In this document: positions 1-64,000 of the stretch, in pieces
How positions within the stretch are numbered: position 1 is the stretch's first letter
Layout: each line of letters opens with the position of its first letter
From: an uncultured Lachnospiraceae bacterium
GTDB lineage: Bacteria > Bacillota > Clostridia > Lachnospirales > Lachnospiraceae
Direction: 5' to 3'
DNA: 64,000 bases
NCBI GenBank assembly: GCA_947175035.1
Contig: CAMWLG010000010.1
Coordinates: 1 to 64,000 of the forward strand
Notes under the pieces: model-generated
Told to the model about the DNA's origin: nothing
What the model saw: the letters and a program-made list of their open reading frames with translations, nothing else
Databases searched by the model: none
Program-made: the position numbers and the translations under genes

Positions 1-150
1 GACACATCTTTCACCTTGCCGGTCTGAATATAAAGTTTTCCCTCAAAAATATGTATTGTGCCAAAGGGCCTTACTCTTGGTTGATCACCCTCAACCGTTG
101 CAAGATAATAAGTTTCTGCATCCTTTAAAAACTGAAATACTTTTTCCATG
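1..150 (-). CDS. Pyridoxamine 5'-phosphate oxidase family protein, partial (runs off window start)
   Basis: Reverse complement reads MEKVFQFLKDAETYYLATVEGDQPRVRPFGTIHIFEGKLYIQTGKVKDV, typical N-terminus of small PPOX-family proteins. Confidence 0.75.
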
Positions 151-192
151 TTCTTTAATCTCCTTTATTATTTTTATTTTTTATCCATTACA

Positions 193-753
193 CTAAGATA
201 CTTCTTCCTGATAGCGAGGCAATGATACGACCGTGTAATCATGGTTCATTGCCGGAAGGATTTTCTCCAACAGATCCTGCGTCGCGAACTTGATACTTGA
301 AGTATTGATGCATGGATGGCATCCAACTTCGGTTCCCTCCAGCACATCCTCGTCAATGACAAGCCGCACTTTCTGCTCCTTGTCATTCATAAGACCCATA
401 ACGCTGACAGAACCTGGTGTGATGTCAAGAAATTTCAGCATATATTCTTCTTTCGCAAATGACAGACGGGATACTCCCAGTGCTTTTGATAAATCCTTTG
501 TCTTGAATTTCTTATCTCCCGGCATCATCAGCAGATAAAAATCTGTTTCCTGCCGGTTGCATAGAAAGAGATTTTTGCAGATCGTTGCCTGCAAAGCTTT
601 GTCTATTTCTTCGCATACTTCCATAGTCATTGCGGCTTCATGGTCAATGCGTTTATATTCTATTCCCAGTTGATCGAGTAAATCATAGGTTCTGATTTCC
701 TTATCCAGTCTGCCAGTCAGGTCATTCGGACGGCCATTCTCAAGTTCGAGCAT
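193..753 (-). CDS. YbaK/ProX-type prolyl-tRNA editing deacylase
   Basis: 186 aa ORF; YKRIDHEAAMT...ICKNLFLCNRQ...FYLLMMPGDKKFKTKDLSKALG...GSVSVMGLMND...CHPCINTSSIKF pattern of ProX/YbaK domain. Confidence 0.85.
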   Translation of the reverse strand: MLELENGRPNDLTGRLDKEIRTYDLLDQLGIEYKRIDHEAAMTMEVCEEIDKALQATICKNLFLCNRQETDFYLLMMPGDKKFKTKDLSKALGVSRLSFAKEEYMLKFLDITPGSVSVMGLMNDKEQKVRLVIDEDVLEGTEVGCHPCINTSSIKFATQDLLEKILPAMNHDYTVVSLPRYQEEVS

Positions 754-900
754 TTTTCGTTATCCTCTTGTTTTTTTAATAATCCCTGTCTCTGTAAGAT
801 TTTTTATTTGTAGCCTTATTCTGAACATCCTGTTACAATTTGTCAAGGACTTTTTTAGCATTATGGCTTTTTCTTATTCTTGATTTTGATAAGATTTTTG

Positions 901-929
901 TTGAAAGTGCATTGTGCTTATGCTAAAAT
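901..929 (+). promoter_or_regulatory. Sigma-A type promoter for fluoride-riboswitch/antiporter transcript
   Basis: TTGAAA (901-906), 17-nt spacer, TAAAAT (924-929). Confidence 0.6.
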
Positions 930-937
930 AATCAAAA

Positions 938-1025
938 TGGGAATGAAGTTCTCCCTTGGGAAACCTAAACCGCATTTTATGCTGATGACTTCTGCGAAAA
1001 TTACGCAGAAATTATCAGTTTTTTT
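938..1025 (+). ncRNA. Fluoride riboswitch (crcB motif) with overlapping intrinsic terminator
   Basis: GGGA-AUGAAGUUC-UCCC hairpin, AAACCGC, GCUGAUGACUUCUGCG; GAAGU pairs ACUUC; 3' part re-pairs into CUGAUGACUUCUGCG/CGCAGAAAUUAUCAG followed by UUUUUUU. Confidence 0.88.
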
Positions 1026-1054
1026 AATTTCTGCAGTTAATGGGAGGAATTTAT

Positions 1055-2227
1055 ATGTTGACAAGTATTGCACTCATTCTGTTATTGGGATTGCTTTTTG
1101 GAAGTATCTTTTCAAAAATGAGGCTGCCAAGCTTGTTAGGAATGATCATTGTGGGAATTGTTTTAAGCCCTCATGCGCTGAATCTCATAGACGAATCAAT
1201 TCTAAGCATTTCAGCAGACTTACGGCAGATTGCATTGGTAATTATTCTGACAAGAGCAGGTCTATCATTAAATGTTGCAGATTTGAAAAAAGCCGGCAGA
1301 CCGGCAATCCTTATGTGCTTCGTTCCTGCGTGTATAGAAATTGCAGGGACAATTATCTTGGCGCCGATATTATTAGGCGTAACCATACTGGAAGCCGCAA
1401 TTATTGGAAGTGTCATTGCGGCGGTATCTCCTGCTGTGATAGTGCCGAGAATGATAAAACTGATTGATGAGGGATATGGTAAAGAACATAGTATTCCGCA
1501 GTTGATATTGGCAGGTGCGTCAGTGGACGATGTTTTTGTGATTGTTGTTTTTACTGCGCTAATTTCTTTGGCTTCCACAGGCACTATATCAGTTATCAAC
1601 TTTTTTCAGATACCGGTTTCCATTTTGATGGGAATTGGCATAGGAATGGCTGTGGGAAGCATAATGGTAGTATTTTTTAAAAAAATTCATATGCGGGATT
1701 CTGTTAAAATTCTGATAATACTCAGCTTTTCATTTTTACTTCTTGAATTGCAAAACCGCTTAGAAGGGATTATACCGATTTCCGGACTTTTAGCTATTAT
1801 GAGTTTGGGAATTGTAATAAAACAGAAGTATTCTGTATTAGCTGAAAGATTATCTGGTAAATACAATAAATTATGGGTAGCAGCGGAAGTATTTCTTTTT
1901 GTGCTTGTGGGGGCAACCGTTGATTTAAAATATGCTGTAACCGCAGGTATATTTGCTGTTTTATTGGTGATAGGCGCTTTGGTTTTCAGAATGGTTGGTG
2001 TGGCACTGTCTTTGATAAAAACCAAACTTACAAGACAAGAAAAACTATTCTGCATGATAGCATACACTCCTAAAGCTACCGTACAGGCAGCTATAGGAGC
2101 GATACCTTTTACAATGGGATTGGCTTGTGGACAGACTGTATTGACCGTGGCGGTGTTGTCAATTCTCATTACTGCACCATTTGGCGCAATTTGCATAGAT
2201 AATCTGTATAAAAAATTATTATGTTGA
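1055..2227 (+). CDS. Cation:proton antiporter (CPA-type membrane protein)
   Basis: ~390 aa, about 11-12 hydrophobic segments; GLLFGSIFSKMRLPSLLGMIIVGIVLSP typical of Na+/H+ exchanger family; GGGAGG RBS before ATG 1055. Confidence 0.85.
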   Translation: MLTSIALILLLGLLFGSIFSKMRLPSLLGMIIVGIVLSPHALNLIDESILSISADLRQIALVIILTRAGLSLNVADLKKAGRPAILMCFVPACIEIAGTIILAPILLGVTILEAAIIGSVIAAVSPAVIVPRMIKLIDEGYGKEHSIPQLILAGASVDDVFVIVVFTALISLASTGTISVINFFQIPVSILMGIGIGMAVGSIMVVFFKKIHMRDSVKILIILSFSFLLLELQNRLEGIIPISGLLAIMSLGIVIKQKYSVLAERLSGKYNKLWVAAEVFLFVLVGATVDLKYAVTAGIFAVLLVIGALVFRMVGVALSLIKTKLTRQEKLFCMIAYTPKATVQAAIGAIPFTMGLACGQTVLTVAVLSILITAPFGAICIDNLYKKLLC

Positions 2228-2339
2228 ATCACTTTCCTTGTAGTGGAAGAAATGACAAACAAAAGTTTATATGATAAAATTTATTGAAAAGGTAAACAGT
2301 CATGAGATTGCACTAATAATCGGAATTTGTGGAGGAAAA

Positions 2340-2978
2340 ATGAAATCATTCTTTGAAAAAATTAGAATCCCCGAAAAAGGTGTTTCTCTTAAAATACAGA
2401 TGGTGGCGACAATAGGAGTAATGCTATTTGGATTTGCTTTGGGAGTATTGCAGAAATGGATTGATGGTTCACCAAGTAATATATTTCCGTTGTTGATGCA
2501 ACAACTTGACATTAGAAATTATTTTGGCCGATTAGCAGTATGGATTTTATTGGCGACAGTTATATCCATATATTCAAAGACACCATTAAGAGCTTCTATT
2601 AACACATTCTCATTCTTTATAAGTATGTTGGCAGGATATTATCTCTATTGCAATTATGTCTTAGGGTTTTTGCCGAGAGCTTATATGATGGTATGGGTAG
2701 TGATTTCTTTTGCAACTATTTTTATGGCATATATATGTTGGTATGCAAGAGGAGAAGGAATGATATCAATTATCATATCCAGTGCAATTATTGGTGCATT
2801 ATTTGCCCAGGCATTTTCGCTTACACAAGGGTTTTATGTGTATCACATCATGGAGATTATTACATGGATAATAGGTGTAGTTATCTTGCATAGAAAACCA
2901 AAGGAGTTTGCCATTGAACTCGGATTATCAGTTGTGATTGCGTTTATTTATCAATTAGTTATTCCACATTGGGGATAA
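2340..2978 (+). CDS. Multi-pass membrane protein (DUF6518-like)
   Basis: Hydrophobic ORF with several TM segments; GGAGG RBS before ATG 2340; immediately downstream of antiporter. Confidence 0.6.
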   Translation: MKSFFEKIRIPEKGVSLKIQMVATIGVMLFGFALGVLQKWIDGSPSNIFPLLMQQLDIRNYFGRLAVWILLATVISIYSKTPLRASINTFSFFISMLAGYYLYCNYVLGFLPRAYMMVWVVISFATIFMAYICWYARGEGMISIIISSAIIGALFAQAFSLTQGFYVYHIMEIITWIIGVVILHRKPKEFAIELGLSVVIAFIYQLVIPHWG

Positions 2979-3048
2979 AACAGCTTTCGGTTTGCGGAGT
3001 GGCTCAAGGGCAATATTTTTAAAAAAGGAAGTTAAATATTGGGTGAGG

Positions 3049-4041
3049 ATGATATGCATGTTAAAGAGAATTTTAGGTGTTTTACTCAGTATTGTATTGA
3101 TGGCTGCTGTGCCTGCAGGATGTGGATATGGGAATGTAGAGAATGCAGATAATGTAGAGAGTGCAGATAATGCGGAGAAACTCGTTGATTATGAATCATT
3201 GGGGATTAAAGAATATGAATATCCTTCAGAATTTTCTATGGGGGATAATTTAGAAACCGCAATTACTCAATTGGCGCTCAGTTATGAAAGCTTTGATCAG
3301 GATTGTGTAAACAGCGAAAGCTGGCAGAGATTTTTTATTGGCAGGTATATTCAAAATTCAAGGTTATCATTTGACTATTTGGATATGCTTTGTGATCAAA
3401 ACGATGGGCAGATTAGCGTGGAGGAACTTAATTATATCCAGTATTCCCTTACATATACGGAGCTTGATTTTTCATCTTATGTGGATGGCCCCATCAACAG
3501 ATATGATGCCTCAAGTTCCTTAAACTATGGTTGGATATCTGAATATGATTACGAGGATACTGACGACGGAGTTATTGTTACCGCAAATGTGGAAGAAGGG
3601 TATGATGGGACAAATGCAACGTGGAAATATGAAATCACGGTAGAATTGATCAAGAATCCTTACAGCTGTTTTGACGGATACAGTGTGCTTACTGTTTCGG
3701 ATAAGAGGGAAATTGTGGATCGTGAACCGGACGGCAGTACACATATATTTTGTGGGACTGATATGATGGTTGAGGATCATGGAGACTTTGCATTTGAGTA
3801 TCTATACTCCGAGGATGATCTGTGCTATTGGCATATTGTTCATGTGGATATGACAGGATTACCTGAGATGGCGGAATATGTAAGGCAAAACGCAGGAAAG
3901 GAGTTTAGGGTTACGTTCCTTTGGACTGAGGGGAATGCGAATGCAATTGGGCGTGTGGTGCCTGTAGATATTGTACCGGATGAGCATGTCAATCATATTT
4001 TTGTGCAGGGAAGTGATAATGATATTGGTGATGATTCTTGA
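3049..4041 (+). CDS. Putative lipoprotein of unknown function
   Basis: Signal sequence MICMLKRILGVLLSIVLMAAVPAGC with lipobox; acidic body without recognised motif. Confidence 0.65.
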   Translation: MICMLKRILGVLLSIVLMAAVPAGCGYGNVENADNVESADNAEKLVDYESLGIKEYEYPSEFSMGDNLETAITQLALSYESFDQDCVNSESWQRFFIGRYIQNSRLSFDYLDMLCDQNDGQISVEELNYIQYSLTYTELDFSSYVDGPINRYDASSSLNYGWISEYDYEDTDDGVIVTANVEEGYDGTNATWKYEITVELIKNPYSCFDGYSVLTVSDKREIVDREPDGSTHIFCGTDMMVEDHGDFAFEYLYSEDDLCYWHIVHVDMTGLPEMAEYVRQNAGKEFRVTFLWTEGNANAIGRVVPVDIVPDEHVNHIFVQGSDNDIGDDS

Positions 4042-4165
4042 GAAAAATAAAAGTTTCTCTTGCAAAGCGTCCTCCTTTATGATATTATATTTTTCGTCGA
4101 GGTCATTAGACAGAATGATCGATTTGTACTATTCCGTATTCTTGACTGGGCTAAGGCGAAGACAT

Positions 4166-4237
4166 GGCTCCATGGTCAAGCGGTTAAGACATCGCCCTTT
4201 CACGGCGGTAACACGGGTTCGATTCCCGTTGGAGTCA
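4166..4237 (+). tRNA. tRNA-Glu (TTC)
   Basis: Cloverleaf: GGCTCCA/TGGAGTC acceptor, loop CTTTCAC, T-arm ACGGG-TTCGATT-CCCGT; CCA not encoded. Confidence 0.95.
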
Positions 4238-4270
4238 TTTTCCTTTTAGGAAATGCATACAATAAAACAT

Positions 4271-4341
4271 GGCGCCATAGCCAAGTGGTAAGGCAGAGGT
4301 CTGCAACACCTTTATCACCAGTTCAAATCTGGTTGGCGCCT
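4271..4341 (+). tRNA. tRNA-Cys (GCA)
   Basis: Cloverleaf: GGCGCCA/TGGCGCC acceptor, loop CTGCAAC, T-arm ACCAG-TTCAAAT-CTGGT; CCA not encoded. Confidence 0.95.
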
Positions 4342-4348
4342 CTCATGG

Positions 4349-4376
4349 AAAAACCCCGAAGTATCGGGGTTTTTTG
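4349..4376 (+). terminator. Intrinsic terminator after tRNA pair
   Basis: AAAACCCCGAAGTATCGGGGTTTTTT. Confidence 0.9.
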
Positions 4377-4616
4377 TTAACCGTTTTATTCTGGCTTATT
4401 TGTCATTATAATGCCCTTTGCATTGGGTTACAAATCATTCAAATCCATTCATATTGAATGATTTTTTACCATTATATGATATGAAGAATAAAAGATATTA
4501 TGCATCAGTGCTTTTTAAGTAGCGGGTTCCTTTTTCTCTGTTCTTATGATAAGATAAGTATATCGGCAAATCAAGATTAGGGTTTTCTAATATAATTGAG
4601 AAAAGAGAGGCAAAAA

Positions 4617-5732
4617 ATGGGGAGAACTGCACAACACTGCAAGCAGTGCGGACGAATCATTTATTTTGACGGAATCTGTATTTCCTGTCGCGCTGAAAAT
4701 GAAAGAAAGGAAATATTGGCTTGGTCACAGGAGGAAATAGATGATGCAGTCCGAAAAATATGTGATGAGATAAAAGAAACTGGCGAATTGGATAAAGAAA
4801 GTGATGTTTTCACAAAGCTGGTCAATTACAGGGATATTGACACATCGGAAATCGCCCAAGTAGCTTTTGAAAAGCAGCTTTTCTATCCCTTCGAGATGTA
4901 TAAGGACGCTTCTGACGAGATCATCCGGGCAATGCTTGAAATGCTAAGTCAGGATAATGTGGATACAATGCTTGGCGCCAATCATCTTCTGTCATGTCTT
5001 GCTATTCATGGCGGAGAAGAGGTTTTCCGTTCTTTTATGGAATTTGAAAAGAATCCTCGAAAGTGGCGGGAAAAGGTGTATGTCAACCCATCCGTCTATG
5101 CCACAAATGGCGGCTGGTCATACGACAGTAGCGGCAATGCCTTAAAAACGATTTTTGACAAATGCTATCCTATGGTAAAGGGAACTCCGAATGAGAAAGA
5201 ACATAGTCCTGTAAAAATCGGAGTCAGGACAAGGGAAAAATGCTCTCATTGTGGCTGTACAATGGTAAATCTTATGGAGATTGACGGTAGGGATTCCCGG
5301 TTACAGTTCCTTGGAATCGATGGCGTAATAAAGGCGAAGTGCTGTCCCAATTGTATCATGTGGTCAGACGATCATTTTTGTCGGTATACTGTAAACGGCG
5401 AGAGCGAGATTATTTATGAGAAGGAACCTTTTAACACGGAAAATTATATGAAGGATGAAGGGATCGAGGAAATGGCTTCCAATTCCTACATTTTAGGGGA
5501 GACTCCTGTTCCGCTTAGATATGCGGCGGACTGGGAAGGCGGTTCCTCTGTCGGCGGCTTTGCATTCTGGATTCAGGATTGCGTTATAAAGCATTGTCCC
5601 GACTGCGGAAAAACCATGAAATATCTTGCGCAGATTCAGTGGGATACGGTGTTGGACGGCATGGAAGGGAATGCTTATATTGAAATTTGTGAGGATTGTA
5701 ATGTGATTGCTGTGTTGCACCAGCAGACATAA
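4617..5732 (+). CDS. Zinc-ribbon-containing hypothetical protein
   Basis: ATG 4617 behind AGAGAGG; three CxxC-type clusters: CKQCGRIIYFDGICISC, CSHCGCTM...CCPNC, CPDCGKTM...CEDC. Confidence 0.65.
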   Translation: MGRTAQHCKQCGRIIYFDGICISCRAENERKEILAWSQEEIDDAVRKICDEIKETGELDKESDVFTKLVNYRDIDTSEIAQVAFEKQLFYPFEMYKDASDEIIRAMLEMLSQDNVDTMLGANHLLSCLAIHGGEEVFRSFMEFEKNPRKWREKVYVNPSVYATNGGWSYDSSGNALKTIFDKCYPMVKGTPNEKEHSPVKIGVRTREKCSHCGCTMVNLMEIDGRDSRLQFLGIDGVIKAKCCPNCIMWSDDHFCRYTVNGESEIIYEKEPFNTENYMKDEGIEEMASNSYILGETPVPLRYAADWEGGSSVGGFAFWIQDCVIKHCPDCGKTMKYLAQIQWDTVLDGMEGNAYIEICEDCNVIAVLHQQT

Positions 5733-5826
5733 GAGACAAGCTATCTATATATTTTGGACTTCACATTTGTCCTGTTGTATGTTAAAGTAATAACAAAGAA
5801 ATGTTTTTGAGTCCGCTAAAGCGGAC

Positions 5827-7593
5827 ATGGGGTATAAAAAGATGACGCATAAGGAGAAAGCGGATCAGCTTTTAAAACAGCAATATCACTGTTCTCAGGC
5901 ATTGTTTGGAGCCTTTGCAGAAGAATTTGGACTGGATTTGAAGACGGCGTTTAAGATCAGCACATGTTTTGGCGGCGGAATGCGTCAGGGGGGAACCTGC
6001 GGCTGCATTACGGCGGCAATGCTGGTGCTGGGGATGGCGTTGGGATTTTATGACGCGCAGGATCGGGAACAGGAGACATACGGCAATAAGAAGACAGACG
6101 AGTTCATACGGCGGTTTACGGAGCAGATGGACGGTGTGATCTATTGCCGGGATATCTTGGGTAAAGATATATCCAAACCCGAGGATATGGCAGTGATTCG
6201 GCAGGAGAAGCTGATTTTACAAAAATGTCCCAGGGCAATTAACATCAGTATTGATATTCTGGAAGATATGCTGGCAGAGCATCTTCAGAATATGAAGGAG
6301 AACAATTTAAACCCTGAGGATATTCCTCATGGCGATGAGATGCGTGCTGTGCTGAAGAGTATGAGCAAACAGAAGCGTTTTAGGAGGAATGTCAACAATC
6401 TGCTGGTGTCCTCCTCAAAACATATCGGGTTTATTCAGTTTGATATCCGCAAATTCAAGATAGTCAACGACTTATATGGTGAGAAGTTCGGTGATGAGAT
6501 TCTGGATTTTATCATTGAGCAGTTGAAAGAGATCTGTCGGGATAATCAATATTTCCTGAATCTGCGCAGCGATGTGTTTATCGTGGTGACAGAGTATGAC
6601 CGGGAAGAGGAATTGGTGGAGTTTATTCATCAGTTGGATGCCAGAATTGATTGTTATAAGGATGTAAAGCTTCAGTTGGTCTATGGTGTGTATATGGCCG
6701 AGGACAGGTCGATGGAGCTCCGCCAGATGGAGGATCGTGCGACCATGGCGAGGAAGGCGGCCAAGAAGAATATTCTGAACAATATCTCGTTTTATAAGGA
6801 ACAGTACAAAGAAACTCTGTACAATAGGAAATTCATTGAGGAGAATATGCAGGCGGCCATTACGGAGAGACAGTTTATGATGTATCTCCAGCCCAAATAC
6901 AGTATCCTCAAAAATGAAATCATAGGGGCGGAAGCGTTGGTTCGATGGCGTCATCCGGAGAGGGGAATGATTTATCCCAATCAGTTCATTCCGATTATCG
7001 AAGAAAACGGCTTTGTCAAAAAGGTGGACTATTATATATGGGCGGAGGCATGCCGTTTTATCAAAAAATGTGAGGATGCGGGTATCACCTCCTGTCCTGT
7101 TTCGGTCAATGTGTCCAGAATTCATCTGCGGGACGATGAATGTATACAGGTGCTCTCTCAACTGATCAAGGAAAGCGGTATTCACAAGTCGCTGCTGGAG
7201 CTGGAGATCACGGAGACGGTGGATGACCAACAGGTGAGCCTGAAAGCATTGCAGTTGAAAGAGGAAGGTTTTACCCTGCTGATGGATGATTTCGGAAGCG
7301 GTTATTCCTCGCTGAACATTCTCTTAGAGACGCCTTTTGACGTGATCAAGCTGGACAAGAAGTTCATGGAGAACATGATGGTATCGGGCAAGGGAAGGAT
7401 GATACTGGAGCAGGTGGTCTCCATGGCGAACAAGCTGGATCTTGGACTTTTGGCGGAGGGTGTGGAGACCAGAGAGCAGATCGATCTGCTGCAGAGTATC
7501 GGCTGTGATCAGGTACAGGGATACTATTATGCGAAGCCGATGCCGGAGGAAGAGTTTTTTGCGCTGTTGGAAAAACAGCATGCCGGAAAATAG
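5827..7593 (+). CDS. C_GCAxxG_C_C-type redox domain fused to degenerate GGDEF and intact EAL domain
   Basis: N-term YHCSQALFGAFAEEFG...GGTCGCITAAMLVLG...CRDILG...KCPRAI; GGDEF signature replaced by LRSDVF; EAL motifs EALVRW, NVS, ELEITE, DDFGSGYSSL, AEGVE, QGYYYAKP. Confidence 0.85.
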   Translation: MGYKKMTHKEKADQLLKQQYHCSQALFGAFAEEFGLDLKTAFKISTCFGGGMRQGGTCGCITAAMLVLGMALGFYDAQDREQETYGNKKTDEFIRRFTEQMDGVIYCRDILGKDISKPEDMAVIRQEKLILQKCPRAINISIDILEDMLAEHLQNMKENNLNPEDIPHGDEMRAVLKSMSKQKRFRRNVNNLLVSSSKHIGFIQFDIRKFKIVNDLYGEKFGDEILDFIIEQLKEICRDNQYFLNLRSDVFIVVTEYDREEELVEFIHQLDARIDCYKDVKLQLVYGVYMAEDRSMELRQMEDRATMARKAAKKNILNNISFYKEQYKETLYNRKFIEENMQAAITERQFMMYLQPKYSILKNEIIGAEALVRWRHPERGMIYPNQFIPIIEENGFVKKVDYYIWAEACRFIKKCEDAGITSCPVSVNVSRIHLRDDECIQVLSQLIKESGIHKSLLELEITETVDDQQVSLKALQLKEEGFTLLMDDFGSGYSSLNILLETPFDVIKLDKKFMENMMVSGKGRMILEQVVSMANKLDLGLLAEGVETREQIDLLQSIGCDQVQGYYYAKPMPEEEFFALLEKQHAGK

Positions 7594-7623
7594 TATATTG
7601 ATGAGAGAAAGATGCGGGCATGT

Positions 7624-7666
7624 AAACTGCCGGCCGCAGACGGGGGAAGTCAGCGGTCGGCAGTTT
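7624..7666. terminator. Hairpin between convergent genes
   Basis: AAACTGCCGGCCGC...GCGGTCGGCAGTTT, 14-bp stem with one G-T. Confidence 0.6.
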
Positions 7667-7680
7667 CAAATTAGTAGGGA

Positions 7681-8403
7681 TCAGGGGATTTGAGCAAACA
7701 CTTCCCCGATAGGCTCCTGAATCAACAAATCCGCATATTTATCCCTAGGGGTGGGCGCCTTATTAATTACGACAAGCTTGTCACCTTTGAAATAGTCGAT
7801 CAATCCTGCCGCAGGGTAGACCGCCAGAGAGGTTCCACCGATGATCAACACCTGAGCCTCGCTGATGTATCTCACGGCCTCACTGATAGTCTGGTTGTCC
7901 AGACCCTCCTCGTACAGCACCACATCAGGCTTTATGGATCCTCCGCATTTGGAACAGACGGGAACGTCCTCGCTGTCTATGATATATTGCACATCATAGA
8001 AAGCATGGCATTTTTCGCAGTAGTTACGCAGCACGGAGCCGTGGAGTTCCAAAACGACCTTGCTCCCTGCCGCCTGATGCAGACCGTCAATGTTCTGGGT
8101 GATCACCGCGCGCTGCTTCCCCTGTGCCTCCAACTCAGCAAGCTTCAAGTGGGCGGCATTGGGCTTGGCATCCAGGAAAAGCATCTTGTTGCGGTAAAAT
8201 CGGTAAAACTCCTTAGGCTTTGCACGATAGAAACTGTGGCTTAGAATCGTCTCGGGGGGATAGTCGTATTGCTGATGATATAAGCCGTCCACACTGCGGA
8301 AATCAGGGATTCCGCTTTCTGTGGAGACACCTGCTCCCCCAAAAAAGACAATGTTGTCATATTTCTCGACAATCTTTTTTAACTCATTTACCGCTTCGCT
8401 CAT
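7681..8403 (-). CDS. Sir2-family NAD-dependent protein deacylase
   Basis: FFGGAGVSTESGIPDFRS, ITQNIDGLHQAAGS, ELHGS, CEKC...CSKC zinc site. Confidence 0.93.
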   Translation of the reverse strand: MSEAVNELKKIVEKYDNIVFFGGAGVSTESGIPDFRSVDGLYHQQYDYPPETILSHSFYRAKPKEFYRFYRNKMLFLDAKPNAAHLKLAELEAQGKQRAVITQNIDGLHQAAGSKVVLELHGSVLRNYCEKCHAFYDVQYIIDSEDVPVCSKCGGSIKPDVVLYEEGLDNQTISEAVRYISEAQVLIIGGTSLAVYPAAGLIDYFKGDKLVVINKAPTPRDKYADLLIQEPIGEVFAQIP

Positions 8404-8421
8404 GGCGAATCCTCCTTGATT

Positions 8422-8928
8422 TTATAAGATTTTTTCCATTCCAAACTTTTGTGGCATCAACCCGCATTTTTCATAGAACGCTTTGGCGCTTTCATTACAT
8501 GCCCACACGTTTAAGGTGACGTTGTAGCAGCCTTGCTCTTTGGCAAAGGCGAGCACATATTCATAGAGCTGTCTACCGATATGCTGCCCTCGCAGATGCT
8601 CGTCCACACAGAGATCATCAATATAAAGTGTCTTGATATCTGTCAGGATATTGTCATCCAAATGCTGCTGGAATACGCAGAACGCGTAACCCATCACCTG
8701 TCCCTGTTCATCTACCCCCACAAAGATTGGCCGCTTGTCGTCAGCGAGAATCGTGAGAAGTTCTTTGTCTGAGTATTTTTTGGTATTGTCCTTAAAAAGA
8801 TCGGGTCTGCCTTGGTGGTGGATTTTGAGCACCTGTTCCAGCAATCTGTCCAGTCCCGAAATATCTTCCATTGCGGCGCGTCGTATTTTCATGTTGCCTC
8901 TCATTCTGCCGTATTGGCGATTTTTCAT
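8422..8928 (-). CDS. GNAT family N-acetyltransferase
   Basis: LYIDDLCVDEHLRGQHIGRQLYEYVLAFAKEQGCYNVTLNVWACNESAKAFYEKCGL. Confidence 0.9.
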   Translation of the reverse strand: MKNRQYGRMRGNMKIRRAAMEDISGLDRLLEQVLKIHHQGRPDLFKDNTKKYSDKELLTILADDKRPIFVGVDEQGQVMGYAFCVFQQHLDDNILTDIKTLYIDDLCVDEHLRGQHIGRQLYEYVLAFAKEQGCYNVTLNVWACNESAKAFYEKCGLMPQKFGMEKIL

Positions 8929-9043
8929 TTTTTCATTTCTCTATTATTGTAATCCATTCTCAAAATGCTTACAAGATATAAATAAGAAAATCTTAAGAAA
9001 GGTGCTATTGAGGGGATATCATGTTTTGTGCTATAGTTATTTT

Positions 9044-9910
9044 ATGAGAAAAAGGAAGCAAAATACAAAGGATAATTTAATACCTTTTGAGAAAAGCAGG
9101 AAAATTATCAAGCTGGATAAACGAGGGCGGGAGAGCAGGCTTTCGGCGGGGGCAGTGTTGGCAGCTCTGGTGGCGGGAGTTTTGGCGCTTCTGTGTCTGG
9201 GTTATTGTCTGACGATTTATTTTTTTATGGGATACGGCTCGCGCTTTTTCTTGATTTGGGGTGTGATGGCACTGGGATTTGGAATCTTGTCGGCTTTATT
9301 TGCCAATCCCGGATGGAGGGAACGTATTCCGAAGATTATTAAAATCGGATTTTGGACATGCATCGTGGTGGGAATGGTTTTGCTGTGTATTGTGGAAGGT
9401 TTGATATTCGGCAGTTTTGGCGAGACGGCGCAGCCAGGGGCGGATTATATGATCGTGCTCGGGGCGCAATGGAAGAACCATGGCCCCAGCTATGTGCTGC
9501 AGAAGCGTTTGGATGCTGCGGTGGAGTACTTGAGGATGAATCCTGACACGGTTGTCATAGTGTCCGGCGGGCAGGGGAGTAACGAGCCTATGACGGAGGC
9601 GGCAGGTATGGCCGGATATTTGGAGAATGCGGGCATCGAGCCGGAGCGTATCCTGCAGGAGGACATGTCTACCAATACCAGCGAAAATCTGGAATTCAGT
9701 GCGGTCTTTTTGGATAAAGCGCAGGACAGCGTGGTGATTGTCACCAATAATTTTCATGTGTATAGGGCGCTGGGAATTGCGCAGAAGAAAGGTTATGCGA
9801 AGGTGGAGGGCCTGGCGGCGGGGTCTTACCCTGCCATGCTGCCCAACAATCTTTTGCGGGAATTTTTCGGTGTGGTGAAGGACGTGTGCGCAGGGAATAT
9901 GAAATTGTGA
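9044..9910 (+). CDS. YdcF family (DUF218) membrane protein
   Basis: ADYMIVLGAQWKNHGPSYVLQKRLDAAVEYL...VVIVSGGQGSNEPMTEAAGM...STNTSENLEFS. Confidence 0.85.
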   Translation: MRKRKQNTKDNLIPFEKSRKIIKLDKRGRESRLSAGAVLAALVAGVLALLCLGYCLTIYFFMGYGSRFFLIWGVMALGFGILSALFANPGWRERIPKIIKIGFWTCIVVGMVLLCIVEGLIFGSFGETAQPGADYMIVLGAQWKNHGPSYVLQKRLDAAVEYLRMNPDTVVIVSGGQGSNEPMTEAAGMAGYLENAGIEPERILQEDMSTNTSENLEFSAVFLDKAQDSVVIVTNNFHVYRALGIAQKKGYAKVEGLAAGSYPAMLPNNLLREFFGVVKDVCAGNMKL

Positions 9911-9931
9911 TACAGGAAAGGTGAGTCGTCT

Positions 9932-10120
9932 ATGGATATCCATGTAGGAGATGTCTTGAAATTAAAAAAACAGCATCCTTGTGGAAGCAGCGAGTGGGAG
10001 GTTTTGCGCGTGGGCGCGGACTTTCGGCTAAAATGTAAGGGTTGTGGGCACCAGATTATGATAGCCCGCAGGCTTTTGGAAAAGAATATCAAGCAGATTT
10101 TGCCCGGGGAGGAAGCGTAG
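9932..10120 (+). CDS. DUF951 family protein
   Basis: MDIHVGDVLKLKKQHPCGSSEWEVLRVGADFRLKCKGCGHQIMIAR. Confidence 0.85.
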   Translation: MDIHVGDVLKLKKQHPCGSSEWEVLRVGADFRLKCKGCGHQIMIARRLLEKNIKQILPGEEA

Positions 10121-10166
10121 TGGTCTGAACTGTTTTAAAAATATGGCAAAAATAGTAAGAAAAAAC

Positions 10167-10195
10167 TTGCATTTACGTGTAATTCATGTTATCAT
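10167..10195 (+). promoter_or_regulatory. Sigma-A type promoter of rpsF operon
   Basis: TTGCAT-17 nt-TATCAT. Confidence 0.55.
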
Positions 10196-10269
10196 GATTC
10201 TTCGTGATATACTAATTTCCTTGCTCACACATGAGAGGTGGGCCAGAGACCAAAAGGAGGTAACGAAGC

Positions 10270-10560
10270 ATGAACAAGTATGAATTAGCCGTTGTGGTAA
10301 GCGCTAAGATCGAAGATGACGAGAGAGCTGCAGTGATAGACAAGTGCAAGGCTCTGGTTGAGAGATTCGGCGGCACCATCACAGAGGTGGACGAGTGGGG
10401 CAAGAAACGCCTTGCTTACGAAGTTCAGAAGATGAAAGAGGCTTTCTATTATTTCATCAGATTTGAGGCTGAGGCAACCGCTCCCGCAGAAATCGAGAGC
10501 CGTGTCCGCATCATGGACAATGTCATCAGATTCTTGTGCGTCAGACAGGACGAGGCATAA
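10270..10560 (+). CDS. rpsF: 30S ribosomal protein S6
   Basis: MNKYELAVVVSAKIEDDERAAVIDKCKALVERFGGTITEVDEWGKKRLAYEVQK. Confidence 0.95.
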   Translation: MNKYELAVVVSAKIEDDERAAVIDKCKALVERFGGTITEVDEWGKKRLAYEVQKMKEAFYYFIRFEAEATAPAEIESRVRIMDNVIRFLCVRQDEA

Positions 10561-10578
10561 AGAAAGCGAGAAAAAATT

Positions 10579-11034
10579 ATGAATAAAGTAATTCTTATGG
10601 GACGTTTAACCAGAGACCCCGAGGTGAGATACTCACAGGGGGCAAGCCAGACTGCAGTTGCGAGGTTTTCCATTGCTGTAGACAGAAGATTCAAGCGTGA
10701 GGGCGAGCCTGACGCAGATTTCTTTAACTGTACTGCATTTGGAAAGCAGGCAGAATTTATCGAGCGTTATCTGCATAAGGGAACGAAGGTTGTTTTGAGC
10801 GGACGTGTTCAGAATGACAATTATACCAACAAAGAAGGACAGATGGTATACAGTGTTCGTGTGATGGTGGATGAGGTTGAGTTTGCCGAGAGCAAGAACG
10901 CCGCATCCCAGAATGAGGGCGGTTACAGCAATAATGGCGGATTTGGCGGAAACGCCGCTCCGGCTCCCTCCGGTGCGGGAGACGGTTTTATGAACATCCC
11001 TGACGGTATTGACGAGGAATTACCATTTAACTAA
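10579..11034 (+). CDS. ssb: Single-stranded DNA-binding protein
   Basis: [21 protein letters not shown]...acidic tail GIDEELPFN. Confidence 0.96.
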
Positions 11035-11105
11035 TGCGCAGACGCATTTGCGCAAGTGCATTTATGTTTGAAAACGTTTTGGCAAATTTTGAAGGAGGTA
11101 ATAAC

Positions 11106-11369
11106 ATGGCTTACAATAGAGCAGAGAAGTCCGATGCCCCTATGAGAAAAAAGGGCGGAATCCGCAGAAGAAAGAAAGTCTGCGTGTTCTGTGGCAAGGA
11201 TAATGTAATTGATTACAAGGATACGGCGAAGCTGAGAAAATACATTTCCGAGAGAGGAAAGATTCTTCCCCGCCGCATCACCGGCAACTGTGCAAAGCAT
11301 CAGAGAGCGTTGACCGTGGCTATCAAGAGAGCTCGTCACATCGCGTTGATGCCTTATGTGCAGGACTAA
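11106..11369 (+). CDS. rpsR: 30S ribosomal protein S18
   Basis: [61 protein letters not shown]. Confidence 0.96.
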
Positions 11370-11387
11370 GGATTAGAGAGTTAGAAA

Positions 11388-11429
11388 AAAGAAGGAATCA
11401 ATCACTTTTTGGTGGTTGGTTCCTTTTTT
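11388..11429 (+). terminator. Intrinsic terminator after rpsR
   Basis: AAGGAATCAATCACTTTTTGGTGGTTGGTTCCTTTTTT. Confidence 0.85.
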
Positions 11430-11528
11430 GTGGTAATGTATGGTGTTTCCGGGAAAGCATTGCTTTTTCTTTATAAAAAGAATAAAATGTAATTGTTCAG
11501 AACCAAGCGAATAAAAGGAGGATGTGTG

Positions 11529-14189
11529 ATGCAGGGTAGAATCCGTAGAAGGATGCTCATGACGACTGTGTCATTTTTGCTTATTTTTTGTATGTTAGCT
11601 GTCAATTCCGTGCAAACCATGGCAATAGGAATTTATGAGACAGGCGGCATGGACGGAGCGGATGGATATGCGGGAATATGGGAAACAGGTACTGTGGACG
11701 CCGGGGATGGCAGGGGTGTCATGGATGTCAGCGCGGTAGTTATGGAGAGCGCGCCTCGGACGGTTCAGGAGAACTTTTTCCGGGTGACGGACAGCAAAGG
11801 TGTGGAATTTGGTAACTTTGACAATTGGACGGCGCTGCTCTCGGCATTTAGGCTTCGGGGAAGTACAGCGGAGGAATACACGATTATCGTGTCCGATGGA
11901 GGGATTGTCGGCACATCTATGCCGGCTCAGGCAAGCAGGATTCATTTGGAGGCCGCGGAGACGGGACAGGTATTGCTTTTTGCGGGAAGCACTGTCAATA
12001 TGTCCTGCGCGCTGTCTATTGGCAAGGCTTGGCTGTGTGTGGCGGGCAGCGAGGGTGCGGGGGAGAGTGTCGGTACCGGGAGCGGCGAGGATAAACGCGG
12101 CACGGGAAGCGGTGAGGACAAATATGGCACGGGAAGTGGTGCAGGCAGGGAATTCCAAGGCACCCCTGTCAATATCAACACAAAGGGAAAGAACCTGACC
12201 CTGAATGGGACGCGAAACATCGGGAAGCTGAAGGGAACCTCGGCGGGATGCCTGGATGTCAATGGGGATGTGGAGGTGACAGGTGCGCTGCAGACCTTTA
12301 AAAATGTGACGGTGCAGGGCAGTTTGAGAATCCATAACAGCGTGACAGGCGTTAAAAATTTGGATATTGAAAATGGAGTCGTTTATTTGGCCGCGGGTAA
12401 GAGTTTTACAGTCTCCAATGTGATTGGCGGGTCAAATGGCGCTTTGGTGTATCCGACAGGGGATGTGATGCCGAATGTGAAACTGAGCGGCACGGTATCC
12501 GGCATTGTGAATCTGCGGCAAGAGGCGAGAGAGAATGGCGTGGCCGTGGAGCGGTATTTCATGGCAGGCAGCAAGCTTCTCACCACTTCCAAGGCGGGGG
12601 CGGAGCAGTTTGCCATCTCGGGCGAGGGACGGACATGTTATAAAAAAGGAAGCGCTCTCTATGTGGGTATGGATGTGCTGCAGCTCTATAGAGGGAACGA
12701 GCTTCTTGGAACCTATGGACAGTGGAGCAATCTGGTGGCTCAGATCAAGAGTCTGAATCAGAAAGGCGAGAGCTATCGGGTTGTGCTTTTGGATGACTTT
12801 ATGGTGGATGGCGCTCTGACCATGCCGGGTAAGGGGAAATATGCCGGCTTAAAGATTGAGAAAGGTGACAAGGAAGGGATTGTCTGCTTAAAGGCGTCAA
12901 AGGGTGTCACATTGACGGCCAATCTGGAATTGGGCGCGGGAGTGGGGCTGCAGGCGGGTTCCGTATCGGGGGCGTCCTGGCAGCTTGTCATGTCAGAAAA
13001 TACGATGTTTGTGACATCGGGAGCGTTTACAGTGGCAAATCTGGTGATGAAGGAAGGAGCGTTCCTGCAGGCAGGAGGCAAGTTTTCTGTCAAAAAGCTG
13101 TTGGAAGCGTCGGGAAATGCAGAGCTTGTTTTGACAGCCAAGAAGGGGGCGGCTCTCAAGGATACCAAGGTGGAGATGCCTGTCACGGTCAGAATGAGAG
13201 CGGCTTCCGGTGCAAAACAGACTTTGTCGCAAAACACCACGCTATTCACTGTCTCCGGCAGCAGTTATGCCACTCAATACCGATTGTTGGACAAAGAAGG
13301 GCAGGAGCAGGCGTTGTATCGCAAGGGGAATGCCATCAAGGTACAGGGAACTGTGGCGACTCCGATCAGCTTATATTATGTGAGTGATTCAGGTCAAGAG
13401 GATCTTGGCGAGTATGCTGTGCTGGCGGATGTGAAAAAGGAGATTGCGAGGCGTAAGGACGCCAATGCCGTCTATCGCGTTGAGATGCGCGAGGAGGTAT
13501 TTGTGAAGGGGGCGATTCCGCTTCCTGGCGCAAAGACTTATAAAGAACTGATATTTGCAGGTCAGGGAATCAAGACTACGGGGAACCTGACATTGACGGG
13601 TAATGTGACATTTTATAATGAAATCCGCAAGGTAAAAAATGCGAGCGACCATGCTGAACTGGCTTATGCGGTGAATATTGCCAAATACACGTTGACGATT
13701 CCTGTGGGAAGCAAGACGGAGAGATTGGGGAGCGTGAAGGGCAAGGCTGGGTCATGCCTGAGAATCGGGCAGGGAGAGCGGCTGAACGTGAGCGGAGACG
13801 TGCAGGTGGATACCTTGGTGTTGGACGGGACGCTGGGTGGAAATGGCAATATTACGATCACTAATCTGAAGTCAGAGCTTGGGGCTGAGGAAGCGGGGCG
13901 AGCGGAGTTTCGCCTGCTTACCAATAAAAAGCTGAATGTTAAAGGAACGGTGGAACCTGGCGCTCAGAAGCTTTTCATTGTGAATTTTGTGGATGCGAAT
14001 GATGCACTCGCTGATATCGAAGCCAATATGGTGCTGGTAACGACACCATATGGCATGGTATCACAGTTTAAGACGGAGAATCTCATGCCTGTCGTTCTTA
14101 AGGAGTGGACGCTGGTCAAGAGCGGCACACAGATTCGGGCTTCTGCTTCATATGAGGGCGAAGGAGAATGGTCTGGGGACTATTTGTAG
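11529..14189 (+). CDS. Large secreted protein of unknown function (beta-solenoid-like composition)
   Basis: N-terminal signal sequence; long G/V/T/N-rich stretches such as LTLNGTRNIGKLKGTSAGCLDVNGDVEVTGALQTFKNVTVQGSL. Confidence 0.6.
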   Translation: MQGRIRRRMLMTTVSFLLIFCMLAVNSVQTMAIGIYETGGMDGADGYAGIWETGTVDAGDGRGVMDVSAVVMESAPRTVQENFFRVTDSKGVEFGNFDNWTALLSAFRLRGSTAEEYTIIVSDGGIVGTSMPAQASRIHLEAAETGQVLLFAGSTVNMSCALSIGKAWLCVAGSEGAGESVGTGSGEDKRGTGSGEDKYGTGSGAGREFQGTPVNINTKGKNLTLNGTRNIGKLKGTSAGCLDVNGDVEVTGALQTFKNVTVQGSLRIHNSVTGVKNLDIENGVVYLAAGKSFTVSNVIGGSNGALVYPTGDVMPNVKLSGTVSGIVNLRQEARENGVAVERYFMAGSKLLTTSKAGAEQFAISGEGRTCYKKGSALYVGMDVLQLYRGNELLGTYGQWSNLVAQIKSLNQKGESYRVVLLDDFMVDGALTMPGKGKYAGLKIEKGDKEGIVCLKASKGVTLTANLELGAGVGLQAGSVSGASWQLVMSENTMFVTSGAFTVANLVMKEGAFLQAGGKFSVKKLLEASGNAELVLTAKKGAALKDTKVEMPVTVRMRAASGAKQTLSQNTTLFTVSGSSYATQYRLLDKEGQEQALYRKGNAIKVQGTVATPISLYYVSDSGQEDLGEYAVLADVKKEIARRKDANAVYRVEMREEVFVKGAIPLPGAKTYKELIFAGQGIKTTGNLTLTGNVTFYNEIRKVKNASDHAELAYAVNIAKYTLTIPVGSKTERLGSVKGKAGSCLRIGQGERLNVSGDVQVDTLVLDGTLGGNGNITITNLKSELGAEEAGRAEFRLLTNKKLNVKGTVEPGAQKLFIVNFVDANDALADIEANMVLVTTPYGMVSQFKTENLMPVVLKEWTLVKSGTQIRASASYEGEGEWSGDYL
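12072..12146 (+). repeat. 27-bp in-frame tandem repeat (GTGSGEDKx)
   Basis: GGTACCGGGAGCGGCGAGGATAAACGC / GGCACGGGAAGCGGTGAGGACAAATAT / GGCACGGGAAGTGGTGCAGGC. Confidence 0.85.
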
Positions 14190-14280
14190 GACAAAATTTG
14201 ACACAACATTTTCCAATATGACAAATTAAGTGGTAGCATCTCGACGTAACATCTGTTATAATGTACGTGGAGGATTACAC

Positions 14281-16332
14281 ATGAAGAAACGAATTCGCCT
14301 GAAAGGCCGAATCAAAACTTATATACAATTTAGTATCTATCTGGGCGTTTTACTCTGCGTTGTGGACGCGGCGATCTGCATGATTGATTATCGCGCAGGT
14401 CTGCTGTTAGGGGTCTTTACTGTTTTTTATTTTGTGGTGACTTTGGCGATGTATTTTTATAACAAGCCGGTCATCATGAACGAGCTGATCAGCTTTGCTA
14501 CGGAGTATGGGCAGATTCAGCGAAAGCTTCTGCGGGATATGGAGCTGCCGTATGCGCTCTTGGACGACTCCGGCAAGGTGATTTGGACGAACATTGCCTT
14601 TGAGAACGTGGTGCATCAGCCAAAGGGTTACAACAAATCCATTACGGGTCTATTTCCCACCATCACGAAGGACAGGCTACCTGATGAGTCCGAAGTGGAC
14701 GAGGCACAGTACGAGTTAGAGTATGACGGCTGTGAGTATGTGGTGAAGCTGAAAAAGATTCCCCTGAAGGAAATGGCAGAGCACAGTGATATGATTGACG
14801 CTGAGGGGTATAATGGCTATTTGATTGCCATGTATCTCTTTGACGAGACCGCTTTGCATATTGCGTTGAAAGAAGTGGATGACCAGAGTCTGGCAGTGGG
14901 TATGATCTATCTGGACAATTACGAGGAGGCTTTGGAGAGCGTGGAGGAAGTGAGACGTTCCCTTTTGATCGCGTTGATTGACAGAAAGGTCAACAAGTAT
15001 ATTTCCGCACTGGACGGGATCAGCAAGAAGCTGGAGAAGGACAAGTATCTCGTGATATTGCGCAAAAAGACCATCGCCCAGCTGCAGGAGAATCGTTTTG
15101 ATCTGCTGGAGGAAGTCAAGACAGTCAATATCGGGAACGAGATGGCGGTCACCATGAGTATTGGTGTGGGATTGGACGGGCTTACATACGCGCAGAATTA
15201 TGAGTTTGCCAGAAACGCCATAGATTTGGCATTGGGACGGGGCGGTGATCAGGCGGTGATCAAGACGCCGGAGAGCATCACCTACTATGGTGGCAAGAGC
15301 CAGCAGGTGGAGAAGAATACCCGCGTGAAGGCCCGTGTGAAGGCACATGCCTTGCGAGAGATCATCACCAGCAAGGACAAGGTATTGGTCATGGGACACC
15401 GGATGCCGGACGTGGACAGCTTTGGGTCGGCAGTGGGAATTTATCGGGTTGCCACTACGCTTGGCAGGAAGAGCCATATTGTGCTGGATGAGGCTACCAC
15501 GGCGATACAGCCTTTGGTAGATTTATTTAAAAATAATCCTGAATATGATGATGACATGATCATCAGTGGACAGGAAGCGATTGATATGGCTGGGAATAAC
15601 GCCGTCCTGGTGGTGGTGGATGTCAACAAGCCGTCCATTACCGAATGTCCGGAGCTGTTGCGTTATTGTAAATCCATTGTGGTGCTGGATCACCACAGAC
15701 AGGGTACAGAGACAATTGAGAACGCCACGCTTTCCTATGTGGAGCCGTATGCGTCCTCAGCCTGTGAGATGGTTTCCGAGATTTTGCAATACACTTATGA
15801 TAATATCAAGATTCGCCCTGAGGAGGCGGACTGTATGTACTCGGGTATCGTGGTGGATACCAATAATTTTGTGACCAAGACAGGTGTGCGTACCTTTGAG
15901 GCCGCTGCGTTCCTGCGAAGGAGTGGCGCGGATGTGACCAGAGTGCGGAAAATGTTCCGTGAGGACGCCCAGGAGTACAAGGCAAGGGCGGACGCTGTGG
16001 GCCAGGCGGAGATTTACAGACAGTATTTTGCCATTTCCATTTGTATGGCAGAGGATCTGCCGAGTCCTACGGTAATCGGCGCGCAGGCAGCCAACGAGCT
16101 CTTGAATATCAAGGGAATCAAAGCCAGCTTCGTGTTGACGGATTATCAGGGAAAAATCTATGTCAGTGCCCGTTCCATAGACGAGGTAAATGTGCAGATT
16201 GTCATGGAGCGCATGGGCGGGGGAGGCCATATGAATGTGGCTGCCTGCCAGATGGAAGGCGTGGGAATTGCGGAGGCTATTGGGGCATTGAAGCACACCA
16301 TAGATGATATGTTGGACAAGGGTGAGATTTAG
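14281..16332 (+). CDS. gdpP: GdpP/YybT-type cyclic-di-AMP phosphodiesterase (TM, PAS, degenerate GGDEF, DHH-DHHA1)
   Basis: VMGHRMPDVDSFGSAVG, VVDVNKPS, VLDHHRQG, GGGGHMNVAACQ; located before rplI-dnaB as in many Firmicutes. Confidence 0.9.
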   Translation: MKKRIRLKGRIKTYIQFSIYLGVLLCVVDAAICMIDYRAGLLLGVFTVFYFVVTLAMYFYNKPVIMNELISFATEYGQIQRKLLRDMELPYALLDDSGKVIWTNIAFENVVHQPKGYNKSITGLFPTITKDRLPDESEVDEAQYELEYDGCEYVVKLKKIPLKEMAEHSDMIDAEGYNGYLIAMYLFDETALHIALKEVDDQSLAVGMIYLDNYEEALESVEEVRRSLLIALIDRKVNKYISALDGISKKLEKDKYLVILRKKTIAQLQENRFDLLEEVKTVNIGNEMAVTMSIGVGLDGLTYAQNYEFARNAIDLALGRGGDQAVIKTPESITYYGGKSQQVEKNTRVKARVKAHALREIITSKDKVLVMGHRMPDVDSFGSAVGIYRVATTLGRKSHIVLDEATTAIQPLVDLFKNNPEYDDDMIISGQEAIDMAGNNAVLVVVDVNKPSITECPELLRYCKSIVVLDHHRQGTETIENATLSYVEPYASSACEMVSEILQYTYDNIKIRPEEADCMYSGIVVDTNNFVTKTGVRTFEAAAFLRRSGADVTRVRKMFREDAQEYKARADAVGQAEIYRQYFAISICMAEDLPSPTVIGAQAANELLNIKGIKASFVLTDYQGKIYVSARSIDEVNVQIVMERMGGGGHMNVAACQMEGVGIAEAIGALKHTIDDMLDKGEI

Positions 16333-16350
16333 TGGGAAAGGACGATAGAG

Positions 16351-16797
16351 ATGAAGATTATTTTATTACAGGATGAGAAAAAGCTTGGCAAGAAGGGGGA
16401 TATTATTGAGGCGAGTGACGGTTATGCCAGAAATTATATTCTGCCCAAGAAAATCGGGGTGGAGGCCACCGCCAAGAATATGAACGATTTGAAGCTTCAT
16501 AAGGCGAATGATGCAAAGATTGCGCAGGAGCAGTTGGACGCGGCAAAGGCGCTTGCAGGAGAGCTGGAGTCGAAAGAGATTATTGTGAAGATTAAGGCAG
16601 GGGAGGGCGGTAAGGCTTTTGGGTCTGTCTCTACTAAGGAGATTGCCGCTGCCTTGAAGGAACAGCATAATCTGGAAATTGACAAAAAGAAGGTTCAGCT
16701 GCCGGAACCCTTGAAAAACTTCGGCAGCTATGAGGTGAGCGTGAAGCTTCATCCGCAAGTGACGGGTAAGCTTTATGTAAAGGTTTTGGAGGCATAA
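16351..16797 (+). CDS. rplI: 50S ribosomal protein L9
   Basis: MKIILLQDEKKLGKKGDIIEASDGYARNYILPKKIGVEAT. Confidence 0.96.
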   Translation: MKIILLQDEKKLGKKGDIIEASDGYARNYILPKKIGVEATAKNMNDLKLHKANDAKIAQEQLDAAKALAGELESKEIIVKIKAGEGGKAFGSVSTKEIAAALKEQHNLEIDKKKVQLPEPLKNFGSYEVSVKLHPQVTGKLYVKVLEA

Positions 16798-16798
16798 A

Positions 16799-18154
16799 AT
16801 GCCCGCGATGGAAGAAAATATCATTAAAAGAATACTGCCCCACAGTGTGGAGGCGGAACAGTCGGTAATCGGCTCCATGATCATGGACAGCGAGGCGATT
16901 ACGGTGGCCTCCGGTATTATTACAGGCGAGGACTTCTACAGCAGGCAATATGGGATTCTGTTTGATACCATGATAGAAATGAATGAGGCGGGTAAGCCCA
17001 TAGATATGGTGACGCTGCAGAATAGTCTCAGGGAGAAGGATGTGCCCCCTGAGCTGTCTAGTCTGGAATTTGTGCGGGATCTGCTTGCGGTGCTGCCCAC
17101 TTCGGCCAATGTCAAATATTACGCCGATATTGTATATGAGAAGGCTCTTTTGCGCAAGCTGATTCACCTGAATGAAGAGATCGCCAATACCTGTTATGCG
17201 GGGAAGGAGAGCTTGGAGGTTATTCTGGAGGACACGGAGAAAAGGATGTTCCAGCTGTTGCAGAGACGGGAGTCGGGTGATTTTGTTCCCATCCGCCAGG
17301 TGGTCATGAATGCCATGGATCGGATTGAGAGCGCTTCCAAGAACAAGGGGAGTGTAACGGGGATTCCCACTGGATTTACGGATTTGGATTATCGCACCGC
17401 GGGGATGCAACCCTCGGATTTGGTGTTGATTGCCGCCCGTCCCTCCATGGGAAAGACAGCGTTTGTATTGAATATAGCGCAGTATGTGGCATTTAAAAAG
17501 AATCTTCCGGTGGTGATGTTCAGTCTGGAGATGAGCAAGGAGCAGTTGGTGAACCGTATGTTTTCGTTGGAGTCCAGTGTGGACGCACAGAAGCTACGTA
17601 CAGGGCAGCTGAATGATCAGGATTGGGAGAGATTGATTGAGGGAGCCGGCGTGATCGGCAAGTCCAAACTAGTGATTGATGACACACCGGGAATCAGCGT
17701 GTCAGAGCTGCGTTCCAAATGTCGCAAATTGAAACTGGAACACGGAATCTCCATGGTGATTATCGACTATCTGCAATTGATGTCGGGCAGCGGGAGAACG
17801 GATTCCAGACAGCAGGAGATTTCCGATATTTCCAGGGCGTTAAAATCCATTGCCAGAGAGTTGAATGTACCTGTGTTGGCATTGTCACAGCTTTCCCGCG
17901 CAGTGGAACAGAGACCCGACCACAGACCTATGCTTTCTGACCTGCGTGAATCTGGGGCAATTGAGCAGGATGCGGATGTGGTAATGTTTATCTATCGCGA
18001 TGACTATTACAATCATGATACAGACCGCAAGGGCGTGTCAGAGATTATTATCGCCAAGCAGAGAAACGGTCCCATTGGCACGGTGGAGCTGGCATGGCTG
18101 CCAGAGTACACAAAATTTGCAAATTTGGAACGTGCAAGGAAGTCAGATACATAG
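16799..18154 (+). CDS. dnaB: Replicative DNA helicase
   Basis: LPHSVEAEQSVIGSMI; ARPSMGKTAFVLNIA; IIDYLQLMSG; LRESGAIEQDADVVMF. Confidence 0.96.
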   Translation: MPAMEENIIKRILPHSVEAEQSVIGSMIMDSEAITVASGIITGEDFYSRQYGILFDTMIEMNEAGKPIDMVTLQNSLREKDVPPELSSLEFVRDLLAVLPTSANVKYYADIVYEKALLRKLIHLNEEIANTCYAGKESLEVILEDTEKRMFQLLQRRESGDFVPIRQVVMNAMDRIESASKNKGSVTGIPTGFTDLDYRTAGMQPSDLVLIAARPSMGKTAFVLNIAQYVAFKKNLPVVMFSLEMSKEQLVNRMFSLESSVDAQKLRTGQLNDQDWERLIEGAGVIGKSKLVIDDTPGISVSELRSKCRKLKLEHGISMVIIDYLQLMSGSGRTDSRQQEISDISRALKSIARELNVPVLALSQLSRAVEQRPDHRPMLSDLRESGAIEQDADVVMFIYRDDYYNHDTDRKGVSEIIIAKQRNGPIGTVELAWLPEYTKFANLERARKSDT

Positions 18155-18180
18155 TACAGTGGAATAGGTTAATTTACGAA

Positions 18181-18212
18181 AGAGAATGAGCGAAGACGCC
18201 CATTCTCTTTTT
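18181..18212 (+). terminator. Intrinsic terminator after dnaB
   Basis: AGAGAATGAGCGAAGACGCCCATTCTCTTTTT. Confidence 0.8.
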
Positions 18213-18338
18213 GCGTGAGCAATGAGGAACATACACGCCGTGCTTGCACGAGCGGGGATGTGACGAATGCTGCGACACCGAGCGCGGAGCGCGAGGGGGC
18301 GTAATCACCTAATAGGTAATCATAGAAAGGAGCAGCTT

Positions 18339-18995
18339 ATGAGCAGTCACTTATTGATTTCAGATGCAGCAAAAGAGGTTCAGGTGGAAAGTCATGTTCT
18401 GCGCTATTGGGAGGAGGAGTTGAAACTTCCTATTAAGCGCAATGAACTGGGACATCGGTACTATACAGAAGAGGATGTAGAGCGTTTTAAACAAATAAAA
18501 AGTATGAAAGAAAGGGGATTACAGTTGAAGGCGATTAAGATGATCTTAAAGGATGGAAGGCTGGATGTATTGTCTCAGGAGGGAGGAACTGCCGTGGAGA
18601 GGACTCTCGAAAATAACGGAGTGAGCAATCCAGAGAGCCGTGAAGAAAAGGCGCAGCGTCTGCAGTGGATTATGCAGCAGTTGATTCGCCAAGCGGTGCA
18701 GGAGAACAATGCGGAGCTGGTACAGCAGATCAGGGAGAGTGTGTTGAAGGAACTGGATTATCAATTTCGTATGCAGGAGGAGCGGGACGAGGAACGTGAC
18801 CGCATGGCGGCAGAACGCACGGAAAGCTACTACCGGAAGCTGGATGAGATCCTGCGTAAAAGGAGCAGTCGAAAGGGGCTGAGTGTTCTGCTGGGTCATG
18901 ATGCCATAGGCGGCGAGAGCACTCACGCTGAGGAACAGGGGAAGAAAGCTCAGACAGAGGATAAGAAGAAAAAGAAAAGGCATTTCGTATTCTGA
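18339..18995 (+). CDS. MerR-type HTH domain protein
   Basis: LLISDAAKEVQVESHVLRYWEEELKLPIKRNELGHRYYTEEDVERFKQIKSMKERGLQLKAIK. Confidence 0.88.
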   Translation: MSSHLLISDAAKEVQVESHVLRYWEEELKLPIKRNELGHRYYTEEDVERFKQIKSMKERGLQLKAIKMILKDGRLDVLSQEGGTAVERTLENNGVSNPESREEKAQRLQWIMQQLIRQAVQENNAELVQQIRESVLKELDYQFRMQEERDEERDRMAAERTESYYRKLDEILRKRSSRKGLSVLLGHDAIGGESTHAEEQGKKAQTEDKKKKKRHFVF

Positions 18996-19036
18996 AATGC
19001 CTCCCCTGATTGCTTCATAATGTAATTGCTATAAAA

Positions 19037-19207
19037 TTAGCTTTCTGCAATAGTACCAACGGGACACTGACCTGCACAAGCGCCACAGCTAATACACTTG
19101 TCTGCATCAATCTCAAACTTGCCGTCTCCCATGCTGATAGCGCCGACAGGGCACTGTGCCTCGCATGCACCACAAGCCACACAAGCATCTCCGATTACAA
19201 ATGCCAT
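19037..19207 (-). CDS. Small 2x[4Fe-4S] ferredoxin (56 aa)
   Basis: MAFVIGDACVACGACEAQCPVGAISMGDGKFEIDADKCISCGACAGQCPVGTIAES; not in supplied ORF track. Confidence 0.95.
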   Translation of the reverse strand: MAFVIGDACVACGACEAQCPVGAISMGDGKFEIDADKCISCGACAGQCPVGTIAES

Positions 19208-19341
19208 AACAATTTCCTCCTTTTGTGTGATAAATTCATATCAATCCCTTTTGTCTATTGTAATACAAAAGGAGGGTTTATTCAAGTAGTAAAGCAAAGA
19301 ATTTGCTGCAAATATTTGGCTGTAAAATATTGGCTGCAAGA

Positions 19342-20115
19342 CTATACGGAATCCTGCTGTGCTTTCATCTCAGCCCTGCGCTTGCGGATACCGTCGAGAA
19401 TTACTTCTTTTTTCTCAATTAATTTATTCTTTTCCATGGCGGGCACACCTTTCAGACGGTATTCCATGCCAAGCTTCTCATATTTGGACTCTCCCATGGT
19501 GTGATAGGGGAGCGCGTCCAATGCCTTCAGATTGGAGAATTGACCGATAAAGTAGCCAAGTTCAAACAGATATTTGTCATCATCCGTGTAACCGGGGACA
19601 ATGACATGACGAATCCACATATCCACCTTTTTCTCATTCAGATAGGCGGCGAATTTCAGGATATTAGTGTTGGGCTGCTTCACCAGATCTTTGTGCTTCT
19701 CAGGATCGATATGCTTGATATCCAGCATCACCAAATCGGTCAGTGTCATCAGATGATCCAACTTCTTCAGCCATTCTGTGTTGTCGGGGTTGTAGGCGAT
19801 GCCTGAGCTGTCAATACAAGTGTGGATGCCCTTTTCCTTGGCCAGCGTGAAGAGGTCAATCAGGAAATCCACCTGCATCAGTGGTTCTCCTCCCGTGACC
19901 GTGAGACCGCCGCCGTTCTGGTAGAAGGCGCTGTTGCGCTCATACTGCTCTATAATGTAGGAAGGCTCCATGAGCGTGCCGCTGTTCATCTCCCAAGTGT
20001 CAGGGTTGTGGCAGTAGGCGCAGCGCATGGGGCAGCCCTGAACAAATACAACAAATCTTGTGCCGGGACCGTCAACGGTTCCAAAACTTTCCAATGAATG
20101 AATTCTCCCTTGCAT
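19342..20115 (-). CDS. pflA: Pyruvate formate-lyase activating enzyme (radical SAM)
   Basis: IHSLESFGTVDGPGTRFVVFVQGCPMRCAYCHNPDTWEMNSG with CxxxCxxC motif. Confidence 0.96.
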   Translation of the reverse strand: MQGRIHSLESFGTVDGPGTRFVVFVQGCPMRCAYCHNPDTWEMNSGTLMEPSYIIEQYERNSAFYQNGGGLTVTGGEPLMQVDFLIDLFTLAKEKGIHTCIDSSGIAYNPDNTEWLKKLDHLMTLTDLVMLDIKHIDPEKHKDLVKQPNTNILKFAAYLNEKKVDMWIRHVIVPGYTDDDKYLFELGYFIGQFSNLKALDALPYHTMGESKYEKLGMEYRLKGVPAMEKNKLIEKKEVILDGIRKRRAEMKAQQDSV

Positions 20116-20219
20116 AGCATTTCCTCTCTATATGTTTCCACCACAATTGCGTGGCGATTCTATTTCTATCTATTATAACTCTTTTTTGGAAAAATATAAA
20201 GCCCTGAAAGCGGAACAAG

Positions 20220-20254
20220 AAAAAGGAAAGCCATAGCAAACGCTATGGCTTTCC
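20220..20254 (-). terminator. Intrinsic terminator at the end of the split pfl operon
   Basis: On minus strand GGAAAGCCATAGC-GTTT-GCTATGGCTTTCC followed by TTTTTC. Confidence 0.85.
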
Positions 20255-20273
20255 GCTAGTTTTAACAGCTGTC

Positions 20274-20516
20274 TTAGATTGCCTCGTGGAAAGTACGAGA
20301 AATTACATCAGCCTGCTGCTCGGGAGTCAGCTTAATGAAGTTTACTGCATATCCGGATACACGGATTGTCAGCTGAGGATAATTCTCGGGATGTTTCTGG
20401 GCATCCAATAAGGTATCTCTGTTCAGAACGTTTACGTTCAGATGATGACCGCCTTTTGTTGCATAGCCATCCAATAAATTTACAAGGTTGTCAACTTGTG
20501 CTGTGTTTGCTGCCAT
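20274..20516 (-). CDS. Stand-alone glycyl-radical domain protein (detached PFL C-terminal domain, GrcA/YfiD-like)
   Basis: [80 protein letters not shown] radical loop; AGGAGG RBS. Confidence 0.93.
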
Positions 20517-20567
20517 AATAATTTCCTCCTATATTATTATATGATTCATTTTGTTATGAGGAACCGT

Positions 20568-20771
20568 TTATTTATAGTCATCCAGTCCCTCGTGTAAAGT
20601 GGGTACACTGCAGGCCAACGGTGTTCTGGAACAATCCGTACAGCCCATTGTCTGAACGTTCTTTGATGCTTCCTCTTCTGTGGCAGTGTCTACATTTACA
20701 TGCCCGACACCGTTTGCCATGCCGGAATCCAGCATTTTTACAAGATCGTCAATCATCTGTTTCTCGTCCAT
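20568..20771 (-). CDS. 67-aa protein resembling the N-terminal half of a glycyl-radical domain, without Gly loop, with three Cys
   Basis: MDEKQMIDDLVKMLDSGMANGVGHVNVDTATEEEASKNVQTMGCTDCSRTPLACSVPTLHEGLDDYK; AAGGAG RBS; between PFL body and radical-domain ORF. Confidence 0.75.
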   Translation of the reverse strand: MDEKQMIDDLVKMLDSGMANGVGHVNVDTATEEEASKNVQTMGCTDCSRTPLACSVPTLHEGLDDYK

Positions 20772-20865
20772 AGTGTCTCCTTTATACTACGTTAGATAGT
20801 GTTTCCATACCAGGCATCAGGAGATAAAAGAGATATCTCCCGATACTATAGTATGCTTTTGTTTA

Positions 20866-20942
20866 TTACTTATTCAGATCTAACCCGATATCAGGCGATA
20901 TCGTGACCGAGTTACTTATTTGTTCAAATCTAACTCGATATC
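20866..20942 (-). repeat. Direct duplication of PFL 3' end (27-nt units at 20916-20942 and 20866-20892)
   Basis: GATATCGAGTTAGATTTGAACAAATAA (in gene) and GATATCGGGTTAGATCTGAATAAGTAA (downstream). Confidence 0.85.
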
Positions 20943-22955
20943 GCCGGCAAATACCTGATCCTCTTTGCCGAGTGCACCAGGGATGATGGTGAAGGTATTG
21001 GAGATACCATCCTGCGCATCATTGAAGGGCAGCTTGGATACGGAAGACAGGGAAGCAACAGCACCATGAGTATCGCGGCCGTGCATAGGGTTTGCACCGG
21101 GAGCGAAAGGCTGGCCTTTCTTACGTCCATCAGGAGTATTACCTGTAGCCTTACCATAGGTTACGTTGGAGGTAATGGTCAGGATGGAAGTTGTAGGAAC
21201 ACCATTTCTGTAGGTGTGATGTCTTCTGATTGCTGTCATGAACTTGTGAACGATCTCCTGAGCGATGCTGTCCACACGATCATCATCATTACCATACTTA
21301 GGGAATTCGCCGGTGGTCTTGAAGTCAACGATAACGCCGTCCTCATCACGAACTACTTCAACTTTTGCATACTTAATAGCGGACAGGGAGTCAGCCACGA
21401 TGGACAGACCTGCAACACCTGTAGCGAAGTATCTCTTGACATCTCTGTCATGAAGAGCCATCTCAGCTCTCTCATAGCAGTATTTGTCATGCATATAGTG
21501 AATGATGTTCAGAGTGTTTACATATACATCTGCCTGCCACTCCATCATATCCAGGAATTTATCCATTACATCATCATAGTCAAGCACATCGCCTGCAACG
21601 GGACGATATTTAGGACCAACCTGCTTCTTGGTAACCTCGTCAACACCGCCGTTCAAAGCGTACAGCAAGCACTTCGCAAGGTTTGCACGAGCGCCGAAGA
21701 ACTGCATCTCCTTACCGATTACCATGGAGGATACACAGCAAGCGATACCATAGTCATCACCATGGGTAACTCTCATCAGATCGTCGTTCTCATACTGGAT
21801 GGAAGAGGTCTGGATGGACATCTTTGCACAGTATTTCTTCCAATTCTCAGGAAGTCTTGTAGACCAAAGTACAGTCAGGTTGGGCTCAGGAGAAGGTCCA
21901 AGGTTCTCCAAGGTGTGCAGATAACGGAAGCTCATCTTGGTTACCATAGGTCTGCCGTCAACACCAACACCGCCCAGAGACTCGGTAACCCATACTGGAT
22001 CGCCGGCGAAAATCTGGTTGTACTCGGGAGTACGTGCAAACTTTACGCAACGCAGCTTCATGATAAAGTGATCAACAAACTCCTGAATCTGCTCCTCGGT
22101 AAAGGTGCCGTTTGCCAAATCTCTCTCTGCATAGATATCAAGGAAGGTGGAGGTACGTCCCAGGGACATAGCAGCACCGTTCTGCTCCTTTACAGAGCAA
22201 AGATATCCGAAGTATACAGCCTGAATAGCTTCCTTCACGTTAGTAGCGGGATTGGAGATATCGCAGCCGTAAGAAGCAGCCATCTCCTTCATCATCTTCA
22301 GGGCAACCATCTGCTCGGAAATCTCCTCGCGCAGACGAATCACGTCATCAGTCATAACTCGTCCGGTAGATGCCTTCTGTGCTTCCTTATCCTCGATCAG
22401 TCTGTCGATACCATACAGAGCAACACGTCTGTAGTCGCCGATGATACGGCCGCGGCCATAAGCATCAGGAAGACCTGTGATAATATGGGAAGAACGGCAA
22501 GCTCTCATCTCAGGATTGTAAGCATCAAAGCAGCCTGCGTTGTGTGTCTTTCTGTGAGTGGAGAAGAACTCGGAAATCTCAGGGTCAACCTCGTAACCGT
22601 TATCGGAGCAAGCCTTCTCTGCCATACGGATACCGCCATAAGGCTGAAGAGATCTCTTGAAAGGCTTGTCAGTCTGGAAACCTACAATAGTCTCCTTGGA
22701 TTTGTCTAAATAGCCAGGGCCATGAGAAGTGATAGTGGAAACAACCTTGGTGTCCATATCGAGAACGCCGCCAGCTTCTCTTTCCTTTTTCTGCAGATCA
22801 AGAACCATTGCCCACAGGTCCTTGGTGTTCTGGGTAGCCCCCGCCAAGAAAGACTCATCACCATCATAGGGATGATAGTTTCTCTGGATGAAGTCACGAA
22901 CATTGACCTCTTTGTCCCACTTGCCACGCACGAAATCAGTTTCAATTGGTTTCAT
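20916..22955 (-). CDS. pflB: Formate C-acetyltransferase body lacking its C-terminal glycyl-radical domain
   Basis: 679 aa; [11 protein letters not shown] Cys-Cys pair; C-terminus [25 protein letters not shown] stops where the radical domain normally follows. Confidence 0.92.
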
Positions 22956-23051
22956 TTTGAAATGCCTCCTATTTTTATTTTTTTAAAGTAACCGCACCGC
23001 TGAAAGCTGTGGTTGCTTTTGGCAGTGTGAGTTACTCTTAAGCCTGCTTAT

Positions 23052-23080
23052 ATTATAAGAAAAACAGTTGTCAGAGTCAA
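23052..23080 (-). promoter_or_regulatory. Sigma-A type promoter for pfl operon
   Basis: Minus strand TTGACT-17 nt-TATAAT. Confidence 0.7.
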
Positions 23081-23205
23081 GTTCAATAGTGCATTTTTTT
23101 ATGTACAAAATAGGGCGCTATTGAAAAAATTACAGGCAAATTTTGTATAATTTGTATAAACGCGCGAAAATATATTTCATGGCTGAACTGTTACAAAAGA
23201 ATAGC

Positions 23206-23234
23206 TTGCCAGACTTTGGGGAATAGATTATAAT
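23206..23234 (+). promoter_or_regulatory. Sigma-A type promoter for DUF1858 gene
   Basis: TTGCCA-17 nt-TATAAT. Confidence 0.65.
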
Positions 23235-23290
23235 GTAACAAATTGTTAGGACAAGTACCTGCATGACAGGTGGTCAGAGAGGAGAAAAAC

Positions 23291-23482
23291 ATGAGTGGAA
23301 TTACAAGGGAAATGACGATTGGTGAAATTTTGCGCGCGAATCCTGATGTGGCGCCTGTATTGATGGATGCGGGCATGCATTGTCTGGGGTGCCCTTCGGC
23401 GCAGGGTGAGTCTTTGGAGGAGGCTGCCATGGTTCATGGGATAGATATTGATTCTTTGATGGAAGCGATAGAATCTCTGTAG
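23291..23482 (+). CDS. DUF1858 domain-containing protein
   Basis: [53 protein letters not shown]. Confidence 0.9.
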
Positions 23483-23528
23483 AATCGGAAAATATCAGGC
23501 AAATTGACCTGTTTTGAGTGGAAATATA

Positions 23529-23575
23529 AAAGCGCTTTCCGTGAAATTTTTTAATCACGAAAAGCGTTTTTTCAT
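23529..23575 (+). terminator. Intrinsic terminator after DUF1858 gene
   Basis: AAAAGCGCTTTCCGTGA...TCACGAAAAGCGTTTTTTC. Confidence 0.75.
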
Positions 23576-23599
23576 ACTTTAAGTTCTAATTTTAAGTGT

Positions 23600-24037
23600 C
23601 TATTTGGTCACAACCTGACTGAAGCATGGCTCGGTGTCTCCGGGATTATAATAATCCAAATGAACGCTGAGCAGGCTGGCGTCAATGCGGGAAGCACTAG
23701 AAATGCTGTCGATCGACTTGATAAAATTGTCACGCTGGACTTCCAAATTATTATCAAGGGTAGATTTCAGGATGCGATCTGTCTCGGCATCCAAGCCAAA
23801 AAGTTTTTCATTCAGCTTGTAGCGGTATATGATTTTGTTGCCCTCTATGGCAAATTCCATGGACATTTCACCGGAGGAATTGACTTGGTTGAGTCCTGCA
23901 TTCACGGCACTTGCCTCCCGTGGGTTGTCGGCATACCACTCTTCCAAATCTGCATAGGTCTTGGATGCGCATCCGACCATCACCATGATCATAGACAATG
24001 TCATAACAAGGATAGCTGCTTTCTTTCGTGTAGTCAT
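23600..24037 (-). CDS. Small lipoprotein (DUF4854-like)
   Basis: MTTRKKAAILVMTLSMIMVMVGCASKTYADLEEWYADNP; lipobox MVGC. Confidence 0.6.
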   Translation of the reverse strand: MTTRKKAAILVMTLSMIMVMVGCASKTYADLEEWYADNPREASAVNAGLNQVNSSGEMSMEFAIEGNKIIYRYKLNEKLFGLDAETDRILKSTLDNNLEVQRDNFIKSIDSISSASRIDASLLSVHLDYYNPGDTEPCFSQVVTK

Positions 24038-24076
24038 TTTTCCCCTCTCATTCTGCCGCTAAGGCGGCACGTTTTA

Positions 24077-24814
24077 TTATTCCTTAGGAGCCAGCGCGGA
24101 TAATGCGTTTTCCGCTATCAACGCCTCGCAATGCTCCTCCAAAAAAGTGCGGCTGGCGGGCATGGCGCGCTGCAGGCTGCCATATTCGGAGATCATGTTG
24201 CTCACGCGGTCGAAATCGTCTCTGGTAGAGTCGCCCTGTGTCAGCACCAATAAATATTTTTGTGAACTTCCATCTTTATACAAGGCGCTTCGGCCCTGAA
24301 AACGCGCATCCGTGACAGCAGCTATGGACATTACCTGCTGCAGGGAGTCCAGACTGAAAATACGGGTACGAAGTTTCTCCTCCTCGCTTTCCTGGGTGGG
24401 AACTGCCGTCGCTGCAGGGACATCCGCCTGGGCGTCTTGAAGCCTGCGGAACAAATCCAACATTTCCTGATGTTCCTCGCCATCATTAAAATCATCCTCG
24501 TCACCGTACTCATCATCCTCTGTGGCTGAGGGGGCAAACCTGGAAAAGCGAGTGTCCAATTCCTCAGGATCTTCCACCTTGGTGATAATCAATACAATGC
24601 ACTCTGCGTTGAGGGGGATTGCCTCTATCATTAGTGGAATATCCTCGGCCTCAAAGCCAAATTCAAAATTGGCTTGCTGCATCATATCACGAAAAAGGTT
24701 CTTGGCTTTCTCGGTACCATAGGCAAGTTCACTTATTTTTAATTCGCGGCTGACCAAGTCTTCTCTGGTCAAAGTACAACGAATTTGGTTTTCATTTACT
24801 TTTTCTATTTTCAT
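24077..24814 (-). CDS. mecA: Adaptor protein MecA
   Basis: MKIEKVNENQIRCTLTREDLVSRELKISELAYGTEKAKNLFRDMMQQANFEFGFEAEDIPLMIEAIPL; start placed at CAT 24812-24814. Confidence 0.88.
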   Translation of the reverse strand: MKIEKVNENQIRCTLTREDLVSRELKISELAYGTEKAKNLFRDMMQQANFEFGFEAEDIPLMIEAIPLNAECIVLIITKVEDPEELDTRFSRFAPSATEDDEYGDEDDFNDGEEHQEMLDLFRRLQDAQADVPAATAVPTQESEEEKLRTRIFSLDSLQQVMSIAAVTDARFQGRSALYKDGSSQKYLLVLTQGDSTRDDFDRVSNMISEYGSLQRAMPASRTFLEEHCEALIAENALSALAPKE

Positions 24815-24946
24815 ATAACGCTCCTTTCTGCATCCATGATGCGGAGTGTGTGTTTTGGCTAATTGAATTCTATACTTTTGCAGGCTGTTCGTCAATAGAA
24901 GCGGCGCACAGTTTAAGAAAAATTTATTATTTTGGAAAATTTTAAC

Positions 24947-24975
24947 TTGCCAAAAACAGGACAATACATTATAAT
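24947..24975 (+). promoter_or_regulatory. Orphan sigma-A type promoter divergent from mecA
   Basis: TTGCCA-17 nt-TATAAT. Confidence 0.5.
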
Positions 24976-25563
24976 CATATTTGTAAATGCCTCCGGCAAT
25001 CTGACACTGGAAGGAGGCAGGCGATATTCTTTTTAGTTGACTTATTATTTCTATATATATTATATCACAATGTGCAGTAAAAGTGCAGTATTTTTTCCGA
25101 CATATCATGCGAAGCGCGGTTGACACAATCCCTGAAATATCAATTGTTTGACAACAATCGGTAATTTTCGTTTGGCAATATTCGGTCGGTGCTTGCGCAG
25201 CAGCTGTGCGGTGGTGTCTTACAAGTGCATACGTGCTTGTTCTATAGAGTTCATAGTATTTCAACTATAATTTTCACAGATATAATTCATTTTAATCAGT
25301 TTTTATATGTATTTTTTGCTATTTTTATGAACCGACATGTTTGTAATATAAATATCGGTTCGTGTCGCCGGAGCATTTACAGTTGGTATATCACAATATC
25401 ACAACTTCTTTTGGTCATAACCTGCAAACGGATTCTCAGGTGTATCGGGAAATTGCTATTTTGGGGAAAGAATTGCCTTTTGTTGCAGTTTGCTGACAGC
25501 CGGTTCTTCCTGAGAAAACAAAATTTGTCAAAATTGGTAATGACGACGTCGAATTCGTGTGTT

Positions 25564-25599
25564 AGAATGTAACTGCTGGTATATTTACAGTTACATTCT
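25564..25599. promoter_or_regulatory. Perfect 12-bp inverted repeat upstream of GH18 gene
   Basis: AGAATGTAACTG-12 nt-CAGTTACATTCT; left arm overlaps TGTTAGAAT (extended -10-like). Confidence 0.65.
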
Positions 25600-25645
25600 G
25601 CACATGAGTTTTGACATATAAAAAGGAAAAAGAGAGAAGTGGATT

Positions 25646-27352
25646 ATGAAGAACAAAATAGTGACAGTTCTAATTGCAGTGGTCCTTATCGGGATCGTGG
25701 CGGCAATCGCCGTGGCGAAACCATTAGTGGACAAGTATTCTTACAGTGATGAGCGCATGGATTTGGATGAGTATTTTCAGGTGTCAGGGGCAAGGGCAGC
25801 TATCATCTTACAGGATGAGATGGTCGAGGAGCAGGCGCTTGTGAAGGATGGAATCTGTTATTTTGATTTGGACACCGTTCATAAATATATGAATGAAATT
25901 TTCTATGTGGATAGGGCGGAGAACCTGCTGCTTTACACGGATGCGCTGGAGACGGTCAGTGCGGCGCTGGAGGGCAACGAGGGAACTTACTTCAATATGC
26001 AGGGGGAGCAGGACATGGGATATCCCCTATGCTTTGTGGAGAATGACACGGTTTATCTGGCGGCGGATTATGTGAAGCTGTTTACCAATTATGGCTATGA
26101 AGTGTTTGACAGACATGTGCAGGTATATACCCAGTGGGGAGAGAAGAGCGAAGCTCAGATTAAGAAAAAGACTGCGGTTCGTGAGAAAGGCGGCATTAAG
26201 AGTCCTATTCTGCGGGATATGGAGTTGGGAGAGACTGTAGAGGTGCTTGAGGCCATGGAGACATGGAGCAGGGTGAAAACCTCTGATTCGATGATTGGTT
26301 ATGTGGAGAACAAGAGACTGAGCGAGGCTGTCATGGTGCAGGAGACGCCGGTGACGGATTATACGGCGCCGGATTATATTGGGCTCCCCATGGAGGGGAA
26401 GGTCAGTCTGGGATTTCATGCCATTGGCGCCACCGCGGGTAACAGTACGCTGTATGAGATGGTATCCGGCAGCAAGGGGATGAACGTGATCGCACCCACA
26501 TGGTTCAGCCTTTGTGATGAAGAGGGGAATTTCAGGAGCTTTGGGGAGCGGAGTTATGTGGAGTCCGCACACACGGTGGGGCTGCAGGTTTGGGGCGTGT
26601 TGGATAATTTTAACTATCGTAACGACACCAAGACGACAGTAGATGAGCATGTGGTGCTTTCTTCCACTGCGAAGCGTCAGAAGTTAGTGAACGGGATTAC
26701 TGATATGGCAGTGGAACTTGGATTGGATGGCATCAATATTGATTTTGAGCAGGTGGCGTCAGGGACAGGGGTGCATTATGTGCAATTCCTGCGTGAGTTG
26801 TCCGTGGCATGCAGGCAGAATGGACTGGTGCTCTCAGTGGATGATTATGTTCCTTTTCATTTTAATGAACATTACAGGCTGGATATTCAGGGACAGATTG
26901 CGGATTATGTCGTGATTATGGGATATGATGAGCACTGGCATGGCAGTGGTGATCCCGGGAGCGTGGCAAGTATAGGGTATGTGTCAAACGGGATTGAAAA
27001 GACCTTGTCTGAGGTGCCTGCCAAGAAGGTAGTCAATGCGCTGCCGCTGTATATGATCGAGTGGACTACTGATGGCGTGACTGTGACAGATAAATATTTG
27101 ACAATGAATAATGTGGCGGATTTCCTGAAGTTGGTCGGAAAAGAGCCCGTATGGGATGAGACCACATGTCAGAATTATCTGGAATGGCAGAGCGGGAGCG
27201 GGTTGAAGCAGGTGTGGCTTGAGGATGCGGAATCTATCAGGGTGAAGCTGAACGTGATGAGCACGAATGAGATTGGCGGTGTGGCTGTTTGGAGATTGGG
27301 GTATGGGACTCCGGAGGTCTGGGAGTTGATCAATGCTTATAGCGTGTCATGA
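25646..27352 (+). CDS. Membrane-anchored GH18-family glycosidase with SH3-like domain
   Basis: N-terminal TM; SH3-like GGIKSPILRDMELGETVEVLEAMETWSRVKTSDSMIGYVENKRL; catalytic LDGINIDFEQ. Confidence 0.85.
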   Translation: MKNKIVTVLIAVVLIGIVAAIAVAKPLVDKYSYSDERMDLDEYFQVSGARAAIILQDEMVEEQALVKDGICYFDLDTVHKYMNEIFYVDRAENLLLYTDALETVSAALEGNEGTYFNMQGEQDMGYPLCFVENDTVYLAADYVKLFTNYGYEVFDRHVQVYTQWGEKSEAQIKKKTAVREKGGIKSPILRDMELGETVEVLEAMETWSRVKTSDSMIGYVENKRLSEAVMVQETPVTDYTAPDYIGLPMEGKVSLGFHAIGATAGNSTLYEMVSGSKGMNVIAPTWFSLCDEEGNFRSFGERSYVESAHTVGLQVWGVLDNFNYRNDTKTTVDEHVVLSSTAKRQKLVNGITDMAVELGLDGINIDFEQVASGTGVHYVQFLRELSVACRQNGLVLSVDDYVPFHFNEHYRLDIQGQIADYVVIMGYDEHWHGSGDPGSVASIGYVSNGIEKTLSEVPAKKVVNALPLYMIEWTTDGVTVTDKYLTMNNVADFLKLVGKEPVWDETTCQNYLEWQSGSGLKQVWLEDAESIRVKLNVMSTNEIGGVAVWRLGYGTPEVWELINAYSVS

Positions 27353-27418
27353 TGGAGTGATTTAAATAGTGTTTAACAGGAGGGATTTTGGTTGGATCCT
27401 TCGCACAGTAAAATGAGA

Positions 27419-27462
27419 AAAGCCGGGGAGCTACCCAGATTAAATGAGAGCTCCCCGGCTTA
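27419..27462. terminator. Bidirectional-type hairpin between convergent genes
   Basis: AAGCCGGGGAGCT...AGCTCCCCGGCTT. Confidence 0.8.
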
Positions 27463-27474
27463 TATCACGTTTCT

Positions 27475-28314
27475 TTATCTTGCCTTTTTCCGCAACACCA
27501 AACATCCTCCAAAGCACAATGCAGAGGCAACCAGCAGCCAACTGCTCAAATTCCCCTCCCCGGTCTTGGGCACAGCATCATACTCGCCGGAAGATGCTGC
27601 GGGCTTGGACTGTGTCTGTGCCGCTGGAGCAGTGTTGGCAGCGGGAGCGCTGGCGGCAGGTCCGTTGCCGGAAGTGCTGTAGTCGCTAGGATCCGTCATA
27701 AGGCCGCCCGCTTTGGCAAAGTTGAAAGTTCCTGCTTTAAAATTGTAATACTCTTTGAGGACTCCGCCGGCATTAGCCGTGCAAGCGTAACCTACTGTTC
27801 CACCCACAGTGACGGTAGTGTCAACAGTGTTCTCTATGGTGGCAATCATGCGGAGGTTGGTTACATTGCTGTGGAAAGTACAAGTTGCGGTGTCATACAC
27901 ATACGCGTTTGTAATGTTGCCAGTGATAGCGGCATAGCTGTCAGTGTTTACATGGCACTCGTCCGCACCGCCTACAGAAATCACCACGTTGGCGCTGTTG
28001 ATGGTGAGATTGCTCAGATGCGCGTTTACCGTGATGTTTTTGCCGCCACCGGCGGAATCGTCATTAGCCATTACCACAAGAATGTCTCCGTCGTTGACCT
28101 TCTCGTCTCCTTCGTTAAGATAGTAGAGGTCTTTGCCGCCGGAATCCTTGGAAAAGCTTCCGGTTTGCAATCGCCACTCGTGTTGATCTGTGTCGTATTG
28201 AAGGTAATGGGTGGTGGGTGTCGCTGCGGAAACCCTCATTGTGCCGGCACCGGGAAGCAGTGCTATAAGCGATGCGGCAGCCGCCAAAGCGACTAATTTG
28301 TTGAATTTTTTCAT
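27475..28314 (-). CDS. Secreted protein with LPXTG-like C-terminal sorting signal
   Basis: Signal peptide MKKFNKLVALAAAASLIALLPGAGTMRVSAA; C-term VPKTGEGNLSSWLLVASALCFGGCLVLRKKAR. Confidence 0.8.
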   Translation of the reverse strand: MKKFNKLVALAAAASLIALLPGAGTMRVSAATPTTHYLQYDTDQHEWRLQTGSFSKDSGGKDLYYLNEGDEKVNDGDILVVMANDDSAGGGKNITVNAHLSNLTINSANVVISVGGADECHVNTDSYAAITGNITNAYVYDTATCTFHSNVTNLRMIATIENTVDTTVTVGGTVGYACTANAGGVLKEYYNFKAGTFNFAKAGGLMTDPSDYSTSGNGPAASAPAANTAPAAQTQSKPAASSGEYDAVPKTGEGNLSSWLLVASALCFGGCLVLRKKAR

Positions 28315-28327
28315 AAGTAGTGTCCTC

Positions 28328-29239
28328 CTAATCATTATTTGTGTTGTTTGTTTCTGAAAAAGGGCTGTACCAATCGCCGGTTTCAATTTCTTTGGCGACG
28401 ACCACGAACCGCCCCTGTTCCACATGATAGACACAGGTGGAAAGGGTGATGAAGCTGTCGCCGAATTCTGCCATTACCCCGGTGTCGTACAGGGATAATG
28501 CTTTAATATTTTGGTAAAAATCATCAAACTCTTCCTGAGTGTCAGCCTGGAAAAATTTGTAGAACTTAAAGACCTGATCTGTCTTGCGATAAACCTGGGA
28601 GCGGAACACTGCAATCACCTCATAGCGCCGCTCGCGTTCTTTCGTGTATAATGTGATGATATTATGCTCCTTGGCAAAATCCTGTTTCTCATAATCAGTG
28701 AGCGTTCCAAACATTGCGCCGGAGCGCATATTATGCCCATGAATAATGAGATTGGTGGTCAGGGGATCCAGTGAACTGTCTGTGTCAAGTATCAGGCAGC
28801 CGTTGTTGTCATCCTTGCCTTCAAAATTGCGGTAAAGATAATAGTTTTCATCCCGGGGAGTCCACATGACAGGATAGTCTATTTTGGTTCCCTCAATCTT
28901 TAGCCACGCTGCCATATCAGCGTTGGCAAGAAAACTGTCCTGATAGGGGTTGTCCGTCAAGACAACTGGAATCTCCTCCAAACTTTCTTCAGGAGCTTGG
29001 GAATCATCAACATTCTCCGCAGAAGAGGTCTCTGCCACAGGAACCTCACCGGACATTCCGCCAGACTCCTCTCCAGCTGAATCTGCACGATTCTCCGCCT
29101 GTTCCCGCATTTCGGCAAACAACTCTTGGGAGCGCTTGTCGGCAGCTCTTTGCCGCACCAACAGAATCCCGGCGGCAATCAAACAGATAGCACCTATCGT
29201 CCCTAATATAATAAGTAGTATTTTCCTTTGTTTACTCAT
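28328..29239 (-). CDS. Class B sortase
   Basis: IDYPVMW...YLYRNFEGKDDNNGCLILD...NLIIHGHNMRSGAMFGTL...ITLSTCVYHVEQGRFVVVAKEI. Confidence 0.9.
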   Translation of the reverse strand: MSKQRKILLIILGTIGAICLIAAGILLVRQRAADKRSQELFAEMREQAENRADSAGEESGGMSGEVPVAETSSAENVDDSQAPEESLEEIPVVLTDNPYQDSFLANADMAAWLKIEGTKIDYPVMWTPRDENYYLYRNFEGKDDNNGCLILDTDSSLDPLTTNLIIHGHNMRSGAMFGTLTDYEKQDFAKEHNIITLYTKERERRYEVIAVFRSQVYRKTDQVFKFYKFFQADTQEEFDDFYQNIKALSLYDTGVMAEFGDSFITLSTCVYHVEQGRFVVVAKEIETGDWYSPFSETNNTNND

Positions 29240-29377
29240 GCCCCTATTATACGCTATATGAAAGGCATATTGCAATACCTTTAGAAATTATTAATAAAGG
29301 AAAAACATGGTTTAATTCTTTTGGGAACAATATAATAATAGAATAGTGGTAAAGATATATTTTGAGGCACTATTTTT

Positions 29378-30085
29378 ATGAAAATAAAAGGTCAAAGCAT
29401 TTTTAAGACAATTGTCACAGGACTGTTGATCGCGGTTCTTCTGATTGCGGAGCGGGAGCAACTGCGGGTCGTAAACAGCGGTCTGGTGGTGCAGGAAGAG
29501 TCCAAAGTCTGTGTTGTGATAGACGCGGGACACGGGGGGATCGACCCAGGGAAAATCGGTATTAACGGAGCCTTGGAGAAGGATATCAATTTCAAAATTG
29601 CCCAGCTTGTAAAGGGCTATCTGGAGGCGCAGGACGTGGAAGTGGTCATGACCAGAGAGTCGGAGGAGGGGTTGTATGACTCGGACGCTTCCAATAAGAA
29701 GGTGCAGGATATGAAACGGCGGATTGCCATCATCGACGAGGCGGCCCCTGCTCTGACCGTGAGTATTCACCAAAACAGTTACCCGGAGGAGTATGTGAGC
29801 GGGGCGCAGGTTTTCTATTACACAGGCAGCAAAGAGGGGCAAAAATTAGCGGGATTGATTCAGGAAAGTCTGATCAAGCGTGTGGATGCGCAAAATCACA
29901 GACAGACCAAGGCGAATGACAGCTACTATCTTCTCAAAAAGACTTCTACCCCTATTGTGATCGTGGAGTGCGGCTTTCTCTCAAACAGTGTGGAGGCGGA
30001 GAAACTGTGTGATCAAGCCTATCAGGAACGGGTGGCATGGGCGATCCATATGGGGATTTTGCAGTACATAAATAGTACGAAATAA
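29378..30085 (+). CDS. cwlD: N-acetylmuramoyl-L-alanine amidase (CwlD-like)
   Basis: CVVIDAGHGGIDPGKIGINGALEKDINFKIAQLVKGYL...VSIHQNSY...VIVECGFLSNSVEAEKL. Confidence 0.85.
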   Translation: MKIKGQSIFKTIVTGLLIAVLLIAEREQLRVVNSGLVVQEESKVCVVIDAGHGGIDPGKIGINGALEKDINFKIAQLVKGYLEAQDVEVVMTRESEEGLYDSDASNKKVQDMKRRIAIIDEAAPALTVSIHQNSYPEEYVSGAQVFYYTGSKEGQKLAGLIQESLIKRVDAQNHRQTKANDSYYLLKKTSTPIVIVECGFLSNSVEAEKLCDQAYQERVAWAIHMGILQYINSTK

Positions 30086-30223
30086 ATACTTGAACAAACG
30101 TTCTATTTACAACCTCGCCAAAATATGGTATAAAGCATGATAGAGAATAGGTGGGGTGATATGGGGAAATTCTATTTTCAGCAGGAAATGTGGCTGAAAA
30201 CCTATAAACACGAGGTAGAGTAA

Positions 30224-31516
30224 ATGGAACAATACGCGATTAAAGGCGGGAATCCATTAGTCGGTGAAGTCGAAATAGGGGGAGCCAAGAATGCGGCGCT
30301 TCCTATTCTTGCTGCATCCGTTATGACGGATGAGACAGTATATATAGAGAATGTGCCCGACGTGCGCGACACCAATGTTATGTTGTCCGCGCTGGAGGGT
30401 ATCGGCGTGTTGATGAAGCGGGAGGACAGGCATACGGTGACTATGAACGCCGCCAATATCAGCACCACTGTATTAGTGGATGAACGGTTAAAGAAAATCA
30501 GAGCGTCCTATTATCTGATCGGTGCGCTCCTTGGAAAATATAAACAGGCGGAGGTGGTTCTGCCTGGAGGCTGTGATATCGGCAGCCGCGCCATAGACCA
30601 GCATATCAAGGGCTTTCGGGCCTTGGGAGCGGAGGTCGTGGTGGAATATGGCATGATCAAGACGAAGGCAGAGCATCTTGTGGGCAGTCATATTTATATG
30701 GACGTGGTCAGCGTGGGCGCGACCATCAATGTCATGATGGCGGCCACCATGGCGGAGGGCAAGACGATTATCGAGAACGCGGCGAAGGAGCCCCATGTGG
30801 TGGATCTTGCCAACTTTTTGAACAGTATGGGGGCGAATATCAAAGGCGCGGGAACGGATGTGATTCGTATTAAGGGCGTGCCAAGACTGCACGGTACAGA
30901 GTATGCGATCATTCCGGATCAGATAGAGGCAGGCACCTTTATGTTTGCGGCGGCGATTACCAAGGGGGACGTGATGGTAAAGAATGTCATTACCAAGCAC
31001 TTGGAATCCATCACGGCAAAGCTTTTGGAAATTGGGTGCGAGGTGGAGGAGGCGGACGATTGTGTCCGCGTGGTTGCTTCCAAGCCCTTGCGGCACACGC
31101 AGGTGAAGACTCTTCCTTATCCCGGCTTTCCCACGGACATGCAGCCCCAGATTGCCGTGGCGCTGGCGATGTCTCAGGGGACAAGCATCGTGACAGAGAG
31201 CATTTTTGAGAACCGCTTTAAATATGTGGACGAGCTTACCCGCATGGGGGCGAATATCAAGGTGGAAGGCAATGTGGCCATCATTAATGGTGTGAAAAAA
31301 TATACTGGGGCAAGCATCTCCGCACCGGATCTTCGCGCGGGGGCTGCACTGGTTCTCGCGGCCTTGTCGGCGGAAGGGTACAGCACGGTGGACGATATCC
31401 GCTATATTGAGCGGGGCTATGAGGATTTCCACTTAAAGCTGCAGTCCCTTGGTGCCCAGATTGAGCTCATCGAGACGGAACGGGACTTCCAGAAATTCAA
31501 GTTGAAGACCGGCTGA
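30224..31516 (+). CDS. murA: UDP-N-acetylglucosamine 1-carboxyvinyltransferase
   Basis: GGNPLVGEVEIGGAKNAALPILAA; LPGGCDIGSRAIDQHIKGF; GFPTDMQPQ. Confidence 0.95.
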   Translation: MEQYAIKGGNPLVGEVEIGGAKNAALPILAASVMTDETVYIENVPDVRDTNVMLSALEGIGVLMKREDRHTVTMNAANISTTVLVDERLKKIRASYYLIGALLGKYKQAEVVLPGGCDIGSRAIDQHIKGFRALGAEVVVEYGMIKTKAEHLVGSHIYMDVVSVGATINVMMAATMAEGKTIIENAAKEPHVVDLANFLNSMGANIKGAGTDVIRIKGVPRLHGTEYAIIPDQIEAGTFMFAAAITKGDVMVKNVITKHLESITAKLLEIGCEVEEADDCVRVVASKPLRHTQVKTLPYPGFPTDMQPQIAVALAMSQGTSIVTESIFENRFKYVDELTRMGANIKVEGNVAIINGVKKYTGASISAPDLRAGAALVLAALSAEGYSTVDDIRYIERGYEDFHLKLQSLGAQIELIETERDFQKFKLKTG

Positions 31517-31612
31517 TAACAGTTCAGCCCGCATATTCATAAAATAATTTATAATCAGTGCTTTGTGTGCAAGCACCCACGCACAGCTTACAAATTATTT
31601 TATGGCTGAACT
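31516..31612. repeat. Interrupted long inverted repeat between murA and metK leader
   Basis: AGTTCAGCC(cgcatattc)ATAAAATAATTTATAA ... TTACAAATTATTTTATGGCTGAACT with internal GTGCTT/AAGCAC hairpin. Confidence 0.65.
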
Positions 31613-31623
31613 TTAAAAATATA

Positions 31624-31652
31624 TTGACAAAGTGCAATAACCATTGTACATT
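31624..31652 (+). promoter_or_regulatory. Promoter of SAM-riboswitch/metK transcript
   Basis: TTGACA-17 nt-TACATT. Confidence 0.55.
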
Positions 31653-31690
31653 GGACATGTAAAAGATATGCACACAATTAAATGATCGCT

Positions 31691-31808
31691 TCTCTTATTC
31701 AGAGTTGGTGGAGGTACATAGGACCGATGAAGCCACGGCAACCCCCGTTGAGGAAGGTGCCCACCTGAGCGAGTAATCCTGTCAGATGACAGGTCGAACA
31801 ATAAGAGG
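31691..31808 (+). ncRNA. SAM-I (S-box) riboswitch
   Basis: TCTCTTATT...AATAAGAG P1 stem; GGTGGAGG..., GACCGATGAAGCCACGGCAACC, AAGGTGCC..., directly upstream of metK. Confidence 0.93.
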
Positions 31809-31847
31809 ATTGGGCAGAGACTTTTTTATAAGTTATGTCAAGCATCC

Positions 31848-31877
31848 AAATCCGCTTATTGATAAGCGGATTTTTTT
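31848..31877 (+). terminator. SAM riboswitch terminator
   Basis: AAATCCGCTTATTGATAAGCGGATTTTTTT. Confidence 0.9.
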
Positions 31878-31904
31878 GGTGCAGGCAAACTAAGGAGGCA
31901 AACT

Positions 31905-33098
31905 ATGGAAAAACGTTTATTTACTTCGGAATCAGTTACGGAAGGGCATCCGGACAAAATATGTGATGCCATTTCCGACGCGGTACTGGACGCTCTGATG
32001 GAGCAGGACCCTTTCAGCCGCGTGGCGTGCGAGACCTGTACCAGCACGGGCTTTGTGTTGGTGATGGGTGAGGTGACTACCAAGGCGAATATCGACATTC
32101 CGTCGATTGTGAGGAAGACTGTCACGGAGATTGGCTATGACTCTTCGGAGAAGGGATTTGACGGCAATACCTGTGCGGTGATGGTTTCGCTGGACAAGCA
32201 GTCTGCCGATATCGCCATGGGTGTGGACAAGGCGCTGGAGGCAAAGCGCGGGGAAGCGGACATGAATGACGCCCAGCTGGACGCAATTGGCGCGGGAGAT
32301 CAGGGTATGATGTTCGGTTATGCGACAAACGAGACACCGGAGCTGATGCCCTATCCTATTTCTCTGGCGCACAAGCTGACAATGCAGCTCACGAAAGTGC
32401 GCAAGGATGGGACATTGCCATATCTGAGGGCGGACGGCAAGAGCCAGGTTTCAGTGGAGTATGACGAGAACGGCAAGCCCGTCCGGCTGGAAGCGGTAGT
32501 GCTTTCCACCCAGCATGACGAGAAGGTGACACAGGAACAGATCCATGAGGATATTCAGAAATATGTGTTTGATCCGATCCTGCCAAAAGAGATGATTGAC
32601 GCGGAAACAAAATTCTTCATCAATCCCACGGGACGTTTTGTCATCGGCGGACCAAACGGCGACAGTGGTCTCACCGGCCGCAAGATCATTGTGGATACAT
32701 ATGGAGGATATGCCCGCCATGGCGGCGGCGCGTTCTCCGGAAAGGATTGTACCAAGGTGGACAGAAGCGCTGCTTACGCGGCACGCTATGTCGCCAAGAA
32801 TATCGTGGCGGCAGGGATTGCGGAGAAGTGTGAGATTCAGCTCTCCTATGCCATCGGCGTGGCGCACCCGACATCTGTTATGGTTGACACTTTCGGGACA
32901 GGTAAATTGAGTGATGAAAAGCTTGTGGAGATGATCCGTGAGAACTTTGATTTAAGACCCGCCGGCATTATCAAGATGTTGGATTTGAGAAGACCCATTT
33001 ATAAGCAGACTTCAAGCTATGGGCATTTTGGGCGCACGGATATCGATCTGCCTTGGGAGAAGCTGGACAAGGTGGATGTGTTGAAGAAGTATCTGTAA
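31905..33098 (+). CDS. metK: S-adenosylmethionine synthetase
   Basis: [55 protein letters not shown]. Confidence 0.97.
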
Positions 33099-33118
33099 TT
33101 TGAATAACATGTAAAATA

Positions 33119-33164
33119 AAAAGATTGGTTGTCTATTTTCAACAATACAGCCAATCTTTTTTTG
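33119..33164 (+). terminator. Intrinsic terminator after metK
   Basis: AAAAGATTGGTTGTC...ACAGCCAATCTTTTTTT. Confidence 0.8.
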
Positions 33165-33201
33165 TGGCTTTTTATGAGGCGCAAAATAGGGAAATCTACT
33201 T

Positions 33202-33232
33202 GACCCTGACACAGTGTCATACTGTATAATAA
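33202..33232 (+). promoter_or_regulatory. MerR-type promoter: -35 TTGACC, 19-bp spacer with palindrome, -10 TATAAT
   Basis: TTGACC (33202-33207), TGACACAGTGTCA at 33209-33221, TATAAT (33227-33232). Confidence 0.65.
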
Positions 33233-33241
33233 AACTAACTG

Positions 33242-33264
33242 GGTAACTGCCCTGAACAGTTACC
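33242..33264 (+). promoter_or_regulatory. 5' UTR hairpin of giant esterase gene
   Basis: GGTAACTG-ccctgaa-CAGTTACC. Confidence 0.6.
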
Positions 33265-33305
33265 AAAACGAAAATGCACGGTAATTTTCAAAAAGGAGGG
33301 TAAAA

Positions 33306-36300
33306 ATGAGTAAGTTGAGACAGAAATTAGGAAGGCGTATTTTGGCGTATGTACTTTCGGGCGCCATGATGCTGTCAGGCGTGACATCGCCGGGCATGAC
33401 GGCCTTCGCAAGCGAAGCCCCTCGTGATGCGGGGGGGTATGCCCAGGAAGGAACAATGGGCATTGATGAGTACAATTTGCAAGATGCGAAAGTGCTGGCG
33501 GAAGGGGACGAGGTTTCCGGCAGCGAGACGAAGACGTGGGATTTTACACAGTATGATGGCACTGGGGCGATAACAGATTGGAATGGGTTGACCGGCGGGA
33601 GCTACCATAGCACCCAGTATGGAATGAGCATCAAAAATGGTAGCATTACGGTTCCTGTGACGGGCAACAGTAAAGTGTCGGTTATTGCAAGTTATACATT
33701 CGACTTTAGCATTGAAAACAAGAATTATTCCTGTCAGAGGACAAGTCCGGACAATGCTGAAGAAACATGTGTTTATCCTTATGTTGGGGACGCTGGAATC
33801 GTTACGATTACCGCAACTAACAACACAACGACATATATCAAGAAGATAACGGTGGAACCTGCGGCCGAGGACGAATATGCCGTGCAAATTGAAGAAGCAG
33901 ACAACGGTACAGTATCAGCTTCCGCTGTATTTGCGAAGGAAGGTGATAGTGTCACTTTGACTGCAACGCCTAACCCGGGATACAAGCTGATAGAATGGAA
34001 AAAGTCAGACGCTGACTTGGAGATTAATTCTGACGCATCGGATTCCAATATAGCCACATTTGTGATGCCTGCAAGCGATGTGAAGATTATGCCTGTTTTT
34101 GCAGAGGATACAGACGCGACATTCAGCATACAGGCATTAAATGGCTACCACGGCACAGCCAAACTTAAGACAGGACAAGGGACAGATATTGCCTCAGGTG
34201 TGGAAGTCGTATTGGCGGATGTTGCGGAAGCGACGCCGGAGACAGGATATACCTTCAAGGAATGGTATGTGACTAGTGGCAAGACGATTGAGGCGGTCAC
34301 GGTTACGGATGGCAAATTTACGATGCCTGCAGGTGACGTACAAATTGTTCCTATCTTTACAGGAGCCGCCAAAGGTACATATGATTTCAAACTGGGAGCT
34401 ACAGAAAAAAATAATGGAAGAATGTTGGGTGGGCAGCTCAAGGACTATACAGGCGTTATCAAGCTTGACGAGCTAAAAGAGTCGGACGGCAACGACCATG
34501 GTTTCCTGACGGCTAAAGAGAATGCGACCATGACATTGAAATTGTCAGGTGCGGCGGATGTCACCGTGAATACATGCCAATACGGCAGTGCATGTAGTGG
34601 TGTGACGGCTACGCTGGACGGCGTGGCATGTGATGCGGCAATAATTGGCACACAAACTAAGGATAGCGGAAAGACATACACGTTTACGACTGCCAAGGGC
34701 GGTGAACTTGTATTGACCATTACTGCTGCTACGGGCGCTTATGTCCACGGCATCACAGTGGAATATTTAGGTGGGACGGGCGAAATGCTTGACTTTGGCG
34801 GCAAGTATTTTAAGGACGTGACGTTTACGGGAACTGGCCTTGCGGACAAGAGTTTGACGAAAGGTGACAGTATCAGTAAAGCGAGTCTTGAGGGCCTGTT
34901 GCTTGACAAAGATGATAGTCTCACGTATTTTGACGCGTCACACGGCGCGGTGACTACGACCAGCGGCGCGACGCTGAATTTGAATTTAGAGAAAAAGGCA
35001 AACATAGAGATATTGGGATGCCGGTTTGGCAAATCAACCAGTATCACGGCCAAGTCGACGAAGGATGGGACGACAAAGACGCTCAAGGTAGCAAAAGGAG
35101 AGGGTGCGGCGGAAGGCGACGCGATACCTCCTTTGTATACCATATTGGATGCGGAAGGCGTTGTCAGCGTGAAATTCGCGCAGCAGGAATACATCCACAG
35201 CATTAAGGTAATCCCTCTGACGGGTACTGCGGCGCAATATCTGGTGGAGGTGACCGATGACGGGCATGGCACGGCGGCAGTGGAGGGCAATCCCTATGCG
35301 GTGGCAGGTCAGATAGTCATATTGACCGCGAAAGCAAACAGCTCGTATCGGTTCAAGGAATGGGGAGAGAAAATCCCCGCAGATCTCTCGATTACACAGG
35401 ACGGAGAGGATAAATATAAGTTCACTATGCCTGCAAGCGATGTGAAGGCAAAAGCGATTTTCGAAGCGACGGAGACGATTTATGTCGCGGAAGGCACGCA
35501 TAATTTTGGCGGTGTTACAAGCTTGGCAGTTGACGGCTTTGAGTTTACGGGATTTACGACTGACGGTAACAAACACGGATTTGCTTTTACGGACGGGGCG
35601 GAGATGAAGCTCAGCCTGCGGGAGAAGGCGAATGTCACTGTTTACGGGTGCTGTTATGGAACCGGAGGTGGTACCGATTTGGTGATGGAGGTTTTATCGG
35701 GATCGGGAACGCTAAGCGTGACAAGCGAAGTGGAAGAGTCAGACTTGAAGCGCAATAAGTTTACTGTGACAGGCGCTAAGGGCGGAGAGCTTGTGTTGAA
35801 ATTCACGGGGGTTTCATGGATACAGACTGTCATGGTAGAATATCCGGGAGAGGTGGAGCCCGGCATGCGCGATATCGATGTATGGGATTTCAGCGGTTTT
35901 GCGGTGCAAAACCAAGCTCCTCTCATCTACAACAACAAGATTACGCCGGACGACCTGAAGAAAATCGTTGATAAGGACGGCAAGTTTATTCTCGTTGACA
36001 AAAAAAAGGAGGCAGTATTTGGCGATTTGACAATGGTATATGAAGCTGGGGACAGGTTGTATACCAATGTGGCAGGTCTGCCTAACGCAGGAGATTATGG
36101 CAACGCCCAATATGAATATGATGACTTTACGGCGGCAGGCGCGTGGTACAGCAACGGCACGGGCGGAAGCGGCCGCAGGTACGTAACGATCAAGATGCAG
36201 ACGGGCGATAAGCTGGTTGCTTATATGGGCAGCTCGCAAAGCGGCGATATCAGCTTTACTTTTGAGGGCACGGGCGGAGCGGACGGACAAAAGGATTCCA

Positions 36301-39300
36301 TATCGATCGAATCGGGAAAATTCGGGAAGTTCGTGTTTGTCGCAGAGAAAACAGGTACTTATAAGCTTTGGGCTGACGGGGCAGGCAAACCGATGTACCA
36401 CAGGATCATGCGTGTGCCGGCGCTCGAAGTGAAAGGCACGATTGATTACAACAATTTGAAAGACAAGGTTTCCGGTGCTGTATTGAAATTCAAGAACATG
36501 GAGACCAAGGCGGAGACAGTGGCGGAGGTGAGCGAGGATGGCAGCTTTAGCGCGATTCTTGCGCCCGGATTCCAGTACAGGGCTGTCCTGTCGGGTGCGA
36601 TGGGATACGGTTTTGAAGCCGCTACCAAGTATTTTGAGACAAAAGACGTAGAATATAAGACCGGAAAGAGCAACGTGAACCTCAAGGTTGTGGAGACTCC
36701 GGTATATCCCTATTCCGGCGAGATCAAAGGCTTTGCGGAAGGTTATGACACGTCCAAGCTTGCGATAACGATGCTTGCGGACGAGGATTCCGATGCGGAG
36801 GACGTGGATGTTACGATCGAGCAGAAGGATGGAAAGATCAGCTTTACAACGGCATTGATGCCGGAAGTAAAGTATACCTTTGCATTGGAAGGCGTCAACG
36901 ACTACGAGGTCACAGACCCGCTGGAGATCTGTAATGAGGACAACAGCGATTATACAGGAAAAACAATCACAGTAGCGCTCAAAGCGATGTATGATGTGAA
37001 GGGCGCATGGATAGGCTTGAGTGATTCCGCAAAAGTGACCGCACTGAAATTTACCAATGTGGACGATGCTTATCCTTATGTTGCAACAGTGAATGAAGAC
37101 GGCAAAGGGTATACGGCGAAGCTGCGTGACGGTGCGTATCTTGCGGAAGCGACCGTAAATGGCTTCAGGACAAAGACCCATGTTGTGGTGAATGGCAAAG
37201 CGGTGGAAAAAGACTTGATGTTTGTCTCCACCAGCGAAAAAGAAAAAATCGATTATGTGGCGGATATCTATGTAGGATATCCTGACAAGGCAAACAATTA
37301 TGAGACCATGCGCGCGGCCATGGAGGCATGTGATCTGATGAAGCCGGCTACGGAGGGCGATGGGCGCGTGACGGTTCACATTGCGCCGGGCACTTACAGG
37401 GAGCAGGTGATCGTGAACAGGCCGAACGTCAGCTTTGTCAACGATACAGACAAGGAAGTGCTGCTGACATGGTACTATGGTATCGGATATAAATATTACA
37501 GCTCCAATAACGGTTACTATGATCCGGAAAATGCATATGACCAATTTGACAAGCACATTGCCGACAGATGGGGCGTAGCTGTACGCATAAATACCAGTGC
37601 TACAGGATTTAGGGCGAAGGGCATCACGTTTGAGAATTCCTTCAACCGTTACATCACGGACGAGGAGCTTGAAGACGGCGTTGAGTGTACAGGGGAGACG
37701 CTCAAGGTTGACAGAAAACGAAATACGGATGTGAACAGTAAGGCTGCCACGGAGCGTGCGGCGGCGATCTCTGTGGAGGGCGACAAGGCTGAATTTGTAG
37801 AGTGTAGCTTCTACAGCAGCCAGGACACTGTATATACAGGAGCAGTAAAGGCATATTTCAAGAATTGCGTGCTGGAAGGACAGACGGACTACATTTTCGG
37901 TGATACGTCCACTGCGGTCTTTGACGCCTGCGAGTTAAGCTGGAAAGGATACAGCGCAAACAGCCAGGGCGGCTATGTCACCGCACACAGAGGCAATGGT
38001 GCAAAGGGCTATCTGTTCCGCAACTGTACGGTAACAGCAAACAATCATAACTATGAAGGCAAGGCATTGGATGTTAAGCCCGGATACTTTGGCAGACCTT
38101 GGGGTGCGGATGCGTCTGTTGTATTCCTGAACACCAAGCTGCAAAGTGCGGATTTGATAGACTCCGTAGGTTGGACGGAGATGTCTGGCAACGATCCGAA
38201 GAAGGCAAAGTTCTACGAATATAATACGACCACGATTGCGGGAACTGCAGTTGACACAAGCACACGAGCAGGAAATGTGATGACTCAGGATGACGCGTCG
38301 AAGGTGACGGTTGCAGACTACTTTGGAGACTGGAAGCCTTCCTGCTACGTGGAGGAAGACGCTACCGTGGAATTTAAGGAAGCGCTGCGCGTGATTGACA
38401 ACGGCGACATTAATGCGCCGTATCCGGGACATACGCTTACTGCGATGTATTCTCTCGGCGAGAAGAACGATGCGAACGACGCGTCTGTGATCCAATGGTA
38501 TATCGTTGACAAGGACGGCAAGGAGGAGCTGAGAAAAGAATCCACTGCCGCCGTGGATAAGACTTACAAGATTGAAAAGGCAGCGATCGGAAAATATATC
38601 AAAGTAAAAGTGACACCGCAGACCGTCAGCGGAAAGGCCGGAACGCCTGCCCAATATCAGGTGGAAGAAGCTATAAGGGACGGCTGGGACGATCCGACGG
38701 GCGGCTCTGACATCGAGCTTGGCGGCGGAATCAACATCTTCCTTGCGGGTGATTCCACGGTGAAGGATTATTCCGCTAATGGCATGTATAATAGCGGAGG
38801 AGCGTTAAAAGAAGGTTCATGGGGAGAATTTATCCAATATTTCTTTGACTCTTCCAAGGTGACAGTACAGAACTATGCACAGGGAGGAAGAAGCTGTAGA
38901 ACCTTTATCAATGAAGGGAAGCTTAAAGACATCAAAGAGAAGATCAGCGAAGGTGATTATCTCTTTGTGCAGTTCGGACACAATGACTGCGCGGATGATT
39001 ATCCCGACAGGTTTGTTCCTCTGGGAAGCCCTGACGCAAGCGGCAAATACCCGCTCACGGCAGGAACTCCGGACGCAAACGGACAGTATCCGAACGGCGG
39101 AGCAGGAACGTACAAATGGTTCCTGAAGCAATATATCGATGTTGCAAAGGAGAAAGGGGCTATCCCCGTGCTTGTCACACCCGTGGCAAGAATGTACTAT
39201 AACGCAGACGGAACGATCAAGCCACATCATGATTCCAAGGATACCAAGGACAACGCTTATGTCACGGCAGTCAAGCAGCTTGCGGAGGAAGAAGGAGTTC

Positions 39301-42300
39301 TGCTGATCGACGGCTATGAGATGACGAAGAACCTGTTTGAGGAAGCATGGAAAGCGGCGGAAAGTGACACCTACGGAAAGCAGATTATGGCGGAAGGCGA
39401 CAAGACGCATAACAACAAGCTGGGCGGCATGATGGAAGCGGCAGTGTTCGCGGCAGAGCTCCAGAAGAGAGATCTGAGCATTTCGCGGTTCGTAAAGGCT
39501 CCCGTGCAGGTTTTGGGCGAAACTCCTGACGGCGTGGAAGTGTTCAGCGTGAACGGAAAAGGCGTGTTCGTGGCAAATGACATCCTGACAGGCTACACAG
39601 AGAAGGCTTCTTATTGGGAGAAGCTCGGACAGGAAATGTTCGACGCGATCGGCAAGAAGGCCGGAGAGTTTAAACCGGGTGACGATCCAAATGATCCAAA
39701 CGATCCGAACGATGAGCAAAAGGGTGACACTGAGGAGTCGAAGATCAAGGTGGAGACACCCGATGTGGATAAGGACGGCAAAATCTCTGTGCGAAGCGCC
39801 AGTATCAAGATAGAAGCGGCGGATCTTGTGCAGACTAACAAAGTGCAATATGTAGTGACGGTGACCTATACGAACAAAGCCGGCAAACAACAGCAGCTTA
39901 CAGAGGGCGTACACTACACGGCAGCGCTTGTGAAGGACTTTGACGGAAAGAGTGCCGGGACTCAGAAAATAACGATTTCCGGAACGGATGTGAAAACCGA
40001 TTTGGGTACATTTATCGGCGAGAAGACAGTATCGTATACGATAAAGGCAAAAACGGAGGCAAACCAGGATAAAGCGCATAACATTGCAAAGAAGAAGTTC
40101 AGGCTCGTAAGTGGGGATGTAAAAAATGCGACCTATACAGGCACATACATTACTCCGGGAGTGGAAGACCTTGATGGTATCGGCGAGAGCAATTACAGCG
40201 TCGTATACAAAAACAATGTGAACGTCGGCAAGGCGAGCGTCACCATCGTCGGAAAAGGCGAATATTTTGGCACGAAGACGTTGAAATTCAGCATCAAGAA
40301 AGCCAACATCGCAAAGCAGTCAATGTCGTTTGAGGCATCGAACGCGACGATCAGCGGCACAGGCACTCAGTTTACTGCAACCGAAAAGAATGCGGGTGAT
40401 TTTAGCTATAAGGGAAATGCGATCACACTTAAGAGCTTGAAGGTGAAGCTTGGTGATGTCGAATTGAGCCCCCGTGCGGATTACACAGTGACGTATGCAA
40501 AGAACACAAAGGCAGGAAGGGCGACGGCCACGATCAAGGGCGCAGGCAATTTGTCAGGCTCGATCAAAATAAGCTACGATATCAGTCTGGTGGGAATCGT
40601 GGAAGATTTAGCGCAATGCAATACGGAAGACAAAGCCCTTGAGGCGGAATATTCTTCAAAGGGTGCAAGACTTAAAACAATTGAGTTGAACGGCGTGACC
40701 CTGAGAGAAGGAAAGGATTATAAGGTAAATTATAAGGGCTGTAAGACACCCAAGGACGGACTTACCATCGGTGAGGTCGAAAAAGTAAAAGTGACTGGCG
40801 CAGGCTCCTACAAGAGCAGAGAATTTAAGGATATCGAGATATGCATTAAGACTGAAAAGGGCGAGTACCACATCAAGGACAATGCGATAGTGGACACGGA
40901 TAAGACGAAGGGCGACCCGAATAAGATCATCAGTGCAGCCAAGATAACGGATGCGGCGGGCGTAAAGGTGAAGGCGAATGATGTCACCATCACCACGACG
41001 AATAAGTCGATTACAGTGAAGCCAAACAGCGATGAGTACTACAGCGAGACCACGTTGGCATGCCGTGTGGCAAAGAACCTTAACAAGGTGAAGCCGACGG
41101 TTAAAACGAACAAAATTCCGGACAGATACTTTGACGGTGTGAATGCGGTGACGTTTACGGAGACGGAAATCGTGGCGGCGAACGTTCTTGACGGCGTAAA
41201 GGCAGCAGACATACGCATTGTGTCATACAAGAACAATAACAAGACCGGAACGGCTACTGTGACAGTCGAGGGCAGGAACGGCAGCGATTTCTATGGCAAA
41301 AAGAGCCTGAAATTCAAAATTGTTGCAAAGAAGGCCACGCTGGGTCAAGACGCAAAAGAGGTGCCGGATGATCCCGCTGATGATCCCGGCAAGGATCCTG
41401 GCAAGGATCCCGGGACAGATCCCGGAAAGGATCCTGGGACAGATCCCGGAACAGATCCTGGAACAGATCCTGGCAAGGATCCCGCGAACGTTCCGAAGGC
41501 GGCGATATGGGTGGTAGGAGACTCAACGGTATCAGGCTTCAATGACGATTACTATCTGCCGCGCCAGGGCTACGGTGAGCAAATTGGAACATATTTCAAT
41601 GCGGACGTATATAATTATGCAATGTCGGGCCGCTCCTCCAAGAGCTTTACCACTGAAAAGAACTACAGCCATTTGATGAATGGCGGCGTTGAGGGCATTA
41701 CTATGCCAAAGCTTGGGGAATCCACGGCAGAAGCCAAATTCCTCATCATAGGATTTGGACACAATGATGAGAAAAAGGAGGACTCCGAGAGGTACACGAA
41801 TCCAAACGGTGATTACAAGACGGAGGGGAGCTTTGCAAAGAGCCTGTATGACAATTACATCAAGCCGGCGCTTGACGCGGGAGTGACGCCTGTGGTGGCA
41901 ACTCCGATTGTGCGATATGACCCGAAGGGAGAATATACGGGCTCCACAGCTCATGTCACTTCTGATGGTGATTATTCGCAAGCAATCCGTGACTTATGCG
42001 CGACAGATGAATTGAAAGACAAGGTGATTCTGGCAGATTTGACGGAAGCGACCAAAGCGCTGTATAAGGCGGACAATGAGAATGCGGCAAAGTTCCATGC
42101 GTATACGACATGTAAATATACAAACGAGGAAAAAACGGAAGTGACGCCGGAAGGCATGGATAATACGCATATCAACAGCTATGGCGCAAAAATGGTAGTG
42201 TGGCTCTTGGGAGAGCAGACCAAGGATACGGCATTGAACAAGCATTGGCTGAACAAGGAAAAGCCGAGTGAAGCGAAGGACTATGAAGCGGCAGTGAATA

Positions 42301-42998
42301 AGAGTTTTAAGCCCGCGGAGTATGTGGCTCCTACGGAAGATGCGATGAAGGCTTCCGGATGGCCGGCATTTACGGACGCAAGCGGAAGACAGTGGTACAG
42401 CACAGTGTTTGGCGATGTAGGCGGAGCTAGCAAGATTACAACAGCAGGAAATTTTGTAGCGACTGTGGATGAGTCGAATAAAACTGTGACCTTGAATGTG
42501 CCTAACGGCAATGGAAAAATTGCCGCAAGCAGCGACGCATTTTTCTTCTACTATACGCGGCTGCCGAAGGATGCGCAGTTTGAATTGTCCGTAAAGGCGA
42601 CGATCAACAGCTTTGATACGTCGAACTCTCAAGTAGCATATGGCTTGATGGCGCGTGATGAAATCTATATCAACGAGAATACAAGTGCACTTTTGGGCGA
42701 CTATGTATCGACGGGCACATATAAGAAAGGGGATGTCAATTGCTTCGGACGCAAGAACGGGGCGCTGACCGATGGCTCTGCGCCGACCAAGAAATATGTT
42801 ACGGCGGGAGACGAGGCAATCCTGAAGCTTGACAAGAATCCGGACGGATTCACGATGACATATGGCGAGAACGACCCTGTTTCAGGAGGATTCGACTATC
42901 CGCTGACAAAAATTGATTCGGAATATATTTATGTCGGATTTTATGTCACGCGTAAGGCAAGCGTTACATTTAGCGATATCAGCCTTGTAGAAAAGTGA
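33306..42998 (+). CDS. Giant secreted multi-domain pectin esterase (CE8 pectin methylesterase, two CE12-like SGNH acetylesterase domains, InlB-type repeats, carbohydrate-binding-like modules)
   Basis: Signal peptide; CE8 region ~37255-38355 (YSSQDTVYTGAVKAYFKNCVLEGQTDYIFGDTSTAVFDAC); CE12 regions ~38720-39500 (FLAGDSTVKDY...FVQFGHNDC) and ~41499-42255 (WVVGDSTVSGF...IIGFGHND); InlB-like VTLTATPNPGYKLIEW. Confidence 0.9.
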   Translation: MSKLRQKLGRRILAYVLSGAMMLSGVTSPGMTAFASEAPRDAGGYAQEGTMGIDEYNLQDAKVLAEGDEVSGSETKTWDFTQYDGTGAITDWNGLTGGSYHSTQYGMSIKNGSITVPVTGNSKVSVIASYTFDFSIENKNYSCQRTSPDNAEETCVYPYVGDAGIVTITATNNTTTYIKKITVEPAAEDEYAVQIEEADNGTVSASAVFAKEGDSVTLTATPNPGYKLIEWKKSDADLEINSDASDSNIATFVMPASDVKIMPVFAEDTDATFSIQALNGYHGTAKLKTGQGTDIASGVEVVLADVAEATPETGYTFKEWYVTSGKTIEAVTVTDGKFTMPAGDVQIVPIFTGAAKGTYDFKLGATEKNNGRMLGGQLKDYTGVIKLDELKESDGNDHGFLTAKENATMTLKLSGAADVTVNTCQYGSACSGVTATLDGVACDAAIIGTQTKDSGKTYTFTTAKGGELVLTITAATGAYVHGITVEYLGGTGEMLDFGGKYFKDVTFTGTGLADKSLTKGDSISKASLEGLLLDKDDSLTYFDASHGAVTTTSGATLNLNLEKKANIEILGCRFGKSTSITAKSTKDGTTKTLKVAKGEGAAEGDAIPPLYTILDAEGVVSVKFAQQEYIHSIKVIPLTGTAAQYLVEVTDDGHGTAAVEGNPYAVAGQIVILTAKANSSYRFKEWGEKIPADLSITQDGEDKYKFTMPASDVKAKAIFEATETIYVAEGTHNFGGVTSLAVDGFEFTGFTTDGNKHGFAFTDGAEMKLSLREKANVTVYGCCYGTGGGTDLVMEVLSGSGTLSVTSEVEESDLKRNKFTVTGAKGGELVLKFTGVSWIQTVMVEYPGEVEPGMRDIDVWDFSGFAVQNQAPLIYNNKITPDDLKKIVDKDGKFILVDKKKEAVFGDLTMVYEAGDRLYTNVAGLPNAGDYGNAQYEYDDFTAAGAWYSNGTGGSGRRYVTIKMQTGDKLVAYMGSSQSGDISFTFEGTGGADGQKDSISIESGKFGKFVFVAEKTGTYKLWADGAGKPMYHRIMRVPALEVKGTIDYNNLKDKVSGAVLKFKNMETKAETVAEVSEDGSFSAILAPGFQYRAVLSGAMGYGFEAATKYFETKDVEYKTGKSNVNLKVVETPVYPYSGEIKGFAEGYDTSKLAITMLADEDSDAEDVDVTIEQKDGKISFTTALMPEVKYTFALEGVNDYEVTDPLEICNEDNSDYTGKTITVALKAMYDVKGAWIGLSDSAKVTALKFTNVDDAYPYVATVNEDGKGYTAKLRDGAYLAEATVNGFRTKTHVVVNGKAVEKDLMFVSTSEKEKIDYVADIYVGYPDKANNYETMRAAMEACDLMKPATEGDGRVTVHIAPGTYREQVIVNRPNVSFVNDTDKEVLLTWYYGIGYKYYSSNNGYYDPENAYDQFDKHIADRWGVAVRINTSATGFRAKGITFENSFNRYITDEELEDGVECTGETLKVDRKRNTDVNSKAATERAAAISVEGDKAEFVECSFYSSQDTVYTGAVKAYFKNCVLEGQTDYIFGDTSTAVFDACELSWKGYSANSQGGYVTAHRGNGAKGYLFRNCTVTANNHNYEGKALDVKPGYFGRPWGADASVVFLNTKLQSADLIDSVGWTEMSGNDPKKAKFYEYNTTTIAGTAVDTSTRAGNVMTQDDASKVTVADYFGDWKPSCYVEEDATVEFKEALRVIDNGDINAPYPGHTLTAMYSLGEKNDANDASVIQWYIVDKDGKEELRKESTAAVDKTYKIEKAAIGKYIKVKVTPQTVSGKAGTPAQYQVEEAIRDGWDDPTGGSDIELGGGINIFLAGDSTVKDYSANGMYNSGGALKEGSWGEFIQYFFDSSKVTVQNYAQGGRSCRTFINEGKLKDIKEKISEGDYLFVQFGHNDCADDYPDRFVPLGSPDASGKYPLTAGTPDANGQYPNGGAGTYKWFLKQYIDVAKEKGAIPVLVTPVARMYYNADGTIKPHHDSKDTKDNAYVTAVKQLAEEEGVLLIDGYEMTKNLFEEAWKAAESDTYGKQIMAEGDKTHNNKLGGMMEAAVFAAELQKRDLSISRFVKAPVQVLGETPDGVEVFSVNGKGVFVANDILTGYTEKASYWEKLGQEMFDAIGKKAGEFKPGDDPNDPNDPNDEQKGDTEESKIKVETPDVDKDGKISVRSASIKIEAADLVQTNKVQYVVTVTYTNKAGKQQQLTEGVHYTAALVKDFDGKSAGTQKITISGTDVKTDLGTFIGEKTVSYTIKAKTEANQDKAHNIAKKKFRLVSGDVKNATYTGTYITPGVEDLDGIGESNYSVVYKNNVNVGKASVTIVGKGEYFGTKTLKFSIKKANIAKQSMSFEASNATISGTGTQFTATEKNAGDFSYKGNAITLKSLKVKLGDVELSPRADYTVTYAKNTKAGRATATIKGAGNLSGSIKISYDISLVGIVEDLAQCNTEDKALEAEYSSKGARLKTIELNGVTLREGKDYKVNYKGCKTPKDGLTIGEVEKVKVTGAGSYKSREFKDIEICIKTEKGEYHIKDNAIVDTDKTKGDPNKIISAAKITDAAGVKVKANDVTITTTNKSITVKPNSDEYYSETTLACRVAKNLNKVKPTVKTNKIPDRYFDGVNAVTFTETEIVAANVLDGVKAADIRIVSYKNNNKTGTATVTVEGRNGSDFYGKKSLKFKIVAKKATLGQDAKEVPDDPADDPGKDPGKDPGTDPGKDPGTDPGTDPGTDPGKDPANVPKAAIWVVGDSTVSGFNDDYYLPRQGYGEQIGTYFNADVYNYAMSGRSSKSFTTEKNYSHLMNGGVEGITMPKLGESTAEAKFLIIGFGHNDEKKEDSERYTNPNGDYKTEGSFAKSLYDNYIKPALDAGVTPVVATPIVRYDPKGEYTGSTAHVTSDGDYSQAIRDLCATDELKDKVILADLTEATKALYKADNENAAKFHAYTTCKYTNEEKTEVTPEGMDNTHINSYGAKMVVWLLGEQTKDTALNKHWLNKEKPSEAKDYEAAVNKSFKPAEYVAPTEDAMKASGWPAFTDASGRQWYSTVFGDVGGASKITTAGNFVATVDESNKTVTLNVPNGNGKIAASSDAFFFYYTRLPKDAQFELSVKATINSFDTSNSQVAYGLMARDEIYINENTSALLGDYVSTGTYKKGDVNCFGRKNGALTDGSAPTKKYVTAGDEAILKLDKNPDGFTMTYGENDPVSGGFDYPLTKIDSEYIYVGFYVTRKASVTFSDISLVEK
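41369..41482 (+). repeat. 12-bp tandem repeat encoding DPG(K/T) linker
   Basis: GATCCTGGCAAG/GATCCCGGGACA... repeats encoding DPGKDPGTDPGKDPGTDPGTDPGTDPGK. Confidence 0.9.
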
Positions 42999-43035
42999 TA
43001 ATACCAGACAGGGACAGGATTGATTTGATGCTCAA

Positions 43036-43067
43036 AAAGAGGAGCTGCGCAAAGGCAGCTCCTCTTT
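43036..43067 (+). terminator. Hairpin terminator after giant esterase
   Basis: AAAGAGGAGCTGC-GCAAAG-GCAGCTCCTCTTT. Confidence 0.75.
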
Positions 43068-43107
43068 ACATGTGGTGCGGATGCGGGTTTTGCCGCAGAT
43101 GGAATGT

Positions 43108-44472
43108 TCAGAATCCCTGTTTTTTCAGATCCGCCAAGAGCCCTACATAGAACTCGCTGACATCAAACCCTTTGATGTCCTTGTGGGTCAAATCAATCAT
43201 ATCCGCGTGGGAGATGCCTTCCCTGTCTGCTTTGACAAGTCCCAGATAATTGCCCCAGGAGGCGGAAGTGACGCTGACCAGGCCGTCATTGTCGCCTTCA
43301 TAATGCTTGGAGAGCAGATAGGTGAAGCTCAAGGGCAGGAAGGAACTGTGAAAACCGCGCATCTTGGACATGGTGCTCTGGTAATAGATTCCCGGGATGT
43401 CCTTTACTTCCTCGTTGAATCGGGCGCAGGAGGCGGCGGTTAAATCAGACACGCCAGCCAGAAAATCAGGTTTGTCATCGCCTAAGGCATGGAACAGGGC
43501 GTTGTATCGCCTGCTTGCAAAATGTATCATCCAATCGGGCAGACTGCTCAGCAGGGCGTCCGCAAACTGACAGCCGCGGTGCGGGGTATTGATGGTGGTG
43601 AGGGAGGCAACATGCTCTGCCATTCCCAGCTTGCTTATGGCGTAGCGTGCGTCCAGGCCACCCTTGGAATGGGCTACGATATTGACCTTCTCCGCGCCGG
43701 AGAGTTCCAGCACCCGTTCTATCTCCGCTTTTAATTCCTGTGCGCTGTCCGCCACGGCCAGAGAGGATTGCTGTCTGCCATAGTATATGTTGGCGCCGTT
43801 TTGTTTTAATGCCCTGGGAATGCGCCCCCAGTAGTTCATGTATTGCCAATCCCGGAAGAAGATACCATGTACCATCACCACGGGGTAGCGGGTGCGGCAG
43901 ACGGCGTTCTGCACTCGGGCAGTGTCCAGGAGATATCTGTTTTTGGCAGTCAGAAGCTCTCTGCGAACGATACTGCACCAGCCATAAAATAAAAAGACAT
44001 TTACCGGGAAAACCCACCAAAAAAAGAACATGACAATCCTGCGTCCGATTCCCAGCTGCGCGGAGCAAAAAGCTGTTCGCCAAAAGCCGTTCAGATAGTG
44101 GAGCAGCAGGATACAATAGGCGACCGCCAGATTGATCACGAACAGGCGGGAAAGTCCCATGTGGGGCCACAAATATAGGAAGATGAAGCATAATTCCGCA
44201 ATCAGGGTATAGATGGAGATTAGAATCAGTTCGTAGCCGCCGGCAAGAAGCTGTAAGCGGAATGTCAAACCTTTCTCATAACAGGGAAGAATCTCCAACA
44301 TCACAAAGAATGCGAACAGAGCGGCATATATAACCGGTTTTAAAAGGATGTTGGCAGGATTCCAGCCATCTCCCGACGGGGCGAAAAGGTCATTCACCAG
44401 TGTGATGATTAGAGAAATATTTAAAATGATAAGCAAAAAAAGTGTCTTAAAAATTCTTCTGAATGTACGCAT
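43108..44472 (-). CDS. Membrane protein with alpha/beta-hydrolase lipase-like domain
   Basis: Several N-terminal TM segments; YPVVMVHGIFFRDW; VNIVAHSKGGLDARYAISKLG; TINTPHRG. Confidence 0.8.
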   Translation of the reverse strand: MRTFRRIFKTLFLLIILNISLIITLVNDLFAPSGDGWNPANILLKPVIYAALFAFFVMLEILPCYEKGLTFRLQLLAGGYELILISIYTLIAELCFIFLYLWPHMGLSRLFVINLAVAYCILLLHYLNGFWRTAFCSAQLGIGRRIVMFFFWWVFPVNVFLFYGWCSIVRRELLTAKNRYLLDTARVQNAVCRTRYPVVMVHGIFFRDWQYMNYWGRIPRALKQNGANIYYGRQQSSLAVADSAQELKAEIERVLELSGAEKVNIVAHSKGGLDARYAISKLGMAEHVASLTTINTPHRGCQFADALLSSLPDWMIHFASRRYNALFHALGDDKPDFLAGVSDLTAASCARFNEEVKDIPGIYYQSTMSKMRGFHSSFLPLSFTYLLSKHYEGDNDGLVSVTSASWGNYLGLVKADREGISHADMIDLTHKDIKGFDVSEFYVGLLADLKKQGF

Positions 44473-44481
44473 AGGTTATCC

Positions 44482-45450
44482 TTATTTATCGTAGTAGTGC
44501 AGCGCGTCCACGAACCGATCCGCCACCAGCTCACGGCCGGCCTGGTTCAGGTGCAGATTGTCAATCAGGTATTCGGAGGCGTTGTCCTCGTGGATGGTTC
44601 CGTACAGATTGTCAATATAGGTAATGCTGCGGTCAAAGCAGGAGTCCAGCTGCTTGATGGCATAAGTGGAGAGAACATCCTGACCATAAGTGTATATGTC
44701 GCTGCTGACGTATTTTCCTTCTTCATCCACCGCAAAAGCATAGGTGGGTGACATGACAATGAACCGAAGGTGAGGGTAATTGGACTGTAAAAGTTCAACA
44801 CCCGCCTCCAGATTGCCGGTGAACTGCTGGATATCCGTGTTGTTATCGTCATTATACATCTCGTGCCCTGCCAGATAGTCGCTGGCGTCATACATGATCG
44901 CTATCACGTCCACCTCGTTGAAATCTAACTCATACAGGGTTTCATAAACCCAGACACCCTCAGGCGGAGCAGCATCTCCCAAAAATCTGTTGGCTTGCTT
45001 ATATCGGGTGTTGGTCGGCCCCTTGACCGCGACTTGTGTCAGCCAATAAAAATTGTAGGCATCCATGGGATATTTGGAGGCGTCAAGCGTGAAATTCTGC
45101 GCAGCCAGATAGCTGCCGCTGACAGAGCAATTGTATACGGTGGCACCGGTCTTTTGGGCGATCAGGTTGGCGAGATTATTTTTGGAATCCCTGTCGTCCG
45201 CAAAGGGTGCGTTTCCAAAGCAGACAATCGTGGTGGTATCGTCCTTGTCTGTGATGGTGTTGTGATCCTTATCCAAGGCAGGCAATATCAAATCCATATT
45301 GTCGGGTTTGCCTTCGAAATCTTCTGCCATGATTGCATCCAAATCCACCAGTCGTCCCCAATTGAAGAAGCGGTACGTCACCCCCAAAACGGTGATGACA
45401 AAAACCAGCAGCAGTATTGTGTGTATATTAATAAATCGTTTGATGTGCAT
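44482..45450 (-). CDS. SGNH/GDSL hydrolase-like membrane-anchored protein with altered nucleophile block
   Basis: N-term TM; block I reads CFGNAPFADD; VSGSYLA; C-term DNLHLNQAGRELVADRF. Confidence 0.7.
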   Translation of the reverse strand: MHIKRFINIHTILLLVFVITVLGVTYRFFNWGRLVDLDAIMAEDFEGKPDNMDLILPALDKDHNTITDKDDTTTIVCFGNAPFADDRDSKNNLANLIAQKTGATVYNCSVSGSYLAAQNFTLDASKYPMDAYNFYWLTQVAVKGPTNTRYKQANRFLGDAAPPEGVWVYETLYELDFNEVDVIAIMYDASDYLAGHEMYNDDNNTDIQQFTGNLEAGVELLQSNYPHLRFIVMSPTYAFAVDEEGKYVSSDIYTYGQDVLSTYAIKQLDSCFDRSITYIDNLYGTIHEDNASEYLIDNLHLNQAGRELVADRFVDALHYYDK

Positions 45451-45614
45451 AACGCCTCTCATTTCCGCCCAGGGGGGCTTTGTTTGATGTTTTTTATTTT
45501 ACTATTTTGAAAAATAAATGTCCATATTATTCCAAAAGGTTTAAGAAATTCAGGGAATATTTAAGAATTATTAGAATTTATTTTTAAAATTGCTTTGAAA
45601 AATATGGGAATTGC

Positions 45615-45643
45615 TTGAAGTGAATAAATTGGAATGCTATAAT
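45615..45643 (+). promoter_or_regulatory. Sigma-A type promoter for GH25/polysaccharide operon
   Basis: TTGAAG-17 nt-TATAAT. Confidence 0.6.
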
Positions 45644-45682
45644 ATACTTGGATTATAGTTTCATAAGAAAAGGATTGATTGA

Positions 45683-48600
45683 ATGAAAAAGTTTTGGGAG
45701 CGCATAGATGACAACAACGATCAATGGAGAGATGACGGTTTCTCTGATGATTGGGACGCTGAGGAGTACGAAGACAGCGATGAAGAGTATTATGAGGAAG
45801 CTGCAGAGTACGTAGACGACAGTGAAGTGTATTATGAGGAAGCTGCGGAATACGAGGACAGTGGTGAAGAGTATTATGAGGAGTCAGCGGAGTACGCAGA
45901 CAACGGTGGAGTGTATTATGAGGAATCCGCAGAGTATGAAGACGGCGGTGAAGAGTACTATGAGGAAGCTGAGGAGTATGTAGACAACGATGACGAGTAC
46001 TATGAGGAGTCTGCGGAGTACGAGGCGCAGGAGCAGGCATACAAGGAGTTTGTGACAGGCGTCGTGGCCGCATATTACGAGGACGGCGACGAGTACTATG
46101 AGGAGCAGGAAGATTCCTACGGAGATATCGAGTATTTCGATGATGCGGAGTATGAAGATGCCGCCTATGATGAATATTATAGCACAGAGGCCGGGGGGCT
46201 TTTGGCGTGGTTTTCCAATATGACGGCTATGGATAAAGTGATGCTGGGCGCGGGTGTATGTGTGCTGTTTTTGGTGCTGGTCACCGGTGTGGTATTTTTT
46301 CGCTCCCGAGGCACTGCGGGGCAGGCGTCTCAATTGGCTTCGGTTGGTACCCGTCTGGAAGGGATAGATATTATTGGAGACGAGGGGCTTCTTGCTGTGG
46401 CGAATGCGGCTGCGGCAAAGCGCGAGGCGGCGGAGCTTGTGGAGCAGGGGCAGAATCAAGATCAGAATTATAACGAGGCAGCGTACAACAAAGAAGTAAA
46501 TGTCGTGTTGAAGATGGTTTCCGTGCAGAAGGATCTGAAAATCAAGTTTGTGAACCAGAGCAGCGACAAACTGATTTCCAACGTGCCCTTTATCGTGACG
46601 GTGACCACGGCGGACAACAAGACAGAGAGCTGGAGTGATGATGATATGGACGGCATCATCTACAAGAAGGGGATAACGCCCGGCAGCTATCAGGTGACGG
46701 TGAACGCTTTAAGCGGCGACAAATATAACAAATACCATCTTCCCGCCGGAGTGCAGAAGGCGGAAGTGAAAAAGGATATCGCTTATCAGAAGATAGATGT
46801 CTCGGACGAGGTAAAGACTGAGTCGGAGATCAACGTGGCAACCGAGGAACAAAAAAAGATGGAGCCGGAAGTGGAATCTTCCCTTACGGACACCGTAGAG
46901 TGGGTCGAGAGTACGGCGGTCACCAGCACCTACATTGAGGTGGCCAAGGGCAGTATCACGGATCCTCTGACGCTGACAAAGAGCGGGACTTTCCTGCGCA
47001 CGGCGAAGGAAGTGACACTCAATCGAACCGAGGAGGATATGACCGTGGGAGGCAGGAATGTGATTCTGACACCGGAACATTCCTTTGAAGAGGTGGTATC
47101 CATTGATTGGAAGAGCAGTAACAGTTCCGTGGCGGAGGTGGATGAGGATGGCGTGGTGACCGCCATAGCAGCGGGCAAAGCTACCATCACTTGTACCGTG
47201 AGAGTGATAGATGGACAAAAGGAAGTGGAGTACACGGCAAAATGCGAGGTGAAGGTGACCGATCCGTCGGAAGAGTCGAGTACGGAATCGAGTACAGAGT
47301 CAAGTACAGAGCCTGGTACGCAGCCGGGCACACAACCCTCAACACAGCCAAGTACGCAGCCAAGCACGGAACCGTCCACCACACCGGGTACACAGCCGTC
47401 CACGGGAGAGGCACCTTCCGAACCTGCGATTTCTGTGGATTATAAGTCAGTGACACTGAAAGAGAAGGGCACGGAGACGGTGCTGGTAACAGTAAAAGGT
47501 TTTGATACGAGCAGGGAATTGGTTTATAATGTGGAGAGTGACGATACCGGTGTGGCGACTGCGGTGATCAGCAAGCAGGGCAAGATCACCATCACCGGGA
47601 AAGGAGTCGGAAGCGCCACTCTGACTGCGTGGGCCAATTATAAGAGTAATCCCTTGCGGGAGGTGCCAGCCGTCTCAATCGAGGTGAAAGTGACGGAGGC
47701 GGGTGACATCAGTCTGAGCAAGACAGCAGTGACGGTGTATGCAGGCTCTGACGTAACGATCAAGGTTCATTTGGAGGATGGGTTTGACGGGGATATAGAG
47801 GCTGAGTCCTCCGATAAAGAGGTCGCAAAGGCAAAAGTAGATGGCACATCAGTGATCATCACCGGTGTGAAGCCTGGGACGGCAAAGATTACAGTGTCTG
47901 CGGAGGACGGTGGCAGCACGTTGTCGGAAACCTGTGCCGTGACTGTAAAACTGCATCCCAGGAATGATTCGGAGACCCGGCTGAAGGATAACAACGGGAA
48001 TCAGCTCTATGTGCATGAGAACGATTCCTACAGGGAGGCGGTATATGCTGATTATTACAAGGACGGTGTGAGTTACTTCAAGCGGGGTGAGACCAAGTAC
48101 ACAGGATGGCAGACTATAGACGGAAGAGTGTACTTCTTTGATAAAACAGGTAAAAAGGTGACAGGGGAGCAGGTGATCCAGGGGGCAAAATATAACTTTG
48201 GCAGTGACGGAGCCCTGATCACCGGTTCCGGAATCATGGGAATCGACGTGTCCAAGCATAATGGCACGATTGACTGGGCAGCAGTGAAGAACTCGGGTGT
48301 TTCTTATGTGATCATCCGTTGTGGGTATCGCGGTTATACACAGGGGTCTCTGATCATTGACCCGAGGTTTGAACAGAATATCAAGGGCGCCACATCGGCG
48401 GGGCTGAAGGTAGGGGTTTACTTTTTCAGTCAAGCCATAGACGAGGTGGAAGCGGTAGAGGAGGCTTCTTTCGTGTTGGACGCGGTCAGGGGCTACAATA
48501 TCTCTTATCCCATATTCCTGGATGTGGAATACAGTGGCGCGTCGGGTAACAAGGGACGTGCGGATGGCTTGGACAAGGCAACAAGGACTGCTGTGTGTAA

Positions 48601-48838
48601 GGCGTTTTGTGCGACGATACGGTCAGGCGGCTATAACGCGGGAATCTATGCCAATAAGACTTGGCTGCAGACAAAGATAGACCCAGGGCAGCTTAGCGCG
48701 TACAAGATCTGGCTCGCGCAATATGCCGCGGCTCCCACATACGAAGGGCGGTATGATATGTGGCAATATAAATCCACCGGAAGAGTCAGTGGTATTAGTG
48801 GAAATGTGGATATGAATCTCAGTTACTTAGGATATTAA
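45683..48838 (+). CDS. Type II membrane GH25 muramidase with acidic Tyr-rich N-terminal repeats, Ig-like (Big_2) domains and cell-wall-binding repeats
   Basis: YYEE repeats; TM MLGAGVCVLFLVLVTGVVFF; SSNSSVAEVDEDGVVTAIAAGKATITCTV; GIDVSKHNGTIDWAAVKNSGVSYVIIRCGYRG...IFLDVEY. Confidence 0.88.
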   Translation: MKKFWERIDDNNDQWRDDGFSDDWDAEEYEDSDEEYYEEAAEYVDDSEVYYEEAAEYEDSGEEYYEESAEYADNGGVYYEESAEYEDGGEEYYEEAEEYVDNDDEYYEESAEYEAQEQAYKEFVTGVVAAYYEDGDEYYEEQEDSYGDIEYFDDAEYEDAAYDEYYSTEAGGLLAWFSNMTAMDKVMLGAGVCVLFLVLVTGVVFFRSRGTAGQASQLASVGTRLEGIDIIGDEGLLAVANAAAAKREAAELVEQGQNQDQNYNEAAYNKEVNVVLKMVSVQKDLKIKFVNQSSDKLISNVPFIVTVTTADNKTESWSDDDMDGIIYKKGITPGSYQVTVNALSGDKYNKYHLPAGVQKAEVKKDIAYQKIDVSDEVKTESEINVATEEQKKMEPEVESSLTDTVEWVESTAVTSTYIEVAKGSITDPLTLTKSGTFLRTAKEVTLNRTEEDMTVGGRNVILTPEHSFEEVVSIDWKSSNSSVAEVDEDGVVTAIAAGKATITCTVRVIDGQKEVEYTAKCEVKVTDPSEESSTESSTESSTEPGTQPGTQPSTQPSTQPSTEPSTTPGTQPSTGEAPSEPAISVDYKSVTLKEKGTETVLVTVKGFDTSRELVYNVESDDTGVATAVISKQGKITITGKGVGSATLTAWANYKSNPLREVPAVSIEVKVTEAGDISLSKTAVTVYAGSDVTIKVHLEDGFDGDIEAESSDKEVAKAKVDGTSVIITGVKPGTAKITVSAEDGGSTLSETCAVTVKLHPRNDSETRLKDNNGNQLYVHENDSYREAVYADYYKDGVSYFKRGETKYTGWQTIDGRVYFFDKTGKKVTGEQVIQGAKYNFGSDGALITGSGIMGIDVSKHNGTIDWAAVKNSGVSYVIIRCGYRGYTQGSLIIDPRFEQNIKGATSAGLKVGVYFFSQAIDEVEAVEEASFVLDAVRGYNISYPIFLDVEYSGASGNKGRADGLDKATRTAVCKAFCATIRSGGYNAGIYANKTWLQTKIDPGQLSAYKIWLAQYAAAPTYEGRYDMWQYKSTGRVSGISGNVDMNLSYLGY
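45788..46039 (+). repeat. Six 42-bp (14-aa) tandem repeats encoding YYEE(A/S)AEYxDxxEx
   Basis: YYEEAAEYVDDSEV / YYEEAAEYEDSGEE / YYEESAEYADNGGV / YYEESAEYEDGGEE / YYEEAEEYVDNDDE / YYEESAEYEAQEQA. Confidence 0.92.
47271..47406 (+). repeat. 12-bp repeats encoding S/T/E/Q/P-rich linker
   Basis: ESSTESSTESSTEPGTQPGTQPSTQPSTQPSTEPSTTPGTQPST. Confidence 0.88.
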
Positions 48839-48881
48839 AGAGTCTCTGTCTGGATGACGGGAGCGGAATAGGAGCAAATCG

Positions 48882-50681
48882 GTGAATATTACAGGGTATT
48901 TTTCGGAGGAAGATAGCAATCCCACGATTTATCGGGGCAAAATGACATTGCGGAGCAATTATACGATTGTGGATGCGGATGAGTCTTGTTATCAATATGT
49001 GGGAAAATATTCCGCCCTGCCCCTGACAGGGCTGGCGCACCCGGAGGACACGGACGCTGTCAGGGATGCGCTTGAACGGCTGAAAGAAGGGACACAGCGA
49101 GTGATTTTCAGGATGATGTGTGGTAATGGAAGTTACCGCTATATGTATGCGATGCTGTCCCTGAATGGCAGGGTAGTGGACGGCGAAGCATACATAGATG
49201 TGGAACTTATGGATATCATGCGCGTTTACTATAAATTTGATTCGGATCATTCTAAAATCGGAAAGTACAGAAAACTGATGTCTCTGAGCGATAAGATGTA
49301 TTTTGAATACAGATATGAAGAGAAGACCGTCACGATTTTTGAATATATCAATGACAGAGGGAATTTGCGGTTTAGCGACACCATGGAACATTTTCAGGAG
49401 AGGGTTCTGGAGAGCGGGGAGTTTAACGACAAGCAGAAGGCGGAGTTTGAGACATTATTGGATTGCCTGAAGCATCATGTCGAAAAGATGGATGTCGATA
49501 TGGATGGCAGGATCTTTGGCTTTGACGGCGGCTATCTGAATCTGAAGGGCGGAATTGCCTATGAGGATCAGTCCAAGAAGATGATGGTGGCGGTGGTCAC
49601 GACCCTGGGCAAGGTGGACTTGGAGGAGAAGTATTACATGACCCGCCATGCTTTCGACGGGGCAACCGGCGTATATAATAAGCGCGCAATCAATGAGTTG
49701 GCGGCGGATCTCATGGTGGGGAGCGGAGACAAGACAATCTTCCTGTGCGTCACTGATATTGATGATTTCAAGAATATTAATGATACCTTCGGCCATTTGG
49801 TGGGCGACCAGGTGATTGCCAAAGTGGCGGCAGTGATCAAGGACGTTCTCGCCGCCAGGGGATTCGTGGGAAGGTTTGGCGGGGATGAGTTCCTGATCGT
49901 CACAGATAAGGTCAAAACGGAGGACGAGCTGATCATGATGCTCAAGACCATCCGAAAACATATCAGTTGGTCGTGTGCGGAATTGCTTGGTAATGTGATG
50001 GATGTGACGACTTCCATAGGGATCGCGCGTTATCCGAAGGATGCCTCGAATTACGGGGATCTGTTCAAGATTGCAGATAAATGTCTGTATCTTGCCAAGG
50101 CAAAGGGGAAGAACCGTTTTATCTTATATAACGAGGAATTGCACAAGGATTATAATATGGAGACCACCTCGGGCAAAACATCTACAGGGAAAAGCCTGGA
50201 TATTTACTCTAGATCCTGTCGGGCGGTTGTGGATATTTTGGGCAACGAGGGGCAGGATAGCCGGGAGAGCTTTGATGAAAGCGTCAAGGAGATGTTGTCA
50301 AGCTATGATATTGACCGGATGGGGATTTTTACAGGGGAAAAATATGAGAGAGTATATGAAGCCGGGAATTGTGAAGGCTTTGTGGAGGAACTGACTTTTC
50401 TGGACGACCCCAAGCTGGTGGAGGAATTTGATGAAAATGGCATTTATGCCAGAAATGGGATTCTCTCTCTAAGGGAATCGTTCCCTGAACTCTACGAACA
50501 GCTGGAAAAACAGGAAACAAAGGGATTCCTGGTCGTAAAGGTGGAGCTTTCGGACAAGCGTATAGTTGTCGTGGTGTATGATGTGCACGATCATCCGAGA
50601 AAGTGGTCAAGTAATGATAAGGGACTGCTCTATATTGCAGCGCAGGTGTTGGTGAGACGTTATTGCGCATTGGAAAAGTGA
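48882..50681 (+). CDS. Diguanylate cyclase (PAS-like sensor + intact GGDEF), GTG start
   Basis: LCVTDIDDFKNINDTFGHLVGDQVI...FVGRFGGDEFLIV. Confidence 0.88.
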   Translation: MNITGYFSEEDSNPTIYRGKMTLRSNYTIVDADESCYQYVGKYSALPLTGLAHPEDTDAVRDALERLKEGTQRVIFRMMCGNGSYRYMYAMLSLNGRVVDGEAYIDVELMDIMRVYYKFDSDHSKIGKYRKLMSLSDKMYFEYRYEEKTVTIFEYINDRGNLRFSDTMEHFQERVLESGEFNDKQKAEFETLLDCLKHHVEKMDVDMDGRIFGFDGGYLNLKGGIAYEDQSKKMMVAVVTTLGKVDLEEKYYMTRHAFDGATGVYNKRAINELAADLMVGSGDKTIFLCVTDIDDFKNINDTFGHLVGDQVIAKVAAVIKDVLAARGFVGRFGGDEFLIVTDKVKTEDELIMMLKTIRKHISWSCAELLGNVMDVTTSIGIARYPKDASNYGDLFKIADKCLYLAKAKGKNRFILYNEELHKDYNMETTSGKTSTGKSLDIYSRSCRAVVDILGNEGQDSRESFDESVKEMLSSYDIDRMGIFTGEKYERVYEAGNCEGFVEELTFLDDPKLVEEFDENGIYARNGILSLRESFPELYEQLEKQETKGFLVVKVELSDKRIVVVVYDVHDHPRKWSSNDKGLLYIAAQVLVRRYCALEK

Positions 50682-50728
50682 TAGGGGAGTCAAATTTTAG
50701 AATAAAGGAAAAGATAAAGGAGGTTCAA

Positions 50729-51814
50729 ATGAGAACATATCTTGTGACCGGAGGTGCCGGTTTTATTGGATCTAACTACATCCACTACATGTTTAGGAAG
50801 TATGGTGAGGAGATTCGCATTATCAATGTGGACGTGCTTACCTACGCAGGGAATCTGGAAAATTTGAAGGATGTGGAGAACCGTGATAATTACACGTTTG
50901 TGAAGGCGGATATCTGTGACAAGGAGGCTATTGGCCGGATTTTTGAAGAGAACGATATTGACAGGGTGGTGCATTTTGCGGCGGAGAGCCATGTGGATAG
51001 AAGTATCATGGCGCCGGAAATTTTCGTCAAGACCAACGTACTGGGTACGGCGGTGATGCTCAACTGTGCGAAAGCGGCGTGGGAATTGCCGGACGGAAGC
51101 TTTAAAGAGGGCAAGAAATTCCTGCATGTGTCCACGGACGAGGTGTACGGGAGTCTGCCGGAGGACGAGACGGCGTTTTTTTATGAGACCACGCCCTATG
51201 ATCCTCACAGTCCCTATTCCGCCAGCAAGGCGAGCTCGGATATGCTGGTGAAAGCTTATATGGACACTTATAAGTTTCCGGCAAATATCACGAATTGTTC
51301 CAACAATTACGGGCCTTACCAGTTTCCGGAGAAATTTATCCCGCTGATGATCAACAATGCATTGCAGGGCAAGAACCTTCCGGTATACGGTGATGGCAAG
51401 AACGTGAGAGACTGGTTGTTCGTGGAGGATCATGCCAAGGCCATTGACATGGTACAGGAGCAGGGACGGCTGTTTGAGACTTATAATATCGGTGGGCATA
51501 ATGAGAAGCAGAATATTGAGATTTTGCACATTATATTGGACACTTTGCAGGAGATGCTTCCCGAGGGTGATCCCCGCAAGGCTTTGGTAAACGAGAAGCT
51601 GATCACCTATGTGGAGGACCGCAAGGGGCATGACCGCAGGTATGCCATCGCGCCGGACAAGATCAAGAAAGAGATTGGCTGGGAGCCGGAGACGATGTTC
51701 AAGGAGGGAATCAGGAAGACAATCGCCTGGTTCTTCGAGCATGAGGAATGGATGAAAAACGTGACAAGCGGCGATTATCAGAAGTACTATGCTGAGATGT
51801 ATGACAATCGGTAA
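50729..51814 (+). CDS. rfbB: dTDP-glucose 4,6-dehydratase
   Basis: MRTYLVTGGAGFIGSNYIHYM; HFAAESHVDRSI; SPYSASKASSDMLV. Confidence 0.95.
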   Translation: MRTYLVTGGAGFIGSNYIHYMFRKYGEEIRIINVDVLTYAGNLENLKDVENRDNYTFVKADICDKEAIGRIFEENDIDRVVHFAAESHVDRSIMAPEIFVKTNVLGTAVMLNCAKAAWELPDGSFKEGKKFLHVSTDEVYGSLPEDETAFFYETTPYDPHSPYSASKASSDMLVKAYMDTYKFPANITNCSNNYGPYQFPEKFIPLMINNALQGKNLPVYGDGKNVRDWLFVEDHAKAIDMVQEQGRLFETYNIGGHNEKQNIEILHIILDTLQEMLPEGDPRKALVNEKLITYVEDRKGHDRRYAIAPDKIKKEIGWEPETMFKEGIRKTIAWFFEHEEWMKNVTSGDYQKYYAEMYDNR

Positions 51815-51856
51815 GAGAAAGAGGCGCGGTAAGCGAAGAGATTTGGAGGAAGAGTG

Positions 51857-52726
51857 ATGAAAGGTATTATTTTGGCAGGAGGCTCGGGAACAAGGCTTTA
51901 CCCCTTGACGAAGGCGATTTCCAAGCAGATTATGCCGGTGTATGACAAGCCTATGATCTATTATCCGCTGTCAACTCTGATGTTGGCAAGCATCCGTGAG
52001 GTGTTGATCATCTCCACTCCCAGGGATTTGCCGGTGTTCGAGGAGCTTTTGGGGGATGGACATCAGCTTGGGATGGAGTTCTCTTATGCGGTGCAGGAGA
52101 GTCCCAGAGGATTGGCGGACGCTTTTATCATTGGCGCAGACTTCATCGGAAAGGATAGGGTCGCTCTGGTGCTGGGAGACAATATTTTCTATGGGCAGAG
52201 TTTTTCCAGAGTGCTGGCGGAGGCGGCTGCCAGAGAGAAAGGGGCCACGATTTTCGGTTATTATGTGAGAGACCCCAGAGAGTATGGCGTGGTGGAGTTT
52301 GACGAGAGCGGGAAGGCCCTCTCCATCGAGGAGAAACCTGAGAACCCTAAGTCAAATTATGCGGTGCCTGGGCTGTATTTTTATGATAATGACGTGGTGG
52401 AGATCGCGAGGGACGTGAAACCCTCCGCAAGAGGAGAGATAGAGATCACCAGTGTCAATAACGAATATCTGCGGCGAGGGACGCTGATGGTGGAGAAGCT
52501 GGGACGCGGATTTGCATGGCTGGACACCGGGAATCACGATGCGCTTTTGGATGCGGCAGATTTCGTTGCGGCGTTCCAGAAGCGGCAGGGGCTTTATATT
52601 TCCTGTATCGAGGAGATTGCCTACAAGAGAGGATTTATCGACAGAGAACAGCTTCTTGCGTTGGCGGAGCCTTTAATGAAAACCAATTATGGCAAGTATT
52701 TGACAGAGGTAGCAAATGGACTCTAA
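51857..52726 (+). CDS. rfbA: Glucose-1-phosphate thymidylyltransferase
   Basis: [42 protein letters not shown]. Confidence 0.96.
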
Positions 52727-54038
52727 ATTGCGAAAAACAGCCATTCTATCCAGTCTGGCGGCGATTCTCGTGGTGACGCTGGCGGTGCTTTTCACCAATC
52801 AGGATAGCGGATCCCGCAGCGGGAATCATCGGGAACCCCAGAGCCAGGAGAGCAGCCAGAGTGCGGAGCAGGGATCGAATCCGACAGGCAGTGGCGTGAT
52901 CAACGGGCAGATTGGCAATGATCTGAAAGCATTTGAATATGATGAGAGTTTCTTTGACCCGGAGCGCAATCCCGTGTTGGAGGCGGCGAAAAATATGGCG
53001 AACAGGCTCTCTTTGGTGGTGACCTCCGTGGAGAAGGATCTGCGCATTCAAGTGGTCAACAGCGATGGTGTGCCCGTGAAGGGTGAGAGCTTCTATGTGG
53101 AGCTGCACAAAGCTGGGGCGGGTGGCGAGGCTGTGTCCGGCCAGCCTTCCGACGGAGACGGCTCATACAAGGATTTGGACAAGGATGGAATCATCTATAT
53201 CGGAGATCTGGAGGCGGGGGAGTATTTGGTGCAGTTGGCAGCTATCAGCGGCTACAAGGTGCCTGCCAGTCAGACCCGGGTGAAGGTGAAGGACAAGGTG
53301 GAATATGTGGCCATTGACGATATCGCACTGTTGATCAAGACGGAGGACGAGGTGGATGCACAGGCTGAGGATAGCGGAGTGCGTGAGGCGCTTTCGGATG
53401 CGGACAGGTCGGAACTGACGGAGCTCAAGGCATTCTCCGGACGTACCAAGGCGGGGATTGACGTGTCTAAATGGAATGGGGACATTGACTGGGATAAGGC
53501 GAAGAACGCAGGCGTGGAGTTCGCGATTGTCCGTGCGGGATATCGTGGTTCCGTCACAGGAAGCCTGGTTCAGGATATTTATTTTGATGCGAATATGAAG
53601 GGGACAGCAGCCGCGGGAGTGCCGGTGGGAATCTATTTCTTTACACAGGCGGTCAACGAGGTGGAGGCCGTGGAGGAGGCTTCAGCTGTGCTTACATGGG
53701 TGCGGGAGTATGATATCACCTACCCGATTTTCATTGACACCGAGGGCGCGGGTGGAAGCGGCAGAGCGGACACTCTGGACGTGGATATGAGAACCCGGGT
53801 CTGCGAGGCGTTCTGTCGAACCATAGAGAACGCGGGGTATCAGGCAGGGGTGTATGCCAGCCGCAATTGGTACAATCATAATCTGCATACCCAGAAACTG
53901 GAAAATTATTACATATGGTTGGCGGAGTATCGCGACGTACCTTTGTATCAGGGGTATTATCGTATGTGGCAGTACAGCTCCAAGGGCAGAATCGATGGTA
54001 TAGAGGGCAATGTGGATATGAATGTCATGTATGAATAG
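52716..54038 (+). CDS. Membrane-anchored GH25 muramidase with prealbumin-like domain
   Basis: N-term [34 protein letters not shown]...PIFIDTEG; overlaps rfbA 3' end by 11 nt. Confidence 0.9.
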
Positions 54039-54080
54039 AGAATAAAATGCGAATAAGATAAGGGTAAAAGGAGCAAAGAA

Positions 54081-54638
54081 ATGGGACAGATCATTGTAGA
54101 GACATGTGAGATTGAGGGATTAAAAATTATTACGCCCACCGTGTTTGGGGACGCCAGAGGATATTTTATGGAGACCTATCAGTACGAGGACTACAAGGCA
54201 GCGGGGATTCCCGAGGTGTTCGTGCAGGACAATCAGTCAGCATCCAAGCGGGGAGTGCTTCGGGGGCTTCATTTCCAGAAGGAATTTCCTCAGGACAAGC
54301 TGGTGCGTGTCATCCGGGGAGAGGTCTTTGACGTGGCTGTGGATTTGCGGGAGGGTTCAAAGACCTTCGGCAAGTGGTTTGGCGTGCTTCTGTCTGAGGA
54401 GAACAAGAAACAGTTTTTTGTTCCCAAGAATTTTGCCCATGGATTTCTGGTGTTGTCCGATTATGCAGAGTTTTGTTATAAATGCTCGGATTTCTATCAT
54501 CCCGGCGATGAGGGCGGCATCAGCTATAATGACCCGGCCATAGGGGTTGACTGGCCCATTGCCCCGGATATGGAGCTGATTTTGTCCGAGAGGGATACAA
54601 AGTGGGGCGGTTTGAAGGAGTATATGGAGAGTAAGTGA
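54081..54638 (+). CDS. rfbC: dTDP-4-dehydrorhamnose 3,5-epimerase
   Basis: GDARGYFMETYQYEDYKAAGIPEVFVQDNQSASKRGVLRGLHFQ. Confidence 0.95.
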   Translation: MGQIIVETCEIEGLKIITPTVFGDARGYFMETYQYEDYKAAGIPEVFVQDNQSASKRGVLRGLHFQKEFPQDKLVRVIRGEVFDVAVDLREGSKTFGKWFGVLLSEENKKQFFVPKNFAHGFLVLSDYAEFCYKCSDFYHPGDEGGISYNDPAIGVDWPIAPDMELILSERDTKWGGLKEYMESK

Positions 54639-54651
54639 GGAACCGGACGGT

Positions 54652-55635
54652 ATGAAAATCAGCAAAAAGGGCGGAATCAGCATATTTCTGCTTCTGGCGG
54701 TTCTGGTAGCGGTGATCATTCTGGTGCATAATAACCCGGGAGCGAACCCCCAGGAGGAGCTTGTCAAGAAGGTGATGTCGGTTGCGGTGATTCTCGCCTC
54801 CTGTTTTATTTTTATCAAATGGTATGACAAATTCACAGTGCTTCCGGTGGAGCTGTGGCAGAGCAGACATCTTATCTGGAAGCTGGCAAAAAATGATTTT
54901 AAGAAACGTTACGCGGGCTCCTATCTGGGGGCGTTCTGGGCAATGGCCCAGCCGGTGGTGACAGTGGGCATGTACTATGTGGTGTTTGACATTATCATGG
55001 GCGGCAATGCCAGCCGAACCAATGCAGATGTCCCTTTTGTGTTGTTTCTGACAGCGGGGCTGGTGCCATGGTTTTACTTTAATGAAGCTTTGAACAATGG
55101 CACGAACGCGTTGCGGGAGTATGACTATCTGGTGAAAAAGGTAGTATTTAAAATCAGTATACTGCCGATCATCAAGATCATTGCTGCCACGTTTATCCAT
55201 GCTTTTTTTGTGCTGGTGCTGTTGGTGGTGGCGGCGATTTATGGCTTTTACCCTAGTATTTATACCATACAGCTTCTATATTACAGTGCGTGTCTGTTTA
55301 TCTTTGTGTTGGCTCTCTCTTACACCACCTGTGCGGTGGTGGTGTTTTTTAGGGATTTATCCCAGATTATCAGCATTGCGCTGCAGATTGGTATGTGGGC
55401 GACCCCTATTTTGTGGGATATTGACACGCTGGAAAACAGCAAATGGGTCAGTGTCCTGAAGCTGAATCCGCTGGTTTATATCGTGAACGGGTATCGAAGC
55501 GCCATTTATGAGAAGCAATGGTTTTATGAAGATTTCTTTTCCACAATGTATTTTTGGATTGTGACGGTGGTGCTGTTTGGTGTCGGTGCACTGATTTTTA
55601 AGCGTCTGAAGGTACATTTTGCGGACGTGCTGTGA
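54652..55635 (+). CDS. Polysaccharide ABC-2 type transporter permease (Wzm/TagG-like)
   Basis: LAKNDFKKRYAGSYLGAFWAMAQPVVTVGMYYVVFDIIMGG; six TM pattern. Confidence 0.9.
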   Translation: MKISKKGGISIFLLLAVLVAVIILVHNNPGANPQEELVKKVMSVAVILASCFIFIKWYDKFTVLPVELWQSRHLIWKLAKNDFKKRYAGSYLGAFWAMAQPVVTVGMYYVVFDIIMGGNASRTNADVPFVLFLTAGLVPWFYFNEALNNGTNALREYDYLVKKVVFKISILPIIKIIAATFIHAFFVLVLLVVAAIYGFYPSIYTIQLLYYSACLFIFVLALSYTTCAVVVFFRDLSQIISIALQIGMWATPILWDIDTLENSKWVSVLKLNPLVYIVNGYRSAIYEKQWFYEDFFSTMYFWIVTVVLFGVGALIFKRLKVHFADVL

Positions 55636-57173
55636 CGGAAAGAGGTGTTATTGACTGGAAGGCGGAAAATGGATCTATGAAGGATAGGATAAAGAAGATA
55701 TTCGGATGGCGGCCGGGAGCGGGGTGGTACGCGGCAGGGGCTGTGGTGCTTTTGGTGCTGTTGTTGTATCCGCTGCTCAGGCTGGCGGCATATTCCGTGC
55801 CCTGGTATGATGATTATAATTATGGAAGGTTCGCCAAGGCGGCAATGTCGGAGGCGCCCACCCTTGAGAACGCGCTGAAGGGTACATGGGAGTGTATCAG
55901 AACGTCTTGGTATGCCTGGCAGGGAACCTATGGCTCTATTTTCTTTATGGTGCTGACACCGGGAATCTGGGGTGAGGAATATTATCATTACGGTCCCATT
56001 TTTCTGATATTGTTGCTGACATTGGCCATATGCGTGCTTGTAGGGACACTGTTGCGGGAAGTGCTGCGGACGGACCTAGTGCATACGGCGGGGCTTTCCG
56101 CGGTCAGCGCGGCGATGACTGTGCTGTTGATCTATACAGCTCAGGAGGGCTTTTACTGGTATAATGGCGGCGTTCACTATGTGGGTATGCACGCCTTTGG
56201 GATGCTGCTTGTGGTGACGGCGGTGAAAATCGTCTGTTCCAGTCGGGAAGAGGGCTGGAAAAGTCTTGGAAATGTCTCGCTTTGGGCGGTTTTGGGTTCA
56301 GTGCTGGCGCTGTTCGTGGCGGGAAGCAATTTTGTCACGGCATTGCAGGTGCTTTTGGTATTGCTGACGGTGGGAGGAATCGGGATTCTCCTGCGCAGGC
56401 GGCGGACATTTTTCATGATTCCTATGCTATTGGTATATGCGGGGGGATTTTATATGAATGTGACGGCTCCCGGCAATGATAAACGCGCCCAGAGTTATAT
56501 CGGATGGGGAAAGCCGCCGTTTCAAGCGGTTTTGTATTCCTTTGTGGAGGGCGGAAAGCACGCTTGGGAGTTTACGGGATGGATGACGCTTGTCTTCCTG
56601 TTGTTGATGCTGCCGCTCATCTTGCATATGGTGAAACGGACAAAGTTTTCTTTTCCGTATCCCGGGGTGGTGAGTCTGTGGTCCGCGTGTCTCTATGCCA
56701 CAGGGTTTACGCCCAGCCTTTATTCTTTGGGACACGGGGGGCTTAGCCGTACTTTAAACGCAGTGAAGCTGACATGGGAGCTTTTGTTGATTTTGAATGT
56801 GGTGTACTGGTGCGGATGGCTGTGCAGGCTAAGAAAAAGTGCGGACGAGGGCAGGATGTGGCACTGGTGGTTTTATCCGCTGATACTCGGCGCAGCGCTT
56901 TTGGTGTTTGTGACTGAGCCAAATCAGGCGGGGAGTTTCTCTTCCTATGGGGCATATTATTATATTCATACAGGGGAGGCTTATAATTTCTATCAGGAGT
57001 ATTTGGAGCGGGTGGAGCTTTTGAAAAGTGACAAGAAGGTCATAGAGCTTACCCCTTATCATTGGCGGCCGTGGTTCCTCTGTATGCCGGATTTGTCTGA
57101 CGACCCGAAGAATGAGTCTAACCGGGCGTTGGCGGCATGGTATCAAAAGGATGAGATTATATGCAGAGAGTGA
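55632..57173 (+). CDS. Polytopic membrane protein (DUF6056-like)
   Basis: VPWYDDYNYGRFAK...EGFYWYNGGVHYVGMHAFG; GTG start overlapping previous stop (ATG 55677 also possible). Confidence 0.6.
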   Translation: MTERGVIDWKAENGSMKDRIKKIFGWRPGAGWYAAGAVVLLVLLLYPLLRLAAYSVPWYDDYNYGRFAKAAMSEAPTLENALKGTWECIRTSWYAWQGTYGSIFFMVLTPGIWGEEYYHYGPIFLILLLTLAICVLVGTLLREVLRTDLVHTAGLSAVSAAMTVLLIYTAQEGFYWYNGGVHYVGMHAFGMLLVVTAVKIVCSSREEGWKSLGNVSLWAVLGSVLALFVAGSNFVTALQVLLVLLTVGGIGILLRRRRTFFMIPMLLVYAGGFYMNVTAPGNDKRAQSYIGWGKPPFQAVLYSFVEGGKHAWEFTGWMTLVFLLLMLPLILHMVKRTKFSFPYPGVVSLWSACLYATGFTPSLYSLGHGGLSRTLNAVKLTWELLLILNVVYWCGWLCRLRKSADEGRMWHWWFYPLILGAALLVFVTEPNQAGSFSSYGAYYYIHTGEAYNFYQEYLERVELLKSDKKVIELTPYHWRPWFLCMPDLSDDPKNESNRALAAWYQKDEIICRE

Positions 57174-57204
57174 ATCACAGCGGAAAAGTTGACCTCAAAA
57201 GGGA

Positions 57205-58548
57205 ATGGAAGCGGGAAAAGAGATAGGGATGGGAGCAGGAATAGAAGCAGAAATGAGAGCAGGAATAGAGGCTGGAATAGAAGCCGGAGCAACGAAACGG
57301 GAAGTGGCAATCTCGGTGAAAAATGTCCGAAAAATTTACAAACTGTATGACAGACCACAGGATCGGGTGAAGGAGGCCCTGGGGCTTGGGAAAAAGAAGG
57401 CTCACAAGCTTTATTTTGCCTTAAATGGTGTCAGCCTGGATATTTATCGCGGCGAGACGGTGGGGATTATCGGAACGAACGGTTCGGGCAAATCCACGAT
57501 ATTGAAGATTATTACCGGTGTGTTGAATCCCACAGAGGGAGAGGTGACGGTGGACGGGCGCATCTCCGCCCTGTTGGAGCTTGGGGCGGGTTTCAATCAG
57601 GAGTATAACGGCATTGAAAATGTGTATCTCAACGGCACAATGATGGGATTTTCCGAGAAGGAGATTGATGAAAAGCTGCCATCGATTCTGGAATTTGCCG
57701 ATATCGGGGATTATGTGTACCAGCCCGTGAAGACTTATTCCAGCGGTATGTTTGTCCGGCTGGCTTTTGCGGTGGCGATCAATATCGAGCCGGAGATTCT
57801 CATAGTGGATGAGGCGCTTTCCGTTGGGGATGTTTTTTTTCAGGCAAAGTGCTATCATAAATTTGAGGAATTCAAGCAGATGGGCAAGACCATCGTGTTT
57901 GTGAGTCATGATCTGAGCAGCATCAGCAAATATTGTGACAGGGTGTTCCTGTTAAACAAGGGGAATCTCTTGGGGGAGGGCGGTCCCAAGGAGATGATTG
58001 ATGCCTACAAGCGCGTGCTGGTGGGGCAGTATGAAATCCCTGAAGAGAGCGGGCAAAAGGATTTGTTGGAGGAAGTGCCACAGCCTTTGGAATATGGCAC
58101 AATGCAGGCGGAGATTGTGGAGTATTATCTCACGGATGATCGGGATGTGCACACTACGGCGGTCATCAAGGGGACAGAGTTCACTGTGCATATGCGGGTG
58201 AGGTTTCACGATGCGCTGCCCGGGCCAATTTTCGCTTTTTCCGTGAAAAATGTGCAGGGGACGGAGATCACGGGTACCAATTCCATGATTGAGAAGGCTT
58301 TCTTGGATTCGGTCAGCCCCGGTGAAGTGAAGGATGTGACTTTTACACAGAGGATGAGCCTTCAGGGGGGAGAGTATTTGTTATCCCTGGGGGTGACGGG
58401 GTATCGCGGGGATACCTTTGAGGTGTATCACAGATTGTATGATGTGTTGAATATCACGGTGGTATCGGATAAAAATACAGTCGGTTATTATGATATGGAT
58501 TCCACAGTGAGAGTAGAGGATGCGGAGCCGGTGAAAGCGGCGGAATGA
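57205..58548 (+). CDS. Polysaccharide ABC transporter ATPase with C-terminal Wzt-type domain
   Basis: GIIGTNGSGKSTILKIITG, YSSGMFVRLAFAVAI, LIVDEALSVGD; extra ~130-aa C-term beta-rich domain. Confidence 0.92.
   Translation: MEAGKEIGMGAGIEAEMRAGIEAGIEAGATKREVAISVKNVRKIYKLYDRPQDRVKEALGLGKKKAHKLYFALNGVSLDIYRGETVGIIGTNGSGKSTILKIITGVLNPTEGEVTVDGRISALLELGAGFNQEYNGIENVYLNGTMMGFSEKEIDEKLPSILEFADIGDYVYQPVKTYSSGMFVRLAFAVAINIEPEILIVDEALSVGDVFFQAKCYHKFEEFKQMGKTIVFVSHDLSSISKYCDRVFLLNKGNLLGEGGPKEMIDAYKRVLVGQYEIPEESGQKDLLEEVPQPLEYGTMQAEIVEYYLTDDRDVHTTAVIKGTEFTVHMRVRFHDALPGPIFAFSVKNVQGTEITGTNSMIEKAFLDSVSPGEVKDVTFTQRMSLQGGEYLLSLGVTGYRGDTFEVYHRLYDVLNITVVSDKNTVGYYDMDSTVRVEDAEPVKAAE
57235..57282 (+). repeat. 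Four 12-bp tandem repeats at 5' end of ABC ATPase gene
   Basis: GCAGGAATAGAA / GCAGAAATGAGA / GCAGGAATAGAG / GCTGGAATAGAA encoding AGIE-type units. Confidence 0.85.
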
Positions 58549-58555
58549 GGGGCGT

Positions 58556-60661
58556 ATGGCGGAGAATTCCATGGAGATAAAGAATGAACAGATTGGCAGG
58601 GTGACTTTGGATTACAGCAAGTATCCGGGGGAAGATCTGTATTGTGACGGCGTCGTGGAGGACGAGCTTTTGAAGATTGTGCGGGATATGTCCAAGGTGG
58701 AGTACCCGCGCGTGATTGAGGAGAGGAAGAGCTGGCCGATTCTCTATCACCTCTCAACACTCCGGGAGAATATCGTGGAATGGATTCCCATGGAGAAGGA
58801 CGCCAAGGTGCTGGAGGTCGGCAGCGGATGCGGCGCAATCACGGGGGTACTCGCCAGGAAGGCGGGGAGTGTCACATGCGTGGATCTGTCCAGGAAGCGT
58901 AGTCTGATCAATGCCCATCGCAATAGCGAGTGTGAGAACGTGACGATTCATGTGGGGAATTTCAAGGATATTGAGCCGGATTTGCCCAGAGATTATGATT
59001 ATATCTGTCTGATCGGGGTGTTTGAATACGGCAAAGGGTATATTGGCGGCAAAGCTCCTTATTCGGAATTCCTGCGGATTCTGCAGGCACATCTGGGAAG
59101 GGGCGGACGGATTATCATTGCCATAGAGAATAAGTATGGAATGAAGTATTTTGCGGGATGTAAAGAGGATCATCTGGGGACTTATTTCGCAGGGATTGAG
59201 AATTATGAGGATGGGGGCGGTGTCAGAACCTTCAGCCGAAAAGGTTTGGAGCGCATTTTTGCCAGATGCGGCGCGGAGGAGTATCATTTTTATTATCCTT
59301 ATCCTGATTACAAGTTTATGACTACGCTCTACAGCGACATGTATCAGCCGGGTAAGGGGGAGCTCACCAATAATCTGAGGAATTTTGACAGGGACAGGAT
59401 GCTTTTATTCTCGGAAAGCGCAGCGTTTAACGGAGTTTTGGAGGATGATCTGTTCCCGGTGTTCGCCAATTCTTATCTGGCTGTGATCGGAAATGGTTTT
59501 GAGACAAAATACGTGAAATATTCTAATGACCGGGCGGCGGAGTATGAGATTCGCACGGAGATTGGAAAAAGCCCGAAGGGTAAGGCATACGTGCGCAAAT
59601 ACCCTTTGACGGAGGCGGCAAAGGATCATGTGCGGGGAATGGCACTGGCCTATGAAAATTTGATGAAGAAATACGAGGGCGGCAATCTGGAGATCAATCG
59701 ATGTACCTTGGTGGACAATGGGGAGGAGTTATACGCGGAGTTTGACTTTGTGGAGGGAGTACCTCTGTCCCAGTATATGGATCGGTGCTTGGAGGAAGAG
59801 GATCTGGAAGGGTTCCATAAGTATTTCAGGGAGTATGTGGAGCGGATTGGGTATAACAGCAGCTTTGAGGTTGCGGATTTTGATTTAATCTTCTCCAATA
59901 TACTGGTAAATGAGGATACATGGACGCTGATTGATTATGAGTGGACTTTTGGAAAGCCTATAGATACCAAGGAATTGGCATTTCGTGCAATTTATTGTTA
60001 TCTGCTGGAAAATGAGAAAAGAAATAAGTTAAATCTTGATTTGATACTGCAAGAGCTTGAAATTACGGAGACTGACGCGGCGAATTTCAGGGAGCAGGAG
60101 ATGGATTTTCAGAGATTTGTCACCGGCAGCAGGATGTCCATGGCACAGATGCGGGATGCGATCGGCTATCGCTGCATGACGCCTCAGAAATGGATTGAGC
60201 GTTATCAGGACTCGGAGGCGGTGAACCGTGTCCAAATCTATGAGGACAGGGGAGAAGGCTTTAAAGAGGAAGAATCTTATTTTGTGCGGGACGCTTATCG
60301 GGGGGAACAGCAGATAGAATTGGAGTTGGCGGTGGACGGCAATGTGCATGTGCTGCGTGTTGACCCTGCGTTTGACAGCTGTATGGTAAAGCTTTTGGAG
60401 GTGACTTTCAATGGGGAGCACGTGCCTTTGGAAAAGCGGAAGTTATTGCTTGCCAATGGTAAAATCATCAAACCCGCAGAGCAGGGAAATGAGAATTATC
60501 AGCCGGACATTGTGTTTCCCACCACAGACCCTAATATCAACCTTGATTTGACACTTTTGGAGAGGCGGGCGGAGAACACTTTGTATATGCGAATGGAGAT
60601 TGTGCGTCTGCCGCTCAATATGGCACAGGATATGGCGGGAGCAGTGAAGAAGCTGTTTTAA
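58556..60661 (+). CDS. SAM-dependent methyltransferase fused to kinase-like (APH-like) domain
   Basis: MTase: AKVLEVGSGCGAITGVLARKAGSVTCVDLSRKR; kinase-like C-lobe: VADFDLIFSNILVNEDTWTLIDYEWTF. Confidence 0.75.
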   Translation: MAENSMEIKNEQIGRVTLDYSKYPGEDLYCDGVVEDELLKIVRDMSKVEYPRVIEERKSWPILYHLSTLRENIVEWIPMEKDAKVLEVGSGCGAITGVLARKAGSVTCVDLSRKRSLINAHRNSECENVTIHVGNFKDIEPDLPRDYDYICLIGVFEYGKGYIGGKAPYSEFLRILQAHLGRGGRIIIAIENKYGMKYFAGCKEDHLGTYFAGIENYEDGGGVRTFSRKGLERIFARCGAEEYHFYYPYPDYKFMTTLYSDMYQPGKGELTNNLRNFDRDRMLLFSESAAFNGVLEDDLFPVFANSYLAVIGNGFETKYVKYSNDRAAEYEIRTEIGKSPKGKAYVRKYPLTEAAKDHVRGMALAYENLMKKYEGGNLEINRCTLVDNGEELYAEFDFVEGVPLSQYMDRCLEEEDLEGFHKYFREYVERIGYNSSFEVADFDLIFSNILVNEDTWTLIDYEWTFGKPIDTKELAFRAIYCYLLENEKRNKLNLDLILQELEITETDAANFREQEMDFQRFVTGSRMSMAQMRDAIGYRCMTPQKWIERYQDSEAVNRVQIYEDRGEGFKEEESYFVRDAYRGEQQIELELAVDGNVHVLRVDPAFDSCMVKLLEVTFNGEHVPLEKRKLLLANGKIIKPAEQGNENYQPDIVFPTTDPNINLDLTLLERRAENTLYMRMEIVRLPLNMAQDMAGAVKKLF

Positions 60662-60671
60662 GAGGTATGGC

Positions 60672-62714
60672 ATGGGATTGAAAAAGGTTGTCAAGGATTT
60701 CCTGTACGGAGTAAATAACAAGCGTTACCGAAAAGAGTTGGAGGGACGCCTCGTAATTTATCAGAAGTGGGTAGAGGCCATAGAGGAGGGGGAGGAGGTT
60801 CCTGATGGGGACAAAGGGCTGAGTGCGGAACCTGACCCGGAGGGATTTGTGGTGCTCTGCAATCCCAGAGGTATGGAGAATGTCAGGGCGAGGGGATGGA
60901 TTGCGGATTGGTTTGCACGTTATCCGGAGACACTGGTGCTCTACGGGGATGAGGATATTTCGGACGGGGAGCGGATTGACCCATATTTTAAGCCGGACTG
61001 GTCGCCTGATTTGTTTGAGGACAGGTTCTATTTTGGCGGTTTGGTGGCGGTCAGAAAGGATTGGCTTGAACGGTGCGGGGATGGACTGGCGGAGCGTTTT
61101 ACGGCTCTGGAGCGGGAGGAGCAGAGGCTTCGGAAATTGGTTGTTTCCGAGGAGGATTTCCTGCGATGCCGAGAGGAGAGCCAGAGACTGGTATGCAGAA
61201 CTGTGGAATTGGCAGGGGGCTATGAGAAGGGGCAGGGCAGAAGACATATAGGCCATATTCCGCGGATTTTGTTTCATGAAGAGAGCGAGGAGAGCAGGGA
61301 CGCGTGGATGCAGTATGCGGAGGGCGTGCAAGATGGACATAAAAATAACATATGTCACAGTACTTCATCCATCCTTTTATCTATCATAATTCCCTCCAAG
61401 GACAATCCGGATTTGCTGGCAGACTGTATTCACAGTATTCCCAAGGCGGCGGAAGGGGTACGCTATGAAGTGATCGTAGTGGACAATGGTTCCGGTCGGG
61501 AGGAGAAGGAACAAATACAGGCGTGTTTGGAAGAAATCAGACAAAGCGGTTTAGAGGGGCTGGAACGTCTGGTTTATCACTACGAGCCCATGGAATTTAA
61601 TTTTTCCAAAATGTGCAATCTCGGGGAGAAAAATGCCAAAGGAGAACAACTGTTATTTTTAAATGACGATGTGGAATTGGCGGAGCAGGGGAGTCTTCTT
61701 GCGATGTCAAGTCTGGCAGCCAGACCGTATGTGGGTGCGGTGGGGTTGAAGCTTTTGTACCCTGATGGGGAAATCGGGCAAATCCAGCACGCAGGCATCA
61801 CCAATCTCCCTATGGGACCGGTGCACAAGCTGCAGTTTTGTCGTGATGGGAAAAGTGATTACTTTCACCGAGGCAAGGGGCGTCATAATGTGTTGGCGGT
61901 AACGGCGGCATGTCTGTTGGTGGAGCGGGATAAGTTCCGGAAAGCGGGGGGCTTTGCGGAGGAGCTGGCAGTGGCCTTTAATGATGTGGATTTATGTTTT
62001 CGGCTCTATGAGCTGGGTTATGAGAATGTGTGCGAGTGTGGGTATTATGCATTTCATGACGAGTCATACAGCAGGGGAGATGATGAATCCCCTGAGAAGT
62101 TGGGAAGACTTTTGGCAGAGCGAAAGAAATTGTATGAGCGCCATCCGGAGCTTGAGGGAAGGGATCCTTATTATTCTGTTTATCTGAATCGGGACGGGCT
62201 TGACACCCGTATTCGTCCCCTGTATGAGACGGCGGGGAATCAGGTACAGCAGGTTTTGAATATGGAGGAGATGGAGGCAGGTTCCAAGGAGGAGCAGAGG
62301 CTGGAATCATGGCAGGATGCCTGTCTGCTGGTGCGGGTGGAGTCCGCACTGACGGGCGGGGAGAACGGGAGGAGTCTTTGTCTTACCGGGTGGAGCGTGG
62401 TTTTAGGAGATGATAACGCATGTTATGATAAATTCCTGGTGTTAAAACAAGAGACAGATACACCAAAATATTATACATTGTTTTGTCACGGACAGTATCG
62501 CCCGGATTTGGTGGAAAATATGCCTGACCAAACCAATGTGGGGCTGTGCGGTTATATGGTGGAGCTGGGGGAAGGGCTTCTGCCCGCGGGGACGTATCTG
62601 GTGGGCGCCGCGGCAAGGAACCGGGTGAACAATCATACGATTGCAAACTGGAGCAACCGCAGGATAGAAGTGAGCGGTGACAGTACAGGTCGTGGCAGCG
62701 GGAAAGGGAATTGA
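60672..62714 (+). CDS. GT2 family glycosyltransferase, multidomain
   Basis: LLSIIIPSKDNPDLLADCIHSI...YEVIVVDNGSG...LLFLNDDVEL...NDVDLCFRLYELGYENV. Confidence 0.9.
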   Translation: MGLKKVVKDFLYGVNNKRYRKELEGRLVIYQKWVEAIEEGEEVPDGDKGLSAEPDPEGFVVLCNPRGMENVRARGWIADWFARYPETLVLYGDEDISDGERIDPYFKPDWSPDLFEDRFYFGGLVAVRKDWLERCGDGLAERFTALEREEQRLRKLVVSEEDFLRCREESQRLVCRTVELAGGYEKGQGRRHIGHIPRILFHEESEESRDAWMQYAEGVQDGHKNNICHSTSSILLSIIIPSKDNPDLLADCIHSIPKAAEGVRYEVIVVDNGSGREEKEQIQACLEEIRQSGLEGLERLVYHYEPMEFNFSKMCNLGEKNAKGEQLLFLNDDVELAEQGSLLAMSSLAARPYVGAVGLKLLYPDGEIGQIQHAGITNLPMGPVHKLQFCRDGKSDYFHRGKGRHNVLAVTAACLLVERDKFRKAGGFAEELAVAFNDVDLCFRLYELGYENVCECGYYAFHDESYSRGDDESPEKLGRLLAERKKLYERHPELEGRDPYYSVYLNRDGLDTRIRPLYETAGNQVQQVLNMEEMEAGSKEEQRLESWQDACLLVRVESALTGGENGRSLCLTGWSVVLGDDNACYDKFLVLKQETDTPKYYTLFCHGQYRPDLVENMPDQTNVGLCGYMVELGEGLLPAGTYLVGAAARNRVNNHTIANWSNRRIEVSGDSTGRGSGKGN

Positions 62715-62730
62715 CACAACAGGGAAAGGT

Positions 62731-64000
62731 ATGGTCATTTTAATGGGTAATGTTGAGGGAAATACCGAAGAAAATATCATATGGCAGGAGGAGTATGAGA
62801 GGGAGCATTTGAAGTGTGCGGAGCTTGCCTCCCGTATTGCGGATTTGGAGTCTGCCAACGAGGAGCTGAACTGGAAACTGAACCGTATCAAGAATAATCC
62901 GCTCTGGAAGCTTAGCAAGCCTTTGCGGAATTTGATGCATTGGGCCATCAGACAGTGGGATCGGGTGAAGAATTGCGGCGGCATCAAAGGGGTGTTTCGC
63001 AAGCTCGACTATAAGAAGCGGGAGCGGGCGGTGATGAGCAGTTATGGCACCGAGAGCTTTCCGGACGAAGATCGCGTCCGGACGGAGCGGGAGACTGTTT
63101 TCCCCCGTATGGTGAAAATCAGTATTTTAGTGCCCCTTTGGAATAACAAGCGGGAATACCAAATCGAAATGCTGGACGCGGTGATGAACCAGACCTATCA
63201 GAATTGGGAGCTTTGTCTGGCGGACGGTTCGGATGAAGAGCATGCTTATATCGGTGAATTGTGCAGAGAGTACGCGGCCAAGGCAGGAGGGCGCATTGTA
63301 TACAAGAAGTTGGAGAAGAATCTCGGTATCGCCGGCAATACAAATGCCTGCCTGGAGCTTGCCACAGGGGAATATATCGGGCTGTACGATCAGGACGATA
63401 TCTTGCATCCTTCTGTGCTCTATGAGTATGTGAAGGCCATCAACGAACAGGGGGCGGACTATCTTTACTGTGATGAGACCACCTTTAAGGGGAGCGATAT
63501 CAATAAGATGCTCACCATGCATTTCAAGCCGGACTATGCTCCAGACAATCTTCGGGCAAATAATTATATTTGTCATTTCAGCGTGTTTGCGAGAACACTC
63601 TTAGACGGGAAGGAACTTTTCCGCACAAAATTCGATGGGAGTCAGGATCATGATATGATTTTGCGTCTGACAGACAATGCGGCGAAAATCGTTCATGTGC
63701 CGAAGCTGATGTATTATTGGCGAAGTCATGCGGGCAGCGTGGCATCTGGGATTGATGCCAAGCCCTATGCCATCGCCGCCGCCAAGGGCGCCGTGGCGGA
63801 GCATTTGCGTAATCATGGCTATGACCATTTTCAGATTAGCAGTACAAGAGCTTTTGAGACGATTTTCCGTATTCGCTATGAGATCAAAGGGACGCCAAAG
63901 ATCAGCATTGTCATTGCCAACAAGGATCATGTGGAGGATTTGCGCCGCTGTGTGAGTTCCATTCAGGAGAAGTCGACCTATGATAATTATGAGATCATGA
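62731..64000 (+). CDS. GT2 family glycosyltransferase, partial (runs off window end)
   Basis: Open frame MVILMGNVEGNTEENIIWQEEYERE...ISILVPLWNNKREYQIEMLDAVMNQTYQNWELCLADGS...GLYDQDDILHPSVL...second GT start ISIVIANKDHVEDLRRCVSSIQ; not in supplied ORF track. Confidence 0.9.
   Translation, partial: MVILMGNVEGNTEENIIWQEEYEREHLKCAELASRIADLESANEELNWKLNRIKNNPLWKLSKPLRNLMHWAIRQWDRVKNCGGIKGVFRKLDYKKRERAVMSSYGTESFPDEDRVRTERETVFPRMVKISILVPLWNNKREYQIEMLDAVMNQTYQNWELCLADGSDEEHAYIGELCREYAAKAGGRIVYKKLEKNLGIAGNTNACLELATGEYIGLYDQDDILHPSVLYEYVKAINEQGADYLYCDETTFKGSDINKMLTMHFKPDYAPDNLRANNYICHFSVFARTLLDGKELFRTKFDGSQDHDMILRLTDNAAKIVHVPKLMYYWRSHAGSVASGIDAKPYAIAAAKGAVAEHLRNHGYDHFQISSTRAFETIFRIRYEIKGTPKISIVIANKDHVEDLRRCVSSIQEKSTYDNYEIM

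Follow-up and report, generated by a model that had tools for sequence, protein, structure and literature searches.

A C_GCAxxG_C_C cysteine domain as candidate input of a GGDEF-EAL protein in gut Lachnospiraceae

Introduction

GGDEF-EAL and related c-di-GMP enzymes with redox inputs are already known, including DosP, PdeC and Bhr-HD-GYP, and redox-gated c-di-GMP enzymes thus have precedents (PMC8846402, PMC9388753). The protein described here shares with the oxygen-sensing DosP of Escherichia coli (PdeO) the order of an N-terminal input, a GGDEF and an EAL domain, and DosP is among its best structural and HMM matches. However, the input of DosP is a heme-PAS domain, whereas the one proposed here is a cysteine-rich helical domain, and no PAS domain was detected in the protein. 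It also misses the NCBIfam equivalog cut-offs of the DosP model (224 versus 857 bits) and of GepA (232 versus 1200 bits). The gating that we propose resembles the thiol-dependent control of the CSS-motif EAL protein PdeC of E. coli (PMC8846402), but PdeC senses in the periplasm through a two-cysteine loop between membrane helices, whereas the present protein carries a soluble domain with six cysteines. It may likewise be compared with Bhr-HD-GYP and VcBhr-DGC, in which a helical metal (hemerythrin) domain gates c-di-GMP turnover by redox state; these systems use a di-iron His/Glu/Asp site and an HD-GYP or GGDEF output, with no EAL example according to the review that treats them (PMC9388753). 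Finally, our protein can be likened to FimX of Pseudomonas aeruginosa, where a degenerate GGDEF beside an EAL domain serves as transmitter or GTP site (PMC8846402); FimX, however, has the signature GDSIF and no cysteine input domain, whereas our protein combines LRSDVF with such a domain.

The C_GCAxxG_C_C family (PF09719, TIGR01909) is a common orphan family in anaerobes, for which we found no solved structure, no described activity and no biochemistry in the literature searched, which lay largely outside subscription journals. The Pfam label 'putative redox-active' is a prediction. Selenoprotein forms of the family have been catalogued (PMC9312934, PMC13188914), in agreement with redox-active cysteines, and in Bacteroides thetaiotaomicron a C-GCAxxG-C-C gene and an Nramp metal transporter gene are both in the list of an iron-dependent stimulon (PMC10434189). 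Within the same literature, the family appears to be unreported as an input domain of c-di-GMP enzymes. A natural fusion to an easily assayed enzyme makes sensing by PF09719 directly testable and, if the reading proposed below is true, c-di-GMP signalling in gut Lachnospiraceae would gain a new kind of input. The c-di-GMP networks of these bacteria seem to be large and have received little study. Here, we analyse such a fusion in a window of 64,000 nucleotides (positions 1 to 64,000 of contig CAMWLG010000010.1, assembly GCA_947175035.1) from an uncultured Lachnospiraceae bacterium.

Results

Gene and domain architecture

An earlier note had placed a gene for these three domains at 5827-7593. 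The open frame of 588 codons on the forward strand and the three domains were confirmed, but the start had to be moved: ATG 5842 (MTHKEK...) is most likely the true one, since the orthologue alignment begins there and a G-rich Shine-Dalgarno-like motif lies a few bases 5' of this ATG in 78/78 upstream regions, versus 6/78 in a control stretch. Residue numbers below follow the 588-aa reading; five must be subtracted for the revised start. The perfect inverted repeat spanning 5811-5826 was rejected as a candidate operator, given that it is not conserved in the upstream regions of the orthologues.

Table 1. Features of the fusion gene and its upstream region (window coordinates).
Feature	Position	Strand	Remarks
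Promoter-like element CTTCACAT-N13-TGTTAAAGT	5759..5788	+	Conserved in orthologue upstream regions
GGGG, putative Shine-Dalgarno for start 5842	5829..5832	+	G-rich Shine-Dalgarno-like motif here in orthologues
Fusion gene, revised (most likely) start	5842..7593	+	583 aa; orthologues align from this Met; three Pfam domains
C_GCAxxG_C_C domain (PF09719), residues 20-148	5884..6270	+	Pfam 86.2 bits, cut-off 27
Cys codons of C22, C47, C58, C60, C107, C134	5890, 5965, 5998, 6004, 6145, 6226	+	In PF09719 domain
Variable linker, 33-35 residues	6271..6372	+	Least conserved region; length near-constant
Degenerate GGDEF, residues 183-315, signature LRSDVF	6373..6771	+	Pfam 53.7 bits
EAL domain, residues 339-571	6841..7539	+	Pfam 212.7 bits

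The Pfam matches of all three domains exceed the curated cut-offs (Table 1). The assignment of the N-terminal part to the C_GCAxxG_C_C family, proposed from its motifs, was borne out by the PF09719 score of 86.2 bits and by the presence of HCSQA, GGTCG, C107 and KCP; the TIGR01909 model is matched as well (63.9 bits versus a cut-off of 47.4). In a Pfam scan of 67 orthologues, PF09719, GGDEF and EAL were all present in every one, indicating that the fusion is neither a chance event nor an assembly joint. Mean column entropy in the orthologue alignment is 0.64 for the cysteine domain, 0.59 for the EAL domain, 0.92 for the GGDEF domain and 1.61 for the linker, which suggests that the N-terminal domain is under about the same constraint as the EAL domain. 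In the structural model, the linker starts disordered (pLDDT ~40) and then forms a helix that runs into the GGDEF domain.

The cysteine-rich domain

The cysteines C22, C47, C58, C60, C107 and C134 are invariant in 81 sequences, unread X residues aside, and four of them (C22, C58, C107 and C134) are also invariant in 58 diverse PF09719 members including the query. C47 is found in 18 of 69 other members of the family and C60 in none of these 69, being restricted to the fusion. Thus, the cysteine-rich family motif read in the earlier note holds for the four family cysteines, while the fusion conserves six, two more than the family. The fusion domain has the four invariant cysteines, the CG motif and its length in common with PF09719 and TIGR01909 proteins; these usually stand alone, whereas the fusion clade adds C60 (and C47) and a GGDEF-EAL output.

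The AlphaFold2 model of the N-terminal domain is all-helical with a pLDDT of 91.9, and places the core cysteines at or beside the N-terminal ends of helices. Helix N-termini favour thiolates and metal-bound thiolates. A Foldseek search with this confident model returned no solved fold like it (best E 1.8), and the sequence of the N-terminal domain, searched by itself, had no match in the PDB. Matches in the PDB obtained with the profiles of the fusion clade and of the whole family were rejected as weak or repeat-driven; a suspected link to split-Soret cytochrome c was also discarded, as no search supported it.

Elsewhere, PF09719 is fused to GNAT, MarR-GNAT, NUDIX, Nitro_FeMo-Co, a PLP-dependent cysteine-synthase-like enzyme, an AadA-type nucleotidyltransferase and DUF402, the loci with unrelated enzymes being L133, L149, L153, L154, L156, L157, L159 and L190. 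Two of these partners, Nitro_FeMo-Co at L159 and the PLP-dependent enzyme at L190, handle metal cofactors or sulfur. This variety bears on what the orphan domain does. Since the domain is joined to GNAT, NUDIX, Nitro_FeMo-Co, PLP-dependent and AadA-type enzymes alike, it may be a general accessory domain for metal or sulfur handling and not a sensor. Around 18 members that stand alone or have other fusion partners, the neighbouring genes are of mixed kinds, GNAT acetyltransferases being the commonest, and therefore reveal no function.

The EAL and GGDEF domains

The eight metal-binding and catalytic residues of the EAL domain (E369, N428, E460, D487, D488, K508, E544 and Q564) are invariant across the 81 sequences, X aside, as is the loop DDFGSGYS, unread residues aside. 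The alignment with PaMorA, a solved phosphodiesterase, shows identical residues at all eight positions, so the claim of an EAL domain with all its catalytic motifs stands. Foldseek matches the EAL fold to phosphodiesterase domains (TM ~0.9 of the target); among solved structures, the closest to the full-length model are two GGDEF-EAL proteins, PA0575 and PaMorA, together with the oxygen sensor DosP. This full-length model does match GGDEF-EAL structures, although its pTM of 0.50 makes the placement of the domains unreliable. A complete set of EAL residues leads one to expect that c-di-GMP is hydrolysed to pGpG by a two-metal mechanism. The EAL domain is thus well supported as catalytically competent, as predicted from sequence, and the fusion protein would hydrolyse c-di-GMP.

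As the earlier note had also stated, the GGDEF signature is lost: it reads LRSDVF in the query and in 74 of the 81 sequences, and the full GG[D/E]EF motif is absent from all 81, the nearest form being LGGDVF in a single sequence. No diguanylate cyclase activity is therefore expected. Given that D206, K211, N214 and D215 are invariant, the domain is possibly still a nucleotide (GTP) site. A degenerate GGDEF with an intact EAL is found in most of ~40 Lachnospiraceae relatives compared, whose N-terminal parts differ, and is an ordinary combination in this bacterial family. The closest relative outside the clade (L006) is 48% identical; its N-terminus differs and gives no Pfam match above the cut-off. 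Moreover, the EAL cysteines C415, C423 and C439 (7051-7143) are each present in at least 76 of the 81 sequences, and other EAL proteins hardly ever have a cysteine at these positions, so that a further thiol site close to the active-site strand is possible.

Distribution and origin of the fusion

The architecture was searched across genomes in the GTDB collection, where 123 relatives were recovered and the best 80 kept. These 80 match over essentially the whole length with 72-93% identity, and their source genomes are gut MAGs and isolates labelled as Lachnospiraceae or in a similar way; the cultured carriers include strain 10-1 (L105). With at least 80 full-length orthologues, the fusion is no singleton. 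One orthologue (L086) has an interrupted frame. In the genus of the host, at least 18 of 138 genomes, the host's own included, encode PF09719 within an ORF of 583-637 aa. Among 397 genomes drawn evenly from the bacterial family, 10 carry the fusion, in nine genera besides the host's, and 256 carry a PF09719 relative. The domain usually stands alone. Outside the host genome, no fusion was found among 399 genomes drawn across the phylum; relatives of the N-terminal domain, in one form or another, occur in 163 of them. A long frame at G930 (L189) that resembled another fusion was rejected as an antisense artefact.

When 82 PF09719 domains were placed on a tree, the 22 from the fusion grouped together as a single clade with a support of 99.9 and a long stem. 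The domain tree fits a fusion that arose once, then spread and was in part lost within the bacterial family. The host genome also encodes a stand-alone PF09719 protein with four cysteines (L001, G000:C1:66328-66711), located beside enolase and belonging to a different branch of the family.

Upstream element and genomic context

The promoter-like element upstream of the gene has the consensus CTTCACAA-N13-TGnTA[AG]AAT, from which the copy in the window departs twice. Of 80 orthologue upstream regions, 46 contain it with a score above the highest shuffled-sequence score. A search of 1.22 Mb of orthologue loci for its strict form, TTCACA-N14-TGTTARA, gave 24 matches, each of them upstream of the fusion gene; the host's own genome has two. 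The element reads as an extended -10 promoter, apparently with a -35 region kept as TTCACA in place of TTGACA, and a dedicated activator site at this conserved -35 region is possible. We rejected its use as a regulon marker, since exact matches elsewhere in the bacterial family precede unrelated genes, and also the idea of Rex-type half sites, as the expected palindrome order is absent.

No neighbouring gene is conserved at the 80 fusion loci; the commonest neighbouring gene cluster occurs at 21 of 81 loci, at scattered places. As no neighbour is conserved and the gene has its own promoter-like element, it seems to be a self-contained unit. The host genome contains 13 EAL and 28 GGDEF matches, a c-di-GMP-I riboswitch and flagellins, making c-di-GMP signalling and motility plausible targets.

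Discussion

We lean slightly towards a soluble one-component phosphodiesterase whose hydrolysis of c-di-GMP would be gated by an N-terminal thiol or metal centre, perhaps Fe-S. The earlier note had suggested a phosphodiesterase gated by thiol or metal redox state, and this interpretation is partly supported. The helical C_GCAxxG_C_C domain would be the input, and its six invariant cysteines would form a metal or Fe-S centre or a thiol/disulfide switch, whose state would be altered by oxygen, an oxidant, or the supply of metal or sulfide. This change would rearrange the linker helix and the GGDEF-EAL dimer, and the hydrolysis of c-di-GMP to pGpG would be switched on or off, with the degenerate GGDEF acting as a transmitter that makes no c-di-GMP and possibly keeps a GTP site. 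The input role is supported indirectly, because the cysteine domain fills the N-terminal slot held by other sequences in Lachnospiraceae GGDEF-EAL proteins and is conserved much as the EAL domain is. From the cysteines and the position of the domain we infer that the signal may be of a redox or metal nature, and regulation of hydrolysis by this domain would follow the same logic. Six cytoplasmic thiols in an anaerobe would suit an Fe-S centre, another metal centre or a thiol switch. More broadly and more tentatively, with a probability that we place somewhat below even, C_GCAxxG_C_C may represent a class of cytoplasmic redox sensor, of metal-thiolate or Fe-S type, that has its own fold and has so far gone unrecognised; its output could here be read for the first time, as c-di-GMP hydrolysis in gut anaerobes.

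Several other explanations were weighed. A mis-assembly chimera or a pseudogene, in favour of which nothing was found, has next to no probability, given that the same fusion stands at 80 loci from separate assemblies and forms one clade. It is rather unlikely that the protein senses metal or Fe-S supply and not redox state, the occupancy of the cysteine domain, reached only when iron or sulfide is available, setting the phosphodiesterase activity. The fusions to Nitro_FeMo-Co and to the cysteine-synthase-like enzyme, the B. thetaiotaomicron member that shares the list of an iron-dependent stimulon with an Nramp gene (PMC10434189) and a number of cysteines exceeding the needs of one disulfide all speak for such a sensor, but no metal is known for any PF09719 member, and the fusion loci have no conserved metal-related neighbour.

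A slightly lower probability goes to the cysteine domain as an accessory or scaffold (structural zinc, sulfur transfer or partner binding), the EAL activity being set, as in FimX, by GTP on the degenerate GGDEF. The promiscuity of PF09719 towards unrelated enzymes and the four invariant GGDEF residues are consistent with this, as is the GTP-raised phosphodiesterase activity of FimX through its own degenerate GGDEF (PMC8846402); however, of the three domains the GGDEF shows the lowest conservation, the GG of its loop is gone, and the fusion has extra cysteines of its own. The reverse direction, a trigger enzyme in which c-di-GMP on the EAL domain governs redox or thiol chemistry at the N-terminus, is quite improbable: a domain that usually stands alone could have an activity of its own, but a pure receptor would not need the catalytic EAL residues, all of which are kept.

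Some further features of the window may be mentioned. Upstream of the fusion gene, an ORF of 378 aa (4596-5732) has several CxxC pairs of zinc-ribbon-like appearance and no Pfam match, and its adjacency to the fusion is not conserved. Adjoining genes for tRNA-Glu and tRNA-Cys lie at 4165-4342, just upstream of the cysteine-rich ORFs. Judged by eye, the 700-aa ORF at 14230-16332 resembles GdpP, a membrane protein with a DHH/DHHA1 c-di-AMP phosphodiesterase; if it is GdpP-like, two cyclic-dinucleotide phosphodiesterases would lie within 11 kb. Another GGDEF domain is located at 49650-50117 (122.5 bits) in a frame of 607 aa.

Follow-up and report, generated by a model that had tools for sequence, protein, structure and literature searches.

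A conserved 67-residue cysteine protein encoded between the body and the separate radical domain of split pyruvate formate-lyase is a candidate trans-acting thiol arm

In gut Lachnospiraceae, pyruvate formate-lyase (PFL) is a central enzyme of fermentation, and oxygen destroys it at its radical glycine. The enzyme needs two reduced neighbouring cysteines in its barrel (C406-C407 in the PFL body described here) and its turnover, unlike that of ribonucleotide reductase (RNR), makes no disulfide. Binding and activation of a spare radical domain by E. coli PFL depend on its segment 696-733. Some other glycyl radical enzymes are encoded beside small cysteine-containing partners, the HpdC-type iron-sulfur subunits, which bind two clusters with many Cys and His ligands. 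Without its radical domain in place the PFL barrel stands open, as happens when YfiD rescues damaged E. coli PFL (PMC8683613). Class I and class II RNRs carry a tail with a cysteine pair in place of the class III radical domain (PMC9669993), and where the class II enzyme is split, dithiol exchange for NrdJa is carried out by NrdJb, the subunit that bears the Cys (PMC4520616). Split PFLs with a cysteine tail are already known to structural biologists: PDB entry 38lb (739 aa) is a split-type PFL with the tail ...TIENKPDCACAADASAK... and the motif NKPDCACAA, and its companion 38la (687 aa) ends before the tail. A search for GrcA3, the autonomous glycyl radical domain already named in NCBIfam, found no GrcA3 chain in these two entries. 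In the journal literature that was searched (preprints lay outside it) no paper was found on GrcA3, on split PFL or on the 67-aa trans protein that is the subject of this work.

The stretch of DNA analysed here, referred to as the window, comprises 64,000 nucleotides and encodes on its minus strand a protein of 67 residues (M1-K67; Table 1). Its translation bears out the initial annotation in that C44, C47 and C54 are present and the glycyl loop RVSGYAV is missing, and the ribosome-binding site ascribed to the gene stands five bases before the start codon. The gene is flanked by a PFL body, which stops short of the radical domain and ends in a tail without Cys, and by a separate GrcA3, and is hence the middle gene of a split-PFL unit. 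The sole strong terminator on the minus strand follows GrcA3, and none lies between the PFL body and GrcA3. By these signals, the PFL body, the 67-aa protein and GrcA3 form one transcription unit ended by the terminator, in agreement with the operon that had been proposed, while the downstream gene for PflA has a separate promoter-like site. All three genes of the unit share one reading frame in the window; a translational fusion of PFL and the small ORF was considered and dropped, as the frames differ in most relatives. AlphaFold models of read-through chains reached a pLDDT of 47 for the body plus the 67-aa protein and of 38 when GrcA3 was added, too low for any part to be placed. The spacer after the PFL body (20772-20915) holds, by eye, a near duplicate of the gene's 3' end, GATATCGAGTTAGATTTGAACAAATAAGTAA followed by GATATCGGGTTAGATCTGAATAAGTAATAA.

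Table 1. Features of the split-PFL locus and the evidence for each
Feature	Position	Strand	Evidence
67-aa Cys-pair protein	20568..20771	(-)	420 relatives; pN/pS 0.18
N-half, residues 1-34, presumed docking module	20670..20771	(-)	homologous to glycyl radical domain start (helix + beta10)
C-half motif T41-G62 TMGCTDCSRTPLACSVPTLHEG, with C44, C47, C54	20586..20651	(-)	conservation; similar motif at PFL body C-termini
Ribosome-binding site AAAGGAG	20777..20783	(-)	sequence; 5 bases upstream of ATG
PFL body, 679 aa	20916..22955	(-)	TIGR01255 1089 bits, model positions 5-665 of 744
GrcA3, autonomous glycyl radical domain, 80 aa, RVSGYAV	20274..20516	(-)	NF038360 161.5 bits (cut-off 158); PF01228
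Intrinsic terminator after GrcA3	20225..20254	(-)	13-bp stem + T tail
Promoter-like site upstream of PFL body, TTGACT-17-TATAAT	23052..23080	(-)	consensus match only
PflA, PFL activating enzyme (radical SAM)	19342..20115	(-)	TIGR02493 293 bits

The initial annotation had called for a search for homologues, and the protein proved to be conserved far beyond this strain, with 420 relatives in GTDB contigs; within its order, about 20% of the sampled genomes encode it. In comparisons with 55 relatives of the same length, the median pS was 0.60 and pN 0.12, and the pN/pS of about 0.18 indicates that the ORF is not due to chance. Judged on its sequence, it is a real, translated-looking and strongly conserved gene. 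Purifying selection is stronger in the C-half (pN 0.057) than in the N-half (pN 0.145), and TMGCTDCSRTPLACSVPTL, from T41 to L59, is invariant in 71 unique close relatives. Across 34 diverse members of the family the invariant positions are reduced to C54 and P57; 32 members have C47, the other two retain C44, and all 34 have at least two cysteines. The C-half motif of the family reads C-x(5-7)-AC-x-x-P-T-L-x-x-G-hydrophobic-D. In two species (L170/G378 and L171/G259) a TAA directly after GCTDCAK cuts the protein, leaving a shortened form without C54 and the PTL end. No relatives were found in the viral contigs searched, no family match in Pfam or PHROGs and nothing significant in the PDB with the family profile; neither Pfam nor the PDB yielded a match to the C-half.

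The likeness to the radical-domain protein that the initial annotation had seen by eye is borne out by profile comparison for residues 1-34 only. The N-half matched the GrcA3 profile in hhalign with 96.8% probability (score 54, E 2.9e-10 for this single comparison), and the top score among 20 column shuffles was 13.6. The family profile repeatedly matches GrcA3 in genome searches, and it also matches the same segment of full-length PFLs (744-806 aa) in about 20 genomes from other families of the phylum. In E. coli PFL the aligned counterpart comprises residues ~683-709, i.e. the helix LMDGY and strand beta10 (HLNVNV). The protein thus resembles GrcA/YfiD and GrcA3 in its N-half, with helix and beta10 strand (xHLNV), but differs from them in that it has a Cys motif in place of RVSGYAV and cannot carry the radical. 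The loop RVSGYA is missing from the ORF and from all aligned relatives, the score for NF038360 (16.4 bits vs the cut-off of 158) is confined to residues 3-32, and Pfam gave no match; the homology to PF01228 and GrcA extends to the N-terminal helix and the beta10 strand. The C-half as read from the alignments is a Cys motif and not a radical domain, and the radical-domain-like half is probably only the dock. A second, distant kind of small protein (L178:2948-3202 and L180:3229-3456) has the same N-half and another Cys-containing C-half, HHLGRCDVGSPWAKGTVxNCDA; neither gene is near PFL, and the copy in L180 precedes a gene for an AAA ATPase.

The tie to split PFL, which the initial annotation had proposed to check, is strict. 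In a sample of 396 genomes of the order, at least 107 encode an autonomous short GrcA3 and hence a split PFL, and all 81 genomes with the 67-aa protein fall within this group (hypergeometric P 8e-62 on the GrcA3 matches listed, a value that ignores kinship). GrcA3 directly follows the small ORF in 80 of 80 kept loci, and a PFL body directly precedes it wherever the sequence suffices. In one lineage (G273, G380, G318, G294) and in G387 the gene lies outside the operon yet has been retained. A relative of the same genus whose PFL is unsplit (G006) is without it. Among the matches listed, 26 split PFLs occur without the 67-aa protein, and 23 of these have a Cys tail on the C-terminus of the PFL body, for example ECGNQACNIPNIMESIDNE, LECGVDSACAIPNLMVAVDDWK, GSGCEAGSCAIPNLEEGLDRE or LEPDCACCEPN. 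The three others are two PFLs with neither tail nor protein (G183, G393) and one at a contig end. PFL bodies that coexist with a separate 67-aa protein have no Cys tail, and in cis-tailed bodies the Cys motif is not accompanied by a beta10 mimic. The loci of the former two PFLs (L193 in G183 and L177 in G393) are natural tests of whether the Cys module is dispensable.

As in the class of cis-form tails, the organism has an autonomous GrcA3 and the Cys motif of the window is located outside the PFL body, after its end. Of 16 distinct tails that hold Cys, 11 contain [AS]C-x-x-P-[NT]-hydrophobic, vs 0.02% of shuffles. When 13,272 six-frame ORFs were ranked with a profile of the C-half only, seven C-termini of PFL bodies, some of which stem from one locus fetched twice, came directly behind the family and before all other ORFs (E 0.003-0.09), and the PFL tail of G207 was matched in a whole-genome search (E 0.009). 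The commonest cis form is CxCC, which resembles the C-half in its place and in C-x-x-P-N only, and CxCC tails were not found by the C-half profile in the 13,272 ORFs; a common origin of CxCC tails and the C-half appears likely. In an outlying, more distant split PFL clade beyond the order (f101) the tail has one Cys, NFACSEPNVTIDEK (ACSEPN). On a tree of 79 PFL bodies, built by a quick method after removal of the tails, the motif changed between cis and trans at least seven times, and five of these changes are forced by well supported branches; two loci (L143, L144) were scored as having neither form although they carry the 67-aa protein, which leaves the count unaffected. PDB entry 38lb likewise has a split-type PFL body followed by a Cys motif, but in cis, with no separate docking protein and with a motif of the CxC(C) type.

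Lineages that lack the small ORF bear a similar Cys motif at the C-terminus of the PFL body, which points to the Cys half as the functional cargo. A motif that sits in some cases on the enzyme and in others on a small protein equipped with the enzyme's own docking segment is best read as cargo plus dock. We therefore favour, with a confidence somewhat short of an even chance, the reading that the 67-aa protein is a detached, trans-acting Cys tail, which would dock through its beta10 mimic and guard or re-reduce the catalytic Cys pair. The PFL body would have lost its glycyl radical domain, now supplied separately as GrcA3, and the 67-aa protein would attach to the body by its N-half, a copy of the helix/beta10 attachment segment. 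Docking would bring the mobile pair C47/C54, joined in close relatives by C44 as a third cysteine, to the barrel's open mouth. There it would most likely act as a thiol arm that caps, protects or re-reduces C406-C407 (E. coli C418-C419) during the absence of GrcA3 for activation or after its destruction by oxygen; a fresh GrcA3 could then restore PFL activity. Several observations count against an arm of this kind, namely the single-Cys tail of f101, the prevalence of CxCC, the absence of both forms in G183 and G393 and the lack of C54 in G259 and G378. Moreover, as turnover of PFL makes no disulfide, the enzyme would have use for a reductant arm solely in repair or protection.

The docking segment itself invites another explanation. 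The initial annotation had suggested a placeholder at the domain site, and occupancy of that site gains support from the N-half, which aligns with the helix/beta10 segment that GrcA3 also uses. In such a role the beta10 mimic would complete the barrel and the Cys loop would plug the active site in competition with GrcA3, keeping the body folded but off; in E. coli PFL, contacts between beta10 and beta9 are believed to keep the radical loop in position (PMC8683613). However, cis-tailed bodies carry the Cys motif without the mimic, so that the conserved function does not lie in blocking the beta10 slot, and we consider a placeholder or inhibitor unlikely. The same cis tails, which are unlike 696-733, also speak against a reading of the protein as a trans replacement for that segment of E. 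coli PFL, i.e. an assembly factor recruiting GrcA3 and/or PflA. The split body ends near E. coli residue 695 and the 67-aa protein has part of the 696-733 region; when E. coli PFL is cut at 695, binding of YfiD becomes too weak to measure and activation is 32-fold less (PMC8683613). The most conserved part of the 67-aa protein, however, is the Cys motif, which is missing from E. coli PFL, and such a recognition element is to our mind improbable, ranking behind the placeholder.

Still less probable is a metal site, with iron-sulfur or zinc held by C44, C47 and C54, that would sense oxygen or supply electrons to PflA. The three cysteines are invariant in the 71 close relatives as CxxC-x6-C, a weak look of a ferredoxin half-motif was noted (NuoI, 12.7 bits, E 0.91) and a ferredoxin gene is nearby, but only two cysteines are general in the family and one is left in the cis tails of f101, and database comparison yielded only the weak GrcA3 match of the N-half in NCBIfam besides the empty results for Pfam and PHROGs. 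The analogy with the Cys-rich small subunits of some other glycyl radical enzymes, suggested in the initial annotation, is not supported for the same reason: in contrast to the HpdC type, which is also a small Cys-containing partner encoded beside a glycyl radical enzyme, the 67-aa family has no family match and two conserved cysteines across 34 diverse members, short of a full set of cluster ligands. That the protein is a degenerate, functionless copy of the radical-domain gene, as homology of the N-half to GrcA3 and the missing Gly loop of the C-half might suggest, is refuted by the conservation data, i.e. the strongest selection falling on the new C-half, the retention of the gene after it left the operon and the motif held in common with PFL tails.

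If the detached thiol arm is compared with the RNR systems, the likeness is one of arrangement: NrdJb, too, is a separate small subunit, and in it and in class I/II RNR tails a C-terminal Cys pair serves the active-site cysteines of a barrel enzyme with a fold akin to that of PFL; most relatives have the pair in cis and a few in trans. The systems differ in that reduction is required every turnover in RNR and not in PFL, and in that only the 67-aa protein has a radical-domain-like dock. No RNR chain was hit up to E 10 in the PDB search with the family profile, so that the protein may be said to work like an RNR tail and not to be one. Whether split PFLs acquired a redox-active Cys tail, in cis and repeatedly in trans, in the place of the glycyl radical domain is a broader proposal that we regard as possible but doubtful; if true, glycyl radical enzymes would offer a living parallel to the presumed step from class III-like to class I/II RNRs with their Cys-rich C-termini. 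The split enzyme gives an experimental handle on the exchange of a radical domain for a thiol tail, a question otherwise posed only for RNR ancestry. A fragile part made as a cheap replaceable protein, together with a Cys module that is nearly always present, be it in cis or in trans, suggests a built-in repair cycle, which E. coli has only as an add-on, and a hitherto unnamed family of 67-aa proteins gains a partner and a testable role.

Two further observations concern the surroundings of these genes. The divergent neighbour in the window (23270-23482, plus strand) encodes a 70-aa hybrid-cluster-associated redox disulfide protein (TIGR03980), and a protein with the CxGC pattern of this type was present in the fetched locus of 42 of 52 close relatives and in 9 of 53 diverse loci; it is a possible redox partner of the Cys pair. 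In two genomes (L199 in G257 and L200 in G177), second, stand-alone copies of GrcA3 lie away from the PFL operon, and these are perhaps true spare parts.
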